Shown here piece after piece: positions 1 through 64,000 of a stretch of DNA of 64,000 nt. Location of the stretch: positions 4,774,001 to 4,838,000 of the forward strand of contig NZ_JQMO01000003.1 of NCBI RefSeq assembly GCF_000744785.1. Reading direction: 5' to 3'. Source of the DNA: Kitasatospora azatica KCTC 9699. Its GTDB lineage: Bacteria > Actinomycetota > Actinomycetes > Streptomycetales > Streptomycetaceae. Every line of letters begins with the position of its first letter. Positions within the stretch are counted from its first letter, which is position 1. The translations under genes were made by a program, and so were the position numbers. A model generated the notes under the pieces. The model had not been told where the DNA came from and made no database searches. It worked only from the letters and a program-made list of their open reading frames with translations.

Positions 1-436
1 GCCAGTGCGGTTCGACGGCGGCCCGCCAGAAGAGCAGGATCTCCTGGGCCAGCCGGGTGAGTCCGGCCGCCGGGTCCGCCTGCAGCTCCGCCACCAGCGG
101 GGGCAACGGGCGGGGCAACCGGTCGAGTTGGGCACGGGCCAGGGCCGGATCGGTGGCGGTGAGCTCGGCGAGTTCCTCGGCCATGCCGGGGGCGGTGGCC
201 ACCGGGACGGGAGCCAGGAAGTCCGGCAGGTACCAGGCCGGCATCGGGACCAGCTGGTCGAGCAGCGCGTAGTCGACGCCGCGCAGCCGGGTGCGGCTCT
301 CCCGTACCCAGGGCAGGTGGATCGCCCGGGCGGCGACGTCCTTGAGCACCTGGACAGCTGACACCACCTCACGCAGCCGCGAGCAGGCGAACCGGGTGGC
401 GGCGACGTCCTGGGCGGAGAAGCGCACGCTGAGCAT
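1..436 (-). CDS. Winged-helix (ArsR-like, DUF5937-type) regulator, N-terminal part
   Basis: This is the first 145 codons of a gene that runs out of the window on its 3' side. It starts MLSVRFSAQDVAATRFACSR and continues with LPWVRESR and a helical stretch ending in a Trp-rich piece. I recognise this as the N-terminal domain that precedes an ArsR-type winged helix in streptomycete regulators annotated DUF5937. The DNA-binding part itself is not visible. The gene faces away from the MFS transporter with about 100 bp between starts, the usual layout of a local regulator and its efflux target. That regulatory link is inferred. The start is an ATG chosen because the family begins with MLSVRF. Confidence 0.75.
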   Translation of the reverse strand, partial: MLSVRFSAQDVAATRFACSRLREVVSAVQVLKDVAARAIHLPWVRESRTRLRGVDYALLDQLVPMPAWYLPDFLAPVPVATAPGMAEELAELTATDPALARAQLDRLPRPLPPLVAELQADPAAGLTRLAQEILLFWRAAVEPHW

Positions 437-535
437 GTCCGCGCCTCCGGAGGATCAGCGAGCGGCTTGCTGTCCGAGGATTCGATCAGCAAGAAATCTG
501 TGGGCAGTGACGATCATGCCGCACAGGCTCGTGCC

Positions 536-1765
536 ATGGCCATATCGCTCTCCCTCGGACTGCCCCGCACCGCCGGGCAGCGCCCGCTCGTCGGCGCCCA
601 CCTGGTCGACAGCCTCGGCACCGGGCTGGTGCTCAGCTTCGTGGTGATCTACTTCGCCCGGACCACCAGCCTCGGCATCGCCACCATCGGCGCCGCCCTC
701 ACCACCGCACGCCTGCTGGCGCTGCCCACCGCGATCGTCACCGGGCGGCTGATCGACCGCTTCGGCGCCCGCGCCACCGCCGCCGCCGGCAATGCGCTCT
801 CGGCGCTCGCCTACGCCGGATTCCTGACGGTCCATCAGGTATGGCAGATCGTGCTGGTCGGCTGGCTCGCCCAGGTGGGAGCGGTGGCGTACTGGACCAG
901 CAGCACCGGCCTGGTGGTGCTGGCCGCGCCCGGCGGCGAGCGGACCCGGTGGTTCGCCCTGGTGCAGACGCTGCGCAACGCCGGCCTCGCGGTGGGTGCG
1001 GCGCTCGGCTCGGTGCTGGTTGGGGCCGGGGAGTTGCGGGCCGTGGTGGCGCTCAACGCCGTCAGCTACCTGGTCGCGGCGGCCCTGCTGGTGCTCTGGC
1101 GCCCGGCCGGGCCGGCGCCGCGGCAGCAGACCACCGCCCCGAGCCCGGGCAGCTACCGGGACGTCCTGCGCGACGGCCGCTACCTGCTGCTGGTCGGCAT
1201 CAACCTCTGCAACGTCTTCGGCTCGCTGGTCACCAGCCTGCTGATCGCCGTCTACCTGGTCCAGTCCCTGCACCAACCGGCCTGGCTGGCGGGCTCGTTG
1301 CTGATGATGAACGGCCTGCAGGTGGTGCTCACCCAGGGCCCGGTGGCCCGGCGCCTGGAGCACCTGCGGCCGACCCGGGTGGTGGCCGCCGCCGGTGCGG
1401 TCAACGCCCTCGCCTTCGCGCTCTTCGCGCTGCTCGCGGCGGCGCCCGGCTGGGCGGTGGTGGCGGGCCTGTACGCCGCGATGTTCCTCTACAACCTCGC
1501 CGAGACGATGGCGACCCCGTTCGCCGAGGAGCTCAGCGTCGGCCTGGCCCGCCCCGACCTGCGCGGTCGCTACCTGGGTGTGTACCAGCTCTCCTGGAAC
1601 ACCGGCCAGGCACTGGCGCCCGGGTTGCTCACCTTGCTGCTGAGCCACGGCGCCGTCTGGCCCTGGGTGTTCCTGGCGGTGACCGCGGTGGCGGGCGTCC
1701 CGGCGCTGCTCCTGCTGGAGCGGCTGGTCACGGGGACGGGAACGAGTACACCGACGGCGGGGTGA
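536..1765 (+). CDS. MFS transporter
   Basis: A 409-residue polytopic membrane protein of the major facilitator superfamily, probably a proton-driven drug or metabolite exporter. The N-terminal half shows the loop RLIDRFGARA after the second helix, equivalent to the MFS signature, and hydrophobic segments continue to the C terminus. The ATG at MAISLSLGLP fits the family better than the upstream in-frame ATG at 467, which would add a hydrophilic 23-residue leader. It is divergent from a winged-helix regulator. Its last 38 bp overlap the end of the convergent lipoprotein gene. The substrate cannot be told from sequence. Confidence 0.88.
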   Translation: MAISLSLGLPRTAGQRPLVGAHLVDSLGTGLVLSFVVIYFARTTSLGIATIGAALTTARLLALPTAIVTGRLIDRFGARATAAAGNALSALAYAGFLTVHQVWQIVLVGWLAQVGAVAYWTSSTGLVVLAAPGGERTRWFALVQTLRNAGLAVGAALGSVLVGAGELRAVVALNAVSYLVAAALLVLWRPAGPAPRQQTTAPSPGSYRDVLRDGRYLLLVGINLCNVFGSLVTSLLIAVYLVQSLHQPAWLAGSLLMMNGLQVVLTQGPVARRLEHLRPTRVVAAAGAVNALAFALFALLAAAPGWAVVAGLYAAMFLYNLAETMATPFAEELSVGLARPDLRGRYLGVYQLSWNTGQALAPGLLTLLLSHGAVWPWVFLAVTAVAGVPALLLLERLVTGTGTSTPTAG

Positions 1766-2636
1766 GCAGCACCGGCCAGCGGGAGGCGGCGTCCAGCACG
1801 GCGCGGGAGCCGAGCGGTCGGCTCAGCCGGAAGTCGACCGGGTAGAAGGCCAAGTTCGCGGGGCAGGCCTCCATTGCGGACGGAACGGTGGTCCGCCCGA
1901 TCAGGACGACCACCTGGTCGGTCTCGTACACCTCGCCGGGCAGTGCCTTGTGGCAGCCACCGCCGGTCACGTGGGCCTTGAGGGTCAGTCCGTCCGGCGA
2001 GATGGCGTTCCAGCCCCCGGCCTGTTCCAGGCCGGGGATCGTCGGCCCGTCGAACGGCGCGTACCACGCGATGCTCGGGCGGGCCGGTGTGGTGACCGCG
2101 GGATAGACGAACGGGGCCTGGTAGCCGTCGAGGCTGACCTCCCAGGTCGGGATCGTCGCCTTGCCCCGGCTGGTGGTCACTTCCCGGGTGCCGGCCTGGA
2201 CGGCGGTGACGGTGAGCCGGCCGCACGGGCCGGGCCGGCAGCTGTGCTTCTTGGTCAGGTCGTCGAACTGCTGGGTGGCGGGGATCAGCGGCAGCTCGGT
2301 TGCCGTGCCGTCCGCCCAGCGCACCGTACCGGTGGCCGGAGCGTGCGGCAGCGCGCCGCGCAGCTCCAACTGCCCCGAGGTGAAGGCGACTTTGTCGGCG
2401 TCGTTGTGGAAGGCGTCCGGCGGGAGCCACTCGGTCGCATCGGTCAGTGGCACGTACCCGGTCCGCCACTGCTGCCCGGCCGTCGAGCCCGGCCAGGCGT
2501 CGGCCACCTCGTGGGCCCGCTTCATCAGCGTCGCGTCGTCGGCTGCCGCGTGGGCGGCGGGGTGCGGCCCGCAGCCGGCCGCGCCTGCCGTCAGGAAGCC
2601 AACCAGCAGTGCCAGGAACACTCTTGGTCTTCTCAC
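1728..2636 (-). CDS. Secreted lipoprotein of unknown function
   Basis: A 302-residue protein with an Arg-rich start, a hydrophobic core (VFLALLVGFL) and a lipobox-like GAAGC near residue 22, so it should be a membrane-anchored lipoprotein. The mature part has several Cys pairs and many Trp/Tyr and beta-type stretches but no motif I recognise. The start is a GTG placed directly after a strong AGGAGA ribosome site; an ATG 17 codons upstream has no such site. The gene converges on the MFS transporter with a 38-bp overlap, so transcription of the pair may interfere. Function unknown. Confidence 0.8.
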   Translation of the reverse strand: MRRPRVFLALLVGFLTAGAAGCGPHPAAHAAADDATLMKRAHEVADAWPGSTAGQQWRTGYVPLTDATEWLPPDAFHNDADKVAFTSGQLELRGALPHAPATGTVRWADGTATELPLIPATQQFDDLTKKHSCRPGPCGRLTVTAVQAGTREVTTSRGKATIPTWEVSLDGYQAPFVYPAVTTPARPSIAWYAPFDGPTIPGLEQAGGWNAISPDGLTLKAHVTGGGCHKALPGEVYETDQVVVLIGRTTVPSAMEACPANLAFYPVDFRLSRPLGSRAVLDAASRWPVLLTPPSVYSFPSP

Positions 2637-2762
2637 GGGCTCTCCTGACGAACTGTCGGAACCTATCGGTCGCCTGAGCGAACTCACAGGTTCCCACCGT
2701 AGTTGTTGACGGTTCTACATGGCAGACTGCGGACCGTATCGGCGCCAGGGGAGGACAGCGCG

Positions 2763-3632
2763 ATGAACAGCATGGGGCAGACCGGCGGCGGAGTGACCGT
2801 GCGCCGGCTGCTGTTGGGTTCCCAGCTACGCCGGTTGCGGGAGTCCCAGGGCGTGTCGCGGGAGGACGCCGGCTACGAGATCCGCGCCTCCGAGTCCAAG
2901 ATCGGGCGGATGGAGCTGGGCCGGGTCAGATTCAAGGAGCGCGATGTCGCCGACCTGCTGACCCTCTACGGCGTCAGCGACGGTGCGCAGCGCGCCGAAC
3001 TGCTCGGCATGGTGCGCAGTGCCAACGCGGTGCCCTGGTGGCAGGAGTACACCGACGTGGTGCCCGCCTGGTTCCAGACCTACCTCGGCTTCGAGGAGGC
3101 GGCCGGCGCCATCGCCTCCTACGACGTGCAGTTCGTGCCGGGTCTGCTGCAGACCGAGGAGTACGCCCGCGCGGTGATCCGGCTCGGCTCGCACAGCGCG
3201 CCGAGCGCCGAGATCGAGCGCCGGGTCGCGGTCCGGATGCGCCGCCAGCAGTTGCTCGCCGACGAGGCGGGACCGCGCCTGCGGGCGGTGCTCGACGAGG
3301 CCGTGCTGCGCCGTCCCTGTGGCGGACCCGAGGTGATGCGTGGTCAGCTGGCCCGACTGCTGGAGCTGGCCGACCACCCCCGGATCGAACTCCAGGTGAT
3401 GCCACTGGGCTTCGACGGCCTGGCCGCCGAGAGCGGCACCTTCTCGCTGCTCTCCTTCCGCGAGCCCGACCTGGCCGAGGTGATCTACCTGGAGCAGTTC
3501 ACCACCGCGCTCTACCTGGATCGGCCGCGCGAGGTCGCCGAGTACCGCGCCACGTTGGACCGGCTGCGAACCGACAGCCTCACGGTCGAACAGAGTCGCG
3601 GTCTTCTGCGGACCATGCTCCAGGAGCCGTGA
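2763..3632 (+). CDS. XRE-family regulator with DUF5753 domain
   Basis: A 289-residue DNA-binding protein. Residues about 18-75 form a lambda-repressor-like helix-turn-helix (LRRLRESQGVSREDAGYEIR, then SKIGRMELG), and the rest matches the DUF5753 domain typical of streptomycete regulators (FVPGLLQTEEYARAVI, the QLLADE region and FSLLSF). Such proteins normally sit next to a small DUF397 gene, but here the next gene is an aldehyde dehydrogenase 65 bp downstream on the same strand. The start follows a GGGGAGGA ribosome site. Target unknown; no DUF397 partner is present locally, while a decayed one lies near 61.4 kb. Confidence 0.92.
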   Translation: MNSMGQTGGGVTVRRLLLGSQLRRLRESQGVSREDAGYEIRASESKIGRMELGRVRFKERDVADLLTLYGVSDGAQRAELLGMVRSANAVPWWQEYTDVVPAWFQTYLGFEEAAGAIASYDVQFVPGLLQTEEYARAVIRLGSHSAPSAEIERRVAVRMRRQQLLADEAGPRLRAVLDEAVLRRPCGGPEVMRGQLARLLELADHPRIELQVMPLGFDGLAAESGTFSLLSFREPDLAEVIYLEQFTTALYLDRPREVAEYRATLDRLRTDSLTVEQSRGLLRTMLQEP

Positions 3633-3697
3633 CATGTCAGTAGGATGATCCTCAGTCAGCTCGCGGAAGATCACGCAAGCTCGCGAAGGGGAGTCAG

Positions 3698-5155
3698 GTG
3701 TCCTACTTTTCGGAACTCGCCCTGCAGTTCATCGACGGCCAGTGGCGCCCCGGCAGCGGCTCCTGGGACATCGTCGACATCAACCCCTACGACGGAGAGA
3801 AGCTCGCCTCGATCACCGTCGCCACCGTCGACGAGGTCGACCAGGCCTACCGGGCGGCCGAACGGGCCCAGAAGGAGTGGGCGGCGGTCAACCCGTACGC
3901 CCGCCGACTGGTCTTCGAACGCGCGCTGCGGATCATCGAGGACCGCGAGCAGGAGATCACCGAGACCATCATCGCGGAGCTCGGCGGCACCTACCTCAAG
4001 GCCGCCTTCGAACTCGCGCTGACCAAGGACCTGCTGCGCGAGTCGATGCAGCTCGCGCTGCGCCCCGAGGGACGCATCCTGCCCTCGGCGGTGGACGGCA
4101 AGGAGAACCGCCTCTACCGGCTGCCGGTCGGCGTGGTCGGGGTGATCAGCCCCTTCAACTTCCCGCTCTTCCTCTCGATCAAGGCCGTCGCGCCGGCCCT
4201 GGCGCTCGGCAACGGCGTGGTGCTCAAGCCGCACCAGGACGCCCCGATCGTCGGCGGCACCCTGCTCGCCAAGGTCTTCGAGGACGCGGGCCTGCCCGCC
4301 GGCCTGCTCAACGTGGTGGTCACCGACATCGCCGAGATCGGCGACGCGCTGCTCGAGCACCCGGTGCCCAAGACCATCGCCTTCACCGGCTCGGACCGGG
4401 TCGGCCGGCACGTGGCCACCGTCGCCGCCTCGCACTTCAAGCGCGCGGTGCTCGAACTCGGTGGCAACAGCGCGCTGATCGTGCTGGACGACGCCGACCT
4501 CGACTACGCGGTGGACGCCGCCGTGTTCAGCCGCTTCGCGCACCAGGGCCAGGTCTGCATGGCCGCCAACCGGGTGCTGGTGGACCGCAAGGTGCTCGCC
4601 GAGTTCACCGAGAAGTTCGTCGCCAAGATCGCCTCGCTCAAGGTCGGCGACCCCAAGGACCCCAGCACCCAGATCGGCCCGCTGATCAACAGCACCCAGG
4701 CCGACTCGATCACCGCCCAGGTCGACCAGGCCGTCGCTGCCGGCGCCCGGGTGCTGCTGCGCGGCAACACGGTCGGCACCCTGATGGACCCGGTGGTGCT
4801 CACCGACCTGCCCGCGGACTCGCCGGTGCTGCGCCGCGAGCTGTTCGGCCCGGTGGTGCTGCTGGTGCCGTTCGACGGCGAGGACGAGGCGGTGGCGCTC
4901 GCCAACGACACCCCGTTCGGCCTCAGCGGCGCCGTGCACAGCGGCTCGATCGAGCGCGGGGTGCAGGTGGCCCAGCGGATCGAGACCGGCATGATCCACG
5001 TCAACGACGGGACCATCCACGACGAGCCGATCGTGCCCTTCGGCGGCGAGAAGAACTCCGGTGTCGGGCGACTGAACGGCGAGTCGACGGTGGAGGCGTT
5101 CACCACGGTGAAGTGGATCTCGATCCAGCACGGGCGCAGCCGCTTCCCGTTCTGA
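3698..5155 (+). CDS. NAD(P)-dependent aldehyde dehydrogenase
   Basis: A 485-residue enzyme of the aldehyde dehydrogenase superfamily, oxidising an aldehyde to a carboxylic acid with NAD(P). The general base Glu is E253 in LELGGNSAL and the nucleophile Cys is C287 in GQVCMAANR; the FNFPL segment and the C-terminal PFGGEKNSG(V)G motif are also intact. The overall pattern resembles benzaldehyde/vanillin dehydrogenases, but the substrate is inferred only loosely. The GTG start follows AAGGGGAG. The gene may be cotranscribed with the XRE regulator just upstream. Its stop codon lies inside a 17-bp tandem repeat. Confidence 0.93.
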   Translation: MSYFSELALQFIDGQWRPGSGSWDIVDINPYDGEKLASITVATVDEVDQAYRAAERAQKEWAAVNPYARRLVFERALRIIEDREQEITETIIAELGGTYLKAAFELALTKDLLRESMQLALRPEGRILPSAVDGKENRLYRLPVGVVGVISPFNFPLFLSIKAVAPALALGNGVVLKPHQDAPIVGGTLLAKVFEDAGLPAGLLNVVVTDIAEIGDALLEHPVPKTIAFTGSDRVGRHVATVAASHFKRAVLELGGNSALIVLDDADLDYAVDAAVFSRFAHQGQVCMAANRVLVDRKVLAEFTEKFVAKIASLKVGDPKDPSTQIGPLINSTQADSITAQVDQAVAAGARVLLRGNTVGTLMDPVVLTDLPADSPVLRRELFGPVVLLVPFDGEDEAVALANDTPFGLSGAVHSGSIERGVQVAQRIETGMIHVNDGTIHDEPIVPFGGEKNSGVGRLNGESTVEAFTTVKWISIQHGRSRFPF

Positions 5156-5197
5156 GTGCTCGGGCGTTCTGAGTGCTCGGGCGTTCTGGGTGCCCGG
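5149..5197 (+). repeat. 17-bp tandem repeat at the aldehyde dehydrogenase stop codon
   Basis: The unit GTTCTGAGTGCTCGGGC occurs twice exactly (5149-5165, 5166-5182) and a third time with two changes and a shortened end (from 5183). The first copy contains the TGA stop codon, so the duplication arose over the end of the gene and left the protein unchanged. Confidence 0.9.
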
Positions 5198-5264
5198 AAC
5201 AGAGGGTGAAACCGGTCAGAACTGGACATACCATCGCAGAGGGATCGTCGATGGGAGGCCACTG

Positions 5265-5567
5265 ATGACCAAGCGACCGACGGGCAGTACGAGCAAGCTC
5301 CGCCGCGGCACCCAGGACCTGCTGGAGCGCCGCGGCATGATGACCGGGCTGGGCGCCAAGCCACGCCCGATCGGACCGGTGCTGCACACCGACCTGTCCG
5401 GCGGCACGAAGTCGGCCGGATACGGAGCGTACGCGGCACTCTCCGGTGAGGGCCCCTTCGCGCACCGCAAGGCTCCCGAGGAACGGGCGCACACCGGCGC
5501 GACGGCGGCCCACCCCGAACTCAAGGGCCACCGCCACCGCGGCGCCGAGAAGCACTCCGCGCACTGA
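5265..5567 (+). CDS. Small basic protein of unknown function
   Basis: A 100-residue, very hydrophilic protein with no signal peptide or membrane segment. It is rich in Arg/Lys at the start (TKRPTGSTSKLRRGTQDLLE), has Gly/Tyr in the middle and a His-rich end (HPELKGHRHRGAEKHSAH). The ATG is preceded by GGGAGG at a good distance, and a strong terminator hairpin follows the stop, so it looks like a real one-gene unit. I do not recognise the family. Function unknown; the His cluster could bind metal, but that is speculation. Confidence 0.65.
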   Translation: MTKRPTGSTSKLRRGTQDLLERRGMMTGLGAKPRPIGPVLHTDLSGGTKSAGYGAYAALSGEGPFAHRKAPEERAHTGATAAHPELKGHRHRGAEKHSAH

Positions 5568-5574
5568 ACGCACG

Positions 5575-5614
5575 ACTCGGCCCCCGCACCCCTGGACGGG
5601 TGCGGGGGCCGAGT
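5575..5614. terminator. Bidirectional terminator hairpin
   Basis: A perfect 17-bp GC-rich stem (5575-5591 with 5598-5614) and six-base loop lie between the convergent ends of the small basic protein and the 5'-nucleotidase. Confidence 0.88.
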
Positions 5615-5622
5615 GCTGCCTG

Positions 5623-7449
5623 CTAGAAGACCGGCACGCCCGCGCGCACCAGGCGCCAGGAAACCGCCGCGAAGTCGGCCGGGTCGATGACACCCTTGGC
5701 CTTCACCCAGGCGATCATCGAGTTGCGGATCTCGTCCGAGTTCGTCCACACCTGCTTGGCCGTCGCCACGTGCGGGAAGTTGCCGCCGCCGTTGGCCCGG
5801 TAGTTGTTGACCGCCAGCACGAACTGCGCCGCCGGGTCGACCGGCTTGCCCGCGTACGACAGGTTGACGATCCGCGAGCCCACCGGCTGCGCGATGTCGA
5901 TGTCGTAGCTCACCCCGTACACCGAGTCGAAGTTGTAGTCCGGGGTGTTCTGCTGGTTGGTCAGGGTGTCCGGGTTGATCGCCGCACCCGGGGCCACCTG
6001 GGCGAAGTACTTCATCGAGTACTCCAGGTAGTCCTTGATCTGAGCACCCGTCAGGATCCGGGCCTCCAGGGTGTTCTCGTAGATGTACAGGCCCGCCACG
6101 TCGCGCAGCTTGAGCGTGCCAGCCGGGATGTCCGCGGTCCGGTTGAACGGCGCCGCCTGGGCCACCACCGGCAGGTTGGCGTAACTGGTGCCCGCCAGCG
6201 CCGCCTTGACGGTGTCCTGCTGCACCTTGCCGATCAGGTCGATGATCGCGACGTCCTTGAACCGCGCGTCCGCGATCGACAGGTCCACCTTGCTCGACCC
6301 GATCACCTGGTTGACGTAGGCGACGACCTTCTCGTGCTGCGCCTTCAGCAGCGAGACGATCTCCGGGTCCTCGTCCACCGTGTTGGAGTTGAGCACCTGG
6401 GAGCTGAGCGAGGAGACCGTCCAGGCGCCCTTGTCGAACTCCACCTCGAAGTCGAACCGGGTCAGCCGCTGGCCCCAGCAGAGCGGCTCGGAGAGCACCA
6501 CGTTCTTGCCGGTCGCCTTGTTGACGATCAGCCGCTGCGCCACCTCCTTGTGGGTGTGGCCGACCAGCACCGCGTCGATGCCCGGCACGTCGGCGGCCAT
6601 CTCGCCGGAGGCGTCCTCGGGGTAGGGCAGCTGGTCGCCGTAGGAGGACGGCTCGTCGATGCCCGAGTGCGCGGAGACCACGACGATGTCGGCGCCGGCC
6701 GCCTTCATCTTCGGCACGTAGACCTTGGCCATCTCGACGATGCCGGAGAAGGTCATCCGGCCCTGCACGTTGGCCTTGTCCCAGATCGCGATACCCGGGT
6801 TGGTCAGGCCCAGGATGCCGACCTTCAGCGGCCGGCCGCCGCCCAGGTGCAGGGTCTTGATCACGTACGGCGGGAAGGCGGGCTTCTCGTTCTTGGCGTG
6901 CAGGGCGTTGGCGCCCAGCAGCGGGAAGTCCAGCTGCTCCTCGAAGGCGCGCACGGTCGGGATGCCGTAGTTGAACTCGTGGTTGCCGAGCGCGGCCGCG
7001 TCGTAGCCCATGTTGTTCATGGCGGTGGCCATCGGGTGCTCGGGGACCTCGTCGGCGTCGCTGGCGATCGGCTCGACCCGGGCGAAGTAGTAGCTCAGCT
7101 GGGTGCCCTGGATGATGTCACCCGCGTCGATCAGCAGGGTGCGGTCCCAGCCCACCTCGTCGCGCACCTGGTTGGCCAGGGTGGAGATCTTGGCCAGGCC
7201 GACCGCGTTCTTCTGCTTGTCGGCGTAGACGGCGTCGGTGAAGTAGTCCCAGTTGACGGCGTGCCCGTGCAGGTCGGTGGTGCCCATCACGGTGAACTTC
7301 GCCTTGTGCGGGTGGTTCTGGCGGTTCTGCGGCTCGACCTCTGCAGCGGCCGCGGGGTCGCCGGCGGCCACCGCGAGACCTCCCACCATGGCGGCGCCGG
7401 CCGCGGTCGCGGCGGACCGGGTGACGAAGTCGCGGCGGTTCAGGGGCAT
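5623..7449 (-). CDS. Secreted bifunctional metallophosphatase / 5'-nucleotidase
   Basis: A 608-residue exported enzyme that removes phosphate from nucleotides outside the cytoplasm, likely for phosphate or nucleoside salvage. The twin-arginine signal is NRRDFV at residues 4-9, followed by a hydrophobic stretch and an Ala-rich cleavage region. The calcineurin-like domain carries the dinuclear metal motifs in order: TTDLHGH (D59, H61), DAGD, GNHEF and VGHTHKE. The C-terminal half is the 5'-nucleotidase substrate domain. Family length is typical. The upstream region holds a repeated ACGCGCGTAGA element that may be regulatory. It is transcribed alone between a terminator and a 155-bp spacer. Confidence 0.93.
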   Translation of the reverse strand: MPLNRRDFVTRSAATAAGAAMVGGLAVAAGDPAAAAEVEPQNRQNHPHKAKFTVMGTTDLHGHAVNWDYFTDAVYADKQKNAVGLAKISTLANQVRDEVGWDRTLLIDAGDIIQGTQLSYYFARVEPIASDADEVPEHPMATAMNNMGYDAAALGNHEFNYGIPTVRAFEEQLDFPLLGANALHAKNEKPAFPPYVIKTLHLGGGRPLKVGILGLTNPGIAIWDKANVQGRMTFSGIVEMAKVYVPKMKAAGADIVVVSAHSGIDEPSSYGDQLPYPEDASGEMAADVPGIDAVLVGHTHKEVAQRLIVNKATGKNVVLSEPLCWGQRLTRFDFEVEFDKGAWTVSSLSSQVLNSNTVDEDPEIVSLLKAQHEKVVAYVNQVIGSSKVDLSIADARFKDVAIIDLIGKVQQDTVKAALAGTSYANLPVVAQAAPFNRTADIPAGTLKLRDVAGLYIYENTLEARILTGAQIKDYLEYSMKYFAQVAPGAAINPDTLTNQQNTPDYNFDSVYGVSYDIDIAQPVGSRIVNLSYAGKPVDPAAQFVLAVNNYRANGGGNFPHVATAKQVWTNSDEIRNSMIAWVKAKGVIDPADFAAVSWRLVRAGVPVF

Positions 7450-7483
7450 GGGTCACTCCAGATGGTCGAACGGAAGCGGGTGC

Positions 7484-7509
7484 GACGCGCGTAGAGATAC
7501 GCGCGTAGA
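7484..7509. promoter_or_regulatory. Repeated palindromic element upstream of the 5'-nucleotidase
   Basis: Two direct copies of ACGCGCGTAGA (7485-7495, 7499-7509) sit 35-60 bp before the nucleotidase start with a 14-bp period. The second copy is part of the perfect palindrome TACGCGCGTA. It does not look like the known Streptomyces PHO-box unit. An operator role is inferred from position and symmetry only. Confidence 0.35.
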
Positions 7510-7604
7510 AGTTTGCCGTGTGCAGGCCGCCCAGGGATAGACCCCGGACGTTACCGGCAAGTGAGGAGTTGTTGACGAGGCGGTGCCGGGCGGGGCGGGT
7601 GAGG

Positions 7605-8246
7605 TCAGTGGGACGGGAGCTGTGCGAGCAGCCGGGTGGCCCGGGTGACGAACTCGGGGGTGGGCTCGGCGCCCTGCGGCTCGATGCGCCACCAGCACAG
7701 GGCCCGCTCGTACCAGTCCAACTGGGCCGGGACCAGCTCATGGACCCACCCGGTCGGATCGGCCGGGCCGCCGGCTTCCAGCAGATCCGCCGCCGCGTCG
7801 AGCAGCAGCCCGGCGTGGTCAGCCGCGGGGGCGGGCCAGGCCGCCAGCGCCAGGTGCTCCCGCTGGAGGGCGAGTTCGGCGCGGAGGGTGGCGCGTCGGC
7901 GGGCCGACAGGCCTCGCGAGGGCTCGGCTTGGGGGTCGGGTTCAGGTTGGGGGTCGGGTTCGGCGGGAGGCGGAGGGCCGGGGAGCGGCTCGGGCTGGGC
8001 CGCGGCCTCGGGCGGGGGCTGGGACTCGGTCTGGGCCGCGGCCTGGGGATCGCTCGGGCCGAAGGTCACCCCCAGCACCGCCCCCGCCGCGTACAGCCCC
8101 GCCACCACCGCAACCGACCACAGGCCCGCCCCCGCGACCAGCGCGGCCACCAGCCCGACCAGCGCGCCCCCACTGCCCAGGTAGTGCGGCAGGCTGCCGA
8201 ACCAGGCGGCCACGCCCGAATTCTGCTCCGGCCTACTGGTAGCCAC
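7605..8246 (-). CDS. Membrane protein of unknown function, third gene of the SBP/VWA operon
   Basis: A 213-residue protein with two closely spaced hydrophobic segments (about residues 22-40 and 43-62), a long Pro/Glu/Gln-rich linker (about 65-110), and a soluble C-terminal domain rich in Ala, Leu and Trp (ERALCWWRIEP). I know no family for it. Its first 14 bp overlap the end of the VWA-lipoprotein gene, so the two are translationally coupled. The membrane topology and coupling suggest a partner of the upstream solute-binding/VWA proteins, but that is inference. Confidence 0.75.
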   Translation of the reverse strand: MATSRPEQNSGVAAWFGSLPHYLGSGGALVGLVAALVAGAGLWSVAVVAGLYAAGAVLGVTFGPSDPQAAAQTESQPPPEAAAQPEPLPGPPPPAEPDPQPEPDPQAEPSRGLSARRRATLRAELALQREHLALAAWPAPAADHAGLLLDAAADLLEAGGPADPTGWVHELVPAQLDWYERALCWWRIEPQGAEPTPEFVTRATRLLAQLPSH

Positions 8247-9888
8247 GGATCTCCTCGAAGACTCCGGTCAGCGAGCCCGTCCCGTCGAAGAGCTTGCCCC
8301 CGGTGGTGTCCGCGATGCCCTGCAGTTGCTGCTTGGCGCCCTCGCCGAACAGGATCGGGAAGACCGGCACCGCCTGCCCGGACGGCGGCAGCGCCTTGTA
8401 GAAGGCCGCGAAGTCCTGCGCGCTGGCACCCAGGTTGCTCTCGCCGTCGGTCATCAGCACGATCGAGGTGAACCGGTCGTCCTTGGCGGCCGCCTGCTGC
8501 TTGGCCACCTCCTGGTACGCCGCCTCCAGCGTGCTGTAGATCGCCGTGCCGCCGTCCGCGGCCAGGCTCTGCACGTCCGCGTTGATCGCGGCCAGCTCGG
8601 CTTCCGGTGCGGTGGCCGGGACTTGGTGCGTGCGCTGCCACTTCACCACGTCCGCGAACGACATCAGGGTGACCTCCTCACGGTCCCGGAAGCGGTTCAC
8701 CGCGCGGGTGTCACTGGCCCCCGTGAGGATCCCCAGCGCCTGCTTGAGCGAGGTCAGCCGGTCGCCCTCCATCGACCCCGAGGTGTCCAGCACGTACACC
8801 GTCCGGGACGGCCGGCGCAGCTCGTTCTGGTAGGCCGCCAGCAGCGCGTCGGCCACCGACCGGCTGCCGGGGAACGGCAGTTCGGGCCGTCGGTCGGCGC
8901 CGAGGCCGGGCCCGGGGGTGACCCCGGCGACCACGGGGCGGCGCTCGGTGGTGTCGGAGATCCTGCGCTGCACGTCCTCGCGCAGCAGGTAGGCGCTCAG
9001 CCGGTTGAACGCGTCCTTGGCCGGCGCGGCGGCCGAACTGAGCAGGGTGAGCGGGTAGTCGGCGGAGACCACGCCGTCGGTCGGGCGCAGCACGGTGAGT
9101 TGGGCATCGCCCGGCAGCGTCCGGTTGAGCGAGAGCAGCACCGACTCGTAGTTGACCAGCGCCCCCACCGACTGCCCCGAACCGCCCTGCGCGGTGCGCT
9201 GGTAGGCCTGCGCCAGCCAACCGGAGGAGCCGGAGGTCAGCTTCTGGCCGCTGAAGAAGGTCCGCAGCGCGGGCGAGGCCTTCGCCACATCGGCCTCGGT
9301 GAGCGCGGCCTGCGCGCCGGAGAACGCCGAGGCGAGCCCGATCAGCGCGGAGAGACCGGAGTTGGAACGCGACGGGTCGGACATCCCGAAGCTCAGCTTG
9401 CCCTGGTTGACCGCGTCGCCGACCTGCGCCCAGCTCACCTTCGCCGGATCCCAGTGCAGGTCCGCCAGCACCGAGGAACGCACCCCCAGCGCCACCGGCG
9501 ACACCATCACCGGCGTCTCCGAGAGCAACTTGCCGCCGGCCGCCTGGTCCAGCCGCAGATACCGGTTGGACGGGAACCAGAGCGCGTCGTACGCCCCGTC
9601 GGCCTTGCCCGAGCTGACCGTGTCGGCGCCGTCCAGCGTGCCGGTGTAGGTGAACTGGACGGTGACCCCGGTGGCCTTCTTGGCCTCGTCCAACACCGGC
9701 TGCATGTCCTGGAGTTCACTTCCCGCGAGGACCCGCAGGGTGGTGGCGGCGCCGGAGGCGGGCGCACTCTGGGCGGCGGCGCCGGGGGAGGACGGGGCGG
9801 CGGGCGCGGGCTTGGGGGAGGAGGTGCAGGCGGTGGCGGCGGCGAGCAGCAGGGTGAGGGCGGCGCGGCGAATGGTGCGGGCGCTCAT
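8233..9888 (-). CDS. Lipoprotein with solute-binding-like and VWA domains
   Basis: A 551-residue exported protein. Residues 1-21 form a signal peptide with a lipobox-like LAAATAC. Residues about 50-310 resemble extracellular solute-binding proteins of the molybdate/SBP_bac_11 kind. Residues about 360-551 form a von Willebrand A domain whose metal (MIDAS) motif is intact (D368, S370, S372 in LDTSGSMEGD), followed by LMTDGESN. The combination is known in actinobacteria, sometimes near TelA/TerD-type genes. The ligand is unknown. The start overlaps the upstream gene's stop by one base (TGATG), so it is part of a tight three-gene operon. Confidence 0.88.
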   Translation of the reverse strand: MSARTIRRAALTLLLAAATACTSSPKPAPAAPSSPGAAAQSAPASGAATTLRVLAGSELQDMQPVLDEAKKATGVTVQFTYTGTLDGADTVSSGKADGAYDALWFPSNRYLRLDQAAGGKLLSETPVMVSPVALGVRSSVLADLHWDPAKVSWAQVGDAVNQGKLSFGMSDPSRSNSGLSALIGLASAFSGAQAALTEADVAKASPALRTFFSGQKLTSGSSGWLAQAYQRTAQGGSGQSVGALVNYESVLLSLNRTLPGDAQLTVLRPTDGVVSADYPLTLLSSAAAPAKDAFNRLSAYLLREDVQRRISDTTERRPVVAGVTPGPGLGADRRPELPFPGSRSVADALLAAYQNELRRPSRTVYVLDTSGSMEGDRLTSLKQALGILTGASDTRAVNRFRDREEVTLMSFADVVKWQRTHQVPATAPEAELAAINADVQSLAADGGTAIYSTLEAAYQEVAKQQAAAKDDRFTSIVLMTDGESNLGASAQDFAAFYKALPPSGQAVPVFPILFGEGAKQQLQGIADTTGGKLFDGTGSLTGVFEEIRGYQ

Positions 9889-10979
9889 CAGTTGGTCCGT
9901 CCAGTCATGGCGACATTGATCAGTTCCCGCAGGTTGTCGGTGGACGGCGGTACGGCCTGGGCCACCTTCAACTGGGTCACGTCCGCGACGAACCGCTTCT
10001 CGGTGCCGCCCATCGCCTTCCCGAAGGCCGCCGGGTCGCCGGACGGCCGGAAGCCGAACTGGGCCTCCAGGGTGGTCAGCGTCGGGTCCTCCTGCAGAGC
10101 CTGGGAGAACGACTTCGCCGAGTCCGTCAACTCGACGATCGTGTGGTCACTCTGGATACCGGTATCCGGGTAGAGCACCATGACATCGCTGGGCAGCTTG
10201 CCGTTCCTGGCCCGCTCGGCGGCCTCCGACTCGTAGGTCCAGATCAGCGGGTTGCCCACACCCGCGATGAAGTCCTTGAAGAGCTGATCACTACTGGCGT
10301 GCTGCGAACCCTGACGGGCCATCAGATCGTGCAGTTCCGCTCCAACCCGGTCGGCATCGGCCGTCGTCGAAACCACCTGGTTCTTGTTGCGGAGGTAGGC
10401 CATGGTCGCCAGATAGAGCGCGGCGGAGGAGGAGGTCTGCGGGTTCGTGGTGGAGACGAAGATCTGGCCGCGCAGCGCGGGGTGCTTCTGGTCGCCCGTG
10501 TCCAGGCCTTGCCAGGTCTGGGTGCCGGTGGCCAGGTCCAGGTAGTAACTGGTCTTGAAAGTCAAGATGCCGTTGGAGTCGGAGGCGAGACCGACCTGCT
10601 TCATCAGGTCGACCGCGTCCGAGCGGGCGAGCACCACCAGTGGCGAGTAGAACGGTCGGGCCGGCACAGTGGTGATCTTGGTCTTGATGGCGGCGGCCGC
10701 CACCGAGCTGGCAGGGAAGGCGAAGTCGTAGCTGCCGTTCTCCGTGTCCGTGGCCATCTGCCAGGAGCCGGCGTGATCCACATGGACCGTGAGCCCCTTG
10801 GCGGTCAGTGCCCGCTGGACGTCCCGGTTGTCGAAGAAATCGCTCTTCTCCGAGCCGATCAGCCCGCGCAGGGTGATCGAGGTGTCCTTTCCGGGCGGTC
10901 TGCAGCAGTTCTGCTCGATGATCACCGCCACCCCCGCTACCAACCCCAGCGCCACCACAACTCCCACCAGGCGCTTCAT
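9888..10979 (-). CDS. Membrane-anchored solute-binding-like protein
   Basis: A 363-residue protein with an N-terminal signal anchor (VVVALGLVAGVAVII) followed by a bare NCC and then a periplasmic-binding-protein-like fold (LRGLIGSEKSDFF, YDFAFPASS, PLVVLARSD, ISTTNPQTSSS-like stretch, LIWTYESE). No permease or ATPase gene is near, so it is probably not an ordinary importer component. ATG was chosen over a TTG one codon earlier because GGGGGATGG lies at a reasonable distance. It is the first gene of the operon and is coupled to the VWA lipoprotein by a one-base overlap. Confidence 0.83.
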   Translation of the reverse strand: MKRLVGVVVALGLVAGVAVIIEQNCCRPPGKDTSITLRGLIGSEKSDFFDNRDVQRALTAKGLTVHVDHAGSWQMATDTENGSYDFAFPASSVAAAAIKTKITTVPARPFYSPLVVLARSDAVDLMKQVGLASDSNGILTFKTSYYLDLATGTQTWQGLDTGDQKHPALRGQIFVSTTNPQTSSSAALYLATMAYLRNKNQVVSTTADADRVGAELHDLMARQGSQHASSDQLFKDFIAGVGNPLIWTYESEAAERARNGKLPSDVMVLYPDTGIQSDHTIVELTDSAKSFSQALQEDPTLTTLEAQFGFRPSGDPAAFGKAMGGTEKRFVADVTQLKVAQAVPPSTDNLRELINVAMTGRTN

Positions 10980-11244
10980 CAACGCACCATCCCCCGCCGC
11001 GTGCGATTCGTCATCGGATCCAGAGCCTCCCGCCGGGCGCCGAGCGGGACCCGACCCCCCGGTGAACCAGGGGTGAACAGGCTTTCACGGATCGGCATCA
11101 GCTGAAGGTCCGTTCGGTCAACTGGGCAGTCGTGCAGGCGCTGTCAGCTTGCGTCAGAGAGTTCAACGAAGCTTCCGGTACTGGTCACATGACTGTCCGT
11201 CGGAACGTCGTTGTTACGCACGGGTAATGCATACGCTCGGAGTT

Positions 11245-12672
11245 ATGCGCCGAGCAAAAATCGTCTGTACTCTCGGGCCCGCCGCCGACTCGTACGACCA
11301 GATCAAGGCCCTGGTCGACGCCGGCATGGACATCGCCCGATTCAACCTGAGCCACGGCTCCCACGCCGAGCACGAGGAACGGTACCGCCGCGTCCGCAAG
11401 GCCGCCGACGAGACCGGTCGCAGTGTCGGCGTCCTGGTCGACCTTCAAGGTCCGAAGATTCGCCTGGACACTTTCGCCGAGGGGCCGGTACTCCTCGAAC
11501 GCGGCGACGAGTTCACCATCACGGTGGAGGACGTCCCCGGCGACCGGGAGATCTGCGGCACCACCTACAAGGGCCTCGCGGGCGACGTCTCGCGCGGCGA
11601 GCGGATCCTGGTCGACGACGGCCGGGTCTGCCTGGAAGTCACGCAGGTGGACGGGCCGCGGGTCCGCTGCATCGTCATCGAAGGGGGCCTGGTCTCCGAC
11701 CACAAGGGCCTCAACCTGCCCGGAGTCGCCGTCTCGGTGCCCGCGCTCAGCGACAAGGACGTCGCTGACCTGCGTTGGGCGCTGCGGATCGGCGCCGACC
11801 TGATCGCGCTCTCGTTCGTCCGCAGCGGCAAGGACATCGAGGACGTGCACACCGTGATGGCCGAGGAGGGACGTTTCCTCCCGGTGATCGCCAAGGTGGA
11901 GAAGCCGCAGGCGGTGGAGGCTCTGGACTCCATCGTCGACGCGTTCGACGGCATCATGGTCGCCCGCGGCGACCTGGGCGTCGAAATGCCGCTGGAGCAG
12001 GTGCCGTTGGTCCAGAAGCGGGCGATCAAGCTGGCCAAGCGCAACGCCAAGCCGGTGATCGTGGCCACCCAGATGCTCGACTCGATGATCAACGCCTCCC
12101 GGCCGACCCGCGCCGAGGCCTCCGACGTGGCCAACGCCGTGCTGGACGGCACCGACGCGGTGATGCTCTCCGGCGAGACCTCGGTCGGCAAGTACCCGGT
12201 CGAGACCGTCAAGACCATGGGCCGGATCATCGAGGCGGTGGAGGCCGAGGTGCTGGACGCCGGACTGCCGCCGCTGACCATCCGCAACAAGCCGCGCACC
12301 CAGGGCGGCGCGGTGGCCCGCGCGGCCGCCGAGATCGGCGACTTCCTCAACGCGAAGTACCTGATCGCCTTCACCCAGTCCGGCGACACCGCCCGGCGGC
12401 TGACCCGCTACCGCTCGCCCATCCCGGTGCTCGCCTTCACCTACGAGCAGGCCGTGCGCAGCCAACTGTCGCTCACCTGGGGCGTGGAGACCTTCCTCGG
12501 CCCGTTCGTGCCGACCACCGACGAGATGGTCGCCCAGGTGGACGCGCAGCTGCTCAGCCTCGGCCGGTGCGAGCGCGGCGACATCGTGATCATCACCGCC
12601 GGCTCGCCCCCCGGCCTCGCCGGGTCCACCAACCTGGTGCGGGTGCACCACGTCGGGGAGTTGGACAACTGA
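11245..12672 (+). CDS. pyk: Pyruvate kinase
   Basis: A 475-residue cytoplasmic glycolytic enzyme that makes pyruvate and ATP from phosphoenolpyruvate and ADP. It begins MRRAKIVCTLGPA, the usual pyruvate kinase start, and contains the active-site segments RFNLSHGSH, the lysine region VIAKVEKP and the metal-binding signature MVARGDLGVE, followed by the C-terminal effector domain. Length is normal. The ATG is preceded by CTCGGAG; the longer frame starting at 11149 is rejected. Its stop codon lies in a 23-bp duplication and a strong terminator follows. It sits a few genes from pdtaR, as in other Streptomyces. Confidence 0.97.
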   Translation: MRRAKIVCTLGPAADSYDQIKALVDAGMDIARFNLSHGSHAEHEERYRRVRKAADETGRSVGVLVDLQGPKIRLDTFAEGPVLLERGDEFTITVEDVPGDREICGTTYKGLAGDVSRGERILVDDGRVCLEVTQVDGPRVRCIVIEGGLVSDHKGLNLPGVAVSVPALSDKDVADLRWALRIGADLIALSFVRSGKDIEDVHTVMAEEGRFLPVIAKVEKPQAVEALDSIVDAFDGIMVARGDLGVEMPLEQVPLVQKRAIKLAKRNAKPVIVATQMLDSMINASRPTRAEASDVANAVLDGTDAVMLSGETSVGKYPVETVKTMGRIIEAVEAEVLDAGLPPLTIRNKPRTQGGAVARAAAEIGDFLNAKYLIAFTQSGDTARRLTRYRSPIPVLAFTYEQAVRSQLSLTWGVETFLGPFVPTTDEMVAQVDAQLLSLGRCERGDIVIITAGSPPGLAGSTNLVRVHHVGELDN

Positions 12673-12697
12673 CCTACGGGGAGTTGGACAACTGACC
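12655..12697 (+). repeat. 23-bp-period duplication across the pyk stop codon
   Basis: GGGGAGTTGGACAACTGACC occurs at 12655-12674 and again at 12678-12697. The first copy encodes the last residues of pyruvate kinase and its TGA; the second repeats the same codons and stop outside the gene. Confidence 0.92.
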
Positions 12698-12706
12698 CAC
12701 GCGCAC

Positions 12707-12748
12707 GCGGCCGACGCCCGCCCCGCAACCGGGGCGGGCGTCGGCCGC
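12707..12748. terminator. Terminator hairpin between pyk and the glycosyltransferase
   Basis: A perfect 19-bp GC-rich stem (12707-12725 with 12730-12748) with a CAAC loop lies between the two convergent genes and probably works in both directions. Confidence 0.92.
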
Positions 12749-12801
12749 TTGTAAGGGCACGAGAGGTGACGGGTGACCCTTGGCCGTTGCTCGGGGCCCC
12801 G

Positions 12802-13815
12802 TCAGGAGGAGGCCCGACCGGTCACCGCCGTCCGCGCGATCTGGGTCAGCTTCGCCACCTCGAACGCGCTGTACGCGCCGCCCGCGAGCAGCGAGAACTT
12901 CACGCCCTCACGCCCGGCCGGGCGGCGGAAACCCTCCGGCAGCCGCCGCCGGTAGTGCTCGGCCGCCCGGTGGAAGAACTGCGGACGCTCAGCCCGACTG
13001 ACACAGCCCGCCAGATCCAGCACGAACAAGTAGTGCCGGATCATCCGCCCGAACAGGAAAGGCCGCGCCGCCTCCGGCCCGCCCATCGCGGCCAGCAGCT
13101 CGAAACTGCGCTCGTACTGGTCGAACAGGTCGAACTCGCTGTCGCCCGGCGAACCGGCCGGATGCACCGTCTGCCGCCGCCGCAACTGCACCAACTCCTG
13201 GTTCAGCACCGCGATCCGCCGCGCCGCCAGCAGCGCCTGGTGAACCAGCGGCACCTCCTCGTACCGCCCGTCCGGGAACGCCAGCTCGGCGCTCGACCAG
13301 AGCCGACGACTGATCAACCGGTCCCAGGCCAGCGCCGGCGCCCCGAACAACTCCGGATGCTCCGACGGTCCGAACACCGCCGACCCCGCCTGCGCCAGCA
13401 ACGCCTCCGCGGCCCCCGCCCACACCCGACCCGCATGCAGCCGGGTGTGCCCGAAGAGCAGCAACTCGGGCCGCTCGGCCTCGTCGAAGTCCCGCAACCG
13501 GTCCAGGATCGCCAGGAACGCACCAGGGGTGAGCAGGTGGTCGCTGTCCAGGAAGAGCAAGTACTGCCCGGTGGCCCGCGCCGCCCCCGCGTTCCGCGCC
13601 CGCCCGACCCCCACCGAGGCGTTCAACCGCAACACCGACACCCGCGGATCCGCAGCCGCCTGCGGGATCTCCGCCGGACAGTCCGGCGACTGATCCGCGA
13701 CCACGATCACCTCGAAACCCCCGAACGACTGGTCGAGGATCGACTCCAGGCAGTCGGAGAGCTGTCTGTGCTGGTCATAGGCGGGAACGATGACGGAAAT
13801 GAGCGGCTGCGGCAT
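12802..13815 (-). CDS. Family 2 glycosyltransferase
   Basis: A 337-residue GT-A fold glycosyltransferase, cytoplasmic, adding a sugar from a nucleotide donor to an unknown acceptor. The N-terminal ISVIVPAYDQ strand, VIVVAD segment, GVGRARNAGA and the metal-binding D90-S-D92 in LLFLDSD are clear. No membrane segment is seen. The ATG at MPQPLISVIVP is preferred over an upstream ATG because the fold begins right there; no strong ribosome site is visible. It converges on pyk. The acceptor could be a cell-surface glycan or secondary metabolite, which context does not resolve. Confidence 0.85.
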   Translation of the reverse strand: MPQPLISVIVPAYDQHRQLSDCLESILDQSFGGFEVIVVADQSPDCPAEIPQAAADPRVSVLRLNASVGVGRARNAGAARATGQYLLFLDSDHLLTPGAFLAILDRLRDFDEAERPELLLFGHTRLHAGRVWAGAAEALLAQAGSAVFGPSEHPELFGAPALAWDRLISRRLWSSAELAFPDGRYEEVPLVHQALLAARRIAVLNQELVQLRRRQTVHPAGSPGDSEFDLFDQYERSFELLAAMGGPEAARPFLFGRMIRHYLFVLDLAGCVSRAERPQFFHRAAEHYRRRLPEGFRRPAGREGVKFSLLAGGAYSAFEVAKLTQIARTAVTGRASS

Positions 13816-13999
13816 GAGGCCAGAAGGTAGGTCTCGGTCAGGGCCATGGCAAGCGGCGCAGACGGACAATCCAGGCAAAGCAGTTGGAACTCCCCGGAGT
13901 GCTCACGCTCTCCTCACCTGACATCCCGATCTCCCACCACGGCGGCCGCCACGGGCCAGGCGGGCGCGCAGCACGGCCACGCCCTGACCGGCCGCGACC

Positions 14000-14257
14000 T
14001 CACCGCACGGCCGCCGGCAACTCGCGCAGCCGGCTGACCGGCGACAGCGCCAGCGGCACCAGCATCAGCGCCGAACCGGCGGCCACCGCGATGAGCGCCG
14101 CGCGCGGGCCGACCGCGTCGCCCAGCACGCCGCCGAGCAGGCCGCCCAGCGATCCGCCACCGAACAGCACGGTGCGGAAAGCAGCGTTCATCCGGCCCAT
14201 CAGAGCGGGCGGGGTAACGGTCTGGCGCAGGCTCAGGACCACCACGTTGGAGACGCC
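14000..14257 (-). pseudogene. MFS transporter, 3' fragment
   Basis: About 85 residues from the C-terminal end of an MFS exporter remain: NVVVLSLRQTVTPPALMGRM, then GGLLGGVLGD and a hydrophobic last helix, ending in a normal stop. The 5' three-quarters of the gene are missing. Upstream the reading frame meets a stop within 20 codons, and the homology ends near 14250 exactly where a CGNR gene fragment begins on the other strand. No start with a ribosome site is present. The fragment is a dead remnant. Confidence 0.82.
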
Positions 14258-14638
14258 CCCCTGCGGGGCGCACTACGCGCGCTGCTGACGGCGACCGTCG
14301 AAGGAGCCGCCGCTGCGCCCGAGGACCTCACGGTGCTCAACGCGGCGTCCGCAGCCGCGCCCGGATGGGTGGAACTGACGGCCGATGTGGCACCGGTCGA
14401 GCACTGCACGGTGACGGGCCAGGAAGCGCGGCTCGCGGCCATCGCGCGCGACGCGATCTCCCTGCTGGCCGGGCCGCGAAGGGCGCAACTGCGGGCCTGC
14501 CAGGGCCCAGGGTGCATCCAGTTCTTCGTGAAGGACCACCCCAGGCGCGAATGGTGCTCGGCCGGCTGTGGGAACCGGGCCCGGGCAGCCCGGCACTACC
14601 GGCGAGTGCGGGACGGGGCGGGGGAGGGGGAGGGGTAG
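14252..14638 (+). pseudogene. CGNR zinc finger regulator, 3' fragment
   Basis: The open frame reads DAPLRGALRALLTATVEGA and ends with a complete CGNR zinc finger: CQGPGC, then WCSAGCGNRARAARHYRR. Full proteins of this family have an N-terminal domain of roughly 80-100 residues that is lacking here. No credible start or ribosome site precedes it; the first GTG is internal. Its broken end abuts the broken end of the MFS fragment, so both likely lost their 5' parts and shared promoter in one deletion. Confidence 0.8.
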
Positions 14639-14641
14639 CGG

Positions 14642-15214
14642 TTAGTGCTTGGGGCCGATGTGGCGGTCGAGCAGGGCGACGCAGTCGCGGCGGGCGATGG
14701 AGATGTTGGTAACGCCGTTTGTGCGTCGCACGGATTTCCAGCTCACTCCGACTGAGTCAAGCGCGCGGGTGAAGATGCCGATGATGTCGGTGGACGTGTT
14801 GGTGAGGAAGGAGCGGGGGTACTCGTAGCGCTTGGCCGTGCCGTTGACGGTGCGCGTGCTTCGGGTGCCCGCACCGGGCACCGCGCGCATGGCCTGCGCA
14901 CAGAGCTCGATGAGCCCGGGCCAGGCATTGCCGCACGCGATGCGCAGCGCGTAGACGGACTTGCGGCCCTCGCTGAGACAGCCGTCGCCCAGGTAGAGGC
15001 CGAGCAGGTAGCTGTAGTCCGCAGACGGCCGGTCGGCGGCGAGGCCGCTGGGTGTCAGGGGGCACTCGGCGGTCATGCGGGGGCTGGGGGTGGCGCCGAG
15101 GGCCCACTCGCGGATCGAGAAGCGGGAGATTCCAGCGGCCCGGCTGACTTCGCTGAAGGTGAGGCCCGAGCGGTGGAGGGCTATCGCGCGGGCTCGGGTT
15201 GCCTGGTCGTACAT
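14642..15214 (-). CDS. HTH / LAGLIDADG-like protein, short form
   Basis: A 190-residue protein. Residues about 1-35 are a helix-turn-helix of the kind found at the start of such proteins (SEVSRAAGISRFSIREWALG). Residues about 70-85 carry a LAGLIDADG-type motif (YLLGLYLGDGCL), followed by YALRIACGNAWPGL and a C-terminal segment NISIARRDCVALLDRHIGPK. From memory, full relatives are about 60-70 residues longer and hold a second motif like RGLIHSDG between these parts; that middle piece is absent here. The gene lies downstream of a tRNA on the same strand. It may be a domesticated or decaying homing-type protein; activity is doubtful. Confidence 0.7.
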   Translation of the reverse strand: MYDQATRARAIALHRSGLTFSEVSRAAGISRFSIREWALGATPSPRMTAECPLTPSGLAADRPSADYSYLLGLYLGDGCLSEGRKSVYALRIACGNAWPGLIELCAQAMRAVPGAGTRSTRTVNGTAKRYEYPRSFLTNTSTDIIGIFTRALDSVGVSWKSVRRTNGVTNISIARRDCVALLDRHIGPKH

Positions 15215-15334
15215 GCGACGAAAATTCGCAGAGAAACGGCCGACCGGCAGTGGGGATTGAGAGGAATCACCCGTACGTGCGATGGTCGACAGCCGTTGGG
15301 TCAGTACAGGCTGCCTTCGAAATGAAGGAAAAGT

Positions 15335-15408
15335 GCCCCGAGTGGGACTCGAACCCACACTGTAAGGTGTTTGAGACCTTCGCCTGCTGCCAATTGGGCT
15401 ATCGGGGC
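15335..15408 (-). tRNA. tRNA-Leu (anticodon CAA), class I-like fold
   Basis: The 74-nt sequence folds with a 7-bp acceptor stem (GCCCCGA/TCGGGGC), a 3-bp D stem with AATTGGCAG loop sequence typical of Leu tRNAs, a 5-bp anticodon stem (AAGGT/ACCTT) with loop CTCAAAC, and a 5-bp T stem with TTCGAGT loop. The anticodon is CAA, reading UUG (Leu), and the discriminator base is A. CCA is not encoded. The variable loop is only about five bases, whereas leucine tRNAs normally have a long arm. That makes the identity unusual. Confidence 0.8.
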
Positions 15409-15435
15409 CTAGCAATCGAAGGTGGACTCCCCTCC

Positions 15436-15445
15436 GAGTTAACTC
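15436..15445. promoter_or_regulatory. Palindrome between tRNA-Leu and pdtaR
   Basis: GAGTTAACTC is a perfect 10-bp palindrome, AT-rich for this genome, in the roughly 95-bp spacer between the divergent tRNA and pdtaR. It lies upstream of both and could be an operator or part of a promoter; nothing further supports this. Confidence 0.3.
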
Positions 15446-15503
15446 AAACATACAGGGTCTGGGTACTCTCGTGCATGCAGCCCCCGCCGGAACGAGGAGT
15501 CAC

Positions 15504-16151
15504 GTGAGCACCGCCGACGAGCAGCCCCAGGCGCTTGAGACCGACTCGCCCCAGATCACCCGAATTGTCATCGCCGAGGACGAGGCCCTGATTCGGCTCG
15601 ACCTGAAGGAGATGCTCGAGGAGGAGGGCTACACCGTGGTCGGTGAGGCCGGGGACGGGGAGACGGCGGTGAGGTTGGTGGAGGAGCTGAAGCCCGATCT
15701 GGCGATCCTCGACGTCAAGATGCCGATCCTGGACGGGCTCTCCGCGGCTGAGCGGATCCATGAGGCGCACCTGGCGCCGGTGCTGATGCTGACCGCGTTC
15801 TCGCAGCGGGAGCTGGTGGACCGGGCGCGGGACGCGGGCGCGATGGCGTACATCGTGAAGCCGTTCTCGAAGAGCGACCTGGTGCCGGCGATCGAGATGG
15901 CGGTGTCGCGGTACACGGAGATGCGGACGCTGGAGGAGGAGATCGCGGATCTCACCCAGCGGCTGGAGACGCGCAAGCTGGTGGACCGGGCGAAGAGCGT
16001 GCTGCAGACGAAGTTCGGGCTCACCGAGCCTGCCGCGTTCCGCTGGATCCAGAAGACCTCGATGGACCGTCGGATGACGATGGCGGCCGTTGCGGAGGCT
16101 GTGATCGAGGAGGGCGAGGCGCAGGACCGCAAGAAGGCCGAGGACCAGTAG
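15504..16151 (+). CDS. pdtaR: ANTAR-domain response regulator
   Basis: A 215-residue two-component response regulator that acts on RNA rather than DNA. The receiver domain (residues about 18-135) keeps the acidic pocket (E25, D26), the phosphorylated Asp D70 in LAILDVKMP and the Lys in IVKPFSKSDL. A coiled linker leads to the C-terminal ANTAR domain (about 150-205; LETRKLVDRAKSVLQTKFG), which binds paired stem-loops in mRNA leaders to prevent termination. The GTG start follows GAGGAG. The cognate kinase is not in the window. It sits next to pyk and the liv operon, as in other streptomycetes. Confidence 0.93.
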   Translation: MSTADEQPQALETDSPQITRIVIAEDEALIRLDLKEMLEEEGYTVVGEAGDGETAVRLVEELKPDLAILDVKMPILDGLSAAERIHEAHLAPVLMLTAFSQRELVDRARDAGAMAYIVKPFSKSDLVPAIEMAVSRYTEMRTLEEEIADLTQRLETRKLVDRAKSVLQTKFGLTEPAAFRWIQKTSMDRRMTMAAVAEAVIEEGEAQDRKKAEDQ

Positions 16152-16170
16152 GTAGCAGGCAGGACAGCGC

Positions 16171-16206
16171 AGAGGGCCGGTCACGCGGATGCGTGACCGG
16201 CCCTCT
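16171..16206. terminator. Terminator hairpin between pdtaR and livF
   Basis: A perfect 16-bp stem (16171-16186 with 16191-16206) and GGAT loop lie between convergent genes; likely bidirectional. Confidence 0.92.
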
Positions 16207-16224
16207 TGCGTTCTGCGAAGGCCC

Positions 16225-16944
16225 TCAGTCCTCGCCGAGGTAGGACTTGCGGACCGACTCGTCCTGCAGCAGCTCGGCGCCGGTGCCCGTCAGCACGATG
16301 CTGCCGGTCTGCATGACGTATCCGCGGTCGGAGAGCGAGAGCGCGGCCTGGGCGTTCTGCTCGACGAGCAGGATGGTGGTCCCGGCGGCCTTGAGTTCCA
16401 CGATGGTCGCCATGATCTTCTGCATCATGATCGGCGAGAGTCCCATGGAGGGCTCGTCGAGCATCAGCAGTTTCGGACGGGACATCAGGGCCCTGCCCAT
16501 GGCGAGCATCTGCTGTTCGCCGCCGGACAGGGTGCCGGCGGCCTGCTTGCGGCGTTCGCCGAGGATCGGGAAGAGCGTGTAGGCGCGTTCGATGTCCTCG
16601 GTGATGCCGGGGGTGTCGCGGCGCAGGAAGGCGCCGAGGAGGAGGTTCTCCTCGATGGTCATGCGCGGGAAGATGTGCCGGCCCTCGGGGGAGTGGGCCA
16701 GGCCGAGCGAGACGATCTTGTGTGCGGGGACGGTGGCCAGCGGCTGGCCGTCGAAGGTGATGGTGCCGTGGGTGGGGCGCAGCAGTCCGGAGAGGGTGCG
16801 CAGGGTGGTGGTCTTGCCGGCGCCGTTGGTGCCGATGAGGGTGGTGACTTCGCCGGCTGCGACGGTGAAGCTGATGCCCTTGACGGCTTCGATCTTGCCG
16901 TAGGCGACGCGGAGGTCCTGGACTTCGAGGAGTGCGGTGGTCAT
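16225..16944 (-). CDS. livF: Branched-chain amino acid ABC transporter ATP-binding protein LivF
   Basis: A 239-residue ATPase subunit of the leucine/isoleucine/valine importer. The Walker A motif GTNGAGKTT, the signature LSGGEQQML, Walker B LLMLDEPSMGLSP and the switch His region LVEQNA are all intact. The short C-terminal end (RKSYLGED) is typical of LivF. Its ATG overlaps the stop of livG by four bases, so it is the last gene of the livKHMGF operon and is translationally coupled. Confidence 0.95.
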   Translation of the reverse strand: MTTALLEVQDLRVAYGKIEAVKGISFTVAAGEVTTLIGTNGAGKTTTLRTLSGLLRPTHGTITFDGQPLATVPAHKIVSLGLAHSPEGRHIFPRMTIEENLLLGAFLRRDTPGITEDIERAYTLFPILGERRKQAAGTLSGGEQQMLAMGRALMSRPKLLMLDEPSMGLSPIMMQKIMATIVELKAAGTTILLVEQNAQAALSLSDRGYVMQTGSIVLTGTGAELLQDESVRKSYLGED

Positions 16945-17741
16945 TCGGACGTCTCCGTGGGCTGCTCAAGGGGGGTGCCGAGGTAGGCGGTGATGACGCG
17001 TTCGTCGTTCTGGACGGTCTCCCGGTCTCCCTCGACGATCTTCTGGCCCTGGACCAGGACGGCGGTGCGGTCGCACAGGTTGAAGATGAACCGCATGTCG
17101 TGCTCGATGACCAGGATGGCGATGCCGCGGTCGCGGATGGCGAAGACGAGTTCCTCGGCGGCCCGGGTCTCCTGGGGGTTCATGCCGGCGGTGGGTTCGT
17201 CGAGCAGCAGGAGTCCGGGTTCGCTGGCCAGGGCGCGGGCGATCTCGAGCTTGCGCTGTTCGCCGTAGGGGAGGTTGCGGGCCAGGTGCTCGGCCTTGTC
17301 GGCGAGGCCGGTGAACTCGAGGAGTTCCATGGCCTTCTGGCGGCTCTCGGCTTCGGCGCGCCGGTAGCCGGGGCCGCGGACCAGGGCGGACAGCAGGCCT
17401 TCCTTGGTGCGGCTGTGCCGGCCGACCAGGACGTTCTCCAGGACGGTCATGTTGGCGAAGAGCCGGATGTTCTGGAAGGTGCGGGCGATGCCGGCCTGGG
17501 TGACCAGGTGGGGTTTGGGCGGAAGGATCTTGTCGCGGTAGCTGACGGTGCCTTCGGTGGGGACGTAGAGGCCGGTGAGGCAGTTGAAGAAGGTGGTCTT
17601 GCCGGCGCCGTTGGGGCCGATCAGGCCGATGATCTCGCCTTCACTGACCGTCAGGTCGACGTTGTTGACGGCGGTGAGGCCGCCGAAGCGCATGGTGACG
17701 CCGCGAACGTCCAGCAGGGGGGCCGCAGTTGTGGTGCTCAT
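16941..17741 (-). CDS. livG: Branched-chain amino acid ABC transporter ATP-binding protein LivG
   Basis: A 266-residue ATPase subunit partnered with LivF. It shows Walker A GPNGAGKTT, the LivG-type segment GIARTFQNIRLF, a signature region reading LPYGEQRKLEIARAL, and Walker B LLLLDEPTAGMNP followed by VIEHDM. The C terminus VITAYLGT is characteristic of the family. It starts three bases after the livM stop and overlaps livF by four bases, so translation of the four cytoplasmic and membrane subunits is tightly linked. Confidence 0.95.
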   Translation of the reverse strand: MSTTTAAPLLDVRGVTMRFGGLTAVNNVDLTVSEGEIIGLIGPNGAGKTTFFNCLTGLYVPTEGTVSYRDKILPPKPHLVTQAGIARTFQNIRLFANMTVLENVLVGRHSRTKEGLLSALVRGPGYRRAEAESRQKAMELLEFTGLADKAEHLARNLPYGEQRKLEIARALASEPGLLLLDEPTAGMNPQETRAAEELVFAIRDRGIAILVIEHDMRFIFNLCDRTAVLVQGQKIVEGDRETVQNDERVITAYLGTPLEQPTETSE

Positions 17742-17744
17742 GGG

Positions 17745-19502
17745 TCACGCCCCTGCCTTGCTGAGGTTGGTCGCGTCGGCGGAGTCGCCCTGCGCGGGGA
17801 TGTCGGCCTCGTGGAACTCGAGTTGGCGGCGCCGGTTGGCGACGATGCCCTCGGGGCGGAAGCGCATCAGCAGGATCAGGGCGACGCCGAAGGCGAGGAG
17901 TTGGTAGTTCTTGAGGAAGGTGAGCTTCTCGGGGAGCAGGTAGAGCAGCGAGGCGCCGAGCAGCGGGCCGCTGACGGTGCCCATGCCGCCGAGGACGACG
18001 GCGGCGAGCAGGAAGGCGGAGTTGGGTGCGGTGGAGCCGGCGAAGACGTAGGGGGTCGGCACCACGTTGTAGGTGACGTGGGCGCTGACGGTGCCGGCCA
18101 GGCCGGCCAGTGCGGCGCCGAGGGCGAAGGCGGTGAGCTTGGTGCGGAAGCCGTTGATGCCCATGGCTTCGGCGGCGGTCTCGTCCTCGCGGATGGCGAT
18201 CCAGGCGCGGCCGATGCGGGAGTTGCTGGCCCGGCTGAAGACGGCGACCACGATCAGGGTGACGATCAGCATCAGGAAGAAGTAGTTGGCGAAGCGCCCG
18301 ATGGTGAAGGAGCCGATCTGGTGGGCGTCGCCGAGGTTGAGGCCGAAGAAGCTGATGTCGGGGATCTGGGCGATGCCGTCGGGGCCGTTGGTGACCTTCG
18401 GTCCGGAGGCGCCGTCGAGGTTGTTCACCACGATGTGGAAGATCTCACCGAAGCCGATGGTGACGATGGCCAGGTAGTCGCCGCGCAGCCGCAGGGTGGG
18501 TGCGCCGATCAGCACGCCGAACACGACCGAGACCGCGGCGCCGATCAGGGCGGCGGCGAGGAAGGGGACGTGGGCGTCGCGGTAGGGGGAGAACTGGGAG
18601 CCGGAGATCAGGGCGGCGGTGTAGGCGCCGACGCCGAGGAAGGCGACGTAGCCGAGGTCGAGCAGGCCGGTGAGGCCGACGACGATGTTGAGGCCGAGGG
18701 CGACGGTGGCGAAGATCAGGATGTTGACGCCGAGGTTGGCGAACTGGTCGTTGCTCTGGGTGAGCGGGAAGAGTGCGGCGGCGATGAAGGCGGCGGACAT
18801 CGCGTACGGGCGTCGGCGGGTGAGCAGCGCGGAGGCGCGCTCGAAGAGGCCGGACTTCAGGTAGGCGGCGGCGCTGAACGCGATGACGATCAGGAAGCCT
18901 GCGAAGAGTTCGCCGTACGGGGTCTCGATGCCGTAGGTGAAGATGCCGAGGCCGGCTGCGGCGATGGCGGCGATGACGATCAGGTCCTGCCAGAGCGCGG
19001 TGGCCGCGGGCTTGGTGGCCGGGTGGCGGTCGGCGGGCAGGGCCAGGGTGCCGTAGAGCGCGGGCAGCACGGCGATGCCGGCGATCCAGCCGCCGACGGT
19101 GAGGTTGGCGAGGCCGCCGAGTTCGTAGCTGATCGCGCCGAGGGTGAACCAGGTGACGGCGAAGGCGCTGACGGCGAGCCAGCGCAGTGGCTGGGTGTGG
19201 CCGGTGGGAGCCAGCCAGCCGAGGCCGCGCAGTCCGTAGGCGGCGAGCGTCTGCAGGAGCAGCAGCAGGCCGGCGGTGAGGGTGAGCAGTTGGAGGCCGG
19301 CGGGGTAGCCGACGACGGTGAGGTCACCGGGGAAGTCGGAGGTCCAGGTCCAGGAGAGGAAGACCGAGACGATGGTGAGGACGGCTCCGGCGGCGGTGAT
19401 CGCGCGGGCGGTGGCGGTGGGGATGCTTCCTTCGAGTGTTTCGAGGAGCTCGCCGACCTGCTTGCGCACCCGGGCGGTGATGATGGGGACGGTGATGGTC
19501 AT
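17745..19502 (-). CDS. livM: Branched-chain amino acid ABC transporter permease LivM
   Basis: A 585-residue membrane permease. The C-terminal half (from about residue 250) is the classic LivM domain, with GLNIVVGLTGLLDLGYVAFLG-type helices and the EAA-like loop GRAWIAIREDETAAEAMGIN. The N-terminal half adds some six to eight hydrophobic segments (for instance AAGAVLTIVSVFLSW) that the basic LivM of about 320-420 residues lacks; such long forms are common in actinobacteria. AAGGAG precedes the ATG. It lies 19 bp after livH and three bases before livG. Confidence 0.94.
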   Translation of the reverse strand: MTITVPIITARVRKQVGELLETLEGSIPTATARAITAAGAVLTIVSVFLSWTWTSDFPGDLTVVGYPAGLQLLTLTAGLLLLLQTLAAYGLRGLGWLAPTGHTQPLRWLAVSAFAVTWFTLGAISYELGGLANLTVGGWIAGIAVLPALYGTLALPADRHPATKPAATALWQDLIVIAAIAAAGLGIFTYGIETPYGELFAGFLIVIAFSAAAYLKSGLFERASALLTRRRPYAMSAAFIAAALFPLTQSNDQFANLGVNILIFATVALGLNIVVGLTGLLDLGYVAFLGVGAYTAALISGSQFSPYRDAHVPFLAAALIGAAVSVVFGVLIGAPTLRLRGDYLAIVTIGFGEIFHIVVNNLDGASGPKVTNGPDGIAQIPDISFFGLNLGDAHQIGSFTIGRFANYFFLMLIVTLIVVAVFSRASNSRIGRAWIAIREDETAAEAMGINGFRTKLTAFALGAALAGLAGTVSAHVTYNVVPTPYVFAGSTAPNSAFLLAAVVLGGMGTVSGPLLGASLLYLLPEKLTFLKNYQLLAFGVALILLMRFRPEGIVANRRRQLEFHEADIPAQGDSADATNLSKAGA

Positions 19503-19521
19503 CTCTGGGTCTCCTTCGCCC

Positions 19522-20451
19522 TCAGGCCCGGTCCGCGACGCGTTCGCCGAGTAGTCCTTGTGGCCGCAGCAGCAGGACCAGGATGAGCAGCACGAAGGCC
19601 CAGACCGGAGCCCAGGCCTGGCCGCCGAGTTGGTGCAGGCCGGGCACGTCGGCGATGTAGGCGGTGGCGAGTGCTTCGGCCAGGCCGAGCACGAGGCCGC
19701 CGAGCATGGCGCCGTAGATGTTGCCGATGCCGCCGAGGACGGCGGCGGTGAAGGCCTTGAGGCCGGCCTGGAAGCCCATGTCGAAGCTGACCTGGCCGTA
19801 GCGCAGGCCGTAGCAGACGGCGGCGACGGCGGCGAAGAGGGCGCCGATGGCGAAGGCGGTGGCGATGATGCGGTTGGTGTCGATGCCCATCAGCTGTGCG
19901 GTGTCCGGGTCCTGGGCGGTGGCCTGCATGGCGCGGCCGGTGCGGGACTTCTGGACGAAGAAGGCCAGGATGATCATGCACAGGGGGGCGGCGAGCACGG
20001 TGAACAGGTCGCCGGACTGGATGCTGATGCCGGCGAAGTGCCAGGGGCCGCTGGGGATCTGGGGGAAGACCCGGGGGCTGGTGGCCTTGGGGTAGAGGTT
20101 GTGCACGGCTTGCTGGAGGGCGAGCGAGAGGCCGATCGCGGCGATCAGCGGCGCGAGCCGTGGGGCGGTGCGCAGCGGCCGGTAGGCGAATCGTTCGGCG
20201 CCGAGGGCGATCAGTACGGCGATCAGGGCGCCGCCGATCAGCATCAACGGCAGTGCGATCCACAGGGTGGTGCCGGCGGGCAGGACGAGGTAGACGGTGA
20301 GGGCGCCGAATCCTCCGGTCATGAAGATCTCGCCGTGGGCGAAGTTGATGAGCTGCACGATGCCGTAGACCATGGTGTAGCCGATGGCGATGAGCCCGTA
20401 TGTCGAGCCTAGGAACAGGCCGTTGGCGAGTTGTTGCGGCAGGGTGTGCAC
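19522..20451 (-). CDS. livH: Branched-chain amino acid ABC transporter permease LivH
   Basis: A 309-residue membrane permease with the family start (LANGLFLGSTYGLIAIGYTM), the VQLINFAHGEIFM segment, and the cytoplasmic coupling loop TGRAMQATAQDPDTAQLMGI. It dimerises with LivM to form the channel. The GTG start follows GGAGG at a normal distance. It is separated from livK by about 120 bp that hold a strong hairpin, so its level is likely set below that of the binding protein. Confidence 0.95.
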   Translation of the reverse strand: MHTLPQQLANGLFLGSTYGLIAIGYTMVYGIVQLINFAHGEIFMTGGFGALTVYLVLPAGTTLWIALPLMLIGGALIAVLIALGAERFAYRPLRTAPRLAPLIAAIGLSLALQQAVHNLYPKATSPRVFPQIPSGPWHFAGISIQSGDLFTVLAAPLCMIILAFFVQKSRTGRAMQATAQDPDTAQLMGIDTNRIIATAFAIGALFAAVAAVCYGLRYGQVSFDMGFQAGLKAFTAAVLGGIGNIYGAMLGGLVLGLAEALATAYIADVPGLHQLGGQAWAPVWAFVLLILVLLLRPQGLLGERVADRA

Positions 20452-20524
20452 CGCAAGCCTCCATGTCGCTGTGGAGAGGTCGCTGTGGAAGCGGGGCGTC
20501 TCGTGGGATGGGGGGCGAGGGACG

Positions 20525-20562
20525 CGGGGCCGCGGGCGCAGGGGTGTGCGCTCGCGGCCCCG
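20525..20562 (-). terminator. Intra-operon hairpin between livK and livH
   Basis: A 15-bp stem with one wobble (20525-20539 with 20548-20562) and eight-base loop lies just past the livK stop. It can act as a partial terminator or mRNA-stabilising end so that more binding protein than permease is made, as is common for ABC importers. Confidence 0.75.
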
Positions 20563-20575
20563 GGGGTCAGGCTGT

Positions 20576-21802
20576 TCAGCCGGTGAAGGTGCCGGTCTTG
20601 ACGGAGGCCCACTTGCCGCTCTTGACCTGGTACACGGTCAGCTGCTTGTTGGTGGTGTCGCCGAACTCGTCGAAGGAGACGTGGCCGGCGATGCCGTCGA
20701 AGTTGGAGTTCTGCACAGCGGTGACGATCTTGGCGCGGGCGTCGGTGGGCAGCTTGCCGTTGTTGTCGGAGACGACCTTGCCGATGGCCTTGATGATGGC
20801 GGTGGCGGCGTCGTAGGAGTAGCCGCCGTAGGTGCCGTAGTCGCCCTGGAGGTTGGCGGCCTTGTACTTGGCGATGAAGTCCTTGGCGGTGTCCAGGGTG
20901 TCGATCGGGACGCCGACGGAGGTGACCAGGTCGCCCTCGCTGGCGGGGCCGGCGGTGCTGATGTAGGTGTCGGAGAACATGCCGTCACCGCCGAACAGCG
21001 GGATGGTGGAGCCGGCCGCCTTGAGCTGCTTGGAGAGCAGCGAGGACTCGTCGTACTGGCCGCCGTAGTAGAGCAGGTCGGCGCCGGAGTCCTTGATCTT
21101 GGTGACCAGGGTGGAGAAGTCCTTGTCGCCGGTCGACACGTGGTCGGTGCCGGCGATGGTGCCGCCGTCCTTGGTGAAGGAGTCCTGGAAGATGGCGGCC
21201 AGGCCGGCGCCGTAGGTCTGCTTGTCGTCGACGACGAAGGCCTTCTTCTTGCCCGCGGTGGCGGTGGCGTACTGGGCCGCGAAGGCGCCCTGCAGGGCGT
21301 CGGTGGTGGCGGTGCGGAAGTAGGTCTTGAAGCCGCGGACCTTCTTGCCGGTGCCCCAGTCCGGGCCCTGGGTCAGCTTCGGGTTGGTGTTGGAGGGCGA
21401 GATCTCGACCAGGTTGGCGGTCGCGAAGACCTGCTGCATCGAGGCTGCCACGCCGGAGTTGAGCGGGCCGACGACGCCGAGCACGGAGCTGTCGGCGACC
21501 AGCGAGGTGGCGTTCTGCTGGCCGGTGGCGGGCTGCGCCTGGTCGTCCAGGGCCTTGACCTTGAAGGTGACGCCGGGGACGGTCTTGTTCTTGTTGGCGT
21601 CGTCCACGGCGATCTGGACGCCGCCCTGGATGCCCAGGCCGGTGGCGGAGTTCTGGCCGGAGAGCGGCGCGTCGACGGCGATGGTGACGACGGTTCCGCC
21701 GGAAGAGTCGCCGGCCTTGCTGCCGCCGCGGGAGCCGCAGGCGGTGACGGTGAGGGCTCCGGTGAGGGCGATGCTCAGGACGAGCAGTGAACGATGACGC
21801 AC
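20576..21802 (-). CDS. livK: Branched-chain amino acid ABC transporter substrate-binding lipoprotein LivK
   Basis: A 408-residue extracellular lipoprotein that captures branched-chain amino acids for LivHMGF. The signal peptide ends in the lipobox VTAC with C22 as the lipidated residue, followed by a Gly/Ser linker. The mature part has the periplasmic-binding-protein type I fold of the Leu/Ile/Val family (VTIAVDAPLSG, GVQIAVDDANKN, GVVGPLNSGVA, YGGYSYDAATAIIKAI). The GTG start follows AGAAGGGGA; longer in-frame extensions are not convincing. It is the first gene of the operon. Confidence 0.94.
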   Translation of the reverse strand: MRHRSLLVLSIALTGALTVTACGSRGGSKAGDSSGGTVVTIAVDAPLSGQNSATGLGIQGGVQIAVDDANKNKTVPGVTFKVKALDDQAQPATGQQNATSLVADSSVLGVVGPLNSGVAASMQQVFATANLVEISPSNTNPKLTQGPDWGTGKKVRGFKTYFRTATTDALQGAFAAQYATATAGKKKAFVVDDKQTYGAGLAAIFQDSFTKDGGTIAGTDHVSTGDKDFSTLVTKIKDSGADLLYYGGQYDESSLLSKQLKAAGSTIPLFGGDGMFSDTYISTAGPASEGDLVTSVGVPIDTLDTAKDFIAKYKAANLQGDYGTYGGYSYDAATAIIKAIGKVVSDNNGKLPTDARAKIVTAVQNSNFDGIAGHVSFDEFGDTTNKQLTVYQVKSGKWASVKTGTFTG

Positions 21803-22276
21803 GAGGGTCCCCTTCTGGTGTGAAGGCGGCGGGCCGGGGGCGGCCGGTCGCCAGTTCGCGCGCTGGGGCAGCCCTAAGTGCTGTGCCCGGTCCGGTGGCG
21901 CGGTGACTGGCCGTGACTCTAGAACGCTTGAGGCGGCTGGGGCAGGGGTGTGCCGTTGCTGTGATTCTTCTGTTATGAGCACAGCATGCTTTGTCTCAAA
22001 TATTGGATGATTTGAGGTTCGCTCGGCGGCGCTCTGCCAGGCCTGGGGCGCTCGGCGGCTGATGGGAGCCTTAAAACGGAGAGGTGATGGACGATCCGTC
22101 CGGTGTTCGGATATAAGTGTCCGGGACGATTGGGCCGGTCGCGTGCGTCCGAATTCCGGACGTCACGTAGTCCGGGTGGCGCTGGCGGGCCATTCCGCGA
22201 AGTGTGCGCGGCGTGTTGGGCAGATTGCTTGGATGTTACGCAGCGTTACAAACGGATGAGTCGGATCCGGAAACGC
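21803..22276. other. livK upstream region without genes
   Basis: About 470 bp with no convincing gene; the 65-codon frame at 22062 has no ribosome site or family look. The stretch holds an unusually AT-rich inverted repeat (see 21995) and presumably the liv promoter. Confidence 0.6.
21995..22016. promoter_or_regulatory. AT-rich inverted repeat upstream of livK
   Basis: CTCAAAT and ATTTGAG form a perfect 7-bp inverted repeat with an 8-bp spacer, about 195 bp before livK. Its composition stands out in a genome of about 72% GC. It may be an operator for an amino-acid-responsive regulator; that is inferred. Confidence 0.4.
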
Positions 22277-22338
22277 CGACGCCCCCTCGCTGGCGAGCAC
22301 CTGCCCAGCGGGGGCGGTGGCCAAACGAGGGGGCGTCG
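22277..22338 (-). terminator. Terminator hairpin after the thioesterase gene
   Basis: CGACGCCCCCTCG (22277-22289) pairs perfectly with 22326-22338 around a long, partly structured loop. It begins 18 bp past the thioesterase stop. Confidence 0.75.
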
Positions 22339-22355
22339 AAGGTGCGGGCGGGCGG

Positions 22356-22826
22356 CTACAGGTCGCGCAGCGCGCAGGTGAGGCGGCAGCTGGTCAGCCG
22401 GCGCCCGGTGTCGTCGGTGACCGCGATCTCGTAGGTGGCGGCGGTGCGGCCCTTGAAGACGGCGGTGGCCACGCCGGTCACCAGGCCGGAGGTGGCCGAG
22501 CGGTGGTGGGTGACGTTGAGGTCCACGCCCACCGCGTAGCGGCCCGGTCCGGCGTGCAGCATCGCCCCTATCGAGCCGAGCGTCTCGGCCAGCGCCGCCG
22601 AGGCCCCGCCGTGCAGCAGACCGTAGGGCTGCTGGTTGCCCTCCACCGGCATGGTGCCGACCACCCGGTCGCCGGACGCCTCCACCACCCGGATGCCCAG
22701 CTTGTCGCCCAGCGTGCCGCCGGAGAAGGTGCTGGGCTCCACTCCGAGCTTGGCGAAGTGGTCGAGCACGTCCTGCGGTACGTCGAGCTTGAGGGGGGCG
22801 CGGTCGGTGGGGGGCAGCTCGGTCAT
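22356..22826 (-). CDS. Hotdog-fold thioesterase (PaaI-like)
   Basis: A 156-residue cytoplasmic acyl-CoA thioesterase. The hotdog signature is GNQQPYGLLHGGASAALAET, in which the Asn/His/Gly residues and the helix-borne acid are conserved; later strands read YAVGVDLNVTHHRSA and TYEIAVTDDTGRRL. Substrate probably an aryl- or short acyl-CoA, not resolvable from sequence. GGAGAG precedes the ATG. It is divergent from polA with 169 bp between, the same arrangement seen around polA in many Streptomyces. Confidence 0.9.
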   Translation of the reverse strand: MTELPPTDRAPLKLDVPQDVLDHFAKLGVEPSTFSGGTLGDKLGIRVVEASGDRVVGTMPVEGNQQPYGLLHGGASAALAETLGSIGAMLHAGPGRYAVGVDLNVTHHRSATSGLVTGVATAVFKGRTAATYEIAVTDDTGRRLTSCRLTCALRDL

Positions 22827-22995
22827 CCGTGTCTCTCCTGCCGGTCGAGGGTGGACCGCGGGGGCGGCCCTTTCGTGATCGTACGACTGGCGGGGCCGGT
22901 ATCCCTGGTGGGGTGCCTCGTGGCTGGTCGGCGTTGTCAGTCACGCGGCCTAGGATCGTGGGCGGCAGTTGGAGTCGGCAGGAACGGACGTTGAC

Positions 22996-25740
22996 GTGGC
23001 TACGCAGAGTACGGTGCAGGGCGCGAGCGGTGCTGGCGGGGCTGCGGCCCGGCCCCGGCTGATGCTGCTCGACGGGCACTCCCTGGCCTACCGGGCGTTC
23101 TACGCCCTCCCGGTGGAGAACTTCAACACCCAGACCGGCCAGCCGACCAACGCGGTCTACGGCTTCGCCTCGATGGTCTCCAACACCGTGCGCGACGAGG
23201 CCCCCACCCACCTCGCGGTGGCCTTCGACGTCTCCCGCAAGACCTTCCGCTCCGAGGAGTTCCCCGACTACAAGGCCAACCGGGCCAAGACGCCGGACGA
23301 GTTCCGCAGTCAGGTCGGCCTGATCGGCGAGCTGCTGGACGCGATGAAGGTGCCGCGGATGGCGCTCGAGGGCTTCGAGGCAGACGACATCATCGCCACC
23401 CTGGCCACCGCCGCCGAGGCGGCCGGCTTCGAGGTGCTGATCGTCACCGGCGACCGGGACTCGCTGCAGCTGGTCACCGAGCACACCACCGTGCTCTACC
23501 CCACCAAGGGCGTCTCCGAGCTGACCCGCTACACCCCCGAAAAGGTCGCCGAGAAGTACGGGGTGACGCCCCGTCAGTACCCGGACCTGGCCGCGCTGCG
23601 CGGCGACCCGTCCGACAACCTGCCCGGCATCCCCGGCGTCGGCGAGAAGACCGCCGCCAAGTGGGTCAACCAGTTCGGCTCCTTCGACGAGCTGGTCGCC
23701 CGGGCCGACGAGGTCAAGGGCAAGATCGGCGAGAAGCTGCGCGAACACCTCGACTCGGTCAAGCGCAACCGGGTCCTCACCGAGCTGGTCCGCGACGTCG
23801 AACTCCCGCTCGGCGTCGACGACCTGGCCCGGGTCCCGTTCGACCGCGAGGCCGTCGGGCAGCTGATGGAGTCGCTGGAGTTCCGCAACCCCAACTTCCG
23901 CGAGCGCCTGTTCAACCTGGACGTCGGCGCCGCCGCCGCGGCCGAGCAGGCCGTGGCCGCCCCCGGCGTCGAGGTCGAGGGCGAACTGCTCACCGACCCC
24001 GGCACCCTGGCCGCCTGGCTGGAGCAGCACGCGCACGGCACCGTCGCGCTCGCCTCGGTGTACCAGTGGGCGCTGGGCAGCGGCTCGGTCCAGGAGGTGG
24101 CGCTGGCCACCGCCGACTCCGCCGCCTGGTTCGACCCGGCCCAGTTGGCCGAGCAGGACGAGCGCGCCTTCGCCGCCTTCCTCGCCGACCCGAAGCAGCC
24201 CAAGGCGCTGCACATCGCCAAGCAGGTGATCCGGGCCTTCGCCGAGCAGGGCTGGACGGTCGCCGGGGTCGCCGCCGACACCGCGCTCGCCGCCTACCTG
24301 GAGAAGCCCGGCCGGCGCACCTTCACCCTGGAGGTGCTCGCCGAGGAGTACCTGAGCCGCTCGCTGACCCCCGCCGCCGCCGCCGAGAGCGGCCAACTCG
24401 CCTTCGACGCACCGGAGGAGGACGCGGCCGCCGGTGCCCAGGCGCTGATGGTCCAGGCCCGCACGGTGCTGGACCTCGCCGAGCTCTTCGACACCCGGCT
24501 CGCCGAGGTCGGCGCGGTCGAGCTGATGCACGACATGGAACTGCCGATCGCCGCCCTGCTGGCCCGGATGGAGCGCACCGGCATCGCCGCCGACCGGGAG
24601 TGGCTGGACTCGCTGGAGAAGCAGTTCGCCACCGAGATCCAGCGCGTGGTGGAGGAGGCGCACGCCGCCGCCGGACACCCGTTCAACCTCGGCTCGCCCA
24701 AGCAGCTGCAGGAGATCCTGTTCGGCGAGCTCAACCTGCCCAAGACCAAGAAGATCAAGACCGGCTACACCACCGACGCCGACGCGCTGACCTGGCTGGC
24801 CACCCAGACCGACAACGAGCTGCCGGTCATCCTGCTGCGCCACCGCGACCAGGCGAAGCTGCGCACCACCGTCGAGGGCCTGCTCAAGACCGTCTCGCCG
24901 CAGGGCCGGATCCACACCACCTTCAACCAGATGGTCGCCGCCACCGGCCGGCTCTCCTCGCAGGACCCGAACCTGCAGAACATCCCCGTGCGCACCGAGG
25001 AGGGCCGGCTGATCCGCCGCGCCTTCGTGGTCGGCGAGGGGTACGAGTCGCTGCTCACCGCCGACTACTCGCAGATCGAACTGCGGATCATGGCCCACCT
25101 GTCCGAGGACGAGGCGCTGATCGAGGCCTTTGCCAGCGGCGAGGACCTGCACACCACCGTCGCCTCCTCGGTCTTCTCGGTCGAGCCCGGCGCGGTCGAC
25201 GCCGAGATGCGCCGCAAGATCAAGGCGATGTCCTACGGCCTGGCCTACGGGCTGTCCGCCTACGGCCTGTCCCAGCAGCTCGGCATCAAGCCGGCCGAGG
25301 CGCAGGGCCTGATGGACACCTACTTCGAGCGCTTCGGCGGCGTGCGCGACTACCTGCACCGGGTGGTCGAGGAGGCCCGCGCCACCGGCTACACCGAGAC
25401 CCTGCTCGGCCGTCGCCGCTACCTGCCCGACCTGACCAGCGACAACCGCCAGCGCCGAGAGATGGCCGAGCGGATGGCGCTCAACGCCCCCGTGCAGGGC
25501 TCGGCCGCCGACATCGTCAAGATCGCCATGCTCCGGGTGGAGGAGGAGCTGACCAAGGCCGGGCTGAAGTCCCGGATGCTGCTCCAGGTGCACGACGAAA
25601 TCGTCCTCGAGCTGGCCCCCGGCGAGCGCGGGCCGGTCGAGAAGATCGTCCGCGACCAGATGGCCGGCGCCTACGACCTGCGCGCCCCGCTGGACGTCTC
25701 GGTCGGCATCGGCGCCAACTGGGAGGCCGCCGCGCACTGA
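22996..25740 (+). CDS. polA: DNA polymerase I
   Basis: A 914-residue repair and lagging-strand polymerase. Residues about 12-305 are the 5'-3' exonuclease (LLDGHSLAYRAFYALP, EADDIIATLA, GDRDSLQLV, SDNLPGIPGVGEKTA). The middle domain (about 320-500) keeps the fold but no clear DEDD metal residues, so proofreading is probably lost, as usual in actinobacteria. The polymerase domain shows motif A TADYSQIELRIMAHLS (D690), motif B RRKIKAMSYGLAYG and motif C LQVHDEIVLEL (H866, D867, E868). The GTG at VATQSTV is my choice; an ATG nine codons upstream is possible. The next small gene starts 49 bp later and may be cotranscribed. Confidence 0.96.
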   Translation: MATQSTVQGASGAGGAAARPRLMLLDGHSLAYRAFYALPVENFNTQTGQPTNAVYGFASMVSNTVRDEAPTHLAVAFDVSRKTFRSEEFPDYKANRAKTPDEFRSQVGLIGELLDAMKVPRMALEGFEADDIIATLATAAEAAGFEVLIVTGDRDSLQLVTEHTTVLYPTKGVSELTRYTPEKVAEKYGVTPRQYPDLAALRGDPSDNLPGIPGVGEKTAAKWVNQFGSFDELVARADEVKGKIGEKLREHLDSVKRNRVLTELVRDVELPLGVDDLARVPFDREAVGQLMESLEFRNPNFRERLFNLDVGAAAAAEQAVAAPGVEVEGELLTDPGTLAAWLEQHAHGTVALASVYQWALGSGSVQEVALATADSAAWFDPAQLAEQDERAFAAFLADPKQPKALHIAKQVIRAFAEQGWTVAGVAADTALAAYLEKPGRRTFTLEVLAEEYLSRSLTPAAAAESGQLAFDAPEEDAAAGAQALMVQARTVLDLAELFDTRLAEVGAVELMHDMELPIAALLARMERTGIAADREWLDSLEKQFATEIQRVVEEAHAAAGHPFNLGSPKQLQEILFGELNLPKTKKIKTGYTTDADALTWLATQTDNELPVILLRHRDQAKLRTTVEGLLKTVSPQGRIHTTFNQMVAATGRLSSQDPNLQNIPVRTEEGRLIRRAFVVGEGYESLLTADYSQIELRIMAHLSEDEALIEAFASGEDLHTTVASSVFSVEPGAVDAEMRRKIKAMSYGLAYGLSAYGLSQQLGIKPAEAQGLMDTYFERFGGVRDYLHRVVEEARATGYTETLLGRRRYLPDLTSDNRQRREMAERMALNAPVQGSAADIVKIAMLRVEEELTKAGLKSRMLLQVHDEIVLELAPGERGPVEKIVRDQMAGAYDLRAPLDVSVGIGANWEAAAH

Positions 25741-25789
25741 CGGTACAACTGAGGTAGGGCCGCTGCCGCCGTGCAAGGAGATGAGAGCG

Positions 25790-26089
25790 ATGTACGCACG
25801 CTTGAGCACCTACCAGGGTGAGCCGATCGAGGCCGAGATCGACCTCGCCGCCGGCAGCGAACTGCCGATCAAGCAGGTGCGGGAGCTTCCCGGCTTTCGC
25901 GGCGTGTACTTCCTGGCCGACCGCGCCTCCGGCAAGACCCTGACCCTCACCCTCTGGGAGGACGAGGCTGCGATGCGTGCCAGCGAGCAGGACGCCACCA
26001 AGATCCGCAAGCAGAGCGCCGAACGGGAGCGCACCACCATCCTCTCCGTCGAACGCTTCGAGGTCGGCTTCAGCCGCCTGGAGAGCTGA
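25790..26089 (+). CDS. Small antibiotic-biosynthesis-monooxygenase-like (dimeric alpha/beta barrel) protein
   Basis: A 99-residue protein beginning MYARLSTYQGEPIEAEIDLA and containing LPGFRGVYFLADRASGKTLT, LTLWEDEAAMRASE and a C-terminal beta strand. The pattern fits the ferredoxin-like ABM fold, in which homodimers act as monooxygenases or stress-related enzymes. AAGGAG lies nine bases before this ATG; an ATG nine bases upstream would have no spacing. It follows polA closely and ends ten bases from the convergent hrpB. Reaction unknown. Confidence 0.8.
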   Translation: MYARLSTYQGEPIEAEIDLAAGSELPIKQVRELPGFRGVYFLADRASGKTLTLTLWEDEAAMRASEQDATKIRKQSAERERTTILSVERFEVGFSRLES

Positions 26090-26098
26090 CCACCTCCG

Positions 26099-28672
26099 TC
26101 ACTTGCGCGGGTTGGCCCGTCTGGTCGGCTCGGCGGTGGTGGGGTCCTCGGGCCAGGGGTGGCGGGGGTAGCGGCCGCGCAGCTCGGCGCGGACGGCCCG
26201 GTAGCCCCCGCGCCAGAAGCCGGCCAGGTCGCCGGTGACGGCGGCGGGGCGTCCGGCCGGGGAGAGCAGGTGGACGGTGAGCGGGACGCGGCCGCCGGCC
26301 AGGGCGGGGGCGGCGGCCCAGCCGAAGAGCTCCTGGAGTTTGACGGCCAGCACCGGGCGCTCGCCCGTGTAGTCGACCCGGATCCGGGAGCCGCTGGGCA
26401 CGGTGATCCGCTCGGGGGCGAGCTCGTCCAGCCGGCCCGCCTCGCCGGTGGCCCAGGGCAGCAGGCGCTGCAGGGCGGCGGTGGTGTCGATCCGGTCCAG
26501 GTCGGCCCGGCGGCGGGCCCGGGAGAGCTCCGGCTCCAGCCACTGCTCGGCGGCGGCAAGCAGGGCCGCGTCGCCGACCTGCGGCCAGGGCGCGCCGATC
26601 GCGTGGTGCAGGAAGGCCAGACGGGCACGGAGCGAGGCCGCGCCCTCCGGCCAGCGGAGCAGCTCGGTGACGCCCTCGCGGGCCAGACCGTCCAGCAGCG
26701 CGGCCCGGACCAGCGCGGGGTCGGGGGCGGTCAGCGGCTCGGTGTCGAGTTCCAGGGCGCCCAGCGCGGTGAGCCGACGGGCCGTCAGCTCGCCGCGACG
26801 GCTGCCCGGCGGGGTGGCCCAGCGGACCTCGTCCCGTTCGGTGAGCAGGTGGGCGGCGGCGCGGCGGGCGGTGCTCTCGTCGGTGATCGCGGCGCGCTGG
26901 ATCCGGGCCGAGGGCGCGCCGGCCGGGCGGTCGGCCACCGCGACGGCCAGCCAGGTTGCGCTGGCCAGAGCGGAGCCGGTGGCGGCCTGCGCGGCGGTGC
27001 CCGAGGCCATCAGGAAGGCGTCGCCACGGGCCCGGGCCACCCGTTCGGGGTGGGCGAGGGCGACCAGCAGGCCGGCTGCCGCCGCGTCCGGCACCCCGGT
27101 GTCGGGAGCCTGCCCCCCATCCACACGGGCCCCACCCACGCGGGCCCCATCCACACGCGCGTCGTCCACGTGCGCGCGCAGCCGGCGGGTCTCGTCGCGC
27201 CAGCGCGCGGCGTACGGGTCGCGGGTACCCCGGACCGCGCGCCAGACCGCTGACAGGTCGTCACCGAGTTCGCGCGGCGGCTCCTCGGAGAGCAGCGCCA
27301 CCAGCTCGGCCGCCCGCCGGGCCCCCACCAGCGGCGCGCCGTCCAGCAGGGCCCGGGCCAGGCGCGGGTGCAGGCCGGTGCGGGCGAGCCGGCGCCCGCG
27401 CTCGGTGACCCGGCCGTCGGCGGGCTGCACCGCGCCCAGCGCGACCAGCACCGCCCGCGCGGCGGCCATCGCCCCGGCGGGCGGCGGGTCGAGCGGGGCC
27501 AGCGAGCCGGCGTCCGGGTCGCCCCAGCAGGCGGCCTGCAGTGCGAACGGCGCCAGGTCGGCGAGCGCGATCTCCGGGGCGGCGAAGCGCGGCGCCCGGG
27601 CGTCCTCGACCTCGGCCCAGCAGCGGTACGCGACACCCGGCGCCTCGCGGCCGGCCCGCCCGGCCCGCTGGCGTCCGGCGGCCAGCGAGGAGCGCACGGT
27701 GACCAGCGCGGCCAGCCCGCGCGCGTGGTCGGTGCGCGGTTCCCGGGTGAGCCCGCTGTCCACCACGATCCGCACACCGGGCACGGTCAGCGAGGACTCC
27801 GCCACCGAGGTCGCCAGGATCACCCGGCGCCGCTGACCGACCGTCAGCGCGGCGTCCTGCACGGCGGCCGGCGCCCGCCCGTGCAGTTGCAGGACCTCCG
27901 CGTCCACCCCGGCCAGCTGCCCCGCGACCCGGGCGATCTCGCCGACGCCGGGCAGGAAGCAGAGCACGTCCCCCTGATGCTCCGCCAGCGCCTGCCGGAC
28001 CACCGCCGCGACATGGGCCAGCAGCGCCGGGTCGGTCCTGGTCCCCCGCGGGGGGCGCGCGGCGCGCGGCGGCGGCGCCCAGCGGATCTCGACGGGGTGC
28101 GCGACTCCGTGCGCTTCCACCACCTCGGCGCCGCCCAGCAGTTCGGCCCAGGCCGCGGTGTCCGAGGTCGCCGAGGCGACCAGCACCCGCAGCTCGGGCC
28201 GCAGCGCGGCGCGCACGTCCAGCAGGAAGGCCAGCGCGGTGTCGGCGTCCAGGTGCCGCTCGTGGCACTCGTCCAGCAGCACCACGTCCACGCCCGGCAG
28301 TTCGGGATCGCGCTGGAGTCGCTGGAGCAGCACACCGGTGGTGACCACCTCGACCACGGTGGCCGGCCCGACCACCCGCTCCCCGCGCACCGTGTGCCCC
28401 ACCCGACCGCCTGGCTGCTCGCCGAGCAGCCAGGCCATCCGCCGCGCCGCCGCCCGCACCGCCAGCCGCCGCGGCTCGGCGACCAGCACCCGGCGCACCG
28501 GGGCGCCGGCCTCCAGCAGCCCGGCCAACGCCAGCGGGACCAGGGTGGTCTTGCCGGTGCCGGGCGGGGCCGAGAGCACGGCGACCCCGGCCGAGTCGAG
28601 CGCGGTGGTGAGCGCGGGCAGCGCGGAGCGGACGGGCAGCTCGGCGGAGTGGACGGGCAGCTGGACAGTCAC
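26099..28672 (-). CDS. hrpB: ATP-dependent helicase HrpB
   Basis: An 857-residue DEAH-type RNA helicase. Walker A is APPGTGKTT (K41), motif II reads DECH (residues 134-137), and motif III is VASATSD; the RecA2 domain has QRAGRAGREAPG. The helicase-associated and HrpB-specific C-terminal domains follow (PSGSRIRVDYTGERPVL). Function in bacteria is poorly defined, probably RNA metabolism. It follows the methyltransferase gene after 12 bp. The GTG start has no clear ribosome site and the first 20 residues contain a repeat (LPVHSAELPVRSA), so the true start is uncertain. Residues about 499-518 come from a 15-bp minisatellite. Confidence 0.9.
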   Translation of the reverse strand: MTVQLPVHSAELPVRSALPALTTALDSAGVAVLSAPPGTGKTTLVPLALAGLLEAGAPVRRVLVAEPRRLAVRAAARRMAWLLGEQPGGRVGHTVRGERVVGPATVVEVVTTGVLLQRLQRDPELPGVDVVLLDECHERHLDADTALAFLLDVRAALRPELRVLVASATSDTAAWAELLGGAEVVEAHGVAHPVEIRWAPPPRAARPPRGTRTDPALLAHVAAVVRQALAEHQGDVLCFLPGVGEIARVAGQLAGVDAEVLQLHGRAPAAVQDAALTVGQRRRVILATSVAESSLTVPGVRIVVDSGLTREPRTDHARGLAALVTVRSSLAAGRQRAGRAGREAPGVAYRCWAEVEDARAPRFAAPEIALADLAPFALQAACWGDPDAGSLAPLDPPPAGAMAAARAVLVALGAVQPADGRVTERGRRLARTGLHPRLARALLDGAPLVGARRAAELVALLSEEPPRELGDDLSAVWRAVRGTRDPYAARWRDETRRLRAHVDDARVDGARVGGARVDGGQAPDTGVPDAAAAGLLVALAHPERVARARGDAFLMASGTAAQAATGSALASATWLAVAVADRPAGAPSARIQRAAITDESTARRAAAHLLTERDEVRWATPPGSRRGELTARRLTALGALELDTEPLTAPDPALVRAALLDGLAREGVTELLRWPEGAASLRARLAFLHHAIGAPWPQVGDAALLAAAEQWLEPELSRARRRADLDRIDTTAALQRLLPWATGEAGRLDELAPERITVPSGSRIRVDYTGERPVLAVKLQELFGWAAAPALAGGRVPLTVHLLSPAGRPAAVTGDLAGFWRGGYRAVRAELRGRYPRHPWPEDPTTAEPTRRANPRK
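27117..27176. repeat. 15-bp minisatellite inside hrpB
   Basis: Four in-frame units of 15 bp (27117-27131, 27132-27146, 27147-27161, 27162-27176), the first three nearly identical around CCATCCACACGGGCC. They encode a five-residue repeat of the type V-D/G-G/D-A-R. Confidence 0.8.
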
Positions 28673-28684
28673 AGCGGCAAGTAT

Positions 28685-29527
28685 TCAGCCCCGCTGGGCC
28701 ACGAAGATCGCGGTCCCGGGAATGTGCCGCCCGCGCAGCGGACTCCAGCCGCCCCACTCCGAGGTCAGCCCGGCCGGCCACTCCGGCTCGACCAGGTCCA
28801 GCAGGGTGAATCCGGCCGCGACCAGCTCCCGGACCCGGTCGCCGAGGGTGCGGTGGTGCTCCACGTAGCTGGCCCGCCCCTGCTCGTCCTGCTCCACGTA
28901 CGGCGTGCGGTCGAAGTAGCTGCCGCTCGCGGTCAGCCCCTCCTCGCCCGGCTCGTCCGGGAACGCCCAGCGGATCGGGTGGGTGGTGGAGAAGACCCAG
29001 CGCGCACCCGGGCGCAGCACCCGGTGCACCTCGCGCATCAGCCGGGCGGTGTCCGCGCTGAACGGGACCGCCCCGTAGGCGGAGCAGGCCAGGTCGAAGG
29101 AGCCGTCGGCGAACGGCAGCACGGCCGCGTCCGCCTGCACCAGGGGGAGCGGCCGCTGGTCGCGGGAGAGGTCGATCCGGCGGGCGTGCTGCAGCTGGCG
29201 GTAGGAGAGGTCGAGCGCGACCGGGCGGGCGCCCTGGGCGGTCAGCCAGCGCGAGCACTGGGCGGCGCCGGCGCCGATCTCCAGCACGTCCAGGCCGCGG
29301 ACCTCGCCGAGCAGCCGGGCGTCGGCCTCGTCCAGGCCCTCGGGGCACCAGACGAACCGGTCGTCACCGAGGAAGGCACCGTGCTCGTCCTGGTACTCGT
29401 CGGCGTTGCGGTCCCACCACAGCCGGTTGGCCCGGCTGCTCTCGGCGGCCTCGGCCGGGCGGCGCAGGGCGAGGTCCTCCGCCTCCTCGCGGTCGGCCTT
29501 GCCGGGGGTGGTGTCCAACGTCATCAT
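28685..29527 (-). CDS. Class I SAM-dependent methyltransferase
   Basis: A 280-residue cytoplasmic methyltransferase. The SAM-binding motif I is VLEIGAGAAQCSRWL, with motif II-like ALDLSYRQL, then VQADAAVLPFADGSFDLACS and a YxxVxRVLRPGARWVFST segment typical of the Methyltransf_11 group. The substrate is unknown. Two consecutive ATGs are possible; GAGG is better spaced for the second (29524). It is the first gene of a pair with hrpB and divergent from rpsA, a neighbour it keeps in other Streptomyces. Confidence 0.9.
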   Translation of the reverse strand: MMTLDTTPGKADREEAEDLALRRPAEAAESSRANRLWWDRNADEYQDEHGAFLGDDRFVWCPEGLDEADARLLGEVRGLDVLEIGAGAAQCSRWLTAQGARPVALDLSYRQLQHARRIDLSRDQRPLPLVQADAAVLPFADGSFDLACSAYGAVPFSADTARLMREVHRVLRPGARWVFSTTHPIRWAFPDEPGEEGLTASGSYFDRTPYVEQDEQGRASYVEHHRTLGDRVRELVAAGFTLLDLVEPEWPAGLTSEWGGWSPLRGRHIPGTAIFVAQRG

Positions 29528-29905
29528 GCGCCTCGCGTAGGGTATGGGGTGCGGAAAGCGCCGCTGCGTGGGACCGGCCCCTGGGGGTCGGGATCAGGCG
29601 GTGGCATCCGGGGAGAAGGGCCCCTGAGGCTGCCACTCCGCACGTCGGCCGGAAGGCCGCGTGAGGTGCGCAGTTGGAGGATATGGCCTGATCCATACCG
29701 GCCTGGACGGTCTCGTCAGCTTCGACGTTGACCGTGCCTGGCTGTCCCCGTATGCTACAAGTTGCGCTGCGGGCCTGCGCGCCTCGGACGGAGCAGGTCG
29801 CGCTCGCATCTGTCGAAGACCTCCAGGGCTTTTCGGTGGTAGCGAATACGGGCCCCCGCGTGGCATTACCTACGACTTCATGTCCGTACCGGAGCCCTTT
29901 TCCTA
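29528..29905. other. rpsA promoter and leader region
   Basis: About 380 bp between the methyltransferase and rpsA without a gene. It holds a good vegetative promoter and an untranslated leader of about 140 bases before rpsA. Confidence 0.75.
29728..29756 (+). promoter_or_regulatory. Vegetative promoter of rpsA
   Basis: TTGACC (29728-29733) and TATGCT (29751-29756) are separated by exactly 17 bp, close to the HrdB consensus. A start near 29763 leaves a leader of about 140 nt, room for regulation of ribosomal protein S1. Confidence 0.75.
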
Positions 29906-31396
29906 ATGACGAGCCCCACCGACACCTCTGTCAGCACCACCCCGCAGGTCGCGGTCAACGACATCGGCGACGCGGAAGCGTTCCTCGCGGCGATCGACGA
30001 GACCATCAAGTACTTCAACGATGGCGACATCGTTGAGGGCATCATCGTGAAGGTCGACCGTGACGAGGTGCTCCTCGACATCGGTTACAAGACCGAGGGT
30101 GTCATCCCCTCCCGCGAGCTCTCGATCAAGCACGACGTCGACCCGCACGAGGTCGTCAAGGTCGGCGACGAGATCGAGGCCCTGGTTCTCCAGAAGGAGG
30201 ACAAGGAGGGTCGTCTGATCCTGTCCAAGAAGCGCGCGCAGTACGAGCGCGCCTGGGGCACGATCGAGAAGATCAAGGAAGAGGACGGGATCGTCACCGG
30301 TACCGTCATCGAGGTCGTCAAGGGTGGTCTCATCCTCGACATCGGCCTCCGCGGCTTCCTCCCGGCCTCGCTGGTCGAGATGCGCCGCGTGCGCGACCTG
30401 CAGCCCTACGTGGGCAAGGAGCTCGAGGCCAAGATCATCGAGCTGGACAAGAACCGCAACAACGTGGTCCTGTCCCGCCGTGCCTGGCTGGAGCAGACCC
30501 AGAGCGAGGTCCGCCAGACCTTCCTCACCACCCTGCAGAAGGGCCAGGTGCGCTCCGGCGTCGTCTCCTCGATCGTCAACTTCGGTGCCTTCGTGGACCT
30601 GGGCGGCGTCGACGGTCTCGTCCACGTCTCCGAGCTGTCCTGGAAGCACATCGACCACCCGTCCGAGGTTGTCGAGGTCGGCCAGGAGGTCACCGTCGAG
30701 GTTCTCGACGTTGACATGGACCGCGAGCGCGTCTCCCTGTCGCTGAAGGCGACCCAGGAGGACCCGTGGCAGCAGTTCGCCCGGACCCACCAGATCGGTC
30801 AGGTCGTCCCGGGTAAGGTCACCAAGCTGGTTCCGTTCGGTGCGTTCGTCCGCGTGGACGAGGGCATCGAGGGCCTGGTCCACATCTCCGAGCTGGCCGA
30901 GCGCCACGTCGAGATCCCGGAGCAGGTCGTCCAGGTCGGCGACGAGATCTTCGTCAAGGTCATCGACATCGACCTCGAGCGTCGCCGCATCAGCCTCTCG
31001 CTGAAGCAGGCCAACGAGGCCCTGGGTGCCAACCCGGCCGAGGTCGAGTTCGACCCGACCCTGTACGGCATGGCTGCCTCCTACGACGACGCGGGCAACT
31101 ACATCTACCCGGAGGGCTTCGACCCCGAGGCGAACGACTGGCTGCCCGGCTTCGAGAAGCAGCGTGAGGAGTGGGAGCGCCAGTACGCCGAGGCGCAGGC
31201 CCGCTTCGAGCAGCACCAGGCCCAGGTCATCAAGAGCCGCGAGGCCGACGCCGAGGCCGCTGCCGAGGGTGGCGACGCTGTTGCCGCCGCTGCCGGTGGC
31301 TCCTACTCGTCCTCCAGCGACGAGGGCTCCGGCGCTCTCGCCTCGGACGAGGCGCTGGCTGCCCTGCGCGAGAAGCTGGCCGGCGGCCAGAGCTGA
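29906..31396 (+). CDS. rpsA: 30S ribosomal protein S1
   Basis: A 496-residue ribosomal protein that binds mRNA during initiation. Four S1 (OB-fold) domains follow one another at about residues 40-110, 125-190, 210-280 and 295-365; the signature GAFVDLGGVDGLVHVSELSW is in the third. This is the four-repeat actinobacterial form rather than the six-repeat Escherichia form. The tail (about 400-496) is charged and then Ser/Ala/Gly-rich. Codon choice, with regular GTC, AAG and GAG, fits high expression. The gene has its own promoter and terminator. Confidence 0.97.
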   Translation: MTSPTDTSVSTTPQVAVNDIGDAEAFLAAIDETIKYFNDGDIVEGIIVKVDRDEVLLDIGYKTEGVIPSRELSIKHDVDPHEVVKVGDEIEALVLQKEDKEGRLILSKKRAQYERAWGTIEKIKEEDGIVTGTVIEVVKGGLILDIGLRGFLPASLVEMRRVRDLQPYVGKELEAKIIELDKNRNNVVLSRRAWLEQTQSEVRQTFLTTLQKGQVRSGVVSSIVNFGAFVDLGGVDGLVHVSELSWKHIDHPSEVVEVGQEVTVEVLDVDMDRERVSLSLKATQEDPWQQFARTHQIGQVVPGKVTKLVPFGAFVRVDEGIEGLVHISELAERHVEIPEQVVQVGDEIFVKVIDIDLERRRISLSLKQANEALGANPAEVEFDPTLYGMAASYDDAGNYIYPEGFDPEANDWLPGFEKQREEWERQYAEAQARFEQHQAQVIKSREADAEAAAEGGDAVAAAAGGSYSSSSDEGSGALASDEALAALREKLAGGQS

Positions 31397-31699
31397 AACG
31401 CGTAGTGCTGTGAGGCACTGAGCTGGAACACAGGTCCCCACCCGGTCTCCGGGTGGGGACCTGTGGCGTTTCCTGTGGCGTTTCCGGTGACAACTCCTGT
31501 CGCGTTTCCGGTGGTGTTTGCTGCCGGTTGCGGCGCGCGCACTCCGTGTTCGTGTGCGGATCGTCCCTGTTCAACTGCGGAAAGCTTTGTGACCAGGGGC
31601 TCACTGCGTTTTTATGGGTCTTTTAGGACAGAACACCTAGCTTGGGATGAGTTGCCCGACGGGCTCTCCCCGTCCCGAACGCTAGGCAGACACCGCTTG
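31397..31699. other. Spacer after rpsA: terminator, imperfect repeats, MMPL leader
   Basis: After the rpsA terminator come three imperfect copies of a CTGTGGCGTTTCC-like unit (about 31461-31530), then an AT-richer stretch with TTTTTATGGGTC. No gene is seen; the frame here only extends the MMPL protein artificially with AFPV repeats. Confidence 0.55.
31429..31465 (+). terminator. rpsA terminator
   Basis: A 17-bp perfect stem (31429-31445 with 31449-31465) with a three-base loop lies 33 bp after the rpsA stop. Confidence 0.92.
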
Positions 31700-33913
31700 A
31701 TGCGCCTCCTTGCCGCTCCTCCCACCACCCCCGCCGCCGCTCCCGGCCGGCTCGCCGCCCTCGGGCGGGCCTGCCGTCGCCACCGGCGCTGGGTGCTGGC
31801 GTTCTGGGTGACCGTCCTCGCGCTGGGCGTGCTGATCGGGGGCCGGGTCTTCGAGGGCTCGGTCGCCCACACCGCCTCCGGGGGCGCCGAATCCGCCAAG
31901 GGCACCGCCGTGGTCGCCGCCGCCGACCCCTCGGCGGGCAGCATCACCGCCGTGGTCAGCGGCGAGCCGGTGGACACCTCCGCGGTGCGCGACGCCGTCA
32001 CCGGCACCGCCCAGGACGTCGCCAAGCTGCCCGGCGTGCTCTCGGTGGCCGACGCCTACCAGGGCGGCGCCGGGGCGAGCGCGCTGCGGTCGGCCGACGG
32101 CAACGCGAGCCTGGTCTCGGTGCGGATGGCCGACGGGGCCACCAGCAAGCAGCAGGACGCGGTCGGCCAGCGCCTCGCGGCCCTGCACGCGCCCGGCACC
32201 CAGGTGACCGTCGGCGGGGACCTGGTGGTCCAGCAGGAGGTCAAGGCGCAGACCCAGTCCGACACCACCTTCGGCGAGATCGTCACGCTGCCGCTCACCC
32301 TGGTGGTGATGGTGCTGGTCTTCGGCGGGCTCGCGGCGGCCAGCCTGCCGGTGATCGGCGCGGTCGCCTCGGTCGGTGGCGCGCTGCTGGCCATGTTCGG
32401 GTTCAGCCGGATCATGGACCTGGACACCTCGGTCCTGCCGATCGCCACCGTGCTGGGCCTGGGGCTGTCGATCGACTACGCGCTGCTGATGGTCAACCGG
32501 TTCCGGGAGGAACGCGGCCGCGGCGCGGAGATCGCCGCCGCCATCGAACGCACCACCGCCACCGCCGGCCGCACCGTGGCCTTCTCCGGGCTGACCGTGG
32601 CGGTCGCGCTGAGTGGGCTCTTCGTCTTCACCAGCCCGGTCTTCCGGGCCGTCGCGGCCGCCGGGGTCAGCGTGGTGGTGATCGCGGTGCTCGCCGCGCT
32701 CACCCTGGTGCCCGCGCTGCTCGGCTTCGCCGGGCACCGGATCAAGCCGCCCAAGCACCGCGAGCCCGACGAGGGCTTCTTCGCCTGCACCGTGCGCCTG
32801 GTGCAGCGCCGGGCGGTGCCGGTCGCGCTGGTCTGCGTGGCGCTGCTGATGGCCGCCGGCGCCCCCTTCCTGAGCGCCCAGATGCGCAGCACCGGAGCGG
32901 CCGCGCTGCCCAGCGGCTCGGCGGGCCGGCAGGTCGCCGAGATGGTGCAGCAGCGCTTCCCGCAGACCGCTGCGGCGCCGGTGACCGTGGTGGTGCAGGG
33001 CAGTGAGCAGGCCGCCGAGCAGTACGCCGACCAGGTGGTGGCCAAGCTGCCCGGGGTGGCCGGGGTACGGGCGGTGCAGCCGGTGAGTGCGCAGCTGAGC
33101 ACCGTCGAGGTGCTGGTGCACGGTGATCCGCAGGGCGCGCAGGCCAAACGGGTGGTGGGCGAGCTGCGGGAGCACCGGGGCGGGCTGAACACCTATGTGA
33201 CCGGGGACGCGGCGAGCGTGGTCGACTTCCAGCACGAGCTGAGCAGTCGTGGGCCGTGGGCGCTGGGGCTGGTCGCGGTCGGGACGCTGGTGCTGCTCTT
33301 CCTGATGACCGGCTCGGTGGTGATGCCCGTCAAGGCGCTGCTGATGAACCTGCTCTCGCTGGGGTGTTCGCTCGGCGCGCTGACCCTGGTCTTCCAGCAC
33401 GGCTGGTTCGCCGGGCTGCTCGGCTTCACCCCGACCGGGGGGTTGGAGACCTTCATCCCGGTGCTGGTCTTCGCCTTCGCCTTCGGTCTCTCGATGGACT
33501 ACGAGGTCTTCCTGCTGGCCCGGATCAAGGAGCTGCGGGACCAGGGGTACGGCTGTCGCGAGGCGGTCCAACTCGGCCTGCAACGCAGCGGGAGGATCAT
33601 CACCTCGGCGGCGCTGCTGATGGTGATCGTCTTCGCCGGGTTCGCGGCCGGGCAGATGCTGATGGTCAAGGAGATGGGCATCGCGCTGGCGGTGGCCGTC
33701 GCGGTGGACGCGACGCTGGTGCGCTGTCTGCTGGTCCCGGCCGCGATGTCCTTCTTCGGCGAGTTCAACTGGTGGGCGCCGGCGCCGCTGCGCCGGCTGT
33801 ACGCCAGGTTCGGGCTGCGCGAGCACGTGGCGCTGCCGCCGCTGGAGGAGGAGACCCCGACGGTGAGCGTGCCGGCGCCGCGCAGCCCGGTGGCGGAGCT
33901 CGCTACTCGTTGA
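31700..33913 (+). CDS. MMPL family RND transporter
   Basis: A 737-residue membrane protein of the MMPL group, exporting lipids, peptides or drugs using the proton gradient. It has a first helix at about residues 33-53, an extracellular domain, and two bundles of helices each with the MMPL signature: GLSIDYALLMVNRFREE in the first and GLSMDYEVFLLARIKE in the second. The ATG is placed where the family begins; no strong ribosome site is seen. The 3' end overlaps the convergent gene for a very small secreted peptide by 11 bp. Cargo unknown. Confidence 0.9.
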   Translation: MRLLAAPPTTPAAAPGRLAALGRACRRHRRWVLAFWVTVLALGVLIGGRVFEGSVAHTASGGAESAKGTAVVAAADPSAGSITAVVSGEPVDTSAVRDAVTGTAQDVAKLPGVLSVADAYQGGAGASALRSADGNASLVSVRMADGATSKQQDAVGQRLAALHAPGTQVTVGGDLVVQQEVKAQTQSDTTFGEIVTLPLTLVVMVLVFGGLAAASLPVIGAVASVGGALLAMFGFSRIMDLDTSVLPIATVLGLGLSIDYALLMVNRFREERGRGAEIAAAIERTTATAGRTVAFSGLTVAVALSGLFVFTSPVFRAVAAAGVSVVVIAVLAALTLVPALLGFAGHRIKPPKHREPDEGFFACTVRLVQRRAVPVALVCVALLMAAGAPFLSAQMRSTGAAALPSGSAGRQVAEMVQQRFPQTAAAPVTVVVQGSEQAAEQYADQVVAKLPGVAGVRAVQPVSAQLSTVEVLVHGDPQGAQAKRVVGELREHRGGLNTYVTGDAASVVDFQHELSSRGPWALGLVAVGTLVLLFLMTGSVVMPVKALLMNLLSLGCSLGALTLVFQHGWFAGLLGFTPTGGLETFIPVLVFAFAFGLSMDYEVFLLARIKELRDQGYGCREAVQLGLQRSGRIITSAALLMVIVFAGFAAGQMLMVKEMGIALAVAVAVDATLVRCLLVPAAMSFFGEFNWWAPAPLRRLYARFGLREHVALPPLEEETPTVSVPAPRSPVAELATR

Positions 33914-34049
33914 CGCAGGCGTTGCCGAAGCCCGAGTTCAGCGCCCCGCCGAGGTTGGCGGTGTCGCAGGCCGCCGCGGCGCCCGCACCGGCCAGGATCA
34001 GGCCGCACAGGGCGGCGGCGACGAGCAGCGAGTTGCGCAGGGTGGTCAC
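33903..34049 (-). CDS. Very small secreted cysteine-containing peptide
   Basis: A 48-residue open frame: a GTG start with AAGGA in front, a short Arg-containing start (TTLRNS), a hydrophobic signal core (LLVAAALCGLILAGAG) and AAAA before a mature part of about 20 residues that begins CDTANLGGALNS and ends GFGNACVNE. It therefore looks like an exported peptide with two Cys able to form a disulphide. The end recalls the PAFGNTCVN end of chaplins, but the rest of a chaplin domain is missing. It overlaps the MMPL gene end by 11 bp. Confidence 0.65.
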   Translation of the reverse strand: MTTLRNSLLVAAALCGLILAGAGAAAACDTANLGGALNSGFGNACVNE

Positions 34050-34115
34050 GGCGGGTCCTTAGAGCTCAGGGGGGACGGTGCGCCCTGCTCAACGCGTGAC
34101 GGGGGCAAAGGTGTC

Positions 34116-34538
34116 TCAGGCGAGTCGGCGCAGCAGCTGCACGGCCTGGTGCAGGGTGAGCTGCTCCTCAGGGGAGAGGTCGCGGCTGATCGTGGTGGCG
34201 AGCCGGTTCTCCCGACGGGTGCGCTGGTCGTGCAGGGTGGCCACGCCCGCCTCGGTGGCGTGCAGCACGAGCTTGCGGCCGTCGGTGGGGTGCGGCTGCT
34301 GGCCGATCAGGCCGGCCTGGAGCAGCTGGTGCACCGTGCGGGCCATCGACTGGTGCCGCACCCGCTGGCGCTCGGCCAGCTCGGCGGTGGTGTGCGGGCC
34401 CTCGCGGACCAGCCAGCCCAGTGCTCCCAGCTGCGGCTGCGGCAGCACCGAGTCGGCCGCGCGGACGTGGCGGACCAGCTCGCCCAGGGCGGCGCGCAGT
34501 TCGGCGGCCAGCAGCAGTGGGTCGATCTCGGTGGTCAT
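34116..34538 (-). CDS. MarR family transcriptional regulator
   Basis: A 140-residue winged-helix dimeric repressor. The recognition region reads TTAELAERQRVRHQSMARTVHQLLQAGLI and the wing is HPTDGRKLVLHATEAG, both standard for MarR. It is divergent from a metallo-hydrolase gene with 67 bp between starts, and that spacer carries a perfect CTGTAG-TC-CTACAG palindrome, a plausible operator for both. The inducer is unknown. Confidence 0.92.
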   Translation of the reverse strand: MTTEIDPLLLAAELRAALGELVRHVRAADSVLPQPQLGALGWLVREGPHTTAELAERQRVRHQSMARTVHQLLQAGLIGQQPHPTDGRKLVLHATEAGVATLHDQRTRRENRLATTISRDLSPEEQLTLHQAVQLLRRLA

Positions 34539-34545
34539 GGCTCCA

Positions 34546-34597
34546 CTGTAGTCCTACAGGAAAACTGTGCAGCACTACTGTGCAGCTGTGCTGTAGT
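34546..34597. promoter_or_regulatory. Divergent operator/promoter between marR and the metallo-hydrolase
   Basis: A perfect palindrome CTGTAGTCCTACAG (34546-34559) and two direct copies of ACTGTGCAGC (34564-34573, 34577-34586) lie in the spacer. TGTAGT at 34592-34597 may be the -10 of the metallo-hydrolase, whose ATG comes nine bases later without a ribosome site, suggesting a leaderless mRNA. Confidence 0.55.
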
Positions 34598-34605
34598 CTT
34601 TTCCC

Positions 34606-35250
34606 ATGCGACTGACCAAGTTCGGACATGCCTGCGTACGGATCGAACAGAACGGGACGACCGTGGTCATCGACCCCGGGATGTTCACCGAACCCGAGGC
34701 GACCCGGGGCGCCGACGCCCTGCTCATCACCCACGAGCACGCCGACCACTTCGCCGAGGACCGGATCCGCGCGGCCCTGGAGGCCAACCCCGGCCTGAAG
34801 ATCTGGACCAACCGCGCGGTGGCCGACCAGCTGACCGGCCTCGGCGGCGCGGTCACCGTGGTGGGCGCCGGGGACGCCTTCGAGGTCGGCGGGATCGACG
34901 TCTCGGTGCACGGCGAATGGCACGCCGAGATCCACCGCGACGTGCCGCTGGTGCGCAACATCGGCTTCCTGCTGGGCGGGACGCTCTTCCACCCCGGCGA
35001 CGCGCTCACCGTGCCCGAGCAGCCGGTGCAGACCCTGCTGGTGCCGCTCTCCTCGCCCTGGAACAAGATCGGCGAGCTGGTCGACTACATCCGCGAGGTC
35101 AAGCCCGGGCAGGCAGTGGGCATCCACGACGTGCTGCTCAGCGAGATCGGCCTCGGGCTCGGCGGCTGGTTGAGCCAGGACCAGCCGGGCACCGGGGCGC
35201 CGTACGCGCACCTGGCCTCGGGTGAGTCGCTGGAACTGGCGGCCGAGTAG
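34606..35250 (+). CDS. MBL-fold metallo-hydrolase (UlaG-like)
   Basis: A 214-residue metal-dependent hydrolase. The metallo-beta-lactamase motif is THEHADHF (HxHxDH); later ligand positions are HGEWHAEIH and the FHPGDAL Asp. The short fold without extra domains resembles UlaG-like proteins. The substrate is unknown. The ATG directly follows CTTTTCCC, with no purine-rich ribosome site. The gene is divergent from a MarR regulator and precedes coaE by nine bases. Confidence 0.9.
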   Translation: MRLTKFGHACVRIEQNGTTVVIDPGMFTEPEATRGADALLITHEHADHFAEDRIRAALEANPGLKIWTNRAVADQLTGLGGAVTVVGAGDAFEVGGIDVSVHGEWHAEIHRDVPLVRNIGFLLGGTLFHPGDALTVPEQPVQTLLVPLSSPWNKIGELVDYIREVKPGQAVGIHDVLLSEIGLGLGGWLSQDQPGTGAPYAHLASGESLELAAE

Positions 35251-35259
35251 TCTGCCGCC

Positions 35260-35847
35260 ATGCGGAAGATCGGACTGACGGGCGGAATCGGAGCCGGCAA
35301 GAGCGCGGTCTCCCAGCTGCTGGCCTCCTACGGGGCGGTGCTGGTCGACTCCGACCTGCTCGCCCGCGAGGTGGTGGCCCCGGGCACTCCCGGACTCGCG
35401 GCCGTGGTCGAGGAGTTCGGCCCGGGGGTGCTCGGCCCGGACGGTGCACTGGACCGCCCGGCCCTCGGCGCGATCGTCTTCGCCGACCCGGCGCGACTCC
35501 AGGCGCTGAACGCGATCGTGCACCCGCTGGTCCGGGCCCGCTCCGCCGAACTCGAGGCGGCCGCCGCACCCGACGCCGTGGTGGTGCACGACGTGCCGCT
35601 GCTCGCCGAGAACGGCCTCGCCCCGCTCTACGACCGGGTGATCGTGGTCGACGCGAGCGAGCAGGTCCGGCTCGACCGCCTGGTGCGGCTGCGCGGCATG
35701 GCCGAGCAGGAGGCGCGGGCCCGGATGGCCGCCCAGGCCACCCGCGAGCAGCGGCTCGCCGTCGCGGACTTCGTGGTGGCGAACAACGGCTCCCTGGCCG
35801 AGCTCGAACAGCAGGTCAAGGCTGTCTGGGAGCAGCTGACCGCCTAG
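35260..35847 (+). CDS. coaE: Dephospho-CoA kinase
   Basis: A 195-residue enzyme for the last step of coenzyme A synthesis, phosphorylating the 3'-hydroxyl of dephospho-CoA. The P-loop GGIGAGKS spans residues 8-15, followed by [11 protein letters not shown], the [10 protein letters not shown] segment and the lid region [23 protein letters not shown]. This is the short form without the extra C-terminal domain found in mycobacteria. It follows the metallo-hydrolase by nine bases. The stop codon lies in a sequence shared with the end of the methyltransferase gene at 58.1 kb. Confidence 0.95.
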
Positions 35848-35863
35848 GGCCTGTCCGGCCCTT
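35844..35863 (+). repeat. Shared 3'-end element, copy at the coaE end
   Basis: CTAGGGCCTGTCCGGCCCTT includes the coaE TAG stop. Nearly the same sequence, again including a TAG stop, ends the methyltransferase gene at 58.1 kb. The element is an imperfect hairpin (GGGCC / GGCCC). Confidence 0.7.
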
Positions 35864-35892
35864 CGACGCCGCCGGCCCGTGCGCGAGGATCG

Positions 35893-37580
<1,688 letters not shown>

Positions 37581-37584
<4 letters not shown>

Positions 37585-39818
37585 GCAGACTCCCGGGTGA
37601 GCAGAGCGACCGTCTCGACCGTGCCGTCGAACTGGCGGTCCGTCAGCAGATCGCGCCAGCGGCCCGGCAGCTCGAGCGTAGTGGGCTCGTCGCGCTGGGC
37701 GAGGGTGAACGGCAGGCGGGTCGCGATGATCGTCAAGTCGGGCCCGCGCTGGTAGGCGACCAGGTGCGGACCGGCCTCCAGGGCCCGGTAGGCGCCGAGC
37801 GGGCGGGGCAGGTGCAGCGCGGTGCGGGTGAGGTGGAGTTTGCGGCGGGCGAAGTCGGACAAGCCGACTTCCGGCGCGGAGAAGTCCACCGGCGCGCGGT
37901 TGTCCGGGTCGACCAGGGTGTAGAGCGGCTTCTCGGCCCCCTGGTACAGGTCGGGCACCCCCGGCATGGTCAGCTGCAGCAGCGCGGCGGCCAGGCTGTT
38001 GGACTGCGCGTACGGCTCCAGGAAGGCCACGAAGCGGCCGATCCGCTCGGTGAGTTCGGGCGAGGCCAGGACGGCGCGGGCGTAGTCGGTGAGCTCGGCC
38101 TCGTAGGCCGGGTCGGGGGAGGTCCAACTGGTCGCCAGCTTCGCCTCCCGGACCGACTTGAGCAGCACGCCCACCAGCCGCTCCGGCTCGATCGGCCAGG
38201 CCGCCACCAGGGTCTGCCAGAGCAGCCACTCGGCATTGCGGTCCGCCAGGTGGCCGCCGGCCAGCTCGGCCCAGGCCGCGCACTCGGCCACCCACTGCTC
38301 GGGCAGCTCGGCCAGCACCGCCAGCCGGGCCCGGGCGTCGGCGCTGCGCTTGGTGTCATGGGTGGAGAGCGTGGTCATGGTCAGCGGCCAGTGCCGCTGG
38401 ATGTCCTCGCACCAGCGGTGGAAGTCGCCCGTCACGATGCCCGGGTGCGCCGGGTTGCCGCCCACCTCGTTCAGGCTGAGCAGCGGGTACCAGCGGAAGA
38501 AGGCGGTGTCCTCCACGCCCTTGGCGGCCACCGCCGAGGCGGTCTGGGCGAACCGGGTGCGGAACTCCTCCTTGGCCGGGCTGGCACCCAGGTGACCCTG
38601 GGTCAGCAGTTCGACGAACTGCTTGGTGGACTCCGGCGTCCCTATCGTCCGCTCGGCCGGGAACGGGTAGGGCCGGTAGACCGTGTAGTGGGTGAACAGC
38701 TCGCAGAGCGCCTCGCGGACCGCCAGCGGCTCGTGGTCGGCCAGGGCCGGCTCCTCGGCGCAGATCCGGCCGGCCAGCCGGACGAGGCGGTTCAGCTCGG
38801 CGGCCAGCTCGCCGCGCGGGGCGGTCATCTCGGCGCGGCCCTGGCGGGCGGCCTCGCCGGCGCTGCCGCGGATGCCGGTGTAGTCGGCGTACAGCTCGGT
38901 GAGCCGGCACACCCCGGGGCCGTCGGTGAGTACCCCGTCGATGTGCCGCAGCGCGTCGTAGCCGGTGGTCCCGGCGCACGGCCAGTCCTCCGGCAGCCGC
39001 TCCAGGCCGGTGAGGATCTTCTCCACCACGGTGTAGGCGCCGCCGCTGGCCTCGGCCAGGCAGCGCAGGTAGCCGCGCGGGTCGGCCAGGCCGTCCGGGT
39101 GGTCCACCCGGAAGCCGTCGATCACGCCCTCCGCGTGCAGCCGCAGCAGCACCCCGTGGGTGGCTTGGAAGACCTCGCGGTTCTCCACCCGCAGTGCGAT
39201 CAGGTCGTTGATGGTGAAGAACCGGCGGTAGTTGAGCTCGGTGCCGGCCAGCCGCCACCAGGCCAGCCGGTAGTGCTGACGGTCCAGCAGCTGCGGCAGC
39301 GGCAGCCGCTCGGTGCCCGGGCGCAGCGGGAAGACGTGGTCGAAGTAGCGCAGCGTGTCCTGGTCGACCTTCAGCTGGTCCAGTACCGCGCCGAGCCGGT
39401 CGCCGAGCACCGGCAGCAGGATCCGGCCGTTCTGGGCCGCCCAGTCGATGTCGAACCAGTGCGCGTACGGCGAGTTCGGGCCGTCCCGGAGGACTTGCCA
39501 CAGTGGGCTGTTGAGTCGCTCGGGGACCGGCACCGCCATGTGGTTGGGCACGATGTCGGCGATCAGCCGCAGTCCGTGCTCGTGCGCGGTGGCGGCGAGC
39601 GCGCGCAGGGCGTGCTCGCCGCCGAGCTGCTCACTGACTCTGCTGTGGTCGACCGTGTCGTACCCGTGGGTCGAGCCCGGGGTCGCCTCCAGCAGGGGTG
39701 ACAGGTGCAGATGGGAGACGCCGAGCCCGGCCAGGTACGGGACGGCGGACGCGGCGTCCGCGAGCGTGAACGAGGGCTGGAGTTGCAGCCGGTAGCTCGC
39801 CGTGGGAGGTGAGATCAC
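37581..39818 (-). CDS. treY: Malto-oligosyltrehalose synthase
   Basis: A 745-residue GH13 enzyme that converts the reducing end of glucan chains to a trehalose unit by intramolecular transglucosylation. It starts with the family sequence PPTASYRLQLQ and contains HGYDTVDHSRV, LIADIVPNHMAV, DGFRVDHPDGLADP and the long insertion typical of TreY. A GTG start fits the family but lacks a clear ribosome site. It lies 67 bp after glgX and overlaps treZ. Together the three make trehalose from glycogen without trehalose phosphate. Confidence 0.95.
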
Positions 39819-39885
39819 ACGCCATTGCTACCCGCTTGATCGACCCGGTACGACCCGAATTGATCGGACGACACCGGACTGTGTG

Positions 39886-41991
<2,106 letters not shown>

Positions 41992-42343
41992 AAGCCTCAA
42001 CTTCCCTGGTGTCAAGAGGAGCTGACGCTCCATCGGGACGTTGGCGCACCGCTGGCTGCGGTATGCCCGGCGATGCGCTCGGCAATGTCTGCGCGCCGCC
42101 CAGCTGTGACGTACGGCATAGTGCCGATCGACATTCTGTTATGTGGCATGGTTGCCGCTCCGATCGCATTCTGACGCTCTTTTGGGCCGCTTTCGCCCGA
42201 ACGGGTGTCCGGCGGGCCGGTTCTGACTGTCCTTACGGATGTTTCGCCGCATGCTGTGGGAGACGACACCGCGCCCTGCTGGCAGTACCCTTGATCGTCA
42301 CGCCGCCTCCGTCGGGGAGGGCGGCCGAGAGGTGAGGTTGCGC
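41992..42343. other. Divergent promoter region glgX / HEPN gene
   Basis: About 350 bp with no gene. It contains a short hairpin CGGCA-TAG-TGCCG near 42115 and AT-richer tracts that probably hold the two promoters; no -35/-10 pair is good enough to name. Confidence 0.5.
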
Positions 42344-43624
42344 ATGGGCGTCTTTGTCGGTGGCGGTCCCGCCGACGAGTGGCCCGACGGTCCCGGCGGA
42401 GCGTCCCCCCTCACCCCGCGCACCGAGGCGCCGACCGTGGTGCTCGGCTCGCCCGGCGGCGGCCGGCTCATCCCCGGTCAGAACAGCGGCGACAGCACCG
42501 CCCCGGGCTGGAGCCCCGAGCAGTGGCAGCGCGCCTACCAGCGGGTCCGGCTGACCGGCCGGGCCTACGTCTGGCTCAACCTGGTCGAGCAGCGGCTGCG
42601 GTCACTCCTGGACGAGCTGCTGCGCCCGGTCTACGCCCCCGCCCACGGCGCCGACTGGGTCACCGCCGCGGCCGGGCCGGTCGGCGAGGAGTGGGTGCGC
42701 CGGGCCGCCGCCGTGCGCGAGGTCAGCCGGCGCAAGGGCTTCCTGCTCGACCCGGCCGACGACGACCCGCTGGTCTTCCTGACCCTGCCCCAGCTGCGCG
42801 AGCTGATGGTCCAGCACTGGCCCTGCTTCGAGCCGTACCTGGACGACCGCCGGGAGATCGAGCTGGCGCTGGACGAGCTGGAAGTGGCCCGGCACGTGGT
42901 CTCGCGCAACCGCAGCCTCTCGGCCACCGTGCTGGCCCAGACCGAGCGGGCCGCGGCCCGGGTGCTCGGCCTGCTGGACGGACGCCCGGCCGGCGCCGTC
43001 GGGCTGCCCGCCGACGTCATCGAGGAGCTGGTCGCCGGCCGGTACGCGGACGTGGCCGCGGTGCACGCCGACCGGGTCCGGCTGCAGCGCGACCTGCCGG
43101 TGGAGGACCTGTTGGCGGGTGCCCGGCGGCTCGACGCGCTCGGCATCGGGCTGGGCATGCTCTGTCAGAACTTCACCGGCAAGCGGCTGGTGCGGCTGGC
43201 CGCCGAGGGCTGCCGGGTGCGGCTGCTCTTCCTCAACCCCGCCAGCAGCGCGGTGCGCCGCCGCGAGCGCGAACTCGGGCTCGGGCGCGGCGAGCTGTCC
43301 CGCTCGATCGAGATGAACATCATGCACGTCCGCCGGGTCCGGGCCCGGCTGCGCGACCAGGGCGCCTTCGAGATCCGGGTGTTCGACGAGACCCCCCGGT
43401 TCACCGCCTACCTGGTGGAGGGCGCCCGACTGCCCGGCTCGCGCCGCCGCACCGGGGACCTCGGCGTGGTCCAGCCCTACCTGCGCCGGGCCCGCGGGAT
43501 CGAGTCCCCGGCCCTGGTGTTGCGCGCTTCGCCCGGTGCCCCGGAGGACGCCGAGCCGGGCCTGCTGGACGTCTACCGGGAGGAGTTCGAGGGCGTCTGG
43601 GCGGACTCACGGCCAGTCAGCTGA
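42344..43624 (+). CDS. SAV2148-family HEPN domain protein
   Basis: A 426-residue soluble protein. From about residue 60 it matches the streptomycete SAV2148 HEPN family (RAYVWLNLVEQRLRSLLDEL, WVRRAAAVREVSRRKGFLLD, LPQLRELMVQHWPCFEPYLD). A second region at about 260-360 (LDALGIGLGMLCQNFTGKRL, GCRVRLLFLNPASSAVRRRE, FEIRVFDETPRFTAYLVE) looks like a ligand- or nucleotide-sensing domain resembling DUF5919/PLD-like folds. The first 55 residues are low complexity. HEPN domains often bind or cut RNA, but the RxxxxH motif is not evident, so activity is open. The ATG follows GAGGTGAGG. Confidence 0.88.
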   Translation: MGVFVGGGPADEWPDGPGGASPLTPRTEAPTVVLGSPGGGRLIPGQNSGDSTAPGWSPEQWQRAYQRVRLTGRAYVWLNLVEQRLRSLLDELLRPVYAPAHGADWVTAAAGPVGEEWVRRAAAVREVSRRKGFLLDPADDDPLVFLTLPQLRELMVQHWPCFEPYLDDRREIELALDELEVARHVVSRNRSLSATVLAQTERAAARVLGLLDGRPAGAVGLPADVIEELVAGRYADVAAVHADRVRLQRDLPVEDLLAGARRLDALGIGLGMLCQNFTGKRLVRLAAEGCRVRLLFLNPASSAVRRRERELGLGRGELSRSIEMNIMHVRRVRARLRDQGAFEIRVFDETPRFTAYLVEGARLPGSRRRTGDLGVVQPYLRRARGIESPALVLRASPGAPEDAEPGLLDVYREEFEGVWADSRPVS

Positions 43625-43674
43625 GCCTTGCCTAACTTTGTGACGTACCCCGCGTGGACTCCTGCTTCCAGGGC

Positions 43675-43696
43675 TAGCTAAGGTATGCCTAAGCTA
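43675..43696. promoter_or_regulatory. Iron box (DtxR/DmdR-type operator)
   Basis: TAGCTAAGGTA and TGCCTAAGCTA form an 11+11 inverted repeat with nine matching pairs, resembling the TTAGGTTAGGCTAACCTAA consensus. It lies 53 bp before the iron permease gene, suggesting repression by iron-loaded DmdR/IdeR. Confidence 0.75.
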
Positions 43697-43749
43697 AGCG
43701 CGGTTGTCGCGCTTGGCGGCACACGGACGCCAAGGGGAGTTCAGCACCC

Positions 43750-45792
43750 ATGTGGGACGACGCTTTTCCAAGCTTTCTGATCGGGCTCAGGGAGGGGCTG
43801 GAAGCGGGACTCGTCGTCTCGATCCTGGTCGCGACCCTGGTCCGCTCGGACCAGAAGGGGCGCCTGCCGCAGGTCTGGACGGGAGTCCTGGCCGCGATCG
43901 CGCTGGCACTCAGCTTCGGCGCCGTCCTCACCTTCACCGCGGCCAACCTCTCCGGCACCGCCCAGGAGGCCTTCGGCGGCACGCTCAGCCTGATCGCGGT
44001 GGCCTTCGTCACCGGCATGGTCTTCTGGATGCGCCGCTCGGCCCGTACCCTCTCCTCGGAGATCCGCGAGAAGGTCACCGCCGCGCTCACCATGGGCACC
44101 GGAGTGCTCGTCGTCACCAGCTTCCTGGCGGTGGGTCGGGAGGGCCTGGAGACCTCGCTCTTCCTGTGGACCACCGCGCGCTCCGCCGGTGAGGCGACCG
44201 GCCCCGCGATCGGCGCGGCGATCGGCCTGGTGCTGGCCGCCGGCCTCTGCTGGGGCCTGTACCGCCGGGTGCTGAAGATCAACCTGACCAGGTTCTTCAC
44301 CTACACCGGCATCGTGCTGATCGTCATCGCGGCCGGCGTGCTCAGCTACGGCCTGCGCGACCTGCAGGAGGGCGGCGTGCTGCCCGGCGCGCACGCCTAC
44401 GCCTTCGACCTCAGCGGCTCGCTGGACGCCGGCTCCTGGTACGCGACGCTGGTGCAGGGCGTGTTCAACCTGACCGTCACCATGACCTGGCTGCAGGTGG
44501 CCGGTTACGTGCTCTACCTGGCGATCGTGATGACCCTGTTCGTCCGCGGCCTGAAGGGTGCGGCGGCGACCGCGCCCAAGGCCGCAGAGTCCGCGACCTC
44601 GCCGGCGGACGAGCGGCCCGGCGGTTCCCGCAACCGCTGGCTGGTCCCGGCCGCCCTGGTGGCCGTCCCCGCGGTGCTGGCCACCGCGGTGATCGCCGCC
44701 AGCAACGGCAAGCCGGCCGCCGCCGCGACCGTCACGGTCTCCGACGCCAAGGAGGAGTGCGGAAAGGGCTTCAGCACCCCGCAGCCCGGCCAGCAGACCT
44801 TCCAGATGCACAACACGGGCAGCAAGACCTCCGAGGTGTACCTGGTCAACCCGGCCACCAACGCGGTTTACGGCGAGATCGAGGGCCTGGCCCCCGGCAC
44901 CACCCGCCCGCTCACCGCCACCATCGGCAGCGGCGACCTGGCCTGGCGCTGCGTGCCCACCGGCGGCGACGCGGTCACCTCGGCCGCCGTGCACGTCACC
45001 GGCGGACCGGCCGTCAAGGCGGTGCTGCCGGTCGCCGAGGACGACCTCAAGGCCCCGCTCGACCAGTACAAGAGCTACGTCAACACCGGCCTGGCCGAGC
45101 TGCTGACGCTGACCCAGCACCTCCAGGTCGACGTGCACGGCGGCGACCTGACCACCGCCAAGGCCAGCTGGCTCACCGCCCACCTCAAGTACTCCTCGCT
45201 GGGCGCCGCCTACGGCACCTTCGCCGACCTGGACAAGAAGATCAACGGCCGTGCCGACGGCCTGCCGGACGGCGTGAACGACAAGGACTTCACCGGCTTC
45301 CACCGGGTCGAGTACGGCCTGTGGCACGGCCAGAGCGCCGCCGACCTCACCCCGGCCGTCGACCAGCTCGTCGCCGACGTAGCGGACCTCGGCCAGAAGT
45401 TCCCCGGCCAGGACTTCGACGCCACCGACCTGCCGCTGCGCACCCACGAGATCCTGGAGAACACCCTCCAGTTCGAGCTCACCGGTGACACCGACGCGGG
45501 CAGCGGCAGCAACCTGGCCACCGCCCAGGCCAACGTGGCCGGCACCCAGGAGCTGCTGACGGTCCTTCAGCCGCTGATCGAGGCCCGCAGCCCGGAGCTG
45601 CTCGGCACCGTCAACGCCGGCATGAAGCGCCTCGGCGACCTGCTGGCCGCCGCCCACCGCGCGGACGGCAGCTGGACCCCGGTGCAGCAGCTCGACCCCA
45701 AGGCGCGGACGCAGCTCAACGGTGCCACCGGCCAGCTGCTCGAAGACCTCGCCCCGATTCCCGACCTTCTTGAGATCCGGAAGTCCGCCTGA
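43750..45792 (+). CDS. efeU: EfeU-EfeO fusion: iron permease with periplasmic-type EfeO domain
   Basis: A 680-residue fused protein for ferrous/ferric iron uptake. Residues 1-275 are an FTR1-type permease of about seven helices with both REGLE motifs (R14-E18 and R130-E134). A further helix (about 298-322) leads outside to an EfeO part: a cupredoxin-like domain (about 325-425) and an M75 (imelysin-like) domain with the HxxE metal motif H518-R-V-E521. EfeU and EfeO are separate genes in Escherichia coli. AGGGGAG precedes the ATG, and efeB overlaps its stop. An iron box precedes the operon. Confidence 0.93.
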
Positions 45793-47114
45793 TGACCAGC
45801 CAGTCCACCACCTCCGGTTCCTGCCCGTTCCCGCACGCCGCCGCTGTCGCCGCCACCGAGCCGGTCTCCGCCTGCCCGGCGGCGCCCGCCCGGCGCAGCT
45901 TCCTGGGCGCTGCGCTCGGCGTCGGCGCGGCGGGTGCCGCGCTGGCCGGCGGCGCGCTCGCGCTGGGCGGCTCGGCCGCCCCGGCCGCGGCCGCCGCCCC
46001 CGGCGACACCGTGGTCCCGTTCCACGGCGAGCACCAGGCGGGCGTCCTGACCGCGGCGCCGGCCTACGCGATGTTCGTCTCCTTCGACGTGATCGCCGCC
46101 GACCGCCCGGCGTTGGAGCAGCTCTTCCACACCCTGACCGAGCGGATCCGCTTCCTGACCGCCGGCGGCACCCCGCCGGACCTTGGTGTCGGCGCCCCGC
46201 CGGCCGACAACGGCATCCTCGGCCCGACCGTGCCCAGCGACAGCCTCACCGTGACGGTCGGCGTCGGCGCCTCGCTCTTCGACGACCGCTACGGCCTGGC
46301 CAAGGCCAAGCCGGTCAAGCTCGGTCCGATGAAGACCTTCCCCAACGACAACCTGCAGGCCGCCGAACTGCACGGCGACCTCTCGCTGCAGATCTGCGCC
46401 GGCAGCCAGGACACGGTGCTGCACGCGCTGCGCGACATCGCCCGGCACACCCGCGGCGCGATGCAGGTCAAGTGGCGGATCGACGGCTTCCAGAGCGCCC
46501 CGCGTCCGACCGGCGCGCAGCGCAACCTGCTCGGCTTCAAGGACGGCATCGCCAACCCCGACGTCAAGTCGGGCCGGGAGATGGACAAGCTGGTCTGGGT
46601 CAAGGACGGCATGGGCGAGCCCGGCTGGGCCACCGGCGGCAGCTACCAGGTGATTCGGATCATCCGGATGCTGGTCGAGTTCTGGGACCGGGTCTCGCTG
46701 GCCGAGCAGGAGAAGATGTTCGGCCGCCGCAAGGACACCGGCGCCCCGCTGGACGGCGCCAAGGAGACCGACGCCCCCGACTACGCCAAGGACCCGGACG
46801 GCAAGGCGATCCCGTTGGACGCCCACATCCGGCTGGCCAACCCGCGCGACGAGAAGACCGACGACTCGCGGATCCTGCGCCGCGGCTACAACTACGACCG
46901 CGGCGTGGACAAGGTCGGCAACCTCGACATGGGCCTCGCCTTCTGCTGCTACCAGCAGGACGTGGTCCGCCAGTTCGAGGCCACCCAGACCCGGCTGATC
47001 GACGAGCCGCTGGTGGACTACATCTCGCCGACCGGCGGCGGCTACTTCTTCGTGCTGCCGGGCGCGCGCGACACCAACGACTGGCTCGGCCGGGGGATGT
47101 TCGCGGCCGCCTGA
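45792..47114 (+). CDS. efeB: Deferrochelatase / DyP-type peroxidase EfeB
   Basis: A 440-residue exported haem peroxidase that completes the EfeUOB iron uptake system. A twin-arginine signal ([13 protein letters not shown]34-R35) and Ala-rich cleavage region precede two ferredoxin-like domains. The DyP motif GFKDG contains the distal acid D251, and the proximal haem ligand is likely H345 in [11 protein letters not shown]. It may oxidise iron or extract it from haem; the exact role is debated. The start overlaps the upstream stop by one base (TGATG). Confidence 0.94.
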
Positions 47115-47134
47115 TCCCTCCGTGCACCCCCTGC

Positions 47135-47165
47135 TGCCGCCTCGGGCCCCGGGCCCGAGGCGGCA
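47135..47165 (+). terminator. Terminator of the efe operon
   Basis: A perfect 14-bp stem (47135-47148 with 47152-47165) with a three-base loop begins 21 bp past the efeB stop. Confidence 0.88.
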
Positions 47166-47228
47166 CTGTCACAGGTGGCGGCGATGATGGGGCACGTCAA
47201 GGTGACACTCGGACGGAAGGCGCGGGTG

Positions 47229-47957
47229 ATGGGTGAGCTGAGCTGGGCCTGCGGTCCGTTGACGGCATTCGATCTGGAGACCACGGGGACGGACGTCGAG
47301 CACGACCGGATCGTCACCGCGGCGTTGATCAGACTGGAGGACGCCACGGCGCCGCCCAGCGCGCGCACTTGGCTGCTCGACCCGGGGATGGCGATACCCG
47401 ACGGGGCGGCCGCCATCCACGGCATCTCCACCGAGTACGCCCGGGCCCACGGTGGCCCGGCCGCCGAGGGCGTCGAGGAGATCACCCGAGCGGTGGCCGA
47501 GTCGCTTTCCTCGGGCATCCCGCTGGTGATCATGAACGCCAGGTACGACCTCTCGCTGCTGGACCGCGAGTGCCGCCGACACGGCGTCACACCGCTCTCC
47601 GCGCGGTTGGGCGGCGCCCTCTCGCCGGTGATCGACCCGCTGGTGCTGGACAAGAACCTGGACCGCTACCGCAAGGGCAAGCGCAACCTCCAGGCGCTCT
47701 GCGAGCACTACGGGGTGCCGCTGGACCACGCGCACGAGGCCGGTGCCGACGCGGTGGCCGCCGCCGGGGTGGCCCGCCGGCTCGGCGAGCTCTTCCCGGC
47801 CGCCGGCGCCGTCTCGGCGGCCGAGCTGCACGAGCTCCAGGTGCGGGCGGCGGCCGAGCAAGCGGCTTCCTTCGAGCAGTACCTGCGGCGCACCTCCGAC
47901 CCGCGGGCCTCGGTGGAACCGGCCTGGCCGGTGATTCCGTACGCGGTGGTCGGGTAG
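47229..47957 (+). CDS. DnaQ-like 3'-5' exonuclease
   Basis: A 242-residue nuclease of the DEDDh family, like the epsilon subunit of DNA polymerase III but stand-alone. Motif I is FDLETTG (D15, E17), then AIHGISTEYA, motif II NARYDLSLLDRE and motif III HEAGADAVAAAG. It probably trims DNA or RNA ends in repair. The ATG used is preceded by GGAAGG; in-frame ATGs 14 and 15 codons further up are possible. It ends against a convergent small secreted-protein gene. Confidence 0.88.
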   Translation: MGELSWACGPLTAFDLETTGTDVEHDRIVTAALIRLEDATAPPSARTWLLDPGMAIPDGAAAIHGISTEYARAHGGPAAEGVEEITRAVAESLSSGIPLVIMNARYDLSLLDRECRRHGVTPLSARLGGALSPVIDPLVLDKNLDRYRKGKRNLQALCEHYGVPLDHAHEAGADAVAAAGVARRLGELFPAAGAVSAAELHELQVRAAAEQAASFEQYLRRTSDPRASVEPAWPVIPYAVVG

Positions 47958-47972
47958 CAGTCTGACGGTACG

Positions 47973-48341
47973 TCAGATGATCGCGCGGCAGTGGGACTTG
48001 GACTCGGTGCAGAGCCGGGCGTCGATGTGGTCGTCCTGGTGGTAGCGGCCGTCGTTGGGGTAGCGGGTGTGATACTCCACGAGGGTGGCCACCTGGTCCG
48101 GGCCGGGCTGGATGGTGCGCTGGTGGACCGGGCTGTACAGCGGGTCGCCGGTGAGACTGACCTTCTCGACGGTGTTCAACCAGACCGAGAAGAACTCGAA
48201 CCCGGCCTGGGAGGCGACCATGCCGGGTGCGTTTCCATTCCCCTTGTCCTGGGTGAGCGTGGACACCCTGGTGTACATGCTGCAGACCCCCAGGGCAAGA
48301 AGTGCCAGCGCTGTCACAGCCGTTGCGGTTCTTCGTCCCAC
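47973..48341 (-). CDS. Small membrane-anchored or secreted protein of unknown function
   Basis: A 122-residue protein with an Arg-Arg start and one hydrophobic segment (ATAVTALALLALGVCSMY), then an extracellular part rich in His, Tyr and charged residues and ending in LCTESKSHCRAII with two Cys. No family is recognised. The GTG start follows a run of GGGGGGAC. It begins 35 bp after the polysaccharide deacetylase stop on the same strand, so the two may be cotranscribed. Confidence 0.7.
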   Translation of the reverse strand: MGRRTATAVTALALLALGVCSMYTRVSTLTQDKGNGNAPGMVASQAGFEFFSVWLNTVEKVSLTGDPLYSPVHQRTIQPGPDQVATLVEYHTRYPNDGRYHQDDHIDARLCTESKSHCRAII

Positions 48342-48376
48342 GGCGTCCCCCCCACGGTGCCTGCCCCGGACGGGTC

Positions 48377-49354
48377 CTAGCCCGCCGGGAAGTCGAAGGT
48401 GTACCCCTGCTGGACCAGCCACGGAAGCAGCTGGCCCAGCGCGGCGACGGTCTGGCTGCGGTCGCCGCCGCCGTCGTGCATCAGGATGATGCCACCGGGC
48501 TTGAGCTGCTTCTGGGCGGTGGCGAGGATCTTGTCGGCACCGGGCTTGGCCCAGTCACGGGTGTCCACGGTCCAGCCGAGCGGGCGCAGGCCGTCCTGCA
48601 CGGCGATCTGGCGGTTCTCGGCGCTGAAGTCGCCGCCGGGCGCCCGGAACCAGCCGACCTGGGTGCCCGGGCCGCCGGCCTGGATGATCATGTCCTTGGC
48701 CGCGGTGATCTCGAAGACCTGGCGGTCGTGCAGCAGCGTGTGCATCGGCTGCGGGTGGTGCACGGTGTGGTCGCAGAGGCGGTGGCCGTCGGCCAGGATC
48801 CGCTTGACCAGGGCCGGGTTGGCGGTGGCCTGCGGGCCGATCTCGCAGAAGGTCGCCTTGGCGTGGTACTGCGCCAGCAGGTCGAGGATCGGGCCGGTGG
48901 CCGGGCCCGGGCCGTCGTCGAAGGTGAGGGCGACGGTCCTGCCGTTGCCCGGGCCGGTGGCGGTCGAGTAGACGATCGCGGAGCCGGGGGCGTCCGGCGC
49001 GGGCAGCGGCGCGGCCGCGGTGGTCGCGGGGGAGCCGGGGGTGCTCGGGGCGCTGGGAGTGCCGGGAGCGCCGGTTGCGCCGGGGGTGCCGCTCGGGTGC
49101 CTGGTCGGCTCGGCCGCGGCGCCGGTCTGGGTGCCGGTCGGGCTGCTCGGACCGGTGGGGCTGCTGCTCGGGCTCGGCACGGCGCTCGGGCTGCCGCTCG
49201 TGCTGCTCAGGGTCAGGTTCGCGGTCGGGCGGGCCTGGGACTGGGTGGCGCCCTGGGCGGCGCCGCACGCGCAGGCGAGGGCGAGCGTGAGGACTGCCGC
49301 GCAGCCCGCGGCGGCGCGACGGAGCGGGGTGCGGCGGGTGCCGAGGTCCGACAT
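48377..49354 (-). CDS. Exported polysaccharide deacetylase (CE4)
   Basis: A 325-residue exported enzyme that removes acetyl groups from peptidoglycan or chitin-like glycans. The N-terminal region has a signal peptide with possible lipobox (ALACAC), then a long Ser/Pro/Thr/Gly linker to about residue 125. The NodB domain carries VALTFDDGPG with the metal and base Asp pair, HTVHHPQ with the zinc His residues, WFRAPGG, WTVDTRDW and the final ILMHDGGG. The linker would extend the catalytic domain away from the membrane. Confidence 0.92.
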   Translation of the reverse strand: MSDLGTRRTPLRRAAAGCAAVLTLALACACGAAQGATQSQARPTANLTLSSTSGSPSAVPSPSSSPTGPSSPTGTQTGAAAEPTRHPSGTPGATGAPGTPSAPSTPGSPATTAAAPLPAPDAPGSAIVYSTATGPGNGRTVALTFDDGPGPATGPILDLLAQYHAKATFCEIGPQATANPALVKRILADGHRLCDHTVHHPQPMHTLLHDRQVFEITAAKDMIIQAGGPGTQVGWFRAPGGDFSAENRQIAVQDGLRPLGWTVDTRDWAKPGADKILATAQKQLKPGGIILMHDGGGDRSQTVAALGQLLPWLVQQGYTFDFPAG

Positions 49355-49489
49355 GCGGCAGCTCCTGACGTGGTACCTGCCGCCCGGTGTGGATGCGGCT
49401 GCTCCCTACGACGATGGCTGCTCAACAGGCAGTTCCGAAAGGATGTAAGTATCTTGAGATCTTTCTCACCGGCAGCTGGGAGCCCGCTC

Positions 49490-50419
49490 TCAGAACGCCT
49501 GCCAGCGCACCGAAGGGTCCGCCTCGCGCAGTGAGGCCACCCGGCGCCGGAACTCGGCCAGAGCCGCCGCGTTGCCCGGCACGTGCTGCGCCACCCAGGC
49601 CGCGCCCGCCGTCTCCCGGGCCGCCTGCAGCACCCCGCAGCCGGCCCAGTCCCGGACGTCCCAGCCGTAGCCGCGGGTGAAGGCGAGGTAGTCCTCCTCC
49701 GGCACGCCGTAGCGCAGGCAGCCGAGGGCGAGTACCACCAGGTCGTGCTCGCGCAGGTCGTCCGCCACGGTCTCCAGGTCCAGCAGGATCGGTCCGTCCG
49801 GGCCCAGGTGGACGTTGCGCGGCAGGGCGTCGCCGTGGATCACGCCGGTGGGCAGCAGCGGGACCAGGGTGGGGATCTCCTCGGTCAGCTCCGCGGCCCG
49901 CTTGAGCAGGAAGTCGGCGTCGGCCGGGTCGAGGTGCCCCTCGGCGGACCGCAGCCAGCGCGGTACCGGGGCCAGCAACTCCCGCCTGGGCAACGGCGCG
50001 ACGGGTGCCGGTGGCGCGGACAGCAGGTGCAGCGCCCGCAGCAGCGGGCCGAGGTCACCGAAGCCGGCCGGCCGCACGGCCGGCGCCAGGCGATGCCAGA
50101 AGGTGACCGGATGGCCGGCCGCGTCCACCGGGGTGCCCGCCGGCTGGTCCGCCAGGTCGTCGGCCGGGCGGACCACCGGGATGCCCGCGCCGTCCAGCCA
50201 GCGGGCCACGGTCAGCTCGTGTGCCGCCCGGCCGGTCAGGGCACCGCTGCGGCCGACCTTGGCGACCAGTGCCGGGGCGCCGAGGTCGAAGACCGCGTTC
50301 TCGCCGAAGGCGAGCAGCCGGGCGCCGGACGGATCGGGCAGGCCGGCCGTGGCACAGGCCAGGGCGAGCAGGGCGCGCGCCCGGGGCTCGTCGAAGCGCG
50401 GTTCGGTGCGATCTTGCAT
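49490..50419 (-). CDS. Aminoglycoside-phosphotransferase-like kinase (APH family)
   Basis: A 309-residue protein kinase-like phosphotransferase. The catalytic loop is VIHGDALPRNV and the metal-binding motif is LLDLETVADD, both standard for APH/choline-kinase-like proteins. The substrate is unknown; most such streptomycete proteins are not proven resistance enzymes. No ribosome site precedes the ATG, and a 15-bp-stem hairpin ends only 13 bases upstream of it, so expression may depend on read-through from the MMPL gene or use a different start. Confidence 0.85.
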   Translation of the reverse strand: MQDRTEPRFDEPRARALLALACATAGLPDPSGARLLAFGENAVFDLGAPALVAKVGRSGALTGRAAHELTVARWLDGAGIPVVRPADDLADQPAGTPVDAAGHPVTFWHRLAPAVRPAGFGDLGPLLRALHLLSAPPAPVAPLPRRELLAPVPRWLRSAEGHLDPADADFLLKRAAELTEEIPTLVPLLPTGVIHGDALPRNVHLGPDGPILLDLETVADDLREHDLVVLALGCLRYGVPEEDYLAFTRGYGWDVRDWAGCGVLQAARETAGAAWVAQHVPGNAAALAEFRRRVASLREADPSVRWQAF

Positions 50420-50431
50420 GGCAATGACGGT

Positions 50432-50468
50432 ACCGGCCGTTCCCCCCTGGGGAGGGGGAACGGCCGGT
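50432..50468 (-). terminator. Hairpin between an MMPL gene and the phosphotransferase
   Basis: A perfect 15-bp stem (50432-50446 with 50454-50468) and seven-base loop lie 45 bp past the MMPL stop and just ahead of the phosphotransferase start. Confidence 0.85.
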
Positions 50469-50512
50469 GGATGAGGCGTTGTCCGGTGTCGTCGGGCGGG
50501 CTCAGGCAGGTG

Positions 50513-52834
50513 TCAGGCGTTGACCCGGCGGTGCCGGGGGCCGTCCACCGGGTCCGCCGGCGGGTCCAGCGGGCCGTTGGCGGCCGGGCTGGCCGGGGTG
50601 CCGACGGTGGCCGGCGGGGTCGGCTCCTCGTGCGAGAGGTTCGGCAGCCAGGACAGCCAGCTCGGCAGGTACCAGTTGCGCTCGCCCAGCAGGGTCATCA
50701 CCGAGGGGAGCAGCACCCCGCGGATCACCGTGGCGTCGATCAGGACGGCGACCGCCAGGCCCACGCCCATCTGCTTCATCGACTGCATCGACAGGGTGCC
50801 GAAGACCGCGAAGACCGCCACCATGATGACCGCCGCGCTGGTGACCACACCGGCGGTGGAGCGGATGCCGTGGGCCACGGCGGCCCGGGTCGGCAGGCCC
50901 CGGTCGTGCGCCTCCTTGATCCGGGAGACCACGAAGACGTGGTAGTCCATGCTCAGACCGAAGAGGATCACGAAGAGGAAGAGCGGCACCCAGGACTCCA
51001 CCGCGCCGACCCCGGAGGTGCCGAGCAGCGAGGCGCCCACACCGTGCTGGAAGACCAGGGTCAGGACCCCGTACGCGGCGCCGACCGAGAGCAGGTTGAG
51101 CACCACCGCGGTGACCGCGATGCCCAGCGAGCGGAACGAGGCGAGCATCAGGACGAAGGCGAAGACCACCACGAAGGCGAAGACCGGCAGCATGCTGGAG
51201 GTCATCTGCTGGTTGAAGTCGTGCGAGCCGGCGGTGCTGCCGGTCACCGGCGCCTCGGTGCCGGGGACCTTGAGCAGGGTGTTGGGGACCACGTCCTGAC
51301 GCAGCGTGGAGAGCGCGGCCGTGCTGGCGGCGTCGTTGCCGCTGCCGTTGAGCGGGACGTCGATGGTGGCGACGTTCTGCTCCGGGTGCAGCGTGACCTC
51401 GATCGGGCCGTGCATCCTGCCGGTGGCCAGGGCCCGGGTCTGGAAGTCGGCGATGGCCTGCTTCATCGCCGGGGAGTTGATGTCGGCGGCCTTGACCACC
51501 ACGGTGGCGGGGGAGGGGCTGCCCGGGAAGGCGGCCTCGATCCGCTGCGAGGTCTGGACCAGGGCGTTGCCCTTGGGCAGCGACTGCTGGAAGGTCAGGT
51601 TCGCGGTGTGCATGGTGAGCAGCGGGGCGGCCACCGCCAGCAGCAGGCCGCCGGCGAGCAGGGTGGCGGCCAGCGGGAAGCGCAGCACCGGGGTGAGCAC
51701 GGCGTTCCAGACCCGGCTGCCGCTGTTCGGGTCCTTCGCCTTCAGCTTGTGCAGGAAGGGCACCCGGCCCTTCTCCACCCGGTCGCCGAGCATCGAGAGC
51801 AGCGCGGGGAGCACGGTGAGCGAGCCGAGCACCGCGGTGACCACCACCACGATGGTGGCGTAGGACATCGCCTGGAAGTCGGCGATCCCGGTGAAGAACA
51901 TCCCGGCCATCGCGACCACCACGGTGATCCCGGAGACCAGCACGGCCCGGCCCGAGGTGGCGGCGGCCACCTTGAGGGCGGTCGCCGCGTCGCGTCCGGC
52001 GGCCCGCTCCTCCCGCTCGCGGCGCAGGTAGAAGAGGCAGTAGTCGACCCCGACCGCGAGGCCGACCAGCAGCATCACCGAACTGGCGTCGTTGCTGGTG
52101 TGCAGGAAGCGGCTGCTCAGCGCGACCAGGCCGCCGGCCGCGACGAACGCGGTGAGGGCCAGGCCGACCGGCAGCACCGCGGCGACCACCGCGCCGAAGG
52201 CGATCAGCAGGATGCCCAGGGCCAGCGGCACGGCGGTCCACTCGGCGCTGGCGAAGTCGTTCTTGAACTGCTCGCTGATCCACTTGTGCGCGGTGGCCTC
52301 GCCGAACTCCGCCACCGTGAAGGAGCCGTCGCTCTTCTGCAGCGCGGTGATCGCGTCGTTGGTGGCGGCGACGTTCTTGACGGCGTCGTCACTGGTCCCC
52401 GGCAGGTTGAACTGGACCAGGGCCGAGTGCTGGTCGGCGGAGATCGCCTTGGTCTGGTACGGCGAGCGCAGGTCGGCGGCCTTGCCGGTGCCGTTGATCG
52501 CGGCGACCACCTGGTCGACCTTGGCGTGGAAGGCCGGGTCGGCGGCGGTCAGCGTGCTGCTCTGGACCAGCACGGTCTCGCCGGCCGGGCTCTTGATCCC
52601 CGCGTCGTCGAGGATCTTGGCGGCCCGGGCCACCTGGCCCGGCATCGACTCGGAGTCGGTGATCTCGTGGCTGCCGGAGACGCCGCCGAGGAAGGCGGCC
52701 AGGACGACGAAGAGCAGCCAGCCGAAGACGGCGGTCTTGCGGTGACGGGCGCTCCAGGCGCCCATCATGGCGGCCAGGCCCTGCTTCGTCGACCTGTTCG
52801 TCAGTCTCGAGGCTGACCTTGAAGTGGATGACAC
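50513..52834 (-). CDS. MMPL family RND transporter
   Basis: A 773-residue exporter of the MMPL group. It shows the first helix (KTAVFGWLLFVVLAAFLGG), an exposed domain, and two helical bundles with the motifs GVDYCLFYLRREREERA and GLSMDYHVFVVSRIKEA. The GTG start follows AGGGGAG and gives a 17-residue Ser/Arg-rich leader; an alternative start is the ATG pair about 21 codons later. It is divergent from another MMPL gene. Cargo unknown; such proteins often export lipids or antibiotics. Confidence 0.9.
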   Translation of the reverse strand: MSSTSRSASRLTNRSTKQGLAAMMGAWSARHRKTAVFGWLLFVVLAAFLGGVSGSHEITDSESMPGQVARAAKILDDAGIKSPAGETVLVQSSTLTAADPAFHAKVDQVVAAINGTGKAADLRSPYQTKAISADQHSALVQFNLPGTSDDAVKNVAATNDAITALQKSDGSFTVAEFGEATAHKWISEQFKNDFASAEWTAVPLALGILLIAFGAVVAAVLPVGLALTAFVAAGGLVALSSRFLHTSNDASSVMLLVGLAVGVDYCLFYLRREREERAAGRDAATALKVAAATSGRAVLVSGITVVVAMAGMFFTGIADFQAMSYATIVVVVTAVLGSLTVLPALLSMLGDRVEKGRVPFLHKLKAKDPNSGSRVWNAVLTPVLRFPLAATLLAGGLLLAVAAPLLTMHTANLTFQQSLPKGNALVQTSQRIEAAFPGSPSPATVVVKAADINSPAMKQAIADFQTRALATGRMHGPIEVTLHPEQNVATIDVPLNGSGNDAASTAALSTLRQDVVPNTLLKVPGTEAPVTGSTAGSHDFNQQMTSSMLPVFAFVVVFAFVLMLASFRSLGIAVTAVVLNLLSVGAAYGVLTLVFQHGVGASLLGTSGVGAVESWVPLFLFVILFGLSMDYHVFVVSRIKEAHDRGLPTRAAVAHGIRSTAGVVTSAAVIMVAVFAVFGTLSMQSMKQMGVGLAVAVLIDATVIRGVLLPSVMTLLGERNWYLPSWLSWLPNLSHEEPTPPATVGTPASPAANGPLDPPADPVDGPRHRRVNA

Positions 52835-53022
52835 GGGAGTCTCCCCTGGGACGCGACGGTGCGGGTCGCGGTGAGCGGCGGGCGGCGGTCGGTGGCCCGG
52901 GCGGTGCTTTCGGGCTCGCAACTGACACTAGAGAGCGCGCACTTGACGGGTAATCCGGCCAGCGGGTGAGTCCACCCTGGGCCTGCCCCCAGGAGCGGGG
53001 TGGGGTTTTCCCTACTGTCCGC

Positions 53023-53076
53023 TCCACCCTGAGTACTGGCAAAGCTCCACCCTGAGGCGGAGGTATCTCCACCCGG
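53023..53076. repeat. Phased TCCACCC direct repeats
   Basis: CTCCACCCTGAG-type sequences begin at 53023, 53046 and 53068, a spacing of two DNA turns, with another at 52971. This regular spacing on one DNA face suggests cooperative regulator binding. Confidence 0.55.
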
Positions 53077-53217
53077 GGGACGAGGTCTGGACCGGTGTTG
53101 CCAGGTCAGGATGGTTCGGGGCAGAAGGAAGGCCCCTTAGGGGAGCGTCTCCACGCGACTAGGTGACCACCCCGGTGCGGGCCCGCGGCGTCACCGCGGG
53201 TCGCTTGCCGGGCGGCC

Positions 53218-53255
53218 AGTAAGTTCTCGTATGATGCTTCCTCCGAATACTTACC
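53218..53255. promoter_or_regulatory. Imperfect inverted repeat upstream of the second MMPL gene
   Basis: AGTAAGTTCTCG (53218-53229) and the complement of 53244-53255 agree at 9 of 12 positions. It lies about 110 bp before the gene and could be a TetR-like operator, an inference from symmetry. Confidence 0.4.
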
Positions 53256-53366
53256 TGCCGACCGGCTAAGGACTGCGCTGCGGCGCCGTACCCGAGGCCG
53301 TCAGCCGCTCGCCCAGCGTCCCGTCCCCCAGGGCTGCGGTGAACCATGCCAGGAGGCATCGCAAGC

Positions 53367-55601
53367 ATGTTCCACCGAATCGGACAATTCGTCGTCAGGC
53401 GCGCCTGGTGGGTGATAGCCGGCTGGGTGATCGCCGCGATCGCGATCGTCGCGAGCGCGCCGACGTTGACGGCACAGACGGACGAGAGCGCGTTCCTTCC
53501 GAAGCACTACGAGTCCATCCAGGCGATGGACGTGCAGCAGAAGGCGTTCCCGGCCAACTTCACCCCCAACGCGATGCTGCTCTTCGAGCGCACCGACGGG
53601 GCGGCGCTCGGTCCTGAGGACCAGACCGCGATGAAGAAGGTCACGGACGGCCTGACCGCCGAGCACATCAAGTACGTGCAGACGATCGTCCCGGTCAACG
53701 ACAAGTCGACCTCCAAGGACGGCAAGTACGCGCTGTCCATGATCGGCTTCGACAAGAGCGCGCCCAAGCAGGGCACCGAGACCGCGGACACCGCCAAGAA
53801 GCTGCGCGAGGACGGCAAGTCGCTCGCGGCCGGCAGCAACCTCAAGGTGCAGCTGGGCGGTCAGGCCGCGCAGAACCTCGACCAGCAGGACTCGTCGAAG
53901 CTGGCGAACGTGCTGATCGGCGTCGGCACCGTGGTGATCATCCTGTTGACGCTGTTCCTGATCTTCCGCAGTCCGCTGATCGCCTTCCTGCCGGTGGCGC
54001 TGATCCTCGTCTTCTCCTCGGTGGCGAACGGCCTGATCGCCGACGCCAGCAAGGCCTTCGGCCTCAAGGCGGACAGCTCGGTCTCGGCGATCCTGATCGT
54101 GGTGCTGTTCGGCGTCGGCACCGACTACTTCCTCTTCCTGATCTTCCGCTACCGCGAACGGCTGCGAGCGGGCGAGGAACGCCGGGACGCGATGGTCAAC
54201 GCCGTCGGCCGGGTCGGCGAGGCGATCAGCTCGGCGGCCGGCGCGGTGATCGTGGCCTTCAGCGTGCTGGTGCTCTCCAGCCTCGGCATGTTCAAGGCGA
54301 TGGGCCCCTCGCTGGCGATCGCGGTCGCCGTCACGGCGCTGGCCTCGGTCACCCTGGTGCCGGCCGTGCTGTCGCTGATCCCGGAGCGGGTGCTGTTCTG
54401 GGAGAAGGGCCTGATCTACGCCTTCCGCAAGGTGATCCTGCGGCACCAGCCCAATCCCGCCACCCGCTGGCGGGTCGAGCCGAAGGGCGCCAAGTTCGCC
54501 GCGCTCGGCAACACCGTTCAGCGTCGCCCCGGCATGGTGGCCGCCGTCTCCGGGCTGATCCTGGTGGCGCTGGCGATCGGTGTCACCGGCTACAAGGGCA
54601 CCTTCGACCTCGCTTCGAGCTCGATGCCGAAGACCAAGGAGTCGATGGTCGTCCAGACCACCCTGATGACCTCGTTCACGGCCGGCGCCGCCGATCCTTC
54701 GGACGTCTACGTCACCTCCACCACCGGCGTCCCGCTCGACAAGGCCGCCTTCCCGGCTTACGCCCAGGCGCTCGGCGGGGTCAGCGGTGTCGGCCAGGTG
54801 GCGCCGCAGCCCAAGGCCAGCGCCGACGGCCTGACGGCCGACTTCACCGTCATGCTGAAGGACGACCCGGCCTCCAACAAGGCCATCGACACCGTCGGCA
54901 AGCTGCGCTCGGTGGCGCACGGCCAGGCGCCGCAGGACACCAAGGTCTACGTGGGCGGTCTGACCTCCGTCTACAAGGACATCAACACCGCGATGGCCCA
55001 CGACTACTCGTTGGTCTTCCCGATCGCGGCGCTGCTGATCATGGTGATCCTCGGCCTGCTGCTGCGCAGCGTGGTGGCCCCCTGGTACCTGATGGCGGCC
55101 GTCGGCCTCGGCTTCGGTGCCACCGTCGGCGCCACCACCCTGGTGTTCCAGAACATGAAGGGCGAGTCGGGCCTGATGTTCATGCTGCCGATGTTCATCT
55201 ACCTGTTCGTGGTGGCCATCGGCACCGACTACAACATCCTGATGATCGCCCGCCTGCGGGAGGAGGCCCAGGAGGGCCGCAGCCCGCGCGAGGCGGCGAG
55301 CATGGCGCTGCGCCACGGCGGTCCGACCGTCGCGGCGGCCGGCGGCATCCTGGCGGCGACCTTCGCCACCATGTGCTTCGCGGGGAACACCCTGTTCAGT
55401 GAGATCGGGTTCTCGGTGGCCTTCGGCATCGCGGTCTCGGCCTTCGTGATGGCGATGTTCTTCACCCCGGCGCTGACGGCGCTGCTCGGGCGCAAGGCCT
55501 GGTGGCCCGGCCACCAGGGGCTTTCCAACCAGGGCGGCCCCAGCCACGTGGTAGCCGGTTCGGTGGCTGTGCACGACTCGGAGCCCGCCGGGCGCCGCTG
55601 A
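53367..55601 (+). CDS. MMPL family RND transporter (GTDY type)
   Basis: A 744-residue MMPL exporter of a different subgroup from its neighbour, with signatures FGVGTDYFLFLIFRYRERLR and AIGTDYNILMIARLREEAQ in its two membrane bundles. The N terminus reads MFHRIGQFVVRRAWWVIAGWVIAA. The ATG at MFHRIG is chosen because AGGAGG lies nine bases before it; an ATG seven codons earlier overlaps that site and would lack its own. It ends with a strong terminator. Cargo unknown. Confidence 0.91.
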   Translation: MFHRIGQFVVRRAWWVIAGWVIAAIAIVASAPTLTAQTDESAFLPKHYESIQAMDVQQKAFPANFTPNAMLLFERTDGAALGPEDQTAMKKVTDGLTAEHIKYVQTIVPVNDKSTSKDGKYALSMIGFDKSAPKQGTETADTAKKLREDGKSLAAGSNLKVQLGGQAAQNLDQQDSSKLANVLIGVGTVVIILLTLFLIFRSPLIAFLPVALILVFSSVANGLIADASKAFGLKADSSVSAILIVVLFGVGTDYFLFLIFRYRERLRAGEERRDAMVNAVGRVGEAISSAAGAVIVAFSVLVLSSLGMFKAMGPSLAIAVAVTALASVTLVPAVLSLIPERVLFWEKGLIYAFRKVILRHQPNPATRWRVEPKGAKFAALGNTVQRRPGMVAAVSGLILVALAIGVTGYKGTFDLASSSMPKTKESMVVQTTLMTSFTAGAADPSDVYVTSTTGVPLDKAAFPAYAQALGGVSGVGQVAPQPKASADGLTADFTVMLKDDPASNKAIDTVGKLRSVAHGQAPQDTKVYVGGLTSVYKDINTAMAHDYSLVFPIAALLIMVILGLLLRSVVAPWYLMAAVGLGFGATVGATTLVFQNMKGESGLMFMLPMFIYLFVVAIGTDYNILMIARLREEAQEGRSPREAASMALRHGGPTVAAAGGILAATFATMCFAGNTLFSEIGFSVAFGIAVSAFVMAMFFTPALTALLGRKAWWPGHQGLSNQGGPSHVVAGSVAVHDSEPAGRR

Positions 55602-55630
55602 CCCAGCACCTGGGCAGCACGTAGCGCGAG

Positions 55631-55668
55631 GCGGGCCGTCCCCGGGAGCACTCCCGGGGGCGGCCCGC
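55631..55668 (+). terminator. Terminator after the GTDY-type MMPL gene
   Basis: A 17-bp stem with one wobble (55631-55647 with 55652-55668) and a GCAC loop starts 30 bp past the stop. Confidence 0.88.
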
Positions 55669-55810
55669 CTACCTGTGTCCACCCGGTGTTCACCTGGAGA
55701 CCTGCCAGAGTCAGGACCGGTCGGAACGGGCCAAAAATTATCCGATCATTCCGCCGAGCACCGTGCTACAGTCGAAGCAGTTGCAGTTTTGGTTCCCATG
55801 AACGTTTGTG

Positions 55811-55850
55811 TGCGCCTGCTGGTATCAACCATCAGGCGCATTTGTTTTGT
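55811..55850 (+). promoter_or_regulatory. Attenuator-like hairpin in the cold-shock leader
   Basis: TGCGCCTG-C-TGGT (55811-55823) pairs with ACCA-T-CAGGCGCA (55828-55840) around ATCA and is followed by TTTGTTTTGT. In this GC-rich genome the T run is striking and makes the hairpin look like an intrinsic terminator about 100 bp before the start, so read-through may be temperature controlled. Confidence 0.6.
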
Positions 55851-55936
55851 CCGGCGGTCATCTCCGGATGGGGATCGCGGCGACGCGAGGTCCACGAGGT
55901 GTGGGTCTCGTTGCCCCAGGTATTAAGGAGACGGTT

Positions 55937-56143
55937 ATGGCTACCGGCACCGTGAAGTGGTTCAACAGCGAAAAGGGCTTCGGCTTCATCGAGCAGGAGG
56001 GTGGCGGCCCGGACGTGTTCGCCCACTACTCCAACATCGCGGCTCAGGGTTTCCGTGAGCTGATCGAGGGCCAGAAGGTCGAGTTCGACGTCACGCAGGG
56101 CCAGAAGGGCCCGCAGGCTGAGAACATCGTCGTCATCGGCTGA
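55937..56143 (+). CDS. Cold-shock protein (Csp family)
   Basis: A 68-residue single cold-shock domain that binds single-stranded RNA/DNA as an RNA chaperone. It starts [20 protein letters not shown] with RNP1 KGFGFI, followed by RNP2-like VFAHYSNI and the [11 protein letters not shown] end. AAGGAG precedes the ATG. The long leader with a terminator-like hairpin suggests post-transcriptional control. It is followed by its own terminator and then by a DEAD-box helicase gene, a functional pairing for unfolding RNA in the cold. Confidence 0.96.
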
Positions 56144-56175
56144 CGTTCGGCACCTGCTGAACGCGCACTGACGCA

Positions 56176-56209
56176 GCGAAGGCCCGTACCGCACGGTGCG
56201 GGCCTTCGC
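56176..56209 (+). terminator. Terminator of the cold-shock gene
   Basis: A 15-bp stem with one U-G pair (56176-56190 with 56195-56209) lies 33 bp after the stop. Confidence 0.88.
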
Positions 56210-56306
56210 CCATGCCGCCGAACGGCCGGGGCGGCGCACTCTCTCCTGACGGCCGAACCCACGGGTCACCCATCGACGGTGACCCCTCAGGACGGAGTAC
56301 CCGTAC

Positions 56307-58016
56307 ATGACTGATCAGGCACGTCGCTCCACCGGTCGCGGCCGCCCCCGTACGCAGGGCGCCAACACCACCGGTGGCTTCAGCGACGCGCAGGCCCGCG
56401 CCGGGCGCAGCTCGGGCGGGCTGCGCAGCCAGGCCCAGAGCCGCAGCCGCGGCGCCGGGCGGCCGCGCACCGCCGAGCCCGCCGACTTCACCGCGGTGAC
56501 CGGCACCCCCGCCCGTCCGCCGGCCGCGACCTTCGCCGAGCTGGAGATGCCGAAGGCGCTGCTGAGCGCGCTGACCCGGGAGGGCGTCACCGAGCCGTTC
56601 CCGATCCAGTCCGCCACCCTGCCCGACTCGCTGGCCGGCCGTGACGTGCTCGGCCGTGGCCGCACCGGCTCCGGCAAGACCCTGGCCTTCGGCCTGTCGG
56701 TGCTGGCCCGGATCGCCGGTCGCCGGGCGGACGCCCGCCGACCGATCGCGATGGTGCTGGTGCCCACCCGTGAGCTGGCCCAGCAGGTCACCGACGCGCT
56801 CACCCCGTACGCGACCGCCGTCAACCTGCGGATCGCCACCGTGGTCGGCGGTATGTCGATCACCCGGCAGGCGAACGCGCTGCGCCGCGGCACCGAGCTG
56901 CTGGTCGCCACCCCGGGCCGACTGGACGACCTGATCAACCGTCAGGACGTCCGACTGGACGACGTGGAGATCACCGTCCTCGACGAGGCCGACCAGATGG
57001 CCGACATGGGCTTCCTGCCGCAGGTCACCAAGCTGCTGGAGCAGGTCGCCGAGGGCGGCCAGCGGATGCTCTTCTCGGCCACCCTGGACAAGAACATCGA
57101 CCGGCTGGTGCAGCGCTTCCTGACCGACCCGGTGGTCCACTCGGTGGACCCCTCGGCGGGCGCGGTGACCACCATGGAGCACCACGTGCTCCAGATCGAC
57201 CCCGCCGACAAGGCCTCCGCGACCGCGCACATCGCCTCCCGCGAGGGCCGGGTGATCATGTTCGTGCACACCAAGCACGGCGCCGACCGGCTGGCCAAGC
57301 AGCTGCTCGCCAGCGGGGTCAAGGCGGCCGCGCTGCACGGCGGCAAGTCGCAGCCGCAGCGCAACCGCACCCTGGACCAGTTCCGGGACGGGCACGTCAG
57401 CGCACTGATCGCGACCAACGTGGCGGCCCGCGGCATCCACATCGACGGCCTCGACCTGGTCGTCAACGTGGACCCGCCGATCGACCACAAGGACTACCTG
57501 CACCGTGGCGGCCGCACCGCGCGGGCCGGCGAGTCGGGCACCGTGGTCACCCTGGTGCTGCCCGAGCAGCGCCGGGACATGTCCAAGCTGATGACCACCG
57601 CCGGCATCCGCCCGGTCACCACCAAGGTCCGGCCGGGCGACGCCGAGCTGACCCGGATCACCGGCGCCCGCACGCCCAGCGGCGTCGCGGTCACGCTGGC
57701 CGCGCCGGTGGTGGCCGAGCCGGCCGCCGCCCCGAAGACCAGCTCCGGTGGCGGCAACGGCGGTGGCAACCGCCGCCGTTCCGGCCCGCGCTCCGGGCTG
57801 CCCACCGACGTGGACAGCAACGGCAACCCGAAGCGTCGCCGTCCGAAGCAGCGCATGGGCACCGGCACCGCCGGCTCCGCCGCGAGCGGCTCCGGTGGCG
57901 GCACCCGGATGGCGGCCGGCTTCATCGGCAAGGCCAGCGGCGCCCCGAAGGCGGGCAGCGGCTCGAAGACCGGCTCCAACTACGGCACCGGCCGCCAGCG
58001 GCGCGCCGCGCGCTGA
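56307..58016 (+). CDS. DEAD-box RNA helicase
   Basis: A 569-residue ATP-dependent RNA helicase of the RhlE/CshA kind. The first 75 residues are a basic, Arg/Gly/Ser-rich tail. The core has the Q motif FPIQSATLPDSLAG, Walker A GRTGSGKT, PTRELAQQV, VLDEADQMADMGF (DEAD), FSATL, and in the second domain GRVIMFVHTKHGADRL and HRGGRTARAGESG. The C-terminal tail (about 475-569) is rich in Gly, Ser, Arg and Lys and likely binds RNA. A location after a cold-shock gene supports a role in RNA unfolding at low temperature. Confidence 0.95.
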   Translation: MTDQARRSTGRGRPRTQGANTTGGFSDAQARAGRSSGGLRSQAQSRSRGAGRPRTAEPADFTAVTGTPARPPAATFAELEMPKALLSALTREGVTEPFPIQSATLPDSLAGRDVLGRGRTGSGKTLAFGLSVLARIAGRRADARRPIAMVLVPTRELAQQVTDALTPYATAVNLRIATVVGGMSITRQANALRRGTELLVATPGRLDDLINRQDVRLDDVEITVLDEADQMADMGFLPQVTKLLEQVAEGGQRMLFSATLDKNIDRLVQRFLTDPVVHSVDPSAGAVTTMEHHVLQIDPADKASATAHIASREGRVIMFVHTKHGADRLAKQLLASGVKAAALHGGKSQPQRNRTLDQFRDGHVSALIATNVAARGIHIDGLDLVVNVDPPIDHKDYLHRGGRTARAGESGTVVTLVLPEQRRDMSKLMTTAGIRPVTTKVRPGDAELTRITGARTPSGVAVTLAAPVVAEPAAAPKTSSGGGNGGGNRRRSGPRSGLPTDVDSNGNPKRRRPKQRMGTGTAGSAASGSGGGTRMAAGFIGKASGAPKAGSGSKTGSNYGTGRQRRAAR

Positions 58017-58027
58017 CGCTCACTGAG

Positions 58028-58071
58028 ACGGCGAAGGGCCCCCGTACTCCGGTACGGGGGCCCTTCGCCGT
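58028..58071. terminator. Terminator after the DEAD-box helicase
   Basis: A perfect 20-bp stem (58028-58047 with 58052-58071) with a four-base loop lies between convergent genes and likely serves both. Confidence 0.93.
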
Positions 58072-58077
58072 GCTGGG

Positions 58078-58098
58078 CTAGGGCCGGACAGGCTCTAG
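58078..58098 (-). repeat. Shared 3'-end element, copy at the methyltransferase end
   Basis: On the minus strand this reads CTAGAGCCTGTCCGGCCCTAG and contains the methyltransferase TAG stop. It matches the coaE 3' end at 18 of the first 19 positions and is a symmetric hairpin (CTAGRGCC / GGCCCTAG). Confidence 0.7.
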
Positions 58099-58871
58099 GC
58101 TTCGGCCACCACGATGTAGAAGGTCACCGCCGCGAGGAAGGGGCCGCCCGCGAGGTGGTCCAGCCAGCGCTGCGCCCCGTCCGGGGTGAGGTATCCGGCG
58201 GCGACGGCACGCCGGGTGGTGCGTTCCAGCCCCAGGATCCCGTCGGCGGCCAGGACGTCCCGGAAGACGGGCGTGATCGCGATGACGTCGGGTACCGCGA
58301 ACCCGGCCGCCACCGCCAGCCGCGGGAGCCGGCTACCGATACGGGCGTTGCGCACGGCCTGGTCGGTGACGTACCGGGTGTACGCGTGGGAGAGGTCGCC
58401 GTCCGGGTGGTCGACGGTCAGGGTGCCCCAGTCGGGTTCGCCCATGACGAGCCGTCCGCCGGGCCGCAGTACCCGTCGGATCTCGTGCAGTGCCCGGGCG
58501 GGGTCGGCGACGTGCTGCAGCACCCGGTCGGTGCGGGTGCGGTCGGCGCTGTGGTCCGCCAGCGGCAGCTCATGGAGGTCGCCGAGCCGCACCTGGACGG
58601 CCCTGTGCCCTGCGGTGCGCTCGATCGCGGCGTCGACCGCGGCCTGGTCGTGGTCGACGCCGATCACCGTCCCCGTCGCGGTGACCGCCTCGGCGAGCGC
58701 GCCGAGGTCGGTGCCGGGGCCGCAGCCGAGATCCACCACCGTCTGGCCCGGCCGGACGTCGAGTTCCTCGAGCATCCGGCGCTTGTAGGACCGGCCCAGG
58801 TCGGTCGCCGCGACCCGGTCGAGGTAGCTGAGCGGGTCGGGAGTCTCGGTCTCGAACTCGGTGGAGGTCAT
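58095..58871 (-). CDS. Class I SAM-dependent methyltransferase
   Basis: A 258-residue methyltransferase with motif I VVDLGCGPGTDLGALA, VIGVDHDQAAV, the acidic VRLGDLHELPLADHSAD segment and IRRVLRPGGRLVMGEPDWGT. The pattern is that of ubiquinone/menaquinone-type and small-molecule methyltransferases. The substrate is unknown. The ATG at MTSTEFETE is better than the ATG 14 codons earlier, which lies inside the upstream gene. It begins 16 bp after the HTH regulator on the same strand and ends in the shared 3'-end element. Confidence 0.9.
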   Translation of the reverse strand: MTSTEFETETPDPLSYLDRVAATDLGRSYKRRMLEELDVRPGQTVVDLGCGPGTDLGALAEAVTATGTVIGVDHDQAAVDAAIERTAGHRAVQVRLGDLHELPLADHSADRTRTDRVLQHVADPARALHEIRRVLRPGGRLVMGEPDWGTLTVDHPDGDLSHAYTRYVTDQAVRNARIGSRLPRLAVAAGFAVPDVIAITPVFRDVLAADGILGLERTTRRAVAAGYLTPDGAQRWLDHLAGGPFLAAVTFYIVVAEA

Positions 58872-58887
58872 CCGCTCATTCAACCAA

Positions 58888-59769
58888 CTAGCGCGAACTC
58901 TCGGCCACTTCACGGATGGTCAGGGCCAGCGGCGGCAAGCGATCCGCGGTGGCCTCGTCGCGTGGGGAGAGGACCACCAGTTGGAGTCCGTCGGGGGCGC
59001 GCAGCAGGACCTGGTCGAAGTGCAGTGGGCCGAGCTGCTCGTGGATCAGGTCCTTGGCGGTACCGGAGCGGTCCTGCACCTGGTGCTCGTCCAACCAGCC
59101 GTTGGCCTCGGGGAAGGCTTCGCGCAGGCGGCGGATCAGCTCGGCCAGTCGGCGGCCACCAGGGGTGGTGTCGCCGCCGCGTTCGGCGTAGGCGGCGCGC
59201 AGTTGGGCCAGGGTGCGGCGGGCGTGGTACTCCCAGCCCACGGTGCGGGTACGGGCCGGTCCGTGGGCGAAGACGATCCAGGCGAGGTTGCGGTCCTCCG
59301 CCTCCCAGCAGGAGAAGTCGAGCAGCGCCTCGGCCTCGGGGTTCCAGGTCCGGACGTCCCAGTCCGCGTCCATCAGGAAGGCCGGGGCGGGTGATTGCGC
59401 CCGCACCAGTCGCTCCAGCGCGGCCGGGACGCGGGCCGCCGGGTGCCCGGCGTGCGGGGCGGGCTGACTGCCCGCCAGCCGGAACAGGTAGTCGGTCTCC
59501 GCCTCGTCCAGCCGCAGCGTCCGGGCCAGGCTGGTGAGCACCTCGGGGGACGGGTTGATCTCGCGGCCCTGCTCCAGCCAGGTGTACCAGGTCACCCCGA
59601 CCCCGGCGAGCAGTGCCAGCTCCTCCCGGCGCAGCCCGGGTGTGCGACGGCGCAGCCCGGGCGCCATACCGACATCCTGCGGAGTCAGCCGGGCCCGGCG
59701 GCTGCGCAGGAAGTTGGCGAGGGCGTCGCGCCGTACCTGCTGCCGACCGTCCTGCTGAGTGTCCGACAT
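58888..59769 (-). CDS. HTH regulator with MmyB-like ligand-binding domain
   Basis: A 293-residue transcription regulator. The N-terminal helix-turn-helix includes LRREELALLAGVGVTWYTWLEQGREINPS (about residues 50-78), and the rest is the PAS-like MmyB domain (PAFLMDADWDVRTWNPEAEALL, WIVFAHGPARTRTVGWEYHA, FDQVLLRAPDGLQLVVLSP) thought to bind fatty acid-like ligands. GAGGGGGACGC precedes the ATG. It is cotranscribed with a methyltransferase and divergent from a secreted-protein gene; an inverted repeat in between may be its operator. A much longer open frame reaching 62571 is only antisense. Confidence 0.93.
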   Translation of the reverse strand: MSDTQQDGRQQVRRDALANFLRSRRARLTPQDVGMAPGLRRRTPGLRREELALLAGVGVTWYTWLEQGREINPSPEVLTSLARTLRLDEAETDYLFRLAGSQPAPHAGHPAARVPAALERLVRAQSPAPAFLMDADWDVRTWNPEAEALLDFSCWEAEDRNLAWIVFAHGPARTRTVGWEYHARRTLAQLRAAYAERGGDTTPGGRRLAELIRRLREAFPEANGWLDEHQVQDRSGTAKDLIHEQLGPLHFDQVLLRAPDGLQLVVLSPRDEATADRLPPLALTIREVAESSR

Positions 59770-59841
59770 GCGTCCCCCTCGTTCGATTGCTCGGCTTCCA
59801 GTGTGCGGGTTCGATGCCGAGGCCAGGACCCTGGGCAATGT

Positions 59842-59857
59842 TTTGAATCTGTTCAAA
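59842..59857. promoter_or_regulatory. Inverted repeat between the HTH regulator and the secreted protein
   Basis: TTTGAA-TCTG-TTCAAA is a perfect 6+6 inverted repeat, AT-rich for this genome, about 73 bp before the regulator start and 105 bp before the secreted-protein start. It could be the autoregulatory operator. Confidence 0.5.
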
Positions 59858-59961
59858 TTTCTCTGGCGCACGCCCGGGTCGCGGACTAGCATTTCCTCGC
59901 GCCAGTGGACCGCTGCACACGGGAGGGCAGCGGACGCGGGCGTCCATGGGAGGGGATCCAC

Positions 59962-61356
59962 TTGAGCACGACTCGGGGTACGCGGGCGCGTGTCGCCCTT
60001 GCTTCGCTGGGCGCCGTTGGCCTGGCGCTGGCCGTGGCCACGCCCGCGATCGCGGCGGGCGGGACGCCTGCGACGCCCACCCAGCTCTTCAACGGTCTGC
60101 GGAACTGCTCGACCGACCCGGCCGCCCCCAGCTTCCTCGACGGGCGCGGCAACATCACCCTGGAGGGTGTGGCGCAGGAGGCCGACGCCCCGGCCTACCA
60201 GCGGGTCGCCGAGCAGTTCCGGCTCTGGCCGGTCAGCGACCCGACGCAGGTCACCACGCTCAGCAACTCCAGTGTCCTCGTGGGCAACGCGGGCTCGGTC
60301 ATCGTGCCGTCCGCCGCCGTCGCCGACGGGCAGACGTATGCCTGGCAGGCGCAGGTGACGGACGGCGGCGTGGCCTCCGACTGGTCGGCGACCTGCTACT
60401 ACACGGTGGACGGCACGCCTCCGGCCCAGGCGCCGGTGGTCTCGTCGGCGAACTACCCGCAGGGCGGTTGGGACCAGGGCGGGGCGCCGGTCCAGTTCAC
60501 CCTGGACGCGGCCGGTGTCGGCGACGTGGCGGGCTTCGAGTACTCCTGGAACGACCTGACGGCGCCGGTCCTGGCACACACCGGGCCGGGCGGCATCCCG
60601 CAGATCAACGACCCGTACAGCGACTTCCCCGACACCTTCGTGCGCGCCACCACCCTCGGCGGCAAGGCCACGCTGAGCCTGATGCCGCCGCGCGGCAGCG
60701 GCCCGGTGACCCTCCAGGTGCGGAGCCTGGACCGGGCATTCAACATCTCGGAGACGACGCGCTACCAGTTCTTCATCAAGCCGTCGGTCCCGTCGGTCAC
60801 CACCCCCGTCCCCGCGCCGCAGTTCGACGAGCCGACCCCGTTCAAGTTCACCCCCGACCCCGCGCTGCAGGCCGTGAGCCCGGTGGTCAGCTACACCGTG
60901 CGGATCCAGGCCGGTCCGAACTCCCGGACCGTCACCGTCCCGGCGGGCGGCAACGGCCAGGGCGAGCTGAACATCCGGCTCAACGGCGCCTACGGGACGG
61001 ACATCAACGTGTCCAGCACCAGCGCCAACGGCTGGGTCAGCGGCGAGGGTCAGTGGCGGACCGGCTACCTCGACAGCACCCCGACGGTGAGCTCGGACGT
61101 CTACCTCGAGAACGGCACCAGCGGCGGAGTCGGCGTCGCCGGCAGCTTCACCTTCGCGCCGAAGGTGAAGGGAGTGGCGAGCTACACGTACTCGTTCAAC
61201 GGAGGCCCGGCCACCACGGTCTCGGCAGGTGACGGCGGTACGGCGACGATCAGCTGGACCCCGACCACGAGTGACTACCAGGACCTCACGGTCTACGCGA
61301 CCACCGGGGACGGCATCGTGCTGAGCTCCTACGACTACGGGTTCTGGGTGAACTGA
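59962..61356 (+). CDS. Secreted beta-rich (Ig/fibronectin-like) protein
   Basis: A 464-residue exported protein. The TTG start is chosen because GGGAGGGG lies six bases ahead and the frame continues directly with a signal peptide (ALASLGAVGLALAVATPAIAA). The mature part has three or more beta-sandwich-like repeats rich in Gly, Ser, Thr and Trp (AWQAQVTDGGVASDW, GFEYSWNDL, VSYTVRIQ, SYTYSFNGG), which recall fibronectin/Ig-like domains of cell-surface proteins. No catalytic motif or wall-sorting signal is seen. Role unknown; perhaps surface or matrix binding. Confidence 0.8.
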   Translation: MSTTRGTRARVALASLGAVGLALAVATPAIAAGGTPATPTQLFNGLRNCSTDPAAPSFLDGRGNITLEGVAQEADAPAYQRVAEQFRLWPVSDPTQVTTLSNSSVLVGNAGSVIVPSAAVADGQTYAWQAQVTDGGVASDWSATCYYTVDGTPPAQAPVVSSANYPQGGWDQGGAPVQFTLDAAGVGDVAGFEYSWNDLTAPVLAHTGPGGIPQINDPYSDFPDTFVRATTLGGKATLSLMPPRGSGPVTLQVRSLDRAFNISETTRYQFFIKPSVPSVTTPVPAPQFDEPTPFKFTPDPALQAVSPVVSYTVRIQAGPNSRTVTVPAGGNGQGELNIRLNGAYGTDINVSSTSANGWVSGEGQWRTGYLDSTPTVSSDVYLENGTSGGVGVAGSFTFAPKVKGVASYTYSFNGGPATTVSAGDGGTATISWTPTTSDYQDLTVYATTGDGIVLSSYDYGFWVN

Positions 61357-61369
61357 CGCCCGAGCACTC

Positions 61370-61408
61370 CCTGGTGGGCGGCAGCCAAGGCGGCTGCCGC
61401 CCACCAGG
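61370..61408. terminator. Terminator hairpin after the secreted protein
   Basis: A perfect 17-bp stem (61370-61386 with 61392-61408) with an AAGGC loop, between the secreted-protein gene and the convergent DUF397 remnant. Confidence 0.92.
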
Positions 61409-61412
61409 CGTG

Positions 61413-61556
61413 TTACGGGGTGGGGAAGCGGCCGGCCCTGAGGGCGCCGGTGAAGGCGGCGAAGGCGGTGGCGGGGAAGAGGAGGGCGGGACCGTCGGGG
61501 TCCTTGGAGTCGCGGACGGGGACGGTATTCGCAAAGTCCGAGCAGGCGGCCGTGCA
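61413..61556 (-). pseudogene. DUF397 gene remnant
   Basis: The frame ends with a clear DUF397 C-terminal half: NTVPVRDSKDPDGPALLFPA followed by AFAAFTGALRAGRF. The N-terminal WxKSSxSxxxxxCVEV part cannot be read in this frame and no start codon with ribosome site is present, so the gene looks 5'-truncated or frameshifted. DUF397 proteins normally accompany XRE/DUF5753 regulators; none is adjacent here. Confidence 0.7.
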
Positions 61557-61614
61557 CGTGCAGGCGGTGCGCTCCGTGCGACGGTGACGAGGTCGCCGGG
61601 ACGGGAGCCGTAGC

Positions 61615-61788
61615 GTGATCGAGCTCCCGGTCCCGGTCCCCGTCCCGGGGTGCGCCACCTGCGCCGAGTTCCAGAAGGACCTGCGGGCCGTCGAGCCGCA
61701 GACCTCGGCCGAGACCGACGTGCGGGTGCTCTGGCGCCGGCACCAGGCTGCCGAGCACGGGATCACGGTGCCGGAGGTACGGATCTGA
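61615..61788 (+). CDS. Small CxxC protein
   Basis: A 57-residue open frame with a GTG start and GGGAG eight bases ahead. It begins VIELPVPVPVPGCATCAEFQ, with a CxxC motif that could bind metal, and ends in a helical part (RVLWRRHQAAEHGITVPEVRI). Similar tiny Cys proteins are found near XRE/DUF397 genes in Streptomyces, which fits the DUF397 remnant 60 bp away. Function unknown. Confidence 0.6.
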   Translation: MIELPVPVPVPGCATCAEFQKDLRAVEPQTSAETDVRVLWRRHQAAEHGITVPEVRI

Positions 61789-61832
61789 GAGGGCGGTAGG
61801 TTTCTCGCCGGCCGTCGCACCCCGGAGCCCGA

Positions 61833-63233
61833 CTATCCGAGAGTCCACCGCTGGTTGCCGCCGCCGTTGCACGACCAGAGTTCGACCGGGGCGCCGTTGG
61901 CGGTGGAAGCTCCGGTCACATCCAGGCACAGGCCGGACTGGACGCCCGTGATCGTGCCGTTGGAGTTGAGGTTCCACTGCTGGTTGGTCTGGCCGTTGCA
62001 GGACCAGAGGATCGCCTTGGTGCCGTTGACGGTGCCCATGGCGTTGGCGTCCAGGCACAGCACGCTGCCGCCCACGGTCACCGTCAGCTGGTTCGACGCC
62101 GTCCGGGTCCAGGTCTGGTTCGCGGCGCCGGTGCAGCTGTAGATCTGCTGCTGGGTGCCCAGCGTGGTGGTCGAGTTCGGGTCGTCCAGGCACTTGCCCG
62201 CACCCACCGCGTGCAGCGCGCCGTTGTTGCCGCCGCCGGAGGGGGTGCTGTCCAGGCCCATGAAGTGGATGGCGTTGGCGGCCATCGCGGTGCCCTTGAC
62301 GGGCAGTTCGTGGCCGGCACCGGAGATGCTGTACGCCTCGACCTGGGTGGTGCCGGCGCCGTTGTTGTACCGGGTGCGGGTCCAGTTGGCCGCCGGGGTG
62401 TCGGTGGACGACGGGTTCTGGCTCACCCCGAGGACGTCGGTCCACTGCTTGATCTCTTCGGCGAGGTTGTTGTAGTTCACGGTGGTGTCGTTGGTCCCGT
62501 GCCACAGCTGCATGCGCGGCCGCGGGCCGGTGTAGCCGGGGTACGCGGTGCCCCGCACCAGGTCGCCCCACTGCTGCGGGGTCTTGTTGACCTGCCCGCC
62601 GCCGCAGGGCCCGTTCCAGCCGCGCACCGTGCCGGTGGCGAAGCAGTGGTAGGGCACTCCCATGAACGCGGCGCCCGCCTTGAACACGTCGGGGTAGTCG
62701 GCGAGCATCACGTTGGTCATCATGCCGCCGGACGACTGCCCGGTCACGAACACGGCGTTGGGGTTGCCGCCGTAGTGCTGCTCGGTGTAGGTGATCATCG
62801 ACATCAGCCCGACCGGGTCACTGCCGCCGTTGCGGGTCAGCGCCTGGTCGGAGGAGACGTCCCAGCAGGCTGCGCCGGGGGTCGAGGGGTAGATGACGAG
62901 GAACCCGTACTGGTCGGCCAGCGACGCGAAGTCCTGGCTCTGGTACAGGTAGGGCCCGGAGCCCTGACACCCGTGCAGGGCGAGCAGGATCGGCGGGTTG
63001 GCCTTGACGTTGTTCGGCCGGTACAGGTTCATCTGCAGGCCGGTCGGGTTGGTGCCGAAGTTGCTGATCGGGGTCAGCGAGGCGACGGCGGCCTGGGGGG
63101 CGGCCGGCAGGCTCAGGCTGACCGCGATGCCGAGCGCGGCGGCGACGCCGAGCACGCGGGTCATCAGGTACCGGGAACGCAGCGTGGAACCTCTCTTCCT
63201 CCGCGGGCTCTTGACAGATGGGCGAGGGAACAT
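61833..63233 (-). CDS. Secreted CE1-type esterase (PHB depolymerase-like) with ricin-B domain
   Basis: A 466-residue exported hydrolase, probably an acetylxylan or feruloyl esterase acting on plant polymers. A long Arg/Lys-rich signal region is followed by a catalytic alpha/beta-hydrolase domain (about residues 50-320) with the nucleophile S167 in VTGQSSGGMM, the Asp in WHGTNDTTVNY and the His in SGAGHELPVKG. A Gly/Ser linker leads to a C-terminal ricin-B-type domain (about 340-466; QTWTRT, QQWNLN and QRWTL repeats) that binds carbohydrate. The ATG at MFPRPSVKS is chosen; an alternative upstream start is less likely. Confidence 0.92.
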   Translation of the reverse strand: MFPRPSVKSPRRKRGSTLRSRYLMTRVLGVAAALGIAVSLSLPAAPQAAVASLTPISNFGTNPTGLQMNLYRPNNVKANPPILLALHGCQGSGPYLYQSQDFASLADQYGFLVIYPSTPGAACWDVSSDQALTRNGGSDPVGLMSMITYTEQHYGGNPNAVFVTGQSSGGMMTNVMLADYPDVFKAGAAFMGVPYHCFATGTVRGWNGPCGGGQVNKTPQQWGDLVRGTAYPGYTGPRPRMQLWHGTNDTTVNYNNLAEEIKQWTDVLGVSQNPSSTDTPAANWTRTRYNNGAGTTQVEAYSISGAGHELPVKGTAMAANAIHFMGLDSTPSGGGNNGALHAVGAGKCLDDPNSTTTLGTQQQIYSCTGAANQTWTRTASNQLTVTVGGSVLCLDANAMGTVNGTKAILWSCNGQTNQQWNLNSNGTITGVQSGLCLDVTGASTANGAPVELWSCNGGGNQRWTLG

Positions 63234-63385
63234 GTCGATGCTCTCTTTCAGCCGTTGCCTCTGACCAGACCGCCTGTCCGGACACCACCCAGTTGTCACC
63301 GCCCCCGGAAAGGTTGCACGGGACCGCGAAGATCTTTTTTGGGCAGCACGTCACTTATCGCCCTCTGATACCTGCGGCGTAGTGG

Positions 63386-63922
63386 TCAAGCGCCCAACTC
63401 GCGCCCGGAGTTGTGCAAGTAGGCCAGGCTGCGCAGGAGTTCGGCTCGCAGGGTCGGGGTGAGGTGGCGGGCCCAGGCGGGGGTGGGTTCTCCGCGCAGG
63501 TGGGCCCAGCAGGCCAGCGCGTAGCCGAACTGGCGGTCTGTCAGGTATCCGAGGTGGTGGGTGGTGCCGAGGAAGGAGCCGGCCAGCATCTGCTCGGTGA
63601 GGTCGCCCATCGGGAGGGCCGACCAGCCGTGGGCGGTCCTGGCGAAGGTGTGGGCGGCGTTGGCGGTGAAGACGCCCATGCCGAGGTGGACGGTCAGGAG
63701 GTCGGTGAGCTTCTCCTCCTCCCGCTCCCAGTCGGGCAACCGGCCCTCGCCGCGCAGCCGGACGTGGGCCAGCTCGTGGGCGATGATCGCGGTGAGGCGG
63801 GCCGGGTCCTCGCGGGCACGCAGGTCCAGGGATATGACGGCGTGGCCGTCCTCGTGGTGGTAGGTGCCGACCCATGCCGGCGCGTGGCTGCGCGCGATCT
63901 GAGCGGATGTTGAGGCGGTCAC
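63386..63922 (-). CDS. Zinc peptidase-like protein (HExxH)
   Basis: A 178-residue frame with a clear zinc motif, IIAHELAHVRL (H49, E50, H53), and a downstream acidic stretch (EREEEKLTDLLT) able to give the third ligand. It resembles a family of cytoplasmic streptomycete proteins that are, from memory, 250-330 residues long, so about 100 N-terminal residues are missing. An in-frame stop lies three codons before the GTG, and no ribosome site is seen. The gene may be 5'-truncated or frameshifted, with the rest beyond the window edge. Confidence 0.65.
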   Translation of the reverse strand: MTASTSAQIARSHAPAWVGTYHHEDGHAVISLDLRAREDPARLTAIIAHELAHVRLRGEGRLPDWEREEEKLTDLLTVHLGMGVFTANAAHTFARTAHGWSALPMGDLTEQMLAGSFLGTTHHLGYLTDRQFGYALACWAHLRGEPTPAWARHLTPTLRAELLRSLAYLHNSGRELGA

Positions 63923-64000
63923 GGCTCAATCGGCGACCTGATCGCCGCTCAGCGGCGGGCGGGTGGCCCGGTCGGTGAAGGGGCAACGCGCGTGGCCGGC

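What the first reader, a model, noticed from the sequence alone, without database searches (positions are those of the whole stretch)
15335..15408. Leucine anticodon in a class I tRNA without the long variable arm
The gene folds well as a 74-nt tRNA with CAA anticodon, discriminator A and a Leu-like D loop (AATTGGCAG), but its variable loop is about five bases. Bacterial leucine tRNAs normally have a long variable arm. It may be a special UUG reader, a regulatory tRNA, or a species with odd charging. UUG is very rare in such genomes, so its targets would be few.
Basis: partly seen in the sequence, partly recalled or inferred. Interest (0 to 1): 0.6.

Follow-up and report, generated by a model that had tools for sequence, protein, structure and literature searches.

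The report
Leucine tRNA swapped by homing cassette
The short-armed leucine tRNA is real and is this bacterium's only tRNA made for the codon UUG; its gene, together with a neighbouring gene for a DNA-cutting 'homing' enzyme, forms a cassette that related soil bacteria keep swapping, so that one and the same locus alternates between two tRNA architectures that textbooks treat as fixed.

Summary
Window 15334-15408 (-) is a 75-nt tRNA-Leu(CAA) with a 5-nt variable loop. It is the genome's only CAA tRNA; its other leucine tRNAs are class II. UUG reads as leucine by comparison with relatives and is not rare (6.5 per 1000 codons). The tRNA keeps the leucine core (A73, unpaired 13-22, 15-48 pair), and there is one LeuRS, so it is most likely an ordinary Leu-tRNA without its arm. 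Class I UUR-leucine tRNAs occur widely in Actinomycetota. The unexpected part is the locus. Next to pdtaR, 42 of 61 genus genomes show the class I tRNA and 19 carry a class II tRNA-Leu(CAA) in the same place. Class is unrelated to phylogeny (LeuRS tree: 9 switches, 8 forced). A free-standing HTH + LAGLIDADG gene follows the tRNA; its tree follows tRNA class. Flanks 95-100% identical enclose a replaced tRNA+nuclease segment of roughly 1 kb in class I/class II species pairs. The window's nuclease copy has lost its second motif. Best reading: a homing-endonuclease cassette that co-converts a tRNA gene, swapping class I and class II alleles. Replacement is shown; nuclease activity and causation are inferred. 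No paper describing it was found (open-access only).

The parts
15334..15408 (-). tRNA-Leu(CAA), class I, 75 nt; acceptor 15402-15408/15335-15341, A73 at 15334, anticodon CAA at 15371-15373, variable loop ACAGT at 15359-15363
15382..15399 (-). D arm of leucine type: 3-bp stem, open C13.A22, A14 A15, G18 G19; one extra D-loop base compared with most class I relatives
14642..15214 (-). free-standing HTH + LAGLIDADG ORF (190 aa), start about 120 bp 3' of the tRNA on the same strand; decayed copy: profile positions 115-186, with the second LAGLIDADG motif, are missing at about 14864-14878
   Evidence: fold of an intact relative
14981..15007 (-). first LAGLIDADG motif (LLGLYLGDG), retained
15471..16151 (+). 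pdtaR-like ANTAR response regulator, divergent neighbour and fixed left flank of the locus (start codon uncertain)
14430..15468 (.). approximate extent of the exchanged cassette, projected from relatives: from 60 bp upstream of the tRNA to about 900-980 bp downstream of its 5' end
   Evidence: boundaries measured in L035/L146 and L060/L149, projected here

Best explanation
The gene makes the cell's UUG-reading leucine tRNA in a class I form: it lacks the long variable arm but keeps the leucine-type core, and it is charged with leucine by the one LeuRS that also charges the class II isoacceptors. The gene sits in a mobile allelic cassette with a free-standing HTH-LAGLIDADG homing endonuclease (HEN) just downstream. 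In strains with a different allele the nuclease would cut at or near the tRNA gene; repair from the donor copies nuclease and tRNA together, so the locus flips between class I and class II tRNA-Leu(CAA) while the flanks stay. An allele that no longer matches the cut site would be protected. In this genome the nuclease has decayed and the tRNA stays. Shown: sole CAA tRNA, UUG = Leu, leucine-type core, class alternation at one locus, at least 8 switches in 27 genomes, cassette boundaries, linkage of nuclease type with tRNA class, LAGLIDADG fold (predicted). Inferred: charging by LeuRS, cleavage, cut site, causation.
For: Full tRNA inventory. TTG in this genome aligned with Leu 176/193 in a class II genome; of 86 positions not TTG in both, 69 are CTG/CTC. 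13-22 is C.A in 118/118 distinct class I Leu tRNAs, and G.A (47) or A.A (3) in 50/50 class II Leu tRNAs, while 43/47 other class I tRNAs of this genome pair 13-22; 15-48 is A-T (93) or G-C (14) in the CAA set, always paired. Same site beside pdtaR: class I match in 42 and class II in 19 of 61 genus genomes. LeuRS tree of 27 genomes: 9 changes of class, 8 forced, shuffled mean 9.2. HEN tree: 5 changes, shuffled mean 15.1, 0/500 as low. L035/L146: flanks 95-100% identical to about -60 and again from about +980, roughly 25-75% at and around the tRNA. HEN next to a tRNA-Leu gene in 20/20 placeable genomes of a 118-genome sample. AF2 pLDDT 87; Foldseek top hits I-Tsp061I, I-AniI, I-DmoI, E about 1e-8 to 1e-6. 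Median dN/dS 0.17 among intact copies; intact, decayed and absent forms coexist, as in a homing cycle.
Against: No cleavage, charging or expression data. About a third of the genus loci, and most class I loci outside Streptomycetaceae, have no intact nuclease now, so past action must be assumed there. Spacers beside the tRNA diverge even between same-class pairs, so part of the divergence need not be exchange. The bldA-type UAA tRNA could also read some UUG. The cut site is unknown.
Confidence: 0.68

Rival explanations
1. Ordinary homologous recombination swaps two old tRNA alleles; the LAGLIDADG gene is a passenger that rides along because it sits beside the tRNA.
For: Flanks are highly similar and recombine anyway; loci without the gene also show class I.
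Against: Class state is as scattered as random shuffles, which suggests biased conversion; the gene is under purifying selection, has the predicted fold of homing endonucleases and lies only beside leucine tRNA genes where it could be placed.
Confidence: 0.2
2. The HTH-LAGLIDADG protein is a domesticated factor for this tRNA (transcription, processing or quality control) and not a selfish nuclease.
For: Always by a leucine tRNA, usually on the same strand and within about 130 bp downstream; LAGLIDADG proteins can be domesticated (WhiA, own knowledge).
Against: Decayed in 6 and absent in 10 of 49 genus loci, including decayed in this genome, although the tRNA stays; motif acidic residues are kept in intact copies.
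Confidence: 0.1
3. The class I tRNA carries an amino acid other than leucine, or serves outside translation.
For: Class I shape is unusual for leucine.
Against: UUG = Leu by comparative codons; it alternates with a class II tRNA-Leu(CAA) at one locus; leucine-type core; in a genome of family f4 and one of f19 the CAA tRNA is class I beside class II CUN tRNAs, and UAA is class I in f19 and in other f4 genomes.
Confidence: 0.03

Closest known systems
Bacterial tRNA-Leu (class II), such as bldA tRNA-Leu(UAA); the Streptomyces tRNA-Leu(CAA) gene SCOt09 is listed in PMC4932002 without its class
   Same: Anticodon box, A73, open 13-22, A15-U48, D loop of leucine type
   Different: No long variable arm; C.A instead of G.A at 13-22
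Animal mitochondrial tRNA-Leu (own knowledge)
   Same: Leucine tRNAs with a short variable loop, charged by a LeuRS
   Different: Organellar and fixed; here bacterial, beside class II isoacceptors, and alternating with class II at one locus
Phage T4 SegB, free-standing homing endonuclease that favours inheritance of the T4 tRNA region (Brok-Volchanskaya 2008, title seen in the reference list of PMC10448857)
   Same: Free-standing homing nuclease that carries tRNA genes along by gene conversion
   Different: SegB is GIY-YIG (own knowledge) and phage-borne; here HTH-LAGLIDADG, chromosomal, beside a tRNA that is the cell's only CAA isoacceptor, with a change of tRNA architecture
LAGLIDADG monomeric endonucleases I-DmoI, I-AniI, I-Tsp061I
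   Same: Predicted fold and two LAGLIDADG motifs
   Different: N-terminal HTH, no intron or intein; less than 20% identity

Membership tests
Leucine tRNA | Leucine anticodon, A73, leucine-type core (open 13-22, 15-48 Levitt pair) | tested here: met
Leucine tRNA | Long variable arm (bacterial rule, class II) | tested here: not met
   5-nt variable loop in 118/118 distinct class I genes
Leucine tRNA | Charged with leucine by LeuRS | not testable with these tools
   Indirect only: UUG = Leu, a single LeuRS gene
LAGLIDADG homing endonucleases | Two LAGLIDADG motifs with acidic residues | tested here: met
   Met in intact relatives; the window copy lacks motif 2
LAGLIDADG homing endonucleases | LAGLIDADG fold | tested here: met
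   AF2 model of an intact relative (L224), pLDDT 87; the listed best PDB hits are LAGLIDADG endonucleases or maturases
LAGLIDADG homing endonucleases | Site-specific double-strand cleavage | not testable with these tools
   needs biochemistry
Free-standing homing cassette with co-conversion | Gene and flanking segment replaced as a unit between otherwise near-identical genomes; gain, decay and loss | tested here: met
Free-standing homing cassette with co-conversion | Nuclease causes the replacement | not testable with these tools
   inferred

The most novel reading that the evidence does not exclude
The structural class of the tRNA is itself the immunity marker: the endonuclease recognises tRNA-Leu(CAA) gene sequence of the other class, so that flipping between class I and class II architectures is driven by, and protects against, a selfish nuclease aimed at the cell's only CAA tRNA gene.
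Probability: 0.35. Interest if true: 0.88.

Novelty: new variant of a known kind. Interest (0 to 1): 0.72.

Why it matters
tRNA architecture is treated as fixed by amino acid identity: in bacteria leucine means class II. Here one orthologous, evidently working tRNA gene has switched between class I and class II many times within single genera, with the same LeuRS. That makes natural matched pairs for asking what LeuRS, EF-Tu and the ribosome really need from the long arm, and shows how a selfish endonuclease could reshape a core translation gene. It also matters for tRNA annotation in actinomycetes, where UUA/UUG decoding governs development (bldA).

Tried and rejected
UUG recoding: rejected by codon comparison. 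Lineage-specific LeuRS adaptation: no fixed difference and no column significant after correction among 458 tests; earlier trees with some or all genes read in the wrong frame were discarded, and one search failed. Vertical split of class I and class II lineages: rejected by the LeuRS tree. Phage or plasmid origin of the nuclease: no tblastn match in either collection. First genome contigs pattern was mis-spaced and found nothing. Literature on short-armed bacterial tRNA-Leu or a Streptomyces tRNA-like RNA: nothing relevant in open-access papers, so novelty is not proven. No sigma-70-like promoter consensus found upstream (uninformative for Streptomyces-type promoters).

Full report
What is there. 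It lies at 15334-15408 on the minus strand, 75 nt, anticodon CAA, discriminator A, five-base variable loop. In 15 genus relatives all 20 cloverleaf pairs hold in 100% of cells, with compensatory changes in the acceptor and anticodon stems.

What it does. Of 72 tRNA matches in the genome, those that could be leucine were read: CAG, GAG (two), UAG and UAA are class II; the only CAA gene is this one. A published table also lists exactly one CAA gene (SCOt09 and equivalents) in each of six Streptomyces genomes (PMC4932002), without its class in the passages read. TTG codons in 400 kb of this genome align with leucine in 176 of 193 conserved positions of a class II relative (107 TTG, 57 CTG, 12 CTC); TTG is 6.5 per 1000 codons. 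UUG therefore means leucine and is not very rare. bldA mutants are viable (own knowledge), which also implies a second UUG reader.

Why it can be a leucine tRNA. Among 107 distinct class I CAA and 11 class I UAA genes, A73 is invariant, 13-22 is always C.A, the D stem has three pairs that covary, and 15-48 is A-T or G-C without exception. In 50 distinct class II leucine tRNAs 13-22 is G.A or A.A, and A15 and A73 are invariant. By contrast 43 of 47 other class I tRNAs of this genome pair 13-22. The tRNA is thus a leucine core without the arm. Caveat: loci L182-L300 were fetched with a pattern that fixes parts of the anticodon arm, variable loop and T arm, so conservation there is partly by construction; the D arm and acceptor stem were not in the pattern.

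How widespread. Class I tRNA-Leu(CAA) sits beside pdtaR in many Actinomycetes families and in other classes of the phylum, Ilumatobacteraceae MAGs included. Class I tRNA-Leu(UAA) exists too, elsewhere in the genome. In one f4 genome (G123) CAA is class I while the UAG, GAG and CAG tRNAs are class II, and other f4 genomes have class I UAA; in one f19 genome (G138) both UUR tRNAs are class I and UAG and GAG are class II. So in part of the phylum the UUR box is class I and the CUN box class II. In this genome UAA (the bldA equivalent) is class II, and CAA in the family is either.

The alternation. In the genus, 42 of 61 genomes have a DNA match to the class I locus (30 loci read, all class I and beside pdtaR). 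The other 19 lack class I and carry a class II tRNA-Leu(CAA) at exactly the same place. The same mixture appears in the second genus of the family and in family f14. On the LeuRS tree of 27 genomes the class needs 9 changes, 8 forced by well supported branches, against 9.2 for shuffled labels: class is unlinked from ancestry. Each genome has one LeuRS match, and no LeuRS residue separates the groups.

The cassette. Downstream of the tRNA lies an ORF with an N-terminal HTH and two LAGLIDADG motifs in intact copies. AlphaFold2 of an intact relative (pLDDT 87) matches I-Tsp061I, I-AniI, I-DmoI and similar endonucleases. In a class-wide sample of 118 genomes, 22 have the family; in all 20 that can be placed it lies next to a leucine tRNA, 19 CAA and one UAG. 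Phages and plasmids held no relative. Pairwise profiles give the decisive picture: between L035 (class I) and L146 (class II) the flanks are 95-100% identical up to about 60 bp before the tRNA and again from about 980 bp on, and mostly 25-75% in the spacers, tRNA and most of the ORF; L060/L149 and L040/L158 look alike. The tree of the nuclease follows tRNA class (5 changes against 15.1 shuffled, 0 of 500 as low), with three class I exceptions in the genus (L034, L036, L037), all with an enlarged D loop. The tRNA and its nuclease therefore travel together. In the genus 33 of 49 copies are intact, 6 decayed and 10 absent; intact copies show median dN/dS 0.17. The window's copy has lost motif 2 by an internal deletion.

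Mechanism. The simplest account is a free-standing homing endonuclease whose cut near a non-self allele is repaired from the donor, co-converting the tRNA, as phage T4 SegB is reported to do for its tRNA region (title in the reference list of PMC10448857; paper not held). A tRNA gene cannot easily bear an insertion, so the nuclease sits behind it and takes the tRNA along. That the protein cuts, where it cuts and whether tRNA class gives immunity were not tested.

Verdict. The tRNA is a real, probably ordinary leucine tRNA of unusual shape; the new thing is the repeated exchange of tRNA architecture at one locus by what looks like a homing cassette. I know of no description, but only open-access papers could be searched.

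Noticed in passing
L162, L165, L171-L173, L176-L181, L458-L460, L464-L466, L468-L470, L472, L473, L475-L478: Class I tRNA-Leu(UAA) genes in many Actinomycetota families, not beside pdtaR: the whole UUR box can be class I while CUN is class II.
   Followed up: partly
L448 (G063, family f4): A relative of the HTH-LAGLIDADG gene lies beside a class II tRNA-Leu(UAG), divergent, instead of tRNA-Leu(CAA).
   Followed up: no
L447 (G137, family f16): The nuclease gene lies divergently beside a class II tRNA-Leu(CAA), unlike the usual same-strand order.
   Followed up: no
L062 (G000:C3:94007-94173): Extra, odd tRNA-His(GTG)-like gene scoring only 31 bits, directly beside an extra tRNA-Ser(GCT).
   Followed up: no
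L075 (G000:C3:306433-306705): Atypical tRNA-Val(TAC) next to a tRNA-like sequence with an odd four-base anticodon call (ccgc); a second normal Val(TAC) exists.
   Followed up: no
L072, L073 and L078 (G000): Three different tRNA-Cys(GCA) genes in one genome, all with a G.A at 13-22, one of them divergent.
   Followed up: no
L139 (G009:C16:65100-68172): Tandem odd tRNA-Trp(CCA)-like and tRNA-Gly(GCC)-like genes found while searching for class I CAA.
   Followed up: no

Follow-up and report, generated by a model that had tools for sequence, protein, structure and literature searches.

The minus strand of the window, the whole 64,000-nucleotide stretch of DNA that was analysed, carries a small gene for a secreted-looking peptide that is chaplin-related in sequence. 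Comparison with related genomes confirms that the frame at 33903-34049 is a real gene, beyond a chance frame. Judged from its sequence, the product is a stand-alone "half-chaplin" that falls outside the chaplin family in its present definition. Chaplins are the proteins that make aerial filaments water-repellent. The gene and its parts are located as follows.

33903..34049, minus strand: half-chaplin peptide gene; 48 codons plus TAG stop, GTG start; 24 of 70 genomes of the genus
33969..34049, minus strand: signal-like leader MTTLRNSLLVAAALCGLILAGAGAAAA, residues 1-27, with A-x-A ahead of the cysteine
33906..33968, minus strand: mature part CDTANLGGALNSGFGNACVNE, 21 residues, C-X16-C, resembling the last ~20 chaplin positions
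34056..34060, minus strand: ribosome site AAGGA, 6 nt before the GTG, read from the sequence; similar sites in relatives

The frame encodes MTTLRNSLLVAAALCGLILAGAGAAAACDTANLGGALNSGFGNACVNE, 48 aa. Its strand, length, GTG start and sequence are as claimed in an earlier, sequence-only reading of this DNA, and the ribosome site proposed there is present as AAGGA 6 nt ahead of the GTG. The signal-like start described in that reading was also recovered, but the mature part, given as 20 residues, has 21 when counted from the cysteine. In an AlphaFold2 model of the peptide one helix runs through the leader, and the mature part has a pLDDT of about 50. Searches of solved structures gave no sequence match to the peptide and searches of RNA families no match at E <= 0.1. 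A match to an NCBIfam lectin family was rejected as chance (14.7 bits, with a cut-off of 200).

A single-sequence search of 70 Kitasatospora genomes found a full-length match in 24 of them (E <= 1.3e-5), the next match having an E-value of 0.0055. With a profile built from 18 members the same 24 were recovered at E <= 2.9e-16, followed by a next best of 2.6e-6. Absence of the frame from relatives, which the first reading held would speak against the gene, was thus searched for, and the peptide was found in these 24. In both genus searches a clean score gap separates the half-chaplin peptides from full chaplins: eight loci among the weaker matches (E 2.6e-6 and above), representing six distinct places, are ordinary full chaplins. 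A ninth weak match, L131, covers residues 10-41 only and, as it stops at residue 41, is without the second cysteine. Family-wide, scoring the best 17 candidates in each of 394 genomes, at least 26 were positive, namely the 24 of the genus and two from a second genus, of which 14 genomes were covered. In a class-wide sample, again of 394 genomes and the best 17 candidates each, only the window's genome was positive among the candidates scored; weak copies could be missed by either search. Both cysteines are kept in all 26 members and A-x-A precedes the first one in 25, in line with the earlier description of a two-cysteine, secreted-looking peptide.

The pattern of substitution points the same way in most clades. 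The dN/dS of the mature part is 0.18, 0.42 and 0.04 in three clades and 0.83 in a fourth, which has 3 pairs only; for the signal part it ranges from 0.42 to 0.94 within clades and is 0.91 over all pairs. Across all 325 pairs, where synonymous change is probably compressed by GC bias, the mature part reaches 0.99. Variable sites of the mature part are mostly third codon positions in four of six groups, the exceptions being A2 and E, which have few changes. The peptide is absent from 46 of the 70 genus genomes in the profile search and is hence not essential. In a midpoint-rooted tree built on MarR together with MMPL, with 24 carriers and 18 non-carriers, read irrespective of support values, carriers lie on both sides of the root and four parsimony changes are needed, which fits an old gene that was lost several times. 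We also considered that the frame is a decayed chaplin remnant or a spurious, functionless frame, for which its small size, its absence from most relatives and the dN/dS near 1 over all pairs could be cited. The low dN/dS in three of four clades, the occurrence of carriers in both deep branches of the genus, and the fixed cysteine spacing, ribosome site and upstream element found in 26 members make this highly improbable.

The leader has n-, h- and c-regions of a secretion signal, as judged by eye. In L012, L015 and L016 an apparent shared insertion, very roughly 15-20 residues long, lies in the N-terminal leader before the hydrophobic stretch. As the first cysteine stands exactly at the predicted cleavage site, the peptide might instead be a small lipopeptide, with this residue as a lipidated lipobox cysteine, the peptide anchored in the membrane, and the second cysteine free or dimerised. 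A loose Gram-positive lipobox, by a pattern which we take to be the usual one, fits 22 of the 26 members. Four members break even this loose pattern, one has a Thr inserted before the cysteine, and the strict lipobox (L/V/I at -3) occurs in none of the 26, compared with A-x-A in 25. These counts favour a signal peptidase I cut before the cysteine over lipidation. The cysteine moreover matches an internal cysteine of chaplins, and we regard lipidation as quite unlikely.

The first reading had pointed to a chaplin-like ending; profile comparison with scrambled controls extends this likeness to the complete chaplin cysteine loop. Against a leaderless profile of genus chaplins the peptides score 8.1 to 21.9 bits, whereas scrambled loops with both cysteines and the tail kept have means of -0.7 to 3.2 bits. 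For 25 of the 26 members the real score was reached by none of 200 scrambled loops, and for L028 by one of 200. One pairwise profile-profile comparison matched the peptides to the genus chaplins with a probability of 95.9 over 21 columns. When 3082 open segments, taken from the window and from 18 non-carrier loci, were scored with the genus chaplin profile, the window peptide came first (15.5 bits; next 6.3). The mature parts of the members are C-X16-C in 26 of 26 cases, compared with C-X17-C in all 28 distinct chaplin loops drawn from 20 chaplin regions of the genus. The GFGN-x-C-V end is short, and the peptide may have converged on it from some other sequence with a leader.

With the Pfam chaplin model PF03777 the window peptide scores 13.1 bits against a threshold of 21, aligned to positions 39-57 of 57, and only 3 of 18 members are matched at E <= 10. 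In a scan of its whole genome the peptide's Pfam score of 12.8 is at chance level, another frame reaching 13.2. Since the peptide is below the threshold and the first half of the domain is absent, it is a half-chaplin and not a chaplin by family definition. The same genome has seven chaplin domain matches over threshold, at 78-103 bits. At G000:C3:5348150-5349181 (L170, L175, L176) a two-domain chaplin frame lies next to a short chaplin, and the genome has two further chaplin sites. The loop of the peptides is less hydrophobic than the chaplin loop (mean GRAVY 0.32 vs 0.61) and is without its beta-branched VDVIGLL stretch, so that amyloid formation is doubtful.

Upstream of the gene two short elements with a putative promoter role were found.

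34082..34095, minus strand: upstream element GCGTTGAGCAGGGC with a -10-like CGTTG (34090-34094), in 26 of 26 members
34110-34115, minus strand: GACACC, a possible -35

In each of the 26 members CGTTG or CGTTA stands before a CAGG-like stretch, with the consensus GCGTTGNGCAGGGC, about 43-119 nt ahead of the matched stretch and, in the window, 44 nt before the GTG. Because the alignment rows were anchored on the CGTTG/CGTTA pattern, only the flanking columns are independent; these show C at -1 in 26, G at -2 in 25 and C at -18 in 25 of the 26. The element is also present at the two non-syntenic copies, which lie in unrelated loci. It looks like a promoter core, and a promoter of its own probably drives the peptide gene. 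Upstream of several chaplin genes of the genus, GCAACC is followed after 16-17 nt by CGTTG, an arrangement that presumably resembles sigma-BldN promoters. CGTTG is thus common to the peptide and several chaplin upstream regions, at similar spacing, but the -35 differs (GCAACC vs GACACC/CATGCC), and the peptide's motif matrix scores at most 2.0 bits in chaplin upstream regions, compared with 12.6-36.3 at the peptide's own sites. In consequence, a sigma-BldN-type promoter for the peptide is a hint only, taken from these motifs; BldN is reported to drive the chaplins (PMC4255298, PMC4125116). A regulon defined by GCGTTGNGCAGG was rejected: the string has 35 copies in the own genome, 29 of the 30 examined (the peptide's own copy excluded) fall in likely coding frames, and five other genomes have many copies too.

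The surrounding genes are the following.

29906-31396: rpsA, named from sequence
31463..33913, plus strand: MMPL transporter gene, convergent neighbour outside the unit (PF03176, E 3.8e-80)
34116..34538, minus strand: gene of a MarR-family regulator, next upstream and co-directional (PF12802, E 1e-11)
34606-35250: metallo-beta-lactamase-fold protein gene (PF13483)
35260-35847: coaE, named from sequence

The names rpsA and coaE were given from the sequences, outside the domain scan, and are presumed. A repetitive stretch with a GTG start opens the MMPL frame; the alignments of most relatives cover ~710-780 residues only, so the true start is probably further in. In all 24 genus carriers the peptide gene has MMPL on one side, tail to tail with it, and MarR on the other, and the order rpsA, MMPL, peptide, MarR was found in all 20 carriers examined for it. 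In genome G039 (L049:2463-5200) MarR is set apart from the peptide gene by 2.7 kb with a HisKA_3/HATPase_c sensor kinase gene. The overlap with the MMPL gene noticed in the first reading exists, but it amounts to 11 nt at the tails (33903-33913) and not to an antisense gene nested in MMPL. Such nesting is ruled out by the carriers as a whole, since the tails overlap by 11-14 nt in 13 of the 24, and in the remaining 11 a gap of 3-76 nt parts them. The overlap is incidental.

The constant flanking by both genes in the 24 carriers raises the question of whether the peptide belongs to an MMPL/MarR system, as cargo, regulator or sensor of the transporter under MarR control. A MarR orthologue (E <= 6e-31) is present in 57 of the 70 genomes and the peptide in 24, leaving 33 genomes with MarR and without the peptide. 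All 18 peptide-negative relatives examined among these 33 retain MMPL and MarR, and in none of the 18 is MarR followed by a two-cysteine frame of similar shape. Conversely, at the two loci of the second genus, L091 and L092, the peptide adjoins HxlR/MFS and permease/amidase genes, and no match to MMPL, MarR or rpsA was found within 11 kb around it. At L091:4742-5492 the peptide gene is again tail to tail with a neighbour, a small HTH regulator (HxlR), beside an MFS transporter. Peptide and MMPL/MarR do not co-occur as parts of one system would, and a tie to the MMPL exporter is not supported. With at least 18 relatives having MMPL and MarR without the peptide, and two non-syntenic copies having the same upstream element, the peptide gene is an autonomous unit that probably does not require the MarR gene. 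Considering also the kinase gene that parts it from MarR in one genome, and its own conserved upstream element, membership in an MMPL/MarR system is very improbable.

What might such a unit do? In our working model, to which we give an even chance, the peptide is secreted, closed by a disulphide, and takes part in chaplin assembly on the surface of the hyphae or tunes it. The leader would be cut at A-x-A just ahead of the first cysteine, the two cysteines would form an extracellular ring of 18 residues, and the peptide would reach the cell surface or the air-water interface. There its chaplin-like C-terminal face could add to, seed or cap chaplin assemblies: a peptide with a single half may bind to a chaplin fibril or film and leave it unextended, or may seed it, and surface tension or fibril growth would be altered during aerial development. 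Partners exist, as the own genome has ordinary chaplins. One paper reportedly refers in its title to dual amyloid domains in chaplins. Chaplins are described as assembling into a hydrophobic coat, with the short chaplins ChpE and ChpH lowering surface tension (PMC5618241), and as thought to co-assemble (PMC3079736, PMC5618249, PMC5618241).

The lower hydrophobicity and the missing beta-branched run favour a modulator over a fibril builder. A more specific version is that the half-chaplin serves specifically to modulate the amyloid coat of chaplins; it has kept the C-terminal docking face, has lost the other half of the domain, and caps fibrils or keeps films soft; it would then be a genetically encoded chain-terminator, old in Kitasatospora and lost several times. 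This version is tentative and, in our estimate, rather unlikely. Equally doubtful is that the peptide acts away from the coat, as an extracellular signalling or antimicrobial peptide in which a disulphide-ringed, chaplin-like loop was borrowed or kept and is recognised by a receptor or directed at competitors. A mature part of 21-23 residues with one possible ring, the patchy presence in 24 of 70 genomes, a loop body that varies more than the GFGN-x-C end and the loss of the beta-rich chaplin stretch would all suit such a role. However, no conserved receptor, immunity or modification gene is adjacent, the neighbours being the rpsA, MMPL and MarR set and, at the two other sites, unrelated genes, and the mature peptide has a neutral or acidic net charge, from 0 to -2, unlike most membrane-active antimicrobials.

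For the preferred role in chaplin assembly, the cysteines deserve attention. Reportedly, loss of the ChpH cysteines harms aerial growth in vivo, while fibrils in vitro need no cysteines (PMC3079736, PMC5618249), so that the role of chaplin cysteines, needed in vivo and not for fibrils in vitro, is considered open (PMC5618249). The half-chaplin suggests that a chaplin's cysteine loop can occur by itself in secreted form, and it offers a natural minimal peptide for probing the loop apart from the rest of the chaplin domain. The excerpts of the chaplin literature that were found do not name a "mini-chaplin", a "truncated chaplin" or such a peptide.

Among known systems the closest are the short chaplins (ChpD-H type, PF03777 ChpA-C), which like the peptide have an A-x-A leader and a small hydrophobic mature part with two cysteines, and end in F-G-N-x-C-V/I-N. 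The peptide differs in corresponding to the last third of the domain only, in a ring that is one residue shorter (X16 vs X17), in being without the N-terminal half and the VDVIGLL stretch, and in scoring below the family threshold. The early surfactant chaplins ChpE and ChpH act at an interface, the site of action also proposed for the peptide, and some structure has been predicted in their last ~20 residues (PMC3079736). However, ChpE is without cysteines, ChpH has the whole domain, and neither is 21 residues long. SapB-type morphogenetic peptides are, as predicted for the half-chaplin, very short and secreted. SapB is a modified lanthipeptide, whereas the half-chaplin has a signal-type leader and no modification gene in its conserved neighbourhood. 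SapB is also described as a peptide that may intercalate in the chaplin film (PMC5618241).
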